A stretch of 64,000 bases of DNA from Procambarus clarkii (Eukaryota; Arthropoda; Malacostraca; Decapoda; Cambaridae), in assembly GCF_040958095.1 (NCBI RefSeq), contig NC_091160.1, positions 34,850,977 to 34,914,976 on the forward strand. The letters run 5' to 3'. Below, piece by piece: positions 1 to 64,000 of this stretch. The notes under the pieces were generated by a model. That model made no database searches. It was not told the origin of the DNA and saw nothing but the letters and a program-made list of their open reading frames with translations. The position numbers and the translations under genes are program-made. The number at the start of each line of letters is the position of its first letter. The stretch's first letter is position 1.

Positions 1-988
1 GATATAATAAAAACTAGTTTCCAAAACTAATGTAACAAAACTTGCATTTGGTGATACAAGCACAGGTGGTGATCGAATATAGTGATTGGAACTGTTTACG
101 GGGTTAAAACAATATGTGATTTGTCCATAGGACAGGGGTCATTCAGAGTCCTATGTCTGTCTGGTGACATTTTGACATCAATATGAACTCTCTACCTTCA
201 AGCACGATGCTCTTTCCCTTCTCTCTTCCAATTTGGTGTAAAAACATTCTATATTATATTATATAATATTATATACAGATATTATATTATATTATAGAAT
301 ATTATATTATAATCTATGAGAATAAAGACGTAATAATGAAGGAACTGCTTGAAGGTCACAAGGCAATGAAAAGTTGCAGGAAGAAAAAGTTTTGACAAAA
401 CAATTTACAGACTTTAAAAAATCAATACAAAATACACTTTATAGGCATGCTCCCTGGGGCCAACCAGGTGAGCCCGCGGAAAAATCAGACACCTGAAGGA
501 AACACATTGAAAATAGGCATAGTTCAGGATAGGTATGCAGGTGCTCAGGAGAGGGATGCAAAACCCATGGATAGGCAAAGACGAAAAAAATAACCTCATT
601 ATATGAAACCTTGCGAAAGAAGAGGACAAGAATGACCAGGGATTCATTGAGGCAATGATAAAGAAACTGATAGGCAACTATGAGGAATTAAGTATATAAA
701 ATGTTGGGAGGTTAGGCAGGCCTGAAGCAAATATGGTACACAACACCACGAGCCACCACGAGTCACGGGACACCACGAGTCACGGGACACCATGAGCGTA
801 GCTCTCATCCTGTAACTACACTTAGGTAATTACATCACTGCTAAATTTGAACACAGGAGGAGGATACTCAACAGTGACTACAAACTAATTCTCGTAGAGT
901 ATAATTAAGTACTGTACTGTACTAAATAACTACTGTAACATGTTCCTTAGTATACAGTATTTTTATGAATAAAATATTATCATTATTA

Positions 989-1035
<47 letters not shown>

Positions 1036-1195
1036 TTTATTTTATTATTTTTTATTATTATTATAGTTGAAATATGGTATCAAAGTTTATTACATTTAGA
1101 AGTAAACAGAATAAGGCAAACTGAAGTACGTCAGTGAAGGACGTCAAATCCTGCCTTGCTGAACCAAGAGTCAACTGTACTAAATAGTGTCTCAC
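1..1195. other. Intron or downstream sequence of the beta gene, no coding seen
   Basis: It contains an AT palindromic tract (about 247-316), a short LINE-tail fragment near 450-480 (gccaaccaggtgagcccgcg), a 19-bp tandem motif at 744-797 (caccacgagtcacgggaca), and a ctctcatcctgtaactacac motif at about 803 that recurs at 3646. The remaining beta-subunit exons are not here. Confidence 0.7.
974..1064. repeat. (ATT)n microsatellite
   Basis: A trinucleotide run with T-rich interruptions, 130 bp past the donor of beta exon 8. Confidence 0.9.
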
Positions 1196-20670
<19,475 letters not shown>

Positions 20671-20805
20671 GGCGAGGGTGGAGACCGTACTGGCCGCCTG
20701 CCAGCACCTCCGGTACGACACGTTTTACGCCACACCTCTACTGATAACCCATATCTGGTAGTCAGTCACTTAAATATAGGCATAGGCATTTAAATTGGAG
20801 GTACA

Positions 20806-21115
20806 TGTATATATATATATATATTCTGCGCAAGGTGTATTCCACTTCTTTGTATATTCACTGTAAACTTATTTTTTTTTTTTTTTTTTTTTTTTTTTGA
20901 GATATATACAAGAGTTGTTACATTCTTGTAGAGACACTAGTACGCATAGCGTTTCGGGCAGGTCCCTGGAATACGATCCCCTGCCGCGAAGAATCGTTTT
21001 TTCATCCAAGTACACATTTTACTGTTGCGTTAAACAGAGGCTACAGTTAAGGAATTGCGCCCAGTAAATCCTCCCCGGCCAGGATACGAACCCATGACAT
21101 AGCGCTCTTCAGATA
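20806..21115 (-). mobile_element. LINE tail, poly(T) and SINE fragment
   Basis: Short (TA)n, then T29 at about 20871-20899, then an antisense LINE tail (tacgcatagcgtttcgggca). A SINE-like antisense body follows (attttactgttgcgttaaac). Confidence 0.6.
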
Positions 21116-21184
21116 TAGTCTTATAGTCTTCAGATAACAGCACACACCCTCTTTCTATTTTAATCCCTAACATGGTAAACATAC

Positions 21185-21965
21185 ATTCACTCTATACATT
21201 CTCTTTGTGCTATTTCCATGTACAAAATCCTTGTTCCTAAATGCTAGTCCTGATATGAAACTCTTCCTTGATAGATGTAATAGAACCCATGACCAACACA
21301 CCAGAAAACAATCTCATATCCCTAGACTAAATCTGTACAAACACTCCATGCAAATAAAAATTATTAAAAGGACCCAGTCTACGGAACTCACTCCCTAATG
21401 AATTAAAAAAATTGTCCAACCTATGCCTTATTCAAAAGTAAAATAGAAAAGTACCTAATTTCATCCTCACAATTTTTTGCCTTGTGTTCCAAACTCACAC
21501 AGTATCATGTGCTATCCACTCACCAAATGTTTTATGTTAATGATATGGAACTTCACCAGCATAATCAATAATATTAATTTATATTGTAGTTATTATGTTG
21601 AACTCTAATTCCGCTTCCACGTACCTATTAATACTTTCATCAGTTAGATTAAGGACTTGCCCGAAACGCTATGCACGAATCTAACGTGCATATAGGCTTT
21701 GCAAGAATATAGGCTTTGCAAGATTATAGGCTTTGCAAGATTATAGGCTTTGCAAGAATATAGGCTTTGCAAGAACATAGGCTTTGCAAGATTATAGGCT
21801 TTGCAAGAATATAGGCTTTGCAAGAACATAGGCTTTGCAAGAACATAGGCTTTGCAAGAACATAGGCTTTGCAAGAACATAGGCTTTGCAAGAATATAAC
21901 GCTCAAACACCAATGTTATGTACTCCCACAACCCAATGTACTTTCTTGTATATAAATAAATAAAT
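21185..21965 (+). mobile_element. LINE 3' end containing a 17-bp minisatellite
   Basis: A decayed ORF2 end (HSMQIK, then a WNSLPNEL-like stretch split by frameshifts) is followed by ttgcccgaaacgctatgcac, the minisatellite at 21689-21898, and the tail acccaatgtactttcttgta plus (TAAA)n. Confidence 0.75.
21689..21898. repeat. 17-bp minisatellite, ~12 copies
   Basis: The unit is ataggctttgcaagaat, with the last bases alternating at, tt and ac. Confidence 0.93.
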
Positions 21966-22586
21966 AATCTGCCCTCATGTTCGGTCAAGATGTTAGTTTA
22001 CATTACACTTTAAAGAAGAAATATTCATTGCTATTGATAATACAGGAATTGTTGGTAATAAGGTTAAATAAAACGTTAAAAAGCCCAAAAAAATAAGTAT
22101 AAACAAATGTTTATTATTATTTACAATATTACACACATTCCTGGTAGTGAAAAACACTCCCAAAACAGTAAAGAAATACCAAGATACAAGTATTGTATTT
22201 AGAGATAATTCACTCATCACAGATGGAACATTGTCAACTATCAAGACTAATTTAACGTTAGTGTTATTCACATATTTTCATACAATAATGTGTAATGATT
22301 CCATTAACGGCCTAACGGCAGTAAATGTAGGTGATTGTAACCTATCCACCGCTGCCCACTGTATGGATAGGCGAATGATGGTGTGCATGATAAGCCAATC
22401 AAATGATGAATCTAACTCGCCGCATATGTAAATTGCTTAGCTTAAGAGGCTATCTTAGTCGTTCTCGAACCCATTGTTTATATAATTCATTAAATTGTGT
22501 AACTGGCTTATTTAGACTAACTTGCTTAGCTAATTAAGTGAGTTTTGGGGTTCATTTCCTGAGCACATTATGTGTCTAATCTTTTG
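21966..22586. other. Intergenic, no gene recognised
   Basis: A 94-codon plus frame (22147-22431) shows no motif. ccgctgcccactgtatggat at about 22349 resembles the unit of the adjacent minisatellite, so the array may have grown from this repeat family. Confidence 0.5.
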
Positions 22587-23123
22587 CACTACCGCCCACA
22601 GGATGGGTGTGGGGTCCACTAGCGCCCACAGGATGGGTGTGGGGTCCACTAGCGCCCACAGGATGGGTGTGGGGTCCACTACCGCCCACAGGATGGGTAT
22701 GGGGTCCACTACCGCCCACAGGATGGGTATGGGGTCCACTACCGCCCACAGGATGGGTATGGGGTCCACTACCGCCCACAGGATGGGTGTGGGGTCCATT
22801 ACCGCCCACAGGATGGGTATGGGGTCCACTACTGCCCACAGAATGGGTGTGGGGTCCATTACCGCCCACAGGATGGGTATGGGGTCCACTACCGTCCACA
22901 GGATGGGTATGGGGTCCACTACTGCCCACAGGATGGGTATGGGGTGCACTAGCGCCCACAGGATGGGTATGGGGTCCACTACCGCCCACAGGATGGGTGT
23001 GGGGTCCATTACCGCCCACAGGATGGGTATGGGGTCCACTACTGCCCACAGAATGGGTGTGGGGTCCATTACCGCCCACAGGATGGGTATGGGGTCCACT
23101 ACTGCCCACAGAATGGGTGTGGA
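22587..23123. repeat. 30-bp minisatellite, ~18 copies
   Basis: The unit is accgcccacaggatgggtat plus ggggtccact. All frames stay open because the period is a multiple of three; there are no splice sites or unique coding flanks. Confidence 0.95.
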
Positions 23124-23579
23124 GTGAAAAATATATTAACTCAACTATGGGTGGAATGTACGAAATATGAAACATTGTAAGTATAAACAGTCTACATTTT
23201 GTAACATTAACATTATAGAGGGCCTGAGAAACATGGCTACAATCAAACTTAACTCTTCCTAAACTTAATGTAAAACAAATATTTACTAAATTACGCATAA
23301 GATTGCGTATATTAAACCAAGAAACGCTTAGTTAAGCCTTGGGAGCCTTAGGTTTATGGTCATAGGCTGCTTCAATTTTCGTTTTTTTAAATTATAATAG
23401 TGGACATTTTTGGGTTACAAAATTTCATATATTGTACATTTCATCAACAGTAGCTGTAGGTATCGTTAGTTTTGGAAGATGGGTCGCACTCTATCCAATA
23501 TCCGTACATTGTGAGACTGATACCCAAAAGAGGGTACTGATACACAATCACTCGGTCACTTCGTACACACTGTACATAT

Positions 23580-23818
23580 CGTCATCACGCACTTAAGTGT
23601 CCACTTAAGAACTCTGTACATCTTTCTTCAGTCATGGCGGCTTTGTTTACATTAGTTCATGAGCACCGAAGCGCTACGTGGTTGTTTATAACAATAATAA
23701 CCTTGGGTTGGGAAGTTTCCAAGCCCGTAAACTGTTTAATAAATGTAAACATAAGGCGCCATGATTGAGGAAAGATGAGCATCTTTTGTAAGTGGTTGCG
23801 TAAATGCTTGATGAATCC
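23580..23818. mobile_element. Palindromic MITE copy 1, abutting the giant gene stop codon
   Basis: It shares the interior tttataacaataataacctt and gtaaactgtttaataaatgt with copies at 40556, 41921 and 55894; the terminal repeats are diverged. On the minus strand it starts about 24 bp after the stop codon and contains ATTAAA. Confidence 0.75.
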
Positions 23819-23841
23819 TGGTGGTCCCCGGACTACTTTAT

Positions 23842-26800
23842 CTACGACGCTGGTCTCTTGCTACGGAAAAAGAATCTTATAAATCTTTGGAAAAAAGATA
23901 AAGCTGGTTTGGATACAGACACGTACTCTGCTTCTTTCTCTTCATCTGCTGTAGATGTTAATCCCTCTTCAGCTGCTTCGATGTCGGTAGCAAGTCCAAT
24001 CTCTTCTAACTCAGTAGCTGGTGTTTTCTTTGCTTCACATGCTGCCTTGACATCATTCACTTCTGCTTCATTGGCAGCACCAGACTCTGCTTCAGTGGCC
24101 TCTGCTTCAGTGGCCTCTGCTTCAGTGGCCTCTGCTTCGGTGGCCTCTGCTTCAATGGCCTCTGCTTCAGTGGCCTCTGCTTCAGTGGCCTCTGCTTCGG
24201 TGGCCTCTGCTTCGGTGGTCTCTGCTTCAATGGCCTCTGCTTCAGTGGCCTCTGCTTCAGTGGCCTCTGCTTCGGTGGCCTCTGCTTCAGTGGCCTCTGC
24301 TTCAATGGCCTCTGCTTCAGTGGCCTCTGCTTCAACGGAGAGTTCTGCAACAGTATTGGGTGCTGCCTTTGCCTCAGCGACAGGTGCTTCCGCGACTTCA
24401 TCAACAGCTCCTGCTGTATCAGCAAATGCTGCCTCGATACCAGCAGTAAACGCTTGACATATTTCAGTAGCAGGTGCTTCCTCTGCTATAGTGGCGGGTG
24501 CTTCATCTGCTATAGTGGCGGGTGCTGCATCTGTTATAGTGACGGGTGCTGCATCTTCTACAGTGACATGTGCTGCATCTGCTACAGTGACAATTGCTGC
24601 ATCTGCTACAGTGACAGGTGCTGCATCTGCTACAGTGACAGGTGCTGCATCTGCTACAGTGACAAGTGCTGCACCTGCTAAAGTGACAAGTGCTGCATCT
24701 GCTACAGTGACAAGTGCTGCATCTGCAACAGTGACAAGTGCTGCATCTGCTACAGTGACAGGTGCAGCATCTGCTACAGTGACAGGTGCTGCATCTGTTA
24801 CAGTGATAGGACCTGCATCTGCTACAGGGGTAAGTGCTGCTTCCAATTCTGTTGCAGGTGCTGCTTTCGATTCTGTAGAAGGTGCTGCTTTCGATTCTGT
24901 AGAAGGTGCTGCTTCTGATTCTGTGGCAGGTGCTGCTTCTGATTCTGTGACAGGTGTTGCTTCTGATTTTGTAGCAGGTGCTGCTTCTGATTCTGTGGCA
25001 GGTGCTTCTTCTGATTCGGTGTCAGATGCTGCTTCTGATTCTGTGACAGGTGCTTCTTCTGATTCTGTGGCAGGTGCTTCTTCTGATTCTGTGTCAGATG
25101 CTGCTTCTGATTCTGTGGCAGGTGCTTCTTCTGATTCTGTGTCAGATGCTGCTTCTGATTCTGTGGCAGGTGCTTCTCCTGATTCTGTGGCAGGTGCTTC
25201 TTCTGATTCTGTATCAGGTGCTGCTTTCGATTCTGTGGCAGGTGTTGCTTCCAATTCTGTAGCAGGCGCTTCTTCTGATTCTGTGGCAGGTGCTGCTTCC
25301 GATTCTGTGGCAGGTGCTTCTTCTGATTCTGTGACAGGTGCTGCTTTTGATTCTATGGCAGGTGCTGCTTCCGATTCTGTGGCAGTTGCTGCTTCTGATT
25401 CTATGGCAGGTGCTGCTTCTGATTCTATGGCAGGTGCTGCTTCCGATTCTGTTGCAGGTGCTGCTTCTGATTCTATGGCAGGTGCTGCTTCCGATTCTGT
25501 TGCAGGTGCTGCTTCTAATTTTATGGCAGGTGCTTCTTCTGATTCTGTGGCAGGTGCTGCTTCCGATTCTGTGGCAGGTGCTTCTTCTGATTCTGTGACA
25601 GGTGCTGCTTTTGATTCTATGGCAGGTGCTGCTTCCGATTCTATTACAGGTGCTGCCTCTAATTCTATGGCAAGTGCTTCTTCCGATTCTGTGGCAGGTG
25701 CTGTTTCCGACTCTGTGGCAGGTGCTGCTTCTGTATCTACGACAGGTGCTGCTTCTGATTCTGTAGCAGGTGCTTCTTCTGATTCTGTAGCAGGTGCTGC
25801 TTCTGATTCTGTGACAGGTGCTGCTTCTAATTCTATGGCAGGTGCTTCTTCCGATTCTGTGGCAGGTGCTGCTTTTGATTCTATGGCAGGTACTGCTTCC
25901 GATTTTGTGGCAGGTGTTTCTTCTGATTCTGTGGCAGGTGCTTCTTCCGATTCTGTGGCAGGTGCTGCTTTTGATTCTATGGCAGGTGCTGCTTCTGATT
26001 CTGTGGCAGGTGCTGCTTTTAATTCTATGGCAGGTGCTTCTTCCGTTTCTGTGGCAGGTGCTGCTTCTAATTCTATGGCAGGTGCTTCTTCCGATTCTGT
26101 GGCAGGTGCTGCTTTTGATTCTATGGCAGGTGCTGCTTCTGATTCTGTGGCAGGTGCTGCTTTTAATTCTATGGCAGGTGCTTCTTCCGATTCTGTGGCA
26201 GGTGATGCTTCTGATTCTATGGCAGGTGCTGCTTCTGATTCTATGGCAGGTGCTGCTTCTAATTCTATCGCAGGTGCTTCTTCCGATTCTGTGGCAGGTG
26301 CTGCTTCTGATTCTCTGGCAGGTGCTGCTTCTGATTCTATGGCAGGTGCTGCTTCTGATTCTGTAGCAGGTGCTGCTTCTGATTCTGTTACAGGTGCTGC
26401 TTCTGATTCTGTAGCAGGTGCTGCTTCTGATTCTGTTACAGGTGCTGCTTCTGATTCTGTAGCAGGTGCTGCTTCTGATTCTGTTACAAGTGCTGCCTCA
26501 GATTCTGTGACAGGTGCTGCTTCTGATTCTGTAGCAGGTGCTGCTTCTGATTCTGTGGCAGGTGCTGCTTCTGATTCTATGGCCGGTGCTGCTTCTGATT
26601 CTGTGGCAGGTGCTGCTTCTGATTCTATGGCCGGTGCTGCTTCTGATTCTGTGGCAGGTGCTGCTTTCGATTCTGTGGCAGGTGCTGCTTCTAATTCTCT
26701 GACAGGTGCTGCTTCTGATTCTATGGCCGGTGCTGCTTCTGATTCTCTGACAGGTGCTGCTTCTGATTGTATGGCAGGTGCTGTTTCTGATTCTATGGCA

Positions 26801-29800
26801 GGTGCTGCTTCTGATTCTATGGCCGGTGCTGCTTCTGATTCTCTGACAGGTGCTGCTTCTGATTCTGTGGTAGGTGCTGCTCCTGATTCTCTGACAGGTG
26901 CTGCTTCTGATTCTATGGCAGGTGCTGCTTCTGATTCTATGGCAGGTGCTGCTTCTGATTCTATGGCAGGTGCTGCTTCTGATTCTATTTCAGGTGCTGC
27001 TTCTGATTCTCTGACAGGTGCTGCTTCTGATTCTATGGCAGGTGCTGTTTCTGATTCTGTGACAGGTGCTGCTTCTGATTCTATGGCAGGTGATGCTTCT
27101 GATTCTGTGGCAGGTGCTGCTTCTGATTCTGTGACAGGTGCTGCTTCTGATTCTATGGCAGGTGCTGCTTCTGATTCTATGGCAGGTGATGCTTCTGTTT
27201 CTGTGGCAGGTGCTGCTTCTGCTTCTGTGACAGGTGCTGCTTCTGATTCTCTGACAGGTACTGCTTCTGATTCTGTGGCAGGTGCTGCTTCTGATTTTAT
27301 GGCAGGTGCTGCTTCTGATTCTATGGCAGGTGCTTCTTCCGATTCTGTGGCAGGTGCTGCTTCTGATTCTGTGACAGGTGCTGCTTCAGATTCTCTGACA
27401 GGTGCTGCTTCTGATTCTGTTACAAGTGCTGCTTCTGATACTGTAGCAGGTGCTGCTTCCGATTCAGTGGAAGGTGCTGCTTCCGATTCTGTGGCAGGTG
27501 TTGCTTCTGATTCTCTGACAGGTGCTGCTTCTGATTCTGTGGCAGGTGCTGCTTCTGATTCTCTGACAGGTGCTGCTTCTGATTCTGTGGCAGGTGCTGC
27601 TTCTGATTCTGTGACAGGTGCAGCTTCTAATTCTGAAGCAGGTGCTGCTTCTGATTCACTGACAGGTGCTGCTATTGATTCTGTGGCAGGTGTTGCTTCT
27701 GATTCTGTGGCAGGTGCTGCTTCTGATTCTATGGCAGATGCTGCTTCTAATTCTGAAGCAGGTGCTGCTTCTGATTCTCTGACAGGTGCTGCTATTGATT
27801 CTGTGGCAGGTGTTGCTTCCGATTCTGTGACAGGTGCTGCTTCTGATTCTGTGACAGGTGCTGCTTTCGATTCTGTGGAAGGTGCTGCTTCTGATTCTGT
27901 TACAGGTGCTGCTTCCGATTCTGTTGCAGGTGCTGCTTTCGATTCTGTTACAAGTGCTGCCTCAGATTCTGTGACAGTTGCTACTTCTGATTCTGTAGCA
28001 GGTGCTGCTTCTGATTCTGTTACAAGTGCTGCCTCAGATTCTGTGGCAGGTGCTGCTTCTGATTCTGTTACAGGTGCTGCCTCAGATTCTGTGGCAGGTG
28101 CTGTTTCTGATTCTATGGCCGGTACTGCTTCCACTTCTGTGTCAGATGGTGCTTCTGATTCTGTGGCAGGTGCTTCTTCCGATTCTATGGCAGGTGCTGC
28201 TTCTGATTCTATGGCCGGTGCTGCTTCTGATTCTGTGGCAGGTGCTGCTTCTGATTCTGTGGTAGGTGCTGCTTTCGATTCTGTGGCAGGGGCTGCTTCT
28301 GATTCTCTCACAGGTGCTGCTTCTGATTCTGTAGCAGGTGCTGCTTCTGTTTCTGTGGCAGGTGCTGCTTCTGTTTCTGTGGCAGGTGCTGCTTCTGATT
28401 CTCTGACAGGTGCTGCTTCTGATTCTCTGATAGGTGCTGCTTCTGATTCTGTAGCAGGTGCTGCATCAGATTCTGTGACAGGTGCTGCCTCAGATTCTGT
28501 GACAGGTGCTGCATGAGATTCTGTGACAGGTGCTGCTTCTGATTCTCTGACAGGTGCTGCTTCTGATTCTGTGACAGGTGCTGCTTCTGATTCTCTGACA
28601 GGTGCTGCTTCTGATTCTCTGACAGGTGCTGCTTCTGATTCTCTGACAGGTGCTGCTTCTGATTCTGTGACAGGTGCTGCTTCTGATTCTCTGACAGGTG
28701 CTGCTTCTGATTCTGTAGCAGGTGCTGCATCAGATTCTGTGACAGGTGCTGCATCAGATTCTGTGACAGGTGCTGCATCAGATTCTGTGACAGGTGCTGC
28801 TTCTGATTCTATGGCCGGTGCTGCTTCTGATTCTATGGCAGGTGCTGCTTCTGATTCTATGGCAGGTGATGCTTTTGATTCTGTGGCAGGTGCTGCTTCT
28901 GATTCTGTGAAAGGTGCTGCTTCTGATTCTCTGACAGGTACTGCTTCTGATTCTGTGGCAGGTGCTGCTTCTGATTTTATGGCAGGTGCTGCTTCTGATT
29001 CTATGGCAGGTGCTGCTTCTGATTCTATGGAAGGTGCTGCTTCCGATTCTGTGGCAGGTGTTGCTTCTGATTCTCTGACAGGTGCTGCTTCTGATTCTGT
29101 GGCAGGTGCTCCTTCTGATTCTCTGACAGGTGCTGCTTCTGATTCTGTGGCAGGTGCTGCTTCTAATTCTGAAGCAGGTGCTGCTATTGATTCTGTGGCA
29201 GGTGTTGCTTCTGATTCTGTGGCAGGTGCTGCTTCTGATTCTATGGCAGGTGCTGCTTCCGATTCTGTGACAGGTGCTGCTTCTAATTCTGAAGCAGGTG
29301 CTGCTTCTAATTCTGAAGCAGGTGCTGCTTCTGATTCTCTGACAGGTGCTGCTATTGATACTGTGGCAGGTGTTGCTTCCGATTCTGTGACAGGTGCTGC
29401 TTCTGATTCAGTGGGAGGTGCTGCTTCTGATTCAGTGGGAGGTGCTGCTTCCGATTCTTTAACAGATGCTGCTTCCGAATCTGTGGAAGGTGCTGCTTCC
29501 GAATGTCTGACAGGTGCTGCTACCGATTCTGTTACAGGTGCTGCTTCTGATTCTGTAGCAGGTGCTGCTTCCGATTCTGTTACAGGTGCTGCTTCCGATT
29601 CTGTTGCAAGTGCTGCTTTCGATTCTGTGGAAGGTGCTGCTTCTGATTCTGTTGCAGGTGCTGCTACCGATTCTGTTACAGGTGCTGCTTCCGATTCTGT
29701 TGCAAGTGCTGCTTTCGATTCTGTGGAAGGAGCTGCTTCTGATTCTGTTACAGGTGCTGCTTCCGATTCTGTGGAAGGTGATGCTTCTGATACTGTAGCA

Positions 29801-32800
29801 GGTGCTGCTTCTGATTCTGTGAAAGGTGCTGCTTCCGATTCTGTAGCAGGTGCTGCTTCCGATTCTGTGACAGGTGCTGCTTCCACTTCTGTGTCAGATG
29901 GTGCTTCTGATTTTGTGGTAGGTGCTGCTTCTAATTCTATGGCAGGTGCTGCTTCCGATTCTATGGCAGGTGCTGCTTCTGATTCTATGGCCGGTGCTGC
30001 TTCTGATTCTGTGGCAGGTGCTGCTTCTGATTCTCTGACAGGTGCTGCTTCTGATTCTCTGACAGGTGCTGCTTCTAATTCTGTGACAGGTGCTGCTTCT
30101 GATTCTCTGACAGGTGCTGCTTCTGATTCTGTGACAGGTGCTGCTTCTGATTCTGTGACAGGTGCTGCTTCTGATTCTGTGACAGGTGCTGCTTCTGATT
30201 CTCTGACAGGTGCTGCTTCTAATTCTGTGGCAGGTGCTGCATCAGATTCTGTGACAGGTGCTGCTTCTGTTTCTGTGGCAGGTGCTGCTTCTGATTCTGT
30301 AGCAGGTGCTGCATCGGATTCTGTGACAGGTGCTGCATCAGATTCTGTGACAGGTGCTGCTTCTAATTCTCTGACAGGTGCTGCTTCTGATTCTGTGGCA
30401 GGTGCTGCATCAGATTCTGTGACAGGTGCTGCTTCTGATTCTATGGCAGGTGCTGTTTCTGATTCTATGGCCGGTGCTGCTTCTGATTCTCTGACAGGTG
30501 CTGCTTCTGATTCTGTGGCAGGTGCTGCTCCTGATTCTCTGACTGGTGCTGCTTCTGATTCTATGGCCGGTGCTGCTTCTGATTCTATGGCAGGTGCTGC
30601 TTCTGATTCTATGGCAGGTGCTGCTTCTGATTCTCTGACTGGTGCTGCTTCTGATTCTATAGCAGGTGCTGTTTCTGATTCTATGGCAGGTGCTGCTTCT
30701 GATTCTATGGCCGGTGCTGCTTCTGATTCTATGGCAGGTGATGCTTCTGATTCTATGGCAGGTGATGCTTCTGAATCTGTGGCAGGTGCTGCTTCTGATT
30801 CTGTGACAGGTGCTGCTTTTGATTCTCTGACAGGTACTGCTTCTGATTCTGTGGCAGGTGCTGCTTCTGATTTTATGGCAGGTGCTGCTTCTGATTCTAT
30901 GGCAGGTGCTTCTTCCGATTCTGTGGCAGGTGCTGCTTCTGATTCTGTGACAGGTGCTGCTTCAGATTCTCTGACAGGTGCTGCTTCTGTTTCTGTTACA
31001 AGTGCTGCTTCTGATACTGTAGCAGGTGCTGCTTCCGATTCAGTGGAAGGTGCTGCTTCCGATTCTGTGGCAGGTGTTGCTTCTGATTCTCTGACAGGTG
31101 CTGCTTCTGATTCTTTGACAGGTGCTTCTTCTGATTCTGTGGCAGGTGCTGCTTCTGATTCTGTGACAGGTGCTGCTTCTAATTCTGAAGCAGGTGCTGC
31201 TTCTGATTCTCTGACAGGTGCTGTTATTGATTCTGTGGCAGGTGTTGCTTTCGATTCTGTGACAGGTGCTGCTTCTGATTCTGTGGAAGGTTCTGCTTCT
31301 GATTCTGTTGCAGGTGCTGCTTCGAATTCTGTTACAGGTGCTGCTTCCGATTCTGTGGCAGGAGTTGCTTCTGATTCTCTGACAGGTGCTGCTTCTGATT
31401 CTATTTCATGTGCTGCTTCCGATTCTGTGGAAGGTGCTGCTTCTGATTCTGTTACAAGTGCTGCTTCGAATTCTGTTACAGGTGCTGCTTCCGATTCTAT
31501 TGCAGGAGTTGCTTCTGATTCTCTGACAGGTGCTGCTTCTGATTCTCTGACAGGTGCTGCTTCGGATTCTCTGACAGGTGCTGCTTCTAATTCTGTGGCA
31601 GGTGCTGCTTCTGATTCTCTGACAGGTGCTGCTTCTAATTCTGTGGCAGGTGCTGCATCAGATTCTGTGACAAGTGCTGCTTCTGTTTCTGTGGCAGGTG
31701 CTGCTTCTGATTCTCTGACAGGTGCTGCTTCTGATTCTGTAGCAGGTGCTGCATCAGACTCAGTGACAGGTGCTGCATCAGATTCTGTGACAAGTGCTGC
31801 TTCTGATTCTGTGGCAGGTGCTGCTTCTGATTCTCTGACAGGTGCTGCTTCTGATTCGCGGACAGGTGCTGCTTCTGATTCTGTGACAGGTGCTGCTTCT
31901 GATTCTGTGACAGGTGCTGCTTCTGATTCTCTGACAGGTGCTGCTTCTAATTCTGTGACAGGTGCTGCATCAGATTCTGTGACAAGTGCTGCTTCTGATT
32001 CTTTCTCAGGTGCTGCCTCAGATTCTGTGACAAGTGCTGCTTCTGATTCTGTGGCAGGTGCTGCTTCTGATTCTCTGACAGGTGCTGCTTCTGATTCGCT
32101 GACAGGTGCTGCTTCTGATTCTGTGACAGGTGCTGCTTCTGATTCTGTGACAGGTGCTGCTTCTAATTCTCTGACAGGTGCTGCTTCTGATTCTGTGGCA
32201 GGTGCTGCATCAGATTCTGTGACAGGTGCTGCATCAGATTCTGTGACAGGTGCTGCTTCCGATTCTGTGGCAGGTGCTGCTTCTGATTCTGTGGCAGGTG
32301 CTGCTTCTGATTCTGTGACAGGTGCTGCTTCTAATTCTGAAGCAGGTGCTGCTTCTGATTCTCTGACAGGTGCTGTTATTGATTCTGTGGCAGGTGTTGC
32401 TTCCGATTCTGTGACAGGTGCTGCTTCTGATTCTGTGGAAGGTTCTGCTTCTGATTCTGTTGCAGGTGCTGCTTCGAATTCTGTTACAGGTGCTGCTTCC
32501 GATTCTGTGGCAGGAGTTGCTTCTGATTCTCTGACAGGTGCTGCTTCTGATTCTATTTCATGTGCTGCTTCCGATTCTGTGGAAGGTGCTGCTTCTGATT
32601 CTGTTACAAGTGCTGCTTCGAATTCTGTTACAGGTGCTGCTTCCGATTCTGTTGCAGGAGTTGCTTCTGATTCTCTGACAGGTGCTGTTTCGGATTCTCT
32701 GACAGGTGCTGCTTCTAATTCTGTGGCAGGTGCTGCTTCTGATTCTCTGACAGGTGCTGCTTCTAATTCTGTGGCAGGTGCTGCATCAGATTCTGTGACA

Positions 32801-35800
32801 AGTGCTGCTTCTGTTTCTGTGGCAGGTGCTGCTTCTGATTCTGTGACAGGTGCTGCTTCTGATTCTGTAGCAGGTGCTGCATCAGACTCAGTGACAGGTG
32901 CTGCATCAGATTCTGTGACAAGTGCTGCTTCTGATTCTGTGGCAGGTGCTGCTTCTGATTCTCTGACAGGTGCTGCTTCTGATTCGCTGACAGGTGCTGC
33001 TTCTGATTCTGTGACAGGTGCTGCTTCTGATTCTGTGACAGGTGCTGCTTCTGATTCTCTGACAGGTGCTGCTTCTAATTCTGTGACAGGTGCTGCATCA
33101 GATTCTGTGACAAGTGCTGCTTCTGATTCTTTCTCAGGTGCTGCCTCAGATTCTGTGACAAGTGCTGCTTCTGATTCTGTGGCAGGTGCTGCTTCTGATT
33201 CTCTGACAGGTGCTGCTTCTGATTCGCTGACAGGTGCTGCTTCTGATTCTGTGACAGGTGCTGCTTCTGATTCTGTGACAGGTGCTGCATCAGATTCTGT
33301 GACAGGTGCTGCATCAGATTCTGTGACAGGTGCTGCTTCCGATTCTGTGGCAGGTGCTGCTTCTGATTCTGTGGCAGGTGCTGCTTCTGATTCTGTAGCA
33401 GGTGCTGCATCAGATTTTGTGACAGGTGCTGCATCAGATTCTGTGACAGGTGCTGCTTCTAATTCTCTGACAGGTGCTGCTTCTGATTCTGTGGCAGGTG
33501 CTGCATCAGATTCTGTGACAGGTGCTGCATCAGATTCTGTGACAGGTGCTGCATCAGATTCTGTGACAGGTGCTGCTTCTGATTCTATGGCAGGTGTTGC
33601 TTCTGATTCTATGGCAGGTGCTGCTTCTGATTCTGTGACAGGTGCTGCTTCTGATTCTATGGCAGGTGCTGCTTCTGATTCTATGGCAGGTGCTGCTTCT
33701 GATTCTGTGACAGGTGCTGCTTCTGATTCTATGGCAGGTGCTGCTTCTGATTCTATGGCAGGTGCTGCTTCTGATTCTGTGGAAGGTGCTGTTTCCGAAT
33801 GTCTGACAGGTGCTGCTTCCAATTCTGTTACAGGTGTTTCTTCCGATTCTATGGCAGGTGCTGCTTCTGATTCTATGGCAGGTGCTGCTTCTGATTCTCT
33901 GACAGGTGCTGCTTCTGATTCTGTGACAGGTGCTGCTTCTGATTCTGTGACAGGTGCTGCATCAGATTCTGTGACAGGTGCTGCATCAGATTCTGTGGCA
34001 GGTGCTGCTTTCGATTCTGTCACAGGTGCTTCTTCCGATTCTATGGCAGGTGCTGCTTCTGATTCTCTGACAGGTGCTGCTTCTGATTCTCTGACAGGTG
34101 CTGCTTCTGATTCTCTGACAGGTGCTGCTTCTGATTCTCTGACAGGTGCTGCTTCTGATTCTCTGACAGGTGCTGCTTCTGATTCTCTGACAGGTGCTGC
34201 TTCTGATTCTCTGACAGGTGCTGCTTCTGATTCTCTGACAGGTGCTGCTTCTGATTCTCTGACAGGTGCTGCTTCTGATTCTCTGACAGGTGCTGCTTCT
34301 GATTCCGTGACATGTGCTGCTTCTGATTCTGTGACAGGTGCTGCTTCTGATTCTCTGACAGGTGCTGCTTTTGATTCTGTGACAGGTGCTGCTTTCGATT
34401 CTGTGACAGGTGCTGCTTCTGATTCTGTGACAGGTGCTGCTTCTGATTCTGTGGCAGGTGCTGCTTCTGATTCTGTGGCAGGTGCTGCTTCTGATTCTGT
34501 GACAGGTGCTGCTTCTGATTCTGTGACAGGTGCTGCTTCTGATTCTGTGGCAGGTGCTGCTTCTGATTCTGTGACAGGTGCTGCTTCTGATTCCGTGACA
34601 GGTGCTGCTTCTGATTCTGTTACAGATGCTGCTTCTGATTCTGTGACAGGAGCTGCTTCTGACTCTGTAGCAGGTGCTGCTTCCAATTCTGTGGAAGGTG
34701 CTGTTTCTGACTCTGTTACAGGTGTTTCTTCCGATTCTATGGCAGGTGCTGCTTCTGATTCTCTGACAGGTGCTGATTCTGATTCTGTGGCAGGTGCTGC
34801 TTCTGATTCTGTGACAGGTGCTGCTTCTGACTCTGTAGCAGGTGCTGCTTCCAATTCTGTGGAAGGTGCTGCTTCCGAATGTCTGACAGGTGCTGCTTCT
34901 GATTCTGTTACAGGTGCTGTTTCTGACTCTGTTACAGGTGTTTCTTCCGATTCTATGGCAGGTGCTACTTCTGATTCTGTGACAGGTGCTGCTTCTGATT
35001 CTGTGGCAGGTGCTGCTTCTGATTCTGTGACAGGTGCTGCTTCTGATTCCGTGACAGGTGCTGCTTCTGACTCTGTAGCAGGTGCTGCTTCCAATTCTGT
35101 GGAAGGTGCTGTTTCTGACTCTGTTACAGGTGTTTCTTCCGATTCTATGGCAGGTGCTGCTTCTGATTCTCTGACAGGTGCTGATTCTGATTCTGTGGCA
35201 GGTGCTGCTTCTGATTCTGTGACAGGTGCTGCTTCTGACTCTGTAGCAGGTGCTGCTTCCAATTCTGTGGAAGGTGCTGCTTCCGAATGTCTGACAGGTG
35301 CTGCTTCTGATTCTGTTACAGGTGCTGTTTCTGACTCTGTTACAGGTGTTTCTTCCGATTCTATGGCAGGTGCTACTTCTGATTCTGTGACAGGTGCTGC
35401 TTCTGATTCTGTTACAGGTGCTGCTTTTGATTCTCTGACAGGTGCTGCTTCTGATTCTGTGGCAGGTGCTGCTTCTGATTCTCTGACAGGTGCTGATTCT
35501 GATTCTGTGACAAATGCTGCATCCGATTCTTTGGCAGGTGCTGCATCAGATTCTGTGACAGGTGCTGCATCAGATTCTGTGGCAGGTGCTGCTTTCGATT
35601 CTGTCACAGGTGCTTCTTCCGATTCTATGGCAGGTGCTGCTTCTGATTCTCTGACAGGTGCTGCTTCTGATTCTCTGACAGGTGCTGCTTCTGATTCTCT
35701 GACAGGTGCTGCTTCTGATTCTCTGACAGGTGCTGCTTCTGATTCTCTGACAGGTGCTGCTTCTGATTCTCTGACAGGTGCTGCTTTCGATTCTGTGACA

Positions 35801-37112
35801 GGTGCTGCTTTCGATTCTGTGACAGGTGCTGCTTCTGATTCTGTGACAGGTGCTGCTTCTGATTCTGTGGCAGGTGCTGCTTCTGATTCTGTGGCAGGTG
35901 CTGCTTCTGATTCTGTGACAGGTGCTGCTTCTGATTCTGTGACAGGTGCTGCTTCTGATTCTGTGGCAGGTGCTGCTTTCGATTCTGTGACAGGTGCTGC
36001 TTTCGATTCTGTGACAAGTGCTGCTTCTGATTCTGTGACAGGTGCTGCTTCTGATTCTGTGGCAGGTGCTGCTTCTGATTCTGTGGCAGGTGCTGCTTCT
36101 GATTCTGTGACAGGTGCTGCTTCTGATTCTGTGACAGGTGCTGCTTCTGATTCTGTGGCAGGTGCTGCTTTCGATTCTGTGACAGGTGCTGCTTTCGATT
36201 CTGTGACAAGTGCTGCTTCTGATTCTGTGGCAGGTGCTGCTTCTGATTCTGTGACAGGTGCTGCTTCTGATTCTGTGGCAGGTGCTGCTTCTGATTCTGT
36301 GGCAGGTGCTGCTTCTGATTCTGTGACAGGTGCTGCTTCTGATTCTGTGACAGGTGCTGCTTCTGATTCTGTGGCAGGTGCTGCTTCTGATTCTGTGGCA
36401 GGTGCTGCTTCTGATTCTGTGGCAGGTGCTGCTTCTGATTCTGTGACAGGTGCTGCTTCTGATTCCGTGACAGGTGCTGCTTCTGATTCTGTTACAGATG
36501 CTGCTTCTGATTCTGTGACAGGTGCTGCTTCTGATTCTGTGGCAGGTGCTGCTTCTGATTCTGTGACAGGTGCTGCTTCTGATTCCGTGACAGGTGCTGC
36601 TTCTGACTCTGTAGCAGGTGCTGCTTCCAATTCTGTGGAAGGTGCTGTTTCTGACTCTGTTACAGGTGTTTCTTCCGATTCTATGGCAGGTGCTGCTTCT
36701 GATTCTGTGACAGGTGCTGCTTCTGATTCTGTTACAGGTGCTGCTTTTGATTCTCTGACAGGTGCTGCTTCTGATTCTGTTACAGGTGCTGTTTCTGACT
36801 CTGTTACAGGTGTTTCTTCCGATTCTATGGCAGGTGCTGCTTCTGATTCTGTGACAGGTGCTGCTTCTGATTCTGTTACAGGTGCTGCTTTTGATTCTCT
36901 GACAGGTGCTGCTTCTGATTCTGTGGCAGGTGCTGCTTCTGATTCTCTGACAGTTGCTGCTTCTGATTCTGTGGCAGGTGCTGAATTCGAATCTGTGACA
37001 GGTGTTGCTGGTACTGTTGAAGATAGTGGTACTAGAGTTATGGTGTCGACATCTCTTGGTTCTTCTAATCTGTATCCTTTGGGCCTATCGCCGGTTGTCT
37101 CTATTTCAAGTT
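23842..37112 (-). CDS. Giant terminal exon, 13.27 kb, uninterrupted
   Basis: The acceptor is TTCATTTTTAG|AACTTG at 37113 and the stop is TAG at 23844-23842. The whole frame is open for 4,422 codons. It begins and ends in non-repetitive sequence that continues the same frame (LEIETTGDRPKGYRLEEPRD at the start, SFFQRFIRFFFRSKRPAS at the end). The opposite strand is also open over long stretches because of the 24-bp period. But it carries a TGA at 28514 that on this strand is only a missense (ESHAAP), and it has no comparable unique flanks. Most differences between units are synonymous in this frame (TCA/TCG, ACA/ACG, GTC/GTA) or interchange V/A and T/R/I at two positions. Confidence 0.75.
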
Positions 37113-38034
37113 CTAAAAATGAATTACTTTTGATTAATGGCAACATCATTATGTTAATCTTTAATTATTTTGTAATTTTTTTATTTCTCTTTTAAGTTTT
37201 TTTGGTAATTTAGAAAACGTAATTAATTATATTAAACAAATATAATTTAAGATTGAAATATTATTATTTTTAATAGATCTAATTGCTACTCACCGAGTGG
37301 GGCCATGGTAGCGGGGGTGACCTCTGGGGGCAGGTGTTCTAGTACACCCGGCACGGGGGTGACCTCTGGGGGCAGGTGTTCTAGTACACCCGGCACGGGG
37401 GTGACCTCTGGGGGCAGGTGTTCTAGTACACCCGGCACGGGGGTGACCTCTGGGGGCAGATGTTCTAGTTCACCCGGCACGGGGGTGACCTCTGGGGGCA
37501 GGTGTTCTAGTACACCCGGCACCGGGGTGACCTCTGGGGGCAGCTGTTCACATCTTGTTTGGCTGCCATACACCCTCCTGGTCTGAACAATACAACCATA
37601 TTGATCACGGCTATTGAAGGTGCGCGTGTTAGTAACTGTAGGCTACTCATAATTGCATATACAAGGCATAAAAAGAAAGAGAATAGCCTAGTATGACAGT
37701 TAACGGAGCCAATTCTGAAACGTGAACGATAAACATGAGAAGCAGAAACCAGAACTGTGGCTATTAGCATCATATTTCACAGAGGTTGCATGCCACGAAT
37801 ATATTTCAAGTACGATACCTGCTTGGAGGAGAAGTAGGATGGGGTGGTGGTGGTGGAGGCGAGGGCGTGTGTGGGCGGCGAGGGTGTGTGTGGGCGGCGT
37901 GTGTGTGTGTGGGCGGCGAGGGTGTGTGTGGGCGGCGAGGGCGGCGTGGGCGGCATCATCATGGAAGACTGGAGCGCCCCACAGGCTGCACCACTCATCC
38001 GGTCTTGCTGTGACGGCAACACAATAATGATCAT
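23842..38034 (-). CDS. Giant acidic tandem-repeat protein, ~4,590 residues, three-exon model
   Basis: No family is recognised. Model exons are 38034-37819 (72 codons), 37582-37294 (96 codons plus one base) and 37112-23842 (4,422 codons plus stop TAG). Junctions are CAG|GTATCG to TTGTTCAG|ACC (phase 0) and CTCG|GTGAGT to TTTTTAG|AAC (phase 1), and the frame is open throughout. Approximate order in the protein: Pro/Thr/His-rich N-terminus; six ~14-residue repeats (LPPEVTPVPGVLEH); ~35 unique residues; ~507 octapeptides ESEAAP[VA][TRI] (residues ~203-4258); ~15 ADAAPVTV units; ~45 unique residues; ~17 TEAEA units; ~80 unique residues ending FFQRFIRFFFRSKRPAS. Each octapeptide carries a net charge of -1 to -2, so the product would be an enormous polyanion, roughly 450 kDa by composition. 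Many units contain T-E-S-E, which fits the casein kinase 2 consensus. No clear signal peptide or membrane span is visible. It could be an extracellular or mineral-matrix polyanion, a cytoskeletal spacer, or a noncoding satellite kept open by chance; register and flanks favour coding. Confidence 0.72.
24086..24336 (-). repeat. 15-bp coding array, TEAEA pentapeptide, ~17 units
   Basis: The + strand unit is gcctctgcttcagtg, encoding EATEA in the giant-gene frame with I for T variants. It is the third repeat type in the same exon, followed by the unique C-terminus. Confidence 0.9.
24481..24838 (-). repeat. Second 24-bp coding array, ADAAPVTV, ~15 units
   Basis: This keeps the same 24-bp spacing as the main array but has a distinct consensus (+ strand gctgcatctgctacagtgac plus aggt). 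It encodes an octapeptide with one Asp in place of the two Glu, and continues in the same open frame. Confidence 0.9.
24845..37010 (-). repeat. 24-bp coding array encoding ESEAAPVT octapeptides, ~507 units
   Basis: The + strand unit is ggtgctgcttctgattctgt plus gaca. The unit phase at 24961 is the same as at 36961, exactly 12,000 bp or 500 units later, so there is no net frame slip. Larger blocks are copied in whole units: 34681 and 35089 are 408 bp apart (17 units), 31221 and 32373 are 1,152 bp apart (48 units), and 34021 and 35605 are 1,584 bp apart (66 units). Ten identical units run from about 34064 to 34303. Confidence 0.95.
37294..37582 (-). CDS. Exon 2 of giant repeat gene (LPPEVTPVPGVLEH repeats)
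   Basis: The acceptor is TGTATTGTTCAG|ACCAGG and the donor is a strong CTCG|GTGAGT at 37293; 289 nt. It encodes TRRVYGSQTRCEQ, then six ~14-residue repeats on a 42-bp unit, ending PATMAPL plus a split codon. That codon is completed as Glu by the next exon (LELEIETTGDRPKG). The consensus donor with exact phase match to the 13-kb exon is the best splice evidence for this gene. Confidence 0.6.
37305..37545 (-). repeat. 42-bp coding array, six units (LPPEVTPVPGVLEH)
   Basis: The + strand unit begins gtgacctctgggggcaggtg and spans 42 bp. Copies differ by one or two bases. It lies wholly inside exon 2 of the giant gene. Confidence 0.9.
37819..38034 (-). CDS. Putative first exon of giant repeat gene
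   Basis: The minus-strand frame starts MIIIVLPSQQDRMSGAACG, with A at -3 of the ATG, runs through Pro/Thr/His-rich low complexity and ends YFSSKQ at CAG|GTATCG. Phase 0 matches the next exon. A second in-frame ATG lies at 37998. The sequence is itself a short tandem repeat, so coding potential cannot be judged by composition; the evidence is splice phase only. Confidence 0.35.
37855..37955. repeat. G-rich ~19-bp tandem repeat in putative exon 1 of the giant gene
   Basis: Copies of gggcggcgagggtgtgtgtg, with several GGG runs on the + strand. Confidence 0.85.
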
Positions 38035-38081
38035 TGTTAAAAAGAATCAATTTTTACTCTCAGACCTAGTCCAGTCCAACC

Positions 38082-38240
38082 ACTTGGGCTGGACGGTAGA
38101 GCGACGGTCTTGCTTCATGCAGGTCGGCGTTCAATCCCCCGACCGTCCACAAGTGGTTGGGCATCATTCCTTCCCCCCGTCCCATCACAAATCCTAATTC
38201 TGACCCCTTAATTCTTGGTGATTTCTGCTGATAATCCCCC
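38082..38240 (+). mobile_element. tRNA-headed SINE
   Basis: gggctggacggtagagcgac (A-box-like), ggcgttcaatcccccgaccg (B-box-like), then ttgggcatcattccttcccc. This is the uninterrupted version of the element at 19215. Confidence 0.75.
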
Positions 38241-38283
38241 TCCCCTCAGACCGTGACATACGCCAGCTGCCATAATGAAACAC

Positions 38284-38322
38284 ATTGGCACTAAGGAACA
38301 CACACTGTTCCTTAGTGCCAAT
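38284..38322. repeat. Perfect 17-bp inverted repeat, 5-nt loop
   Basis: Arms attggcactaaggaaca and tgttccttagtgccaat around cacac. Confidence 0.95.
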
Positions 38323-38789
38323 TTGATGTTCAGAGCTAAAGAAGACTTTTAGAACTGAGTTCTGTTTATATATTCATAATATTAGCAAAAACTAATATCT
38401 GGTTATTTTGCCTAATAGGAAGGCAAAACTTCTTGTTATACATAAAACAATTGTTCATAATTACAATGTTGGCTTTTTTTTGCGTCATCGCGTGCAAAAT
38501 TCGTTATTTACATCACTACATTTATTTTTTGTTCAAGATTGACTTTCACGTTATGTGGAAAACACGAGTCTGGCTACTTTTGTATTTTTCTTTAGTTATA
38601 GCTAGTTATGTTTTCTTTCATTATGATATGAAAAGAAAATTTAAAATTAAAGGATGACTATTTATATATATTTCTACATACAGATAATTCTATATATCAG
38701 GAGACAGACTCCTGAGCACCTATATTTACTGGTAAGTGAACAGCGGCATTAGGTGAAAGGACTGCTGACTGCTACACGCAGTCAGCAGT

Positions 38790-40112
38790 CCTGTTAAGGG
38801 CGGTCCTACTCCTGTTAGGGGCGGTCCTACTCCTGTTAAGGGCGGTCCTACTCCTGTTAGGGGCGGTCCTACTCCTGTTAGGGGCGGTCCTACTCCTGTT
38901 AGGGGCGGTCCTACTCCTGTTAAGGGCGGTCCTACTCCTGTTAAGGGCGGTCCTACTCCTGTTAAGGGCGGTCCTACTCCTGTTAGGGGCGGTCCTACTC
39001 CTGTTAGGGGCGGTCCTACTCCTGTTAGGGGCGGTCCTACTCCTGTTAGGGGCGGTCCTACTCCTGTTAGGGGCGGTCCTACTCCTGTTTTGGGCAGTTC
39101 TACTCCTGTTAAGGGCGGTCCTACTCCTGTTAGGGGCGGTCCTACTCCTGTTAAGGGCGGTCCTACTCCTGTTTAGGGCAGTTCTACTCCTGTTAAGGGC
39201 GGTCCTACTCCTGTTAGGGGCGGTCCTACTCCTGTTAAGGGCGGTCCTACTCCTGTTTTGGGCAGTTCTACTCCTGTTTTGGGCAGTCCTACTCCTGTTA
39301 GGGGCGGTCCTACTCCTGTTAAGGGCGGTCCTACTTCTGTTAAGGGCGGTCCTACTCCTGTTTTGGGCAGTTCTACTCCTGTTTTGGGCAGTCCTACTCC
39401 TGTTAGGGGCGGTCCTACTCCTGTTAAGGGCAGTCATACTCCTGTTAGGGGCGGTCCACCTCCTGTTAAGGGCAGTCCTACTCCTGTTAGGGGCGGTCCT
39501 ACTCCTGTTAAGGGCAGTCCTACTCCTGTTAAGGGCAGTCCTACTCCTGTTAAGGGCAGTCCTACTCCTGTTAAGGGCAGTCCTACTCCTGTTAAGGACA
39601 GTCCTACTCCTGTTAAGGGCAGTCATACTCCTGTTAAGGGCAGTCCTACTCCTGTTAAGGGCAGTCATACTCCTGTTAAGGGCAGTCCTACTCCTGTTAA
39701 GGGCAGTCATACTCCTATTAAGGGCAGTCATACTTCTGTTAAGGGCAGTCATACTCCTGTTAAGGGCCGTCCTACTCCTGTTAAGGGCAGTCATACTCCT
39801 GTTAAGGGCAGTCATACTCCTGTTAAGGGCAGTCCTACTCCTGTTAAGGGCAGTCATACTCCTGTTAAGGGCAATCCTACTCCTGTTAGGGGCGGTCCTA
39901 CTCCTGTTAAGGGCAGTCATACTCCTGTTAAGGGCAGTCCTACTCCTGTTAAGGGCGGTCCTACTCCTGTTAAGGGCAATCCTACTCCTGTTAGGGGCGG
40001 TCCTACTCCTGTTAAGGGCAGTCATACTCCTGTTAAGGGCAGTCCTACTCCTGTTAAAGGCGGTCCTACTCCTGTTAAGGGCGGTCCTACTCCAGTTAAG
40101 AGCGGTCCTCTT
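38790..40112. repeat. 21-bp minisatellite, ~63 copies
   Basis: The unit is cggtcctactcctgttaagg plus g. A 451-codon minus frame (ALNRSRT repeats) is open across it but has no ATG in unique sequence. The plus frame is cut by a TAG near 39174. A SINE-body fragment (tttactggtaagtgaacagc) precedes it at about 38726. Treated as noncoding. Confidence 0.93.
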
Positions 40113-40244
40113 AAGCAGGTTTGGCAATCATCCGCCCATCCCCCGCCCCCCACCCCCCACGAAGAGCCCAGTAATTTAACATAGCGCTTTGTGATCTACT
40201 GTGATGTTGTAAACCTGCAGCAGATATCTTGTAACAGTACAGTG

Positions 40245-40345
40245 GTCTACGTTCTCGGCTCATGATAAGAGGGAACCGAGTTTAATCCCCGGGCAGGGCA
40301 GAAGCGGTTGGGCAACGCTTCCTTTCACCTGATGCATCACAAAAT
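40245..40345 (+). mobile_element. SINE fragment
   Basis: gggaaccgagtttaatcccc, then gggcagggcagaagcggttg and cctttcacctgatgc. Confidence 0.6.
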
Positions 40346-40555
40346 AGCTAGTAATGGAAATGTCTTCTCGCAGACATAATACCACAGGATAAAAACCCAC
40401 ACGCTTGTGTATATGTGAAATTTATGAAAGGAATTTATACTAAGTCTTTGATACTCTCCCGAGTGCTTTGTCGAGGTCAGAGTGTGTGGTGAGGAGGAGC
40501 CTCACATCTCCTGTCTCTGACAATGGGAATTATTGTCAGAGTTTGTGGTGCCCAA

Positions 40556-40815
40556 GGGCCAGATTCACGAAAGCAGTTACGCAAGCATTTACGAACCTGT
40601 ACATCTTTTCTCAATCTTTGGCGGCTTTGTTCCCAATTACTAAACAGTTAATGAGCTCCGAAGCACCAGGAGGCTGTTTATAACAATAACAACAGTTGAT
40701 TGGCAAGTTTTCATGCTTGTAAATTGTTTAATAAATGTAACCAAAGCCGTTAAAGATTGAGAAAAGATGTACACGTTCGTAAGTGCTTGCGTAACTGCTT
40801 TCGTGAATCTGGCCC
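40556..40815. mobile_element. Palindromic MITE copy 2 (best preserved)
   Basis: Terminal inverted repeats of roughly 70 bp begin gggccagattcacgaaagca and end tgctttcgtgaatctggccc. The interior carries ggctgtttataacaataaca. Confidence 0.88.
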
Positions 40816-41612
<797 letters not shown>

Positions 41613-41920
41613 TTATTTATATTAATGGACAGGGGTCTCCAAGGTGTACTTAAACCATAACAAGTACGCAGTGTGCATTTTTCCACATAAAAGTACACAT
41701 TATACCAATATGCACTAGAAGCTCTGAGAGAATGAACCGGCCACTCAGCTGACAAAAAAGACACAAATGGTTTTGCGGTGCGCGACCTCAAGCCGGCTCT
41801 GGTAACTCACGTATCGTGTTCAGCGCTGACGTACCGCGGGTATAGACCACAAGACGGGATCCAAATATATGGCGTGTCAAACTGCGCTTCTGGCACCATG
41901 GAGTAGCCTAGGATGTTCCC

Positions 41921-42167
41921 AGATTCACGAAGCAGTTACGCAAGCACTTACGAACCTGTACATCTTTTCTCAATCTTTGGAGGATTTGTTTCCAATTATT
42001 AAACAGTTAATGAGCTCCGAAGCACCAGGAGGCTGTTTATAACAATAACAACAGTTGATTGGCAAGTTTTCATGCTTGTAAACTGTTTAATAAATGTAAC
42101 CAAAGCCGTCAAAGATTGAGGAAAGATGTACACGTTCGTAAGTACTTGCGTAACTCTTCGTGAATCT
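41921..42167. mobile_element. Palindromic MITE copy 3
   Basis: agattcacgaagcagttacg at the left end is mirrored by gtaactcttcgtgaatct at the right, with the same interior as copy 2. Confidence 0.85.
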
Positions 42168-42182
42168 CCTAGCCTGACGTTC

Positions 42183-42350
42183 CCAATGACGCAACTCACA
42201 ACAGATGGCTATAACTTCCACGTACGTGTTTACTGCCAGGTGAGCAGAAGTATCAGGTGGAAGAGAACGTACCCAACCTTCTGAGGGCCGGGAAATAAAC
42301 CCATGACCAGTCAGCTGTGATGGTGTTACGGCCGCTAGGCTGCAGGTAGC
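42183..42350 (-). mobile_element. SINE, antisense, diverged
   Basis: The antisense body is gtttactgccaggtgagcag, followed by aagtatcaggtgga and a degraded head. Confidence 0.55.
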
Positions 42351-42359
42351 TTGCTCACC

Positions 42360-43370
42360 CTCCAATATACTACACTATACTACTCTGATTTGTACACCCT
42401 CTAATACACTACACTACACTGATTTGTTCATCCTCCAATACACTACACTACACTGATTTGTTCACCCTCTAATACACTACACTACACGGATTTGTTCACC
42501 CTCCAATACACTACACTGATTTGTTCACCCTCCAATACACTACACTACACTGATTTGTTCATCCTCCAATACACTACACTACACTGATTTGTTCACCCTC
42601 CAATACACTACACTACACTGATTTGTTCATCCTCCAATACACTACACTACACTGATTTGTTCACCCTCCAATACACTACACTACACTACACTGATTTGTA
42701 CACCCTCTAATACACTACACTACACTGATTTGTTCACCCTCTAATACACTACACTACACGGATTTGTTCACCCTCCAATACACTACACTACACTACACTG
42801 ATTTGTTCATCCTCCAATACACTACACTACACTGATTTGTTCACCCTCCAATACACTACACTACACTACACTGATTTGTTCACCCTCCAATACACTACAC
42901 TACACGCATTTGTTCACCCTCCAATATACTACACTACACTGATTTGTTCACCCTCCAATACTCTACACTACGCTGATTTGTTCATCCTCCAATACACTAC
43001 ACTACACTGATTTGTTCACCCTCCAATACACTACACTACACGGATTTGTTCATCCTCCACTACACTACACGGATTTGTTCACTCTCCAATACACTACACT
43101 ACACGGATTTGTTCGCTCTCCACTACACTACATTACACTAATTTGTTCACCCTCCAATACACTACACTACACGGATTTGTTCATCCTCCAATACACTACA
43201 CTACACGGATTTGTTCACTCTCCAATACACTACACTACACGGATTTGTTCACTCTCCACTACACTACATTACACTAATTTGTTCACCCTCCAATACACTA
43301 CACTACACGGATTTGTTCACTCTCCACTACACTACACTACACGGATTTGTTCACCCTTCAATATTCTGTA
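42360..43370. repeat. ~34-bp minisatellite with 5-bp internal slippage, ~29 copies
   Basis: The unit is gatttgttcaccctccaata plus cactacactacact. The number of CACTA blocks varies, giving units of about 29, 34 and 39 bp. It ends in a decayed region without a gene. Confidence 0.93.
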
Positions 43371-43589
43371 CTCGTGTATAAGTAACATAACACATATCGA
43401 CAAAACTGGTTCGGGCTATTACATATACAAACATCTTTATTTAAGTAGCTACAGCCATCTTCTTCACTCTTAAAATATCTTTAATGTAATAAACTATGCG
43501 CGAATTAAATGAAATTAATTTTTTTTATTCAGGAAAAAGTACATATATAGATGATGTGTTACAAACATAATGTAGTATACATTAGGGTG

Positions 43590-44350
43590 CATAACCAAGC
43601 AAATATTGCGACAGCCAGAAAAATGATAGGATGGATTACGAGAACTTTCAAATCCAGGGATCCCATCACAATGGTTGTACTCTTCAAGTCACTTGTGTTG
43701 TCCCGTCTTGGGTACTGCTCAGTACTCACTTCCCCCTTCAGAGCAGGAGAGATTGTTGAAATAGAGGGAATACAGAGAACATATACGGCACGCATAGACG
43801 AGATAAAGCACCTAAATTATTGGGATCGTCTCAAACCTCTTCAAATGTACTCACTAGGAAGGAGACGAGAGAGATACCAAATAATGTATAATTGCCTTGT
43901 AACACTTATGTATATGTAATTTATATTGTATTTTTTAAATAAAGATAAAAAAAAAATAATATACACATGGAAAATACTGGAGGAACAGGTCCCTAATCTG
44001 CACAGTAAAATAACAACGTACTGGAGTGAACGATATGGAAGAAAATGCAGAATAGAACCAGTGAAGAGCAGAGGTGCCATAGACACAATCAGAGAACACT
44101 GTATAAACATCAGAGGTCCGCGGTTGTTCAACGTCCTACCAGCGAGCATCAGAAATATTACAGGAACAACCGTGGACATCTTCAAGAGGAAACTAGATTG
44201 TTTCCTTCAAAGAGTGCCGGACCAACCGGGCTATGGTGGGCCTGCGGGCCGCTCCAAGCAACAGCCTGGTGGACCAAGCTCTCACAAGTCAAGCCTGGCC
44301 TCGGGCCGGGCTTCGGGAGTAGAACAACTCCCAGAACCCCATCAACCAGG
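43590..44350 (+). mobile_element. LINE ORF2 C-terminal region and tail, with nested insertion
   Basis: ATARKMIGWITRTFKSRDPI, LFKSLVLSRLGYCSVL and RLFNVLPASIRNITG are typical post-RT residues of a non-LTR element. The 3' tail ggcctcgggccgggcttcgg recurs at 8490. The frame is broken at about 43891-43955 by a 65-bp insert. Confidence 0.8.
43891..43955 (+). mobile_element. Very short 5'-truncated retroposon inside the LINE
   Basis: The insert ends aataaagataaaaaaaaaa and is flanked by aataatgtata and aataatataca, an imperfect target duplication. It shares atttatattgtatttt with 51752-51814. Confidence 0.6.
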
Positions 44351-44469
44351 TAATATTTATAGAAAGAGCTTGTACATACAATACCTAAAGCCACTACGTT
44401 GTTTTAGCCTATTACAAGTTACTGTTTACTTGATCTATTATATTAGGCTTCAATAACCTTAATACTGTA

Positions 44470-44640
44470 TTTGAAAACAAAATATTTTAATATTTTATTT
44501 TATTTTATTATTAATATTTTTTTTAATAATAATTTTTTAATAATTTTAAATAATAATAATTAATAATTAATAATTTTTTAATTTTAATAATAATAATTTT
44601 AATAATTTTTTAATAATTTTTTTTATTTTAATTTTAATAT
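44470..44640. repeat. AT-rich low complexity (TTTTAATAAT type)
   Basis: Nearly pure A/T with short TAATAATTAA motifs. Confidence 0.85.
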
Positions 44641-44684
44641 TTTGATGCATTTAAAATATAATGCCTGAATTTTAGGGGGTATTG

Positions 44685-44875
44685 TAGTACAGTTGGCTTC
44701 GCGTTTTCGACTCAATCGGGGGATCCCGGGTTCGATCCCCGACCGGCACAGAAATAGTTGGGCATGATTAATTTTACCTAATGCCTCTGTTCACCTAGAT
44801 CGGTAAACAGGTATCCGGGAGTTACACAACTATTGTGGGAAGCATGTTGGCCTGGGTCAATAGTTTAACACATCC
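44685..44875 (+). mobile_element. tRNA-headed SINE
   Basis: ttggcttcgcgttttcgact, B box tcccgggttcgatccccgac, and body taatgcctctgttcacctag. Confidence 0.75.
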
Positions 44876-44879
44876 TCCT

Positions 44880-45370
44880 GTTTTAGATAGTACTTTTTGT
44901 AACTATGTAGACCATTCTACATATATATTGACGTAAAAGGCAATTAAATAGTAAAATTTGGTACTATTCACTTTATAGTCCTAAAAAAAAGGCTAAAAAC
45001 AAGCGTAAATATTCCTATAGGCCTAGTATAGCACATATATGTACTATATTAGGCTTCAGATAGCGTGTATTAGGCCTAGGAAGGTCTGTTTAGGCTTGTC
45101 TTTGCAGCACAAATACAAAACTTTTCCCGGTTTGTTCAAATTCAACTGTCCGATATCTAATTGCTAATTACCTTTTACGTTAATATATATGTGATGGTTC
45201 TCATCGTTAGTATAAGTACCACCTAACCAGGAGGCTGGGCTGAATAGTTCGGCCTTCGGGTAAGAGGACCGATATGAACCTAAGGTATATAAATATATAT
45301 ATACACAGGCTTCCTGTACCCCAACAAAACTAAAACTAATTATTTAAAATTAACTTTTTCTATGCTAACT
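44880..45370. other. No gene seen
   Basis: AT-rich. The taggcctagtatagcaca-like and tattaggcctagg phrases look like ordinary intergenic sequence. Confidence 0.45.
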
Positions 45371-45377
45371 TCTATGG

Positions 45378-45612
45378 GAGCCGAGCGGACAGCACGCTGG
45401 ACTTGTGATCCTGTGGTCCTGGGTTCGATCCCAGGCGCCGGCGAGAAACAATGGGCAGAGTTTCTTTCACCCTATGCCCCCTGTTACCTAGCAGTAAAAT
45501 AGGTACCTGGGTGTTAGTCAGCTGTCACGGGCTGCTTCCTGGGGGTGGAGGCCTGGTCGAGGACCGGGCCGCGGGGACACTAAAAAGCCCCGAAATCATC
45601 TCAAGATAACTA
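45378..45612 (+). mobile_element. Full-length tRNA-derived SINE
   Basis: gggagccgagcggacagcac, B box gggttcgatcccaggcgccg, body gtaaaataggtacctgggtg, tail catctcaagataac. Same family as 18877-19130, opposite strand. Confidence 0.85.
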
Positions 45613-45712
45613 CCGTGATCTTCACGGATACTACCATGCAGCTTGAGGAACAGGTTAGTAATTACAATTCATATGACAGAGGACAGAAACTTTTACACCT
45701 GTTGATTAAATG

Positions 45713-45848
45713 TTGACCAGACCACACACTAGAAAGTGAAGAGACGACGACGTTTCGGTCCGTCCTGGACCATTCTTGAACTTGAGAATGTTCTAGGACG
45801 GACCGAAACGTCGTCGTCCCTTCACCTTCTAGTGTGTGGTCTGGTCAA
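45713..45848. mobile_element. Near-perfect palindromic MITE (~136 bp)
   Basis: It starts ttgaccagaccacacactag and ends ctagtgtgtggtctggtcaa. The arms of about 60 bp include gacgacgacgtttcggtccg and its complement. Confidence 0.88.
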
Positions 45849-46602
45849 TCTACATCTCAAAGGGATAGAGTAGCTTAGACTATTTCTACCCCCCCCCCCC
45901 TGACCATTTACAAGTCGATTATGAGGCGAGTCTTGTTGTTGAGAGGCGAGGCAAGAGAGCTAGAGCTCGACCTCCACAGTCACAGCTAGACGGGTACAAG
46001 TCCAGACGCGTGGTGATGAGCAAGCACTAATACGGCTTCGCTCAAGTAATAACTTCCCAGACTGTGTGCTTGAGTCACGTGTGATGACGTCACTGGTCGG
46101 CTACGATAACGAACCATCAACCGACTGTCAATGAGCTGTCAAGAGGCCGTCAACATTCACTCACATAAAAGGGCCTTCAACACTGTGATTTACTAAAGAC
46201 CCTCAACACAATCATACAAAATGTCAACACTGTGTTCCACTGAGCAATATGACTGTAGGTGTTGATTCCATGCACAGTGCCCAACCACTTGGCACATTGG
46301 GGGATCGAACACCGGCCCTACAAGAAGCGAGGCCTATCGCTGTACCTATCAGTACATGGTTGCAGATATCACAAAGCGCTGTTTTAAAAGAAGCATGTGG
46401 ATCAGAGAAGCGATATCTGCAAGCCGGGACCCAAGAGTCTGAACACACTCCAGCAAACACAAACACATCAGCAAACACACACACACACACGCGCGCGTGA
46501 GCCAACCCGCTAATGAGGTCAGCAGTGACAAGCAGGATAAGCAGGTGACAGGTGCTTCTGTAGGTCAAGAGTGCATAGGCAGTGCTTCTTCACTAACTCA
46601 CT

Positions 46603-46880
<278 letters not shown>

Positions 46881-47024
46881 CGGAGAGTCGCTACATGTGT
46901 ACTACACTAAAAAAAATAATAGAAAAAGCGATTTACTGTGTACTCCACTGTCGCTGTAAACTACATTATCACCGAGATATTTTGTCAATAATAATAAATC
47001 CCGTTGTCCTGTAGTGAGGTTTCT

Positions 47025-47190
47025 GAAGCTTCCCTATAGACCAACTACTGACCTATCCGCATGCAACCCACTACAGCTGCCTAAATCCCCGGGTACCTAT
47101 TTTGCTGCTAGTAAAACAGAGGCATCAGGTGAAATGAAACGCGCCCAACCGTTACTGTCCTACCCCGGGGGATTCGTCCTCGATTATATA
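47025..47190 (-). mobile_element. SINE, antisense, diverged
   Basis: gggtacctattttgctgcta, then gtaaaacagaggcatcaggt and gcgcccaaccgttactgtcc. Confidence 0.65.
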
Positions 47191-49080
47191 GCGAGGTCGC
47201 AGAATACAGTACTACAGAACCCATATATATATCACAAAAAATATCTTACACTTCAAAACTCAAAAGATTTCTATATTAACATGTTTTAACGCCACGTTGA
47301 CTTAATATATATTTTTAATTAACCTGTTAGTATTATGAAAACATCATTATACATGAATTTATACATTGTACATGAAGGTTTAAGAAAATATGTAACAATG
47401 GGGCAGCCTTAAAACTGTCTACAGAAGTATTGTTCAGAGATACCTAGAACAAAAAGTTCCAAGCAGCACGGGCTATGGTGAGCCCGTGAGTTCAGAGATT
47501 GTACCGTCAAGGAGCTCGGGTGTTGCTGCTTGTCCGACTGGTAATAGAACGACGTATTTTGACGTATACTCTAAAGCCAAAAATTGTCGTACTAGCAAAT
47601 GGTAGCGGCTCGTGAAATTGACGTACTGTCCGGTTTTCTGTTTGCGGGTCCGCTGGTAGGTTAGGATAAGGCCACTATTAGTGGTTAGTACGACTGTTTC
47701 TTGACGTAGGGAAACCTTAAGAGGACGGGTTGGGAGCATCGCTGACACACTTTAAAATTTTCCAAAATTTATTTAAACAGTTTCTTTCATTAATTATTTT
47801 GTTAGAATCAAAACAAATTCTGTTTACAAGTAATTCTTGTTTATATTTAACAAAATCCTTGTAAATTCCTTTAAAATTAAACGTTCTAAAATTTGATTCA
47901 GTCTTTATTGTAATTTTGGACGTATTTCTTTAAGTAAACATTGAAAAATATATAAACGAATGAAGTACAAGAAATTCAATATATTTTTTTTTATTTAAAA
48001 CTTGCACATAATTCATTTGTTGCAAAATTATTTTTAAAAAATTGCTTACTCAAAAATTGCAAATAAACGAACCATTATAATATTACGCGAACAATTAGTA
48101 ATATGATTACCAAAAGTATATAAACAATTAATTTACGATTAAAAAAAATCCAGCACAATTATGAAAACTACTTAAATACTTCTAAACTATTAATATTTTC
48201 GTACAAAACATAATATAATAATCTAACGCCATTTGTACATATATTAATATGTGTAAATCACGAAAATAAACACGTGATTAAAAATGACTCCTTCTGAAGA
48301 TGTATTAATATACGAAAGTACTTAAGGAAATTCCTATTTCAATTTTCCTCCTTGGTCTGTCACATATATTAATATGTAGCATACATATAAATATACAACA
48401 GAATCGTATATATACCCATGATTCATGTCTGCAGTAACAGCTGAATTGGATAGGTCGTTCAAAAATCACTCATTAACATTACCGCCTTACATTCCCGGAG
48501 AAAATACTTGAGGCTATACACAGCGTATATACATACTGTTATACTGGAAGAGACCCTCGGGGTATGCTGTATGCTAGCGAGGCGCTGGTCACAGTATAAC
48601 TGATCTCTCACTCTTCTCGCTGCGGTACGACACTCTCTCTTTATCTCAAGTCTTCAGTAATTTCTTGCAAGAATGTTATACAAATATAAATAATAGTTCA
48701 TTGTGTCGGGTGTTTTGTATCATGAAAAAGCGTCATGCTATTTCTATACTATATAGCACTTTGTTATAAAGGAATATTTTTCTGTTATTCAATTTTTTTG
48801 CGTTAAGCGTAATGTGAATTATAAAAATTTCTCGTTCTGGTATTACATGATAAATATTATCAGCTATTTCTTCTTTTTGTGTATCTCAAAAGTGGTGTTT
48901 TTGTGCTGGCTATTATGTGCGATAATATTTTGGTGCATCTAATTTTTTTGACACAATAATAATACTCTGTTTTTAGCCCCTAGCCTCTGCTGGCTGGTGT
49001 AGGATACCGCACTGACTGTAATGTTCTTCATCTAAGTTAATGGCGGCGGAAATACAGTAAAGTCATTATGTATATATATA
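47191..49080. other. Long AT-rich intergenic stretch, no gene seen
   Basis: A short LINE-tail phrase (cacgggctatggtgagcccg) lies at about 47468. A 91-codon minus frame at 47748-47473 is unrecognised. The rest is AT-rich with many short palindromes. Confidence 0.5.
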
Positions 49081-49121
49081 TATATATATACAAACGAAAA
49101 AAAACATAAAGAGGTTTATAA

Positions 49122-49162
49122 ATTTTATAAACACAAGATATAAAATCTTGTGTTTATAAAAT
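49122..49162. repeat. Perfect 18-bp inverted repeat, 5-nt loop
   Basis: Arms attttataaacacaagat and atcttgtgtttataaaat around ataaa. Confidence 0.95.
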
Positions 49163-49284
49163 GCAGGCACAGTGAAAGCCTCGCTAACGGAAGGAAATGT
49201 ATATGTTTATCTCTAAGAATGTTTGATAATATGTTTATTGTTTGTGATGTGTGTCTATGTATGTATTAACACGATGTACTGAAC

Positions 49285-49525
49285 GGGGTGAGAATAGCTT
49301 GAGCTACCTCATCCCTTTGTGTGTATTTTACCTCAATTAAATTTCAATTTCAATTTCGTTAACGGACCATTTCAGCCAATCAGTACACTAAACACCAAAA
49401 AAAAACCTAACCACAAGCCTGCGATCCCGGGTTCGATTCCCGGACGGAACAGAAATGCTTGGGGGACATTTTCTTTCACCTAATGCGCCTGTTCACTTGC
49501 AGTAAATAGGTACCCCTGGCACTTA
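49285..49525 (+). mobile_element. LINE tail followed by SINE fragment
   Basis: gagaatagcttgagctacct with a (TTTCAA)n end, then at about 49420 cgatcccgggttcgattccc and cacttgcagtaaataggtac. Confidence 0.65.
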
Positions 49526-49814
49526 TACACAACATTATTTTTTGTTCATCTCGTAAGTAGGGAATCCAAATGTAAATTAAACTAAGAGAGGAAAATCCTG
49601 TTGAAGAAGAGTTTGAATGTATTCATTTGTGAGTTATTTAAAGTGCTTTCATTTATAAACAAAAGGGGTTTTGGCGACTAGACTAACGAGCATTGAACCA
49701 TGGTGTATGATGACGGGATTAATTGCTTGTTATTCCATACACGTTATTAATACACGGGTGTGTATTATTAACTCAGGTGGTCTATTTAGGAGAAACAAGA
49801 GTGTATAAAAATAA

Positions 49815-50283
49815 GAGGCTACATGGTGAGGGAGAGGCAGCATGGTGAGGGAGAGGCAACATAGTGATGGAGAGGCAACATAGTGAGGGAGAGGCAACAT
49901 GGTGAGGGTGAGGCAACATAGTGAGGGAGAGGCAACATGGTGAGGGAGAGACAACATAGTGAGGGAGAGGCAACATGGTGAGGGAGAGACAACATAGTGA
50001 GGGAGAGGCAACATGGTGAGGGAGAGACAACATAGTGAGGGAGAGGCAACATAGTGAGGGAGAGGCAACATAGTAAGGGAGAGGCAACATGGTGAGGGAA
50101 AGGCAACATGGTGAGGGAGAGACAACATAGTGAAGGAGAGACAACATGGTGAGGGAGAGACAACATGGTGAGGGAGAGACAACATAGTGAAGGAGAGACA
50201 ACATGGTGAGGGAGAGGCAACATAGTGAGGGAGAGACAACATGGTGAGGGAGAGACAACATAGTGAAGGAGAGACAACATGGT
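49815..50283. repeat. 19-bp minisatellite, ~25 copies
   Basis: The unit is catggtgagggagaggcaa with catagtg and agacaa variants. Confidence 0.93.
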
Positions 50284-50930
50284 GTACGCTGCCCAATACA
50301 CTTGTCCTTCGGGACAAAATTTTAAAATAGTGAGAATCGCAGTTTTCTTTCATACCTAACAAAAGACGACCGGATTTTGTCCAGCTGTTGCGGGTAATTA
50401 CTGGCCTGCTGTCTTCCCCAGGTAAAACAAGTCTTTTTTCTTAGTTTTCAATGTATTTTTTTCCCCTAAGACAATTGAGGCTATTACTATCAAGTATTTC
50501 TAGATATAAAGTGTAAGATAAGCCCAGGGAAATAATATTTATGAGAAAAAAGTGTATCAGTGTTTTGGGCAAGACGTTTTAATTTATAGATTAACTAAAT
50601 TTTAGTCAATATTATTTCAAAAATAAAGTATGAAGAATGATTTAAATTATTAATTTGTTTTGGTTTATTACGGGTTTTCATACAATAAGACTATGGGTGA
50701 GTTACCCCTCCTACCGGTATAATGGCAGTTTAGGCTGCATATATATATTACAGTTTACATGCTGTAAACCGCTACGAGATTGTCCATAATAGTAGTACAG
50801 GCCGTCATTAAAACAAGGGGCTGTTAGGTTCCCATCATATAAGTCAAATACTGACTTCATAAACTTTATAGTTCTCCTTGGCATGTTTGAAGCCTATGAC
50901 TTGAAGTTTGAAACCTGAGTCCCTTAATCT
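50284..50930. other. No gene seen
   Basis: AT-rich sequence between two simple-repeat tracts. A short inverted motif lies near 50753-50770 (cagtttacatgctgtaaacc). Confidence 0.45.
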
Positions 50931-51373
<443 letters not shown>

Positions 51374-51584
51374 CACCACAACACCTTACCAAACCTTATT
51401 TAGGCCTAACTATACATAAAACCACAATATATACAAATATTAATTTACATTTCCGATAAAAAATATATAAAAATACTGTACGGAAGATTCATCCTGTCAA
51501 TTAGTTTCGTGCTGTCAAAAACCGGACTAACGTAGTAGAAACAGTGTCAGTGTTTGACTTACAGCTTGGGCTGGAGGATGGGTC

Positions 51585-51624
51585 GTAATAATAACCTTTT
51601 GAAGGACCATAAGGTTATTATTAC
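51585..51624. repeat. Perfect 14-bp inverted repeat, 12-nt loop
   Basis: Arms gtaataataacctt and aaggttattattac. Confidence 0.9.
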
Positions 51625-51751
51625 AAAGCTCGTAGCCTCTTTGAGGCTCGTGAACTGTGCAATATACGCTGCCTAAACTGGCGCGGTCGTGTCTTCTCAG
51701 TGTGTGGAGGGAGAGGGAAGGCCGTGCGACATTCTGCTGACGTTACTAATA

Positions 51752-51814
51752 TAAAATCATATATGATTTATATTGTATTTTATAAGATAAAAGATAAAAA
51801 AAAGATAAAAAAAA
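51752..51814 (+). mobile_element. 63-bp retroposon with 13-bp target-site duplication
   Basis: It is flanked by identical gacgttactaata at 51739-51751 and 51815-51827. The insert ends in (GATAAAAAA)n. It shares atttatattgtatttt with 43891-43955, consistent with an extremely 5'-truncated LINE copy. Confidence 0.85.
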
Positions 51815-51896
51815 GACGTTACTAATACAAAGTTTCGGCTCGTAAACATAATTTTTTTTAGGATAACGTGATATATTCACATACACTGATATATAC

Positions 51897-52325
51897 ACAG
51901 GAGCTTAATAGCTAAGTGGATAGTGTTCTGGACTCGTAATCCTAGGGGCCGGGTTCGATTCCAGGTGATGGTAAAAACAAATGGGCAGAGTTTCTTTCAC
52001 CCCGATGCTCCTGTTACCTATCTTGAGGTTATCTTGAGATGATTTCAGGGCTTTAGTGTCCCCGCGGCCCGGTCCTCGACCAGGCCTCCACCCCCAGGAA
52101 GCAGCCTGTGACAGCTGACTAACACCCAGGTACCTATTTTACTGCTAGGTAACAGGGGCATAGGGTGAAAGAAACTCTGCCCATTGTTTCTCGCCGGCGC
52201 CCGGGATCGAACCCGGGACCACAGGGTATTTACCTAGCAGTAAATAGGTACCTGGGAGTTATACAGATATTACGGGCTGGTGTGTGTGTGTGTGTGAGAA
52301 AGAGCAGGCACAACTAGGTGAATAC
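51897..52325 (+). mobile_element. SINE split by an antisense SINE
   Basis: The host head is cttaatagctaagtggatag and its B box gccgggttcgattccaggtg. The host body stops at ctgttaccta (52020) and resumes at tttacctagcagtaaatagg (52230). Confidence 0.85.
52021..52225 (-). mobile_element. 5'-truncated SINE inserted in another SINE
   Basis: Antisense copy of the 18877 and 45378 family, lacking about 35 nt of the tRNA head. ttaccta occurs on both sides (52014-52020 and 52230-52236) as a likely target duplication. Confidence 0.85.
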
Positions 52326-52559
52326 ACACAGACCCTGGCACACACATACGTTGACATACATGTATGTGAGCATCAATACACAGAAACAAGCGCGAACATT
52401 GATCATAATTATAATATTTAGGCCTCACAAATACGAGTGTCCAATAATTACTGCAGCGAGAAGCACTATAGTGACTCCATGCTCGGTAGACGGAAATAAT
52501 CCCGTTTGTAAACACAATGTTATTGGGGGAATCATTTCACAGTTTGCGTGTGATGGGCG

Positions 52560-52700
52560 CTTTAGTCACACATTCTGCCCGCGCCTCGCCACCAAATTGG
52601 TCTAGATTCGAATCCTGGCCCCAGGGATGATTGACTAATGACTAGGCGTCAATCCTTAACTGTTCACCCAGCAGTAATTGAGTCGTTGGTAAGACTTACC
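52560..52700 (+). mobile_element. SINE-like fragment
   Basis: ggtctagattcgaatcctgg is B-box-like, followed by aactgttcacccagcagtaa. Confidence 0.5.
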
Positions 52701-53094
52701 ATGAGCTATGGGAAGGGTGTGTATGGAGCCTATTGACACGAGGTCGCGTGTTCTTGTACCCAACTGAGAAAAAAACTATTCGGCGTTCTATGTTTTAATG
52801 CCGTTCGACTATATAATGTAGATATAAATTCTGGACAATTGTACTTTAGTCAAAATAATTAATAATGCACATATAATTATGAATAAGACTTTTGTACATG
52901 TATCTTTATTTCTTTATAAAATAATATACCATATAAATATCATATTTACATCAATTTACAAGGGAAAATACTACATATATTGTTTATATAATTCTCAGTA
53001 AACTAATTTTTCATTATCATCACAGAACATCAGCCGTAAATCACAAATGTTATACTTGATCCTGCCTTGCAAGAACTTCTATATTCTGTCTACT

Positions 53095-54420
53095 GAGTAA
53101 CCCTCCTGCCTGTCTATCCATACACAGTAACCCTTTTGCCTGTCTATCCACACACAGTAACCCTCCTGCCTGCCTATCCACACACAGAAACCCTCCTGCC
53201 TGCCTATCCACACACAGTAACCCTCCTGCCTGCCTATCCCCACACAGTAACCCTCCTGCTTGTCTATCCACACACAGTAACCCTCCTGCCTGCCTATCCA
53301 CACACAGTAACCCTCCTGCTTGTCTATCCACACACAGTAACCCTCCTGCCTGCCTATCCCCACACAGTAACCCTCCTGCCTGCCTATCCCCACACAGTAA
53401 CCCTTTTGCCTGTCTATCCACACACAGTAACCCTCCTGCCTGCCTATCCACACACAGAAACCCTCCTGCCTGCCTATCCACACACAGTAACCCTCCTGCC
53501 TGCCTATCCCCACACAGTAACCCTCCTGCTTGTCTATCCACACACAGTAACCCTCCTGCCTGTCTATCCACACACAGTAACCCTCCTGCCTGTCTATCCA
53601 CACACAGTAACCCTCTTGCCTGCCTATCCACACACAGTAACCCTCCTGCCTGTCTATCCACACACAGTAACCCTCCTGCCTGCTTATCCACACACAGTAA
53701 CCCTCCTGCCTGCCTATCCACACACAGTAACCCTCCTGCCTGTCTATCCACACACAGTAACCCTCCTGCCTGTCTATCCACACACAGTAACCCTCCTGCC
53801 TGCCTATCCACACAGTAACCCTCCTGCCTGCCTATCCACACACAGTAACCCTCCTGCCTGCCTATCCACACACAGTAACCCTCCTGCCTGCCTATCCACA
53901 CACAGTAACCCTCCTGCCTGTCTATCCACACACAGTAACCCTCCTGCCTGCCTATCCACACAGTAACCCTCCTGCCTGCCTATCCACACACAGTAACCCT
54001 CCTGCCTGCCTATCCACACACAGTAACCCTCCTGCCTGTCTATCCGCACACAGTAACCCTCCTGCCTGTCTATCCACACACAGTAACCCTCCTGCCTGTC
54101 TATCCACACACAGTAACCCTCTTGCCTACCTATCCACACAGTAACCCTCCTGCCTGCCTATCCACACACAGTAACCCTCCTGTCTGTCTATCCACACACA
54201 GTAACCCTCTTGCCTGCCTATCCACACACAGTAACCCTCCTGCCTATCTATCCACACACAGTAACCCTCCTGCCTGCCTATCCACACACAGTAACCCTCC
54301 TGCCTGCCTATCCACACACAGTAACCCTCCTGCCTGTCTATCCACACACAGTAACCCTCCTGCCTGCCTGTCTATCCACACACAGTAACCCTCCTGCCTA
54401 TCTATCCACACACAGTAACC
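53095..54420. repeat. 30-bp minisatellite, ~44 copies
   Basis: The unit is cacacacagtaaccctcctg plus cctgcctatc. Several units lack 2 bp (near 53811, 53957 and 54137) and one gains 4 bp (about 54360), so reading frames shift along the array. Confidence 0.95.
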
Positions 54421-54762
54421 TTTTAACTTTCATATAAGAGATTCACAATATTTTAGGTAATGCATTCATCTTAACAACAACGAGACCTTAATACGAGGAT
54501 TTATAGGTCTTATAAAGAAGATTATATATTGCAACGAAAATGGTATATTCCTTGCAACTAGGCTATATAGATCTTGCAGCGATGCTCTACTGACCTTTCA
54601 ACGAGGCTATGCTGATGTCTTGGTTATCTTGAGGTTATCTTGAGATGATTCACCTTCAACAAAATGATATCACCTTCAACAAAACCATGTTAAAAATTGA
54701 AGAATTGTTACATCAAAGGTCTGATAACCTAACCTCTGTATAAGAGGATTATAATTTTTTCG

Positions 54763-54796
54763 CAGAGTCGCCAAACTTGTAAGTTTGGCGACTCTG
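54763..54796. repeat. Perfect 16-bp inverted repeat with 2-nt loop
   Basis: Arms cagagtcgccaaactt and aagtttggcgactctg around gt, nested inside an outer tataagagg and cctcttata pair. Confidence 0.93.
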
Positions 54797-54934
54797 AAGT
54801 TTTATAAGTTCCTCTTATAAAATTTTTTTAGTAATAGGTCATTTGTGAACTATTAACCTTTAGAGAGAAGCGTAAAGGAATATTCAAGGCCAAAGTTTGC
54901 GTTAAAGTATGATTAACTATAATTTTAGTAATAC

Positions 54935-55893
<959 letters not shown>

Positions 55894-56131
55894 GGGGCCA
55901 AATTCACGAAAGCACTTACGAACGTGTACATCTTTCCTCAATCTTTGACGGCTTTGGTTTCATTTATTAAACAGTTTACAAGCATGAAAACTTGCCAATC
56001 AACTGTTGTTATTGTTATAAACAGCCTCCTGGTGCTTCGGAGCTCATTAACTGTTTAATAATTGGAAACAAAGCCGCCAAAGATTGAGAAAAGATGTACA
56101 GATTCGTAAGTGCTTTCGTGAATCTGGCCCT
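55894..56131. mobile_element. Palindromic MITE copy 4
   Basis: It begins ggggccaaattcacgaaagc and ends gctttcgtgaatctggccct. The interior matches copies 2 and 3 in the opposite orientation. Confidence 0.87.
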
Positions 56132-56436
56132 AGGTTAGGTATTTTGGTTCCGTAGGAAACAATTTGCGTTAACAGCACTTGAGTCAAACACTTACCCAGC
56201 GGGAAGGCAGTAGGGAGATTTACGACACAGCCCGTCGTAAATCGGCGGGAAGGCATGCCTCCATGTCATCAGCGTTGATTCTAAATGGAATCAATGAGAC
56301 TCATGGATATTACGCTTACTGGGTCAGGCGGTGCTCTCTGAACATATAGGGAGCAAAGCATTGTTCAGCAATATTTTAACAATCAATTTGTGATGGTTCA
56401 CAATCACTTGTTTGTGATTGTTGACAATCATTTCAG

Positions 56437-56680
56437 TGGAAGCCTCAGAAACCCTCGTGGATTCAGTGGAAGCCTCAGAAACCCTCGTGGATTCAGTGGA
56501 AGCCTCAGAAACCCTCGTGGATTCAGTGGAAGCCTCAGAAACCCTCGTGGATTCAGTGGAAGCCTCAGAAACCCTCGTGGATTCAGTGGAAGCCTCAGAA
56601 ACCCTCGTGGATTCAGTGGAAGCCTCAGAAACCCTCGTGGATTCAGTGGAAGCCTCAGAAACCCTCGTGGATTCAGTAGA
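56437..56680. repeat. 30-bp minisatellite, eight identical copies
   Basis: The unit is attcagtggaagcctcagaa plus accctcgtgg, repeated without a single difference until the last partial unit (attcagtagaatccc). Confidence 0.95.
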
Positions 56681-56702
56681 ATCCCAGGTTGCAATCCTTT
56701 TG

Positions 56703-56795
56703 ACCATGTTGTGGCCTAGTTATCTAAGGCGTGTGCTTGGGAGTACCCAGAGCGTAGGTTCGAATCCTCATCACGGCTCTTACTGATTTTCTTCT
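56703..56795 (+). mobile_element. tRNA-headed SINE fragment
   Basis: ttgtggcctagttatctaag and gtaggttcgaatcctcatca, same family as 17185. Confidence 0.7.
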
Positions 56796-56799
56796 TAAT

Positions 56800-57660
56800 A
56801 ATATGTAAGTTATGTAGTCATAATAATGGGGAGGGGTGGCTGCTGTACAGTAAGTTGAGTTGCGTAGCCTCAGAAGTGGGGGGGGGGTGTGTTTCAATCC
56901 ATAGCCTATCGCAGAAGTGACTATTCAATCTAAAGAAATCGTCGTATGAATAATTAAAAAACTGGCATTAGCCATTTATTATTATTATTATTGATTACTA
57001 TTGTTAGTAGTAATACTAGTAAGAGTAGTACTTACATAATTTGTTAATATAACAAATTCTTGACATTAGGTTTTAGCCCAAAAAACAGTAGCTGGTGTGT
57101 GTGTGTGGAGGGGGGAAGGGGGTGACGCAGCCATTATAGTCACGTCCGCCCATCGGAAATTGTTAGTAAAGAAGGGCAACGACCAACCAGGAAATTGGTT
57201 AGACCCTTGGGTAGCCCATTTCCCCGCCGACCATCGCTCTGTATCGACCTAGGACTGATATAATTAGGGAAAGATTGAGTTATTTTTGAGAGAGAGAGAG
57301 ACGATAAAATAGGTTATCAGCTCTTCATTTGCGAATGCATGCAGAGTTGTACAGAAGTTGGTCATAATTACCTTCGTTGATAGAGATTCTAGCAAAACAG
57401 AAATATGGACGATATCGGGTTTTACTGTCAAAAGCAGGCCATTCATTGTTTAAATTGCTTACACGTATTTCTGCCTAGGCTGGCGAGCACATCATGAGAA
57501 GATAATATCGTCAATCCGTTGTCACATACCCAAACTATTTGTTAAGGAACAGTCCTTATCTCAGTGGTTCTATATACATTAATCTGCTGGTACTCAAGAA
57601 GATAATGGGATGAGGGTGTGAGACCTTAACATACCACATAGTTTACACTTGGTGTCATTA
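56800..57660. other. No gene seen
   Basis: Mixed sequence with a G-run (about 56879-56887), short (ATT)n near 56978, and a 60-codon minus frame without motif. Confidence 0.45.
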
Positions 57661-57664
57661 TCAC

Positions 57665-57838
57665 CCTGATACCCCTGTTTCTTTCACCCTGATACCCCTG
57701 TTAGCTAGCAGTAAATAGGTACCTGGGAGCTAGACAGCTGCTACGGGCTACTTCCTGGTCGGGGTGTGTAACAAAAAGGAGGCCTGGTCGAGGACTGGGC
57801 CGCGGGGACGCTAAGCCCCCGAAATTATCTCATGATAA
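57665..57838 (+). mobile_element. Partial SINE (body and tail)
   Basis: ctagcagtaaataggtacct, then gctacgggctacttcctggt and gaggcctggtcgaggactgg. The tRNA head is missing. Confidence 0.75.
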
Positions 57839-58392
57839 CCTACCCAACTGTTGTGGCCTGCATTTCGGGGAGGGTCAACCATTGGAGAGGGGAGAAAGGG
57901 GTGAGTGGGAGTGAGGTTGAATGGAAGTGTGCCAAAGCAGTGGCACCCACGCCACAAAACAATAATATTAACCCAGTTGCTAACACAAAATCCCAAGTAA
58001 ATAAAGATTAGATTCTCTTGAGTTTGTTCTGCGACTCTGTTTGGTATGTAAATATCATGATGTTTATATACGCAGGATAACGCTTTCTCTCTGTAAGCCT
58101 TATATACATAAACATGCATTTATATACATATATATTCATGCACATATATATGCACAAAATACTATATGTATTGTTCTTTTTATTTTGTAAAGTACTATGG
58201 TGAGCGAATATAATAAAATGGAATTAATTCTGGGAATTGAATGTTTTTGGGTCGACTGTTGTTGTGTGACGTCATCACCCCCTGGCGGGGACTTACTGAG
58301 ACGAGTTTTAGCGGGAAAATTGTCTTGTGTTCACGTGTGAGTTCGTTCACTGGGGCGACGGTTCATATCTGGGCCATTGTGGAGATTACTTT
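57839..58392. other. No gene seen; contains a CRE-like TGACGTCA
   Basis: 58267-58274 reads TGACGTCA, a consensus CRE/ATF site, just upstream of the (CT)n tract. No transcript is attached to it in the visible sequence, so it may be chance. Confidence 0.35.
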
Positions 58393-58476
<84 letters not shown>

Positions 58477-58500
58477 CTCTCTCTCTCTCTCTCTCTCTCT
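58393..58500. repeat. (CT)n microsatellite ending at the gap
   Basis: Runs directly into the N block. Confidence 0.95.
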
Positions 58501-59000
58501 NNNNNNNNNNNNNNNNNNNNNNNNNNNNNNNNNNNNNNNNNNNNNNNNNNNNNNNNNNNNNNNNNNNNNNNNNNNNNNNNNNNNNNNNNNNNNNNNNNNN
58601 NNNNNNNNNNNNNNNNNNNNNNNNNNNNNNNNNNNNNNNNNNNNNNNNNNNNNNNNNNNNNNNNNNNNNNNNNNNNNNNNNNNNNNNNNNNNNNNNNNNN
58701 NNNNNNNNNNNNNNNNNNNNNNNNNNNNNNNNNNNNNNNNNNNNNNNNNNNNNNNNNNNNNNNNNNNNNNNNNNNNNNNNNNNNNNNNNNNNNNNNNNNN
58801 NNNNNNNNNNNNNNNNNNNNNNNNNNNNNNNNNNNNNNNNNNNNNNNNNNNNNNNNNNNNNNNNNNNNNNNNNNNNNNNNNNNNNNNNNNNNNNNNNNNN
58901 NNNNNNNNNNNNNNNNNNNNNNNNNNNNNNNNNNNNNNNNNNNNNNNNNNNNNNNNNNNNNNNNNNNNNNNNNNNNNNNNNNNNNNNNNNNNNNNNNNNN
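58501..59000. other. Assembly gap (500 N)
   Basis: Exactly 500 unknown bases between (CT)n and (TA)n, probably a fixed-size placeholder. Confidence 0.99.
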
Positions 59001-59002
59001 TT

Positions 59003-59036
<34 letters not shown>

Positions 59037-59089
59037 TTATATTATATATATTATATATTTATATTATATATATATATTATATATCTATA

Positions 59090-59154
<65 letters not shown>
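59001..59154. repeat. (TA)n microsatellite
   Basis: TA tract with TTTATA interruptions, starting at the gap edge. Confidence 0.95.
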
Positions 59155-59158
<4 letters not shown>

Positions 59159-59504
59159 TTTAAAGTGTGCTAGAACTGGCAGCTTTGAAATGCGGGAAAA
59201 TATGGCGTTGAGGGCTTGAGAATAGCCTAATTTCAATTTTCAGACTTGATGGTGCACGAAATTAGGAGGTTTAAAACGCTTTTAATTATCCGGTTTGTAA
59301 GCGAGTGAAATTGGCGGTTGTACAGTTTTAACATTTAGGAAGGTTTAAAAATACATTCAAATAAAGAGGTAATAAATTGCTTTTCCCGCTGTATTCAGTT
59401 TATTTACAAATGTTTCCCCCCTCCATTTAATTTTCATTTATGCTGTTAATCATGTTATGTGATTAGGAAAGTCGCGTTTGCAGACGTCTAAATTATAACT
59501 GCTA

Positions 59505-59640
59505 ATATTTATTTATTTGTTTATATACAAGAAGGTACATTGGGTTTGTGAGAATACATAGCATAGTACAGTATTTACAATCTTGTAAAGCCACTAGTTC
59601 GCGCAGCGTTTCGGGCAGATAAGCGAGGACGCCCTAGGCT
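59505..59640 (-). mobile_element. LINE tail, antisense
   Basis: atttatttgtttatatacaa, then gaaggtacattgggtttgtg and gcgcagcgtttcgggcagat. Same tail as 7578-7720. Confidence 0.7.
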
Positions 59641-60059
59641 TCTTTCTGCTGGGATGATCTGCTGATAGCTTATCTCCGGGATATCAGAGGGAACAACAGT
59701 GTCATGAAAGTAATGGCTTATCGGTTTTGGAGGATGTACCGGCTCGAGAGGGGGGGGGGGTTACTCACCTAGTTGTGCTTACAGTTTTTTTTTTATTATT
59801 ATCTACCACAGACGTGGCCACACATTTACAATGCTAACCAGCATATATACATTTTCTTCTGTCCTCCATGGACAGGGTGAGAGATTTGTCAAACATATAG
59901 TTCAGGGATTTATTGAACAGTCAACCACAGAAGGTGACAGTAGTGCTTTTAAAATGCTAGGTTAAGCTACATACGTAAATACATAGACACACATATTTAT
60001 GTATGCTACATAAAGTGTTCGATGTGTCTTTTACATAGTGTCATTTCATTAATGTGCTT

Positions 60060-61182
60060 GCAGTGGTTGAGCTTTGGCTCTTTGGTCCCGCCTCTCAACC
60101 GGTAATGTATTGGTGTACAGATGATAAAGCTTTTCGAGCTCTATCATATCTGCATTTGAAACTGTGAATGGAGTCAGCCTCCACCACATCACTGCCTAGT
60201 GAATTCCATTTACTAACTACTCTGACACTGAAAAAGTTCTTTTTAATGTCTCTGTGGCTCATTTGGGTACTCAACTTCCACCAGTGTCCCGTTCGTGTAC
60301 CACCCATACTAAATAATCCATCCTTGTCTACCCCTGTCAATTCCCCTGAGAATTTTGTATGTGGTGATCATGTCTCCCCGAGCGCTTCTGTCTTCCAGCG
60401 ACGAGAGTTGCAGTTCACTCATCCTTTTCTCGTAACTCATGCCTCTTAGTTCTGGGACTAGTTTAGTGGCATACCTCTGAACTTTTTCCAGCTTCGTCTT
60501 ATGCTTGGCAAGGTAAGGGCTCCATACTGGGGCCGCATACTCCAGGATTGGTCTTACATATGTGGTATACAAGGTTCTGAATGATTCCTTATACAGGTTC
60601 CTGAAGGCAGTTCTGATGTTAGCCAGCCTTGCATACGCCCCCGATGTTATTCTTTTGATGTGGGCTTCAGGAGACAGGTTTGGCGTGATATCAACTCCAA
60701 GATCTTTTTGTCAGTTTCGTTAAGGACTTCATCTCCCATTCGATCTCCAGTGTCTGGCCTCCTATTTCCTCCGCCTAGTTCCATTACCTTACATTTACTT
60801 GGGTTGAACTTCAGTAGCCATTTGTTGAATCATTCCTTCAGTTTGTCTAGGTTATCATGTAGCCTCATACTAAGTTCCTCTGTCTTAATCGTCCTCAAAA
60901 TTTTTGCATCATCAGCAAACATTGAGAGGAACGAGTCTATTCCCTCTGGGAGATCATTTACATATATCAGAAACAGAATAGGTCCAAGAACGGATCCCTG
61001 CGGGACTCCACTGGTGACGCCTCGCCACTCCGAGACCTCACCCCTCACAGTGACTCGCTGTGTCCTGTTACTTAGGTGCTCCCTTATCCATTGGAGTACC
61101 TTCCCTTTCTCTCCTGCCTGCATCTCCAGCTCGTACTCTAGCCTCTTGTGTGGCATTGTGTCAAAGGATTTGGCTGACTCGG
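60060..61182 (-). mobile_element. Non-LTR retrotransposon fragment with reverse transcriptase domain
   Basis: Read on the minus strand: [20 protein letters not shown], then [20 protein letters not shown] and [12 protein letters not shown] (the catalytic box as FADD). A frameshifted stretch follows with TYVRPILEYAAPVWSPYL, then KKNFFSVRVVSKWNSLGSDV. It is 5' truncated at about 61182, where it meets unrelated G-rich sequence, and broken by at least two frameshifts, so it is inactive. Confidence 0.88.
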
Positions 61183-61426
61183 GGTGGAGGGGGGATGGTT
61201 GTTGTGGGGAGGGGGGGGGGGACTGGGGAGTGGTTGAGAGGAGGGGGGAGGGTGAAGGAAGCATCCAGTAACTGCCCACTACGCTGCTGTGATCGTTAGG
61301 AAGAACAAATGGGAGTCCTGCCTCCCGATTGTCACGTCTTGAGACTTGTCAAGACTCCCCAAGTCGTCCTTAGACTCTCCAAGACTTGCCACTGAAGACT
61401 GACGTCTCCGGTGGCCATTACTGCTT

Positions 61427-61995
61427 CGCCCCACAACCGGCCCAATATCGGCCTCGCCTCGCCCCACAACCGGCCCAATATCGGCCTCGCCTCGCCCCAC
61501 AACCGGCCCAATATCGGCCTCGCCTCGCTTCACAACGGGACCAATACCGGCCTCGCCTCACAACCGGCCCAATATCGGCCTTGCCTCGCCCCACAACCGG
61601 CCCAATATTGGCCTCACCTCGCCCCACAACCGGACCAATATCGGCCTTTCCTCGACCCACAACCGGACCAATATTGGCCTCGCCTCACAACCGGGCCAAT
61701 ATTCGGCCTCACCTTACAACCGGCCCAATATCGGCATCGCCTCGCCCCACAGCCGGCCCAATATTGGCCTCGCCCCACAACCGGACCAATATCGTCCTCG
61801 CCCCACAACCTGCCCAATATCGGCCTTGCCTCGCCCCACAACCGGACCAATATCGGTCTCGCCTCACAACCGGCCCAATATCGGCCTCGCCTCGCCCCAC
61901 AACGGGACCAATATCGGCCTCTCCTCTCCCCACAACCGGCCTCATACCGACTTTCCTTCATCTCACATCCGGCCCTACACCCACCTCACCTCACA
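61427..61995. repeat. ~33-bp minisatellite, ~17 copies
   Basis: The unit is ccccacaaccggcccaatat plus cggcctcgcctcg. Lengths vary (about 23-33), so frames shift; no gene. Confidence 0.92.
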
Positions 61996-62479
61996 ACCGG
62001 CGCTCCCCGCTCAGGCTTTCAGCCTCCGAATGAAACTATATTTTAGCTCTTCCAGATAAATTGGACGTCCGCATATCACAAAAGAAAACGCCACAAAAGG
62101 CTTCCCATTTTCGATGAAGGACAAAAAAAAAAAAAGAAGCAAAATGGGAAAAAAAAGCAAAATTGAACTACAAAAGTTTCATTAAGAGATGAAATCTGAT
62201 AGGCTAGCGTAGTGGCTATTTTTTTTTTTGGGGCGGCAAAAACTTTTGATTATTAAAACAGATTTTATATTAAAATCTGATATTAAAACTGATTTTATTA
62301 TTATTTTAACTTTTATTATTCGTGCGGAAAATTTCGTGGTTTATCTTTGAAATGGAGAAAAAGTTTGTAAAAAAAAAATGAGTGTGTAAATTGATGAATT
62401 GTTCTAGCAATTTTGTCGTTATTTTAAATTTTCGTAGAATGTAGAAGATGAATGTTCTCATGGGTTAAATGAACGTTTA
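61996..62479. other. AT-rich, no gene seen
   Basis: A- and T-runs, short direct copies of attaaaactgattttat near 62255-62300. Confidence 0.5.
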
Positions 62480-63590
62480 GGTGAGGTAGGTGAACGTTCA
62501 GGCGAGGCCGGAGGGTGGTGGTGAACGTTCAGATGAGGCAGGTGGCGGTGATGAACGTTCAGATGAGGCAGGGGGGGTGCTGGTGAACGTTCAGACGAGG
62601 CAGGTGGCGGTGATGAACGTTCACACGAGGCAGGTGGCGGTGATGAACGTTCAGATGAGGCAGGTGGCGGTGATGAACGTTCAGATGAGGCAGGTGGCGG
62701 TGATGAACGTTCAGACGAGGCAGGTGGCGGTGATGAACGTTCAGATGAGGCAGGTGGCGGTGATGAACGTTCAGACGAGGCAGGTGGCGGTGATGAACGT
62801 TCAGATGAGGTAGGTGGCGGTGATGAACGTTCAGACGAGGCAGGTGGCGGTGATGAACGTTCAGACGAGGCAGGTGGCGGTGATGAACGTTCAGACGAGG
62901 CAGGTGGCGGTGATGAACGTTCAGACGAGGCAGGTGGCGGTGATGAACGTTCACACGAGGCAGGTGGCGGTGATGAACGTTCAGACGAGGCAGGTGGCGG
63001 TGATGAACGTTCAGACGAGGCAGGTGGCGGTGATGAACGTTCAGACGAGGCAGGTGGCGGTGATGAACGTTCAGACGAGGCAGGTGGCGGTGATGAACGT
63101 TCAGACGAGGCAGGTGGCGGTGGTGAACGTTCAGACGAGGCAGGTGGCGGTGATGAACGTTCAGATGAGGCAGGGGTAGTGGTGATGAACGTTCAGATGA
63201 GGCAGGGGGGTGGTGGTGAACGTTCAGACGAGGCAGGTGGCGGTGATGAACGTACAGACGAGGCAGGAGTGGCGGTGATGAACGTTCACACGAGGCAGGT
63301 GGCGGTGATGAACGTTCAGATGAGGCAGGGGGGTGGTGGTGAACGTTCAGACGAGGCAGGTGGCGGTGATGAACGTACAGACGAGGCAGGAGTGGCGGTG
63401 ATGAACGTTCACACGAGGCAGGTGGCGGTGATGAACGTTCAGATGAGGCAGGGAGGTGGTGGTGAACGTTCAGACGAGGCAGGTGGCGGTGATGAACGTA
63501 CAGACGAGGCAGGAGTGGCGGTGATGAACGTTCACACGAGGCAGGTGGTGGTGGTGAACGTTCAGATGAGGCAGACGATGGTGCTGAACG
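62480..63590. repeat. 30-bp minisatellite with a 123-bp higher-order repeat at its right end
   Basis: The unit is gcaggtggcggtgatgaacg plus ttcagacgag. From about 63180 a four-unit block of 123 bp is repeated three times (landmarks 63205, 63328, 63451). One- and two-base indels make the open minus frame switch between unrelated peptides, so I do not call it coding. Confidence 0.93.
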
Positions 63591-63801
63591 AACAAGGTGA
63601 AAGTTAGGGGGGGGGGGGCAAGCGTTCCGATCCAACACAACCCATGAATGAGTAGTTACGAAACACCTGCTGAATGAATGAAAGCAATTACGCAACTCCT
63701 GAATGAATCCCCGTATTTAATCGCGTTAACTCTAACTCCTCCTCATTAAACTCGTGATCGAATTCGCTATAAGATGTTACCCCTCCCCCCCCCCCACCCA
63801 G

Positions 63802-63876
63802 CTGTTGATCAACGCTCTCGCTAAGATCTCCCGACGCCTGTTCAACGAGACCAACGACTGTTCCTCGTTACACACG
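63802..63876 (+). CDS. Possible isolated exon at right edge
   Basis: A C-rich polypyrimidine tract and CACCCAG precede 25 open codons (LLINALAKISRRLFNETNDC, then SSLHT), followed by GTATAG as a weak donor. The two other frames stop within 25 bp. No family is recognised and the homopolymer C could make the acceptor accidental. Confidence 0.2.
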
Positions 63877-64000
63877 GTATAGACACGGTAAGCTGTACCG
63901 TATGGCCAGTCTTCGTTATAAAAGTATCAGAAGCCAGCATTTTTTTTACCTTTTTTTGGGCGGGAAGGTTGAAGTGTTTCAATCCGGTAAAGGGCGACTC

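Follow-up and report, generated by a model that had tools for sequence, protein, structure and literature searches.

A 4,422-codon open frame in the crayfish Procambarus clarkii, a candidate gene for a giant polyanionic repeat protein

The longest open frame in the window (the whole stretch of Procambarus clarkii DNA analyzed here, 64,000 nucleotides) runs on the minus strand from 37164 to 23845, a span of 4,440 codons from stop to stop, and is terminated by a TAG at 23844-23842. Counted from the AG that precedes 37112, it comprises exactly the 4,422 codons given in a preliminary description of this DNA and, as that description also held, both of its ends are non-repetitive. We favor the conclusion that the frame has been kept open by selection, a conclusion that weakens when only singleton substitutions are counted. 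With a probability of about 0.45, we read the locus as a genuine gene for a cytosolic, disordered polyanion of ~4,430 residues, a sequence-tolerant spacer or brush with a C-terminal anchor helix. Feature coordinates are collected in Table 1.

A 24-bp tandem array extends without interruption from 24515 to 37009 and holds both TESEAAPV and TVADAAPV units. The four separate repeat types of the preliminary description are thus reduced: its 14-, 8- and 5-residue repeats are present, but the two 8-residue types are one array. The 505 octapeptide units fall into 160 nucleotide types and 109 amino-acid types and show no net frame shift over 12.1 kb; frame-breaking indels occur in 8 of 14 selected control arrays. 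Runs of units are duplicated at a distance within the array, for instance 14 identical units in succession. The 194 events inferred for the 505 units amount to ~0.38 per unit, inside the range of the 14 control arrays (about 0.04 to 0.78), so the divergence is not special, and we rejected the idea that the array is unusually old.

Openness alone is weak evidence here, because two plus-strand frames of 2,892 and 1,352 codons are also open across the octapeptide array and because unrelated open 24-bp minisatellites recur on other chromosomes of this 4.03-Gb genome; openness was rejected as proof of coding on these grounds. Three of the unrelated open arrays were tested, and they too lack indels. 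Stronger evidence comes from the substitutions. None of the 194 inferred between unit types—approximate tree events, in an array whose units are related and homogenized—makes a stop in the coding frame, where 7.7 are expected. The deficit recurs under a second and a third expectation (8.1, P 0.0003; 6.9, P 0.0005), by shuffling (7.0 expected; 0/500 shuffles), and after realignment of the units (0/193 vs 7.2 expected, P 0.0008). The smaller test restricted to singletons is suggestive in the same direction (0 vs 2.47 expected, P = 0.06). Moreover, 54 of 72 possible site changes are seen in the array, and the four that would create a stop from a consensus codon are all missing from them (P 0.003). 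The array's other consensus-open frames are undepleted, with 1, 14, 19, and 7 stops observed against 0.7, 8.6, 13.8, and 6.5 expected. Since the test has little power in the 14 control arrays (at most 1.9 stops expected per frame), the comparison rests on these other frames of the same array.

The non-repetitive sequence beyond the array also looks coding. Of 20,000 dinucleotide shuffles of its 140 non-repeat C-terminal-side codons, 3 leave the frame open; in the actual sequence, G at codon positions 1/2/3 is 0.54/0.09/0.13. These coding-like codons, together with stop depletion confined to the coding frame, support the earlier claim of a protein-coding gene. A genome search with the last 54 residues gave a single match (E up to 10). 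In a single-sequence AlphaFold2 model, block mean pLDDT is 71 and 73 at a predicted basic-aromatic helix near the C-terminus and 59.9 overall, and the hydrophobic moment of the helix gives a permutation P = 0.055; the helix, itself of modest confidence, may bind a membrane or protein partner. A Pfam search of the 4,440-aa frame (E up to 1) returned no family, in agreement with the preliminary description; none of the protein's motif strings was found in print, and Rfam and tRNA scans gave no lead on the giant gene. For the tail, PDB matches to 21 PCNA sequences at E about 1 were rejected, and of 31 pattern matches to viral contigs none was confirmed.

The predicted protein is rich in P, E, V, and A (Glu 23%, Asp 1.4%, K 1.2%), with a net charge of -936. 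Its 4,427 residues include 226 TESE motifs, 351 [ST]xx[DE] sites, and 51 S-x-E sites, consistent with the acidic protein and hundreds of CK2-type sites first proposed; the proposed 'rod-like' form finds no support, and the repeat protein is most likely intrinsically disordered. Substitutions other than stops are neutral in number, both synonymous (52 vs 50.4 expected) and replacement (142 vs 136.8). Acid losses (25 vs 26.2 expected) and basic gains (18 vs 12.6) were counted as well, and charge changes (47 vs 39.3) match or slightly exceed the neutral rate. Because of this rate, and because the [ST]xx[DE] site is kept at its register position in 304 of 505 units, the CK2 sites are not detectably conserved. 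Gains of Gly, Asn, or Gln fall short of expectation (5 vs 13.3 expected; P 0.004 in one of 13 categories), a hint that residue identity may not be entirely unconstrained. From one fifth of the array to the next, the net negative charge of a unit stays uniform, at 1.61-1.86.

The N-terminus, whose unique part reads MAPLELEIETTGDRPKGYRLEEP, is uncertain. Exon 2 terminates CTC|G before GTGAGT at 37293, and exon 3 opens AA|CTT at 37112. Scored with a generic splice-site matrix, the exon 2 donor at 37293 is the best across the 3.3 kb scanned, and the acceptors at 37582 and 37112, both required by the gene model, have modest scores that rank 17 and 72 of 291. The preliminary description had joined two upstream exons by phase-matched GT-AG junctions; these do exist in phase, but its exon 1 is doubtful, being mostly a GC-rich minisatellite stretch whose donor ranks fourth, with site 37818 instead the best of 291 as an acceptor. 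A length of ~4,590 residues requires that exon and is equally doubtful. The ATG in GCTACCATGG, in frame near the end of exon 2, has a strong Kozak-like context; a start there, at 37306, makes the 14-residue array 5' UTR and the protein 4,427 residues long, and translation without splicing from 37149 gives 4,435. No signal peptide is evident at three candidate starts scanned for hydrophobic runs, nor by eye at the 38034 start.

Table 1. Features in and around the giant minus-strand frame (positions in the window).
Feature	Position	Strand	Remarks
Frame B, EAAKPAA heptads	11103..13841	-	913 codons; hydrophobic C-terminal tail
Giant last exon	23842..37112	-	4,422 codons + TAG; AG precedes 37112; TAG 23844-23842
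Unique C-terminal segment	23845..24084	-	80 codons; coding-like base pattern
Predicted basic-aromatic helix KPALSFFQRFIRFFFR near C-terminus	23863..23910	-	AlphaFold2, single sequence
TEAEA pentapeptides	24085..24334	-	15-bp x 16.7 array
Diverged stretch of the same 24-bp array	24517..24837	-	TVADAAPV-type units
Octapeptide array, consensus TESEAAPA/V	24838..36972	-	505 in-register 24-bp units
Predicted intron GTGAGT...TTTTTAG	37113..37293	-	phase 1; good donor, weak acceptor score
Alternative start, unspliced, inside open frame	37147..37149	-	MMLPLIKSNSF...
Predicted exon 2 with 42-bp x 5.7 array	37294..37582	-	coding (LPPEVTPVPGVLEH) or 5' UTR
Candidate start in GCTACCATGG	37304..37306	-	in frame via splice: MAPLELEIETTGD...
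42-bp x 5.7 array (14-residue repeat)	37312..37549	-	in predicted exon 2
Exon 1 of the preliminary description	37819..38034	-	weak candidate; ATG 38034 or 37962
Dispersed short repeat	38073..38209	-	tRNA-like SINE by inspection; outside gene

In our preferred reading, the ancestor would have been a small protein that had unique ends, and it would have grown as a 24-bp unit was duplicated in frame within one exon. The array would serve as a polyanionic spacer or brush in which bulk charge and continuity count and single residues do not, each octapeptide carrying a charge of about -1.7, or more if phosphorylated by CK2. In our proposal, the main reason for selection against an interrupted frame is the unique C-terminus that follows the array. 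The amphipathic basic-aromatic helix of this tail would most likely anchor the chain to a membrane or protein partner, and the anchored acidic chain would project as an entropic and electrostatic bristle. For such a gene we infer expression, a disordered product in the cytosol, binding through the helix, and function as a brush; it is probably restricted to this lineage. A more specific version, which we regard as unlikely, is a micrometer-scale, membrane-tethered polyanionic bristle made of one polypeptide, its array selected on continuity and perhaps on bulk charge while the identity of residues drifts freely, with frame B possibly a lysine-bearing partner in the same cluster. At a contour of 0.36 nm per residue, this bristle would measure about 1.6 micrometers and bear roughly 940 net negative charges.

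The near-neutral evolution of charge is as compatible with a passive passenger array as with a functional brush. In the passenger case, the gene would be real and its ends would matter, but the 24-bp minisatellite would have expanded in frame and been tolerated, with only truncation selected against. This is consistent with the near-neutral synonymous, replacement, and charge changes, with the recurrence of 24-bp minisatellites in the genome and a similarly inflated frame at another locus (L045, below), and with the distant duplication of unit runs (14 identical) and a divergence within the range of the 14 controls; the net charge that stays uniform over 505 units argues the other way, though shared descent of the units may be explanation enough. 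We consider a passenger array somewhat unlikely. That the array is a non-coding minisatellite whose frame is open by luck seems very improbable to us: open plus-strand frames and unrelated, indel-free open arrays on other chromosomes would permit it, but stops are missing in one frame only, the unique C-terminal side carries a coding signal, a strong Kozak-like start and a good donor lie in phase, and 12.1 kb without a net frame shift contrasts with the frame-breaking indels of the selected controls.

Length, a P/E/V/A-rich composition, and high net charge would also suit an elastic or spacing element of the cytoskeleton or sarcomere, resembling PEVK or a neurofilament side arm. We think this unlikely, as the absence of any Pfam domain means that Ig, FN3, and filament rod are absent from the frame, K is 1.2%, and the tail is a short helix that matches no filament anchor we know of. 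Acidic repeats in a crustacean likewise bring to mind a secreted cuticle or gastrolith matrix protein that handles calcium. Consistent with a crustacean, this genome has nine matches to the Pfam family Crust_neurohorm (PF01147) and 14 control genomes have none; the family is also present in insects. Secreted mineral-matrix proteins have Asp-rich or S-x-E-rich acidic repeats, but the giant protein is neither, with 1.4% Asp and 51 S-x-E sites against 351 of CK2 type; together with the lack of an evident signal peptide, these values weaken the mineral-matrix side of the choice that the preliminary description had left open between matrix and cytoskeletal spacer. As the C-terminal basic-aromatic helix also fits a cytosolic peripheral protein better, we hold a secreted role to be quite improbable.

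The kinship of octapeptide matches on other chromosomes was judged from five regions (L043-L047). Kinship with L043, L046, and L047 was rejected because the match there lies in short frames of minisatellites; L044, with a 1,925-codon frame, adjoins 2,754 bases that are unknown or masked. L045 (C94, another chromosome) contains a giant frame, 2,000 codons or more in length and flanked by non-repetitive sequence, with 193 24-bp units, and was rejected as a relative since its coding-like frame is another one and the match lies on the other strand; its Pfam match to Fibrinogen_BP was rejected as low-complexity similarity. The L045 frame has 3 stops where 9.8 are expected (P 0.016), and its opposite-strand frame is depleted as well (1 vs 5.2, P 0.03), so single-frame depletion at this level is not decisive. 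L045, L030:951-5294 (an 81-bp Cys repeat), and frame B place tandem periods of 24, 81, and 21 bp in large coding-like frames, as in the giant gene, but their repeat sequences and ends differ from it and no tail shared with it was found. The tails of the giant frame and frame B align locally with a score of 29 (shuffle P 0.05), suggestive at most, and tandem paralogy on this basis was rejected. The dispersed repeat outside the gene has at least 40 near-full matches elsewhere, with 40 of 3,273 candidates scored.

If confirmed, the gene would encode a very large single-exon repeat protein and provide a natural case that separates selection against stops from selection on residues. Given enough variation within an array, the stop test may help to separate minisatellites that code from those that do not, in repeat-rich genomes where annotators are misled by openness alone.

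Among known systems, MARCKS and Drosophila Akap200 share with the predicted giant protein an Ala/Glu/Pro-rich acidic disordered chain and a basic-aromatic stretch. Proteins of this type have an N-terminal Met-Gly myristoylation start and use the basic-aromatic stretch to bind membranes. The giant protein differs in being far longer, in carrying its basic stretch at the C-terminus, and in having no Pfam match, with the MARCKS family domain absent from the 4,440-aa frame (E up to 1) and a Met-Gly start absent at all candidate ATGs (MAPLE, MMLPL, MMMPP, MIIIV). The titin PEVK and crayfish I-connectin springs are, as here, giant disordered P/E/V-rich repeats, but Lys is just 1.2% in the giant protein, and Pfam found in its frame neither the Ig or FN3 domains of titin/I-connectin nor the coiled-coil rod of intermediate filaments and neurofilaments. 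Calphotin and the arthropod proteins annotated as such have long Ala/Pro/Val-containing repeats like those seen here; the giant protein differs from calphotin in its 23% Glu. The name 'calphotin' is also used in a barnacle (PMC8917513). In crayfish satellite DNA, minisatellites are described as the component with the largest share, in a paper whose main text does not contain the word 'exon' (PMC13130569). The giant-gene array differs from these in lying within a stop-free frame, and crayfish minisatellites are a plausible source of the octapeptide array.

The longest open frame in the window is frame A, the giant minus-strand repeat frame with octapeptide consensus TESEAAP[V/A], which spans 4,440 codons and ends in a TAG at 23844-23842; counted from the AG before 37112, it contains the 4,422 open codons of the preliminary description. 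Translated from MAPLE, the candidate start at 37306 near the end of exon 2, the product has 4,427 residues, 1,080 of them acidic and 144 basic (net charge -936). The same start gives 351 CK2-type and 226 TESE sites, bearing out the hundreds previously proposed, and a Pfam search of frame A matched no family, in agreement with the preliminary description, which recognised none. Just past the stop codon (window ~23630-23780) lies a short inverted repeat, MITE-like by inspection.

Coordinates and layout of frame A and of other frames and elements (window positions unless a region is named)
Feature	Position	Strand	Description
Frame A	37164-23845	minus	longest open frame
Exon 1	37819-38034	minus	predicted upstream exon
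Exon 2	37294-37582	minus	predicted upstream exon
Exon 3	37112-23842	minus	giant last exon
Frame A, N-terminal side		minus	unique stretch LELEIETTGDRPKGYRLEEPRDVDTITLVPLSSTVPATPVTDSN, precedes octapeptide array
Octapeptide array		minus	505 units, strict register, after unique stretch
TVADAAPV-type units		minus	next after the 505 units, same 24-bp array
Short unique stretch		minus	between TVADAAPV-type units and TEAEA array
TEAEA array		minus	15-bp period, between short unique stretch and unique end
Frame A, C-terminal end		minus	unique, 80 codons, after TEAEA array
Frame B	11103-13841	minus	913 codons, EAAKPAA heptads, hydrophobic C-terminal tail
Reverse transcriptase fragment	60833-61348	minus	RVT_1, E 5e-11
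Cysteine-rich frame	L030:951-5294 (~15-19 kb before window base 1)	plus	1,448 codons, 81-bp repeats (CPPECGIVEGIDGCDVCDCN-like)
L024 frames	L024:2817-5243; L024:7260-9845	plus	809 and 862 codons, outside listed tandem arrays
L045 frame	C94:8210500-8216500 (L045:1-6000)	minus	at least 2,000 codons, 24-bp x 193 ASAESKGQ array, non-repetitive coding-like flanks

The many minisatellites of this genome, together with its size, are in keeping with a decapod such as a crayfish (PMC13130569). A 24-bp period is divisible by three, and an array built on it will therefore tend to have some open frame; the plus strand over frame A's array is also open (2,892 and 1,352 codons), so openness was rejected as proof of coding. 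The matches inspected on other chromosomes include unrelated 24-bp minisatellites. Openness alone being insufficient, selection was tested. A minimum spanning tree over 160 unit types yielded 194 inferred substitutions, which were compared with a random placement of like changes. No stop-making change was observed in frame A's coding frame, against 7.7, 8.1, 6.9, 7.2 and 7.0 expected in five variants of the calculation (P 0.0003 with 8.1 expected, 0.0005 with 6.9, 0.0008 with 7.2; 0 of 500 shuffles with 7.0). The other consensus-open frames of the array are not depleted (observed vs expected stops: 1 vs 0.7, 14 vs 8.6, 19 vs 13.8, 7 vs 6.5). Frame A units display 54 of the 72 possible single changes; the four by which a consensus codon would become a stop are all absent (P 0.003). 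Singleton unit types alone (56 events) give 0 stops vs 2.47 expected (P 0.06), so the signal draws on older variation too. Dinucleotide shuffling left the two segments outside the array on the C-terminal side (60 + 80, or 140 codons) both open in 3 of 20,000 trials; their G shares at codon positions 1, 2 and 3 are 54%, 9% and 13%. The frame A gene is almost certainly protein-coding.

The L045 frame, on another chromosome, has the same stop-depletion tendency (3 vs 9.8 expected, P 0.016; 3 vs 8.8, P 0.02 in the other calculation). None of its units holds a stop, and the three inferred stops come from tree links joining units with two differences inside a single codon; one opposite-strand frame is depleted too (1 vs 5.2, P 0.03), which lessens its worth as a control. 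Fourteen further control arrays that are not known to be coding, 11 chosen within the window or its 100-kb neighbourhood and 3 from L043 and L047 (regions on other chromosomes matching the octapeptide query), have just 2-17 events each and are therefore powerless for stop depletion. Frame-breaking indels occur in eight of them (up to 54); since the other six, including all three from L043 and L047, which have 24-bp units, are indel-free, absence of indels is weak evidence. Two gapped alignments of the frame A array contain four or two one-base gaps; cut every 24 bases, all 505 units keep register, and the array thus has no net frame shift. A 21-bp x 63 array at window 38789-40109 is indel-free and open on both strands, with too few events for a coding test.

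As to the two upstream exons proposed previously, exon 2 has a good donor (TCG/GTGAGT) in phase with exon 3, directly preceded by in-frame GCTACCATGG and ranking first in the 3.3 kb scanned (scores from a generic splice matrix); exon 1 is the weakest part of the model. The partner acceptor (37112) has a low score, 72nd among 291, so frame A may instead start unspliced at 37149. The 791-base stretch preceding the 42-bp array matches the genome elsewhere only at a SINE-like element (38209-38073) and edges, among 40 of 3,273 candidates scored.

Across the genome (4,027,284,227 bases, 2,308 contigs), of which the window is C11:34850977-34914976, the unique C-terminus of frame A has one match at E up to 0.001, and likewise at E up to 10. 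A query of its N-terminus plus octapeptides (150 of 64,254 candidates scored, at least 187 matches) matched at full length only at its own locus among the matches listed; none of the others begins before query residue 29, and they cover wholly or mostly the octapeptide part. The unique ends of frame B were both open in 0 of 20,000 shuffles, and a genome search with its N-terminal part gave a single match at E up to 0.001; the frame B array has too little power for the stop test (1 vs 2.2 expected). Pfam searches matched no family in frame B, the cysteine-rich frame or either L024 frame. The genome also has nine Crust_neurohorm matches, five clustered on contig C37, which indicate an arthropod, most likely a crustacean.

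In the same tree-based comparison, replacement changes (142 vs 136.8 expected), synonymous changes (52 vs 50.4) and acid losses (25 vs 26.2) in frame A's array occur at the neutral rate; basic gains slightly exceed that rate (18 vs 12.6, P 0.06), and Gly/Asn/Gln gains, one of 13 categories examined, fall short of expectation (5 vs 13.3, P 0.004). The main rival reading, rather unlikely in our judgment, takes the octapeptide array to be a tolerated passenger in the gene. Net negative charge per unit is nevertheless uniform along the array despite the drifting residues (1.69, 1.71, 1.68, 1.61 and 1.86 by fifths), and by amino-acid composition alone the chain resembles disordered proteins. Within the last 22 residues a single-sequence model predicts a helix, KPALSFFQRFIRFFFR, with block pLDDT 71-73 (P 0.055 in a permutation test of its hydrophobic moment), and the C-terminal end is the only non-repetitive element of frame A that every truncation would remove. 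From this truncation-exposed helix, the lack of a Pfam domain, the disorder-like composition and the charge that is uniform despite drift, we infer, location, binding and function included, a polyanionic spacer (probability about 0.45): the octapeptide chain would tolerate changes in residue sequence, and the C-terminal helix would anchor it. Four printed motif strings matched no paper in the literature searched. Frame A is best filed among the giant disordered repeat proteins, a known kind, and its selection signature is unusually clean.
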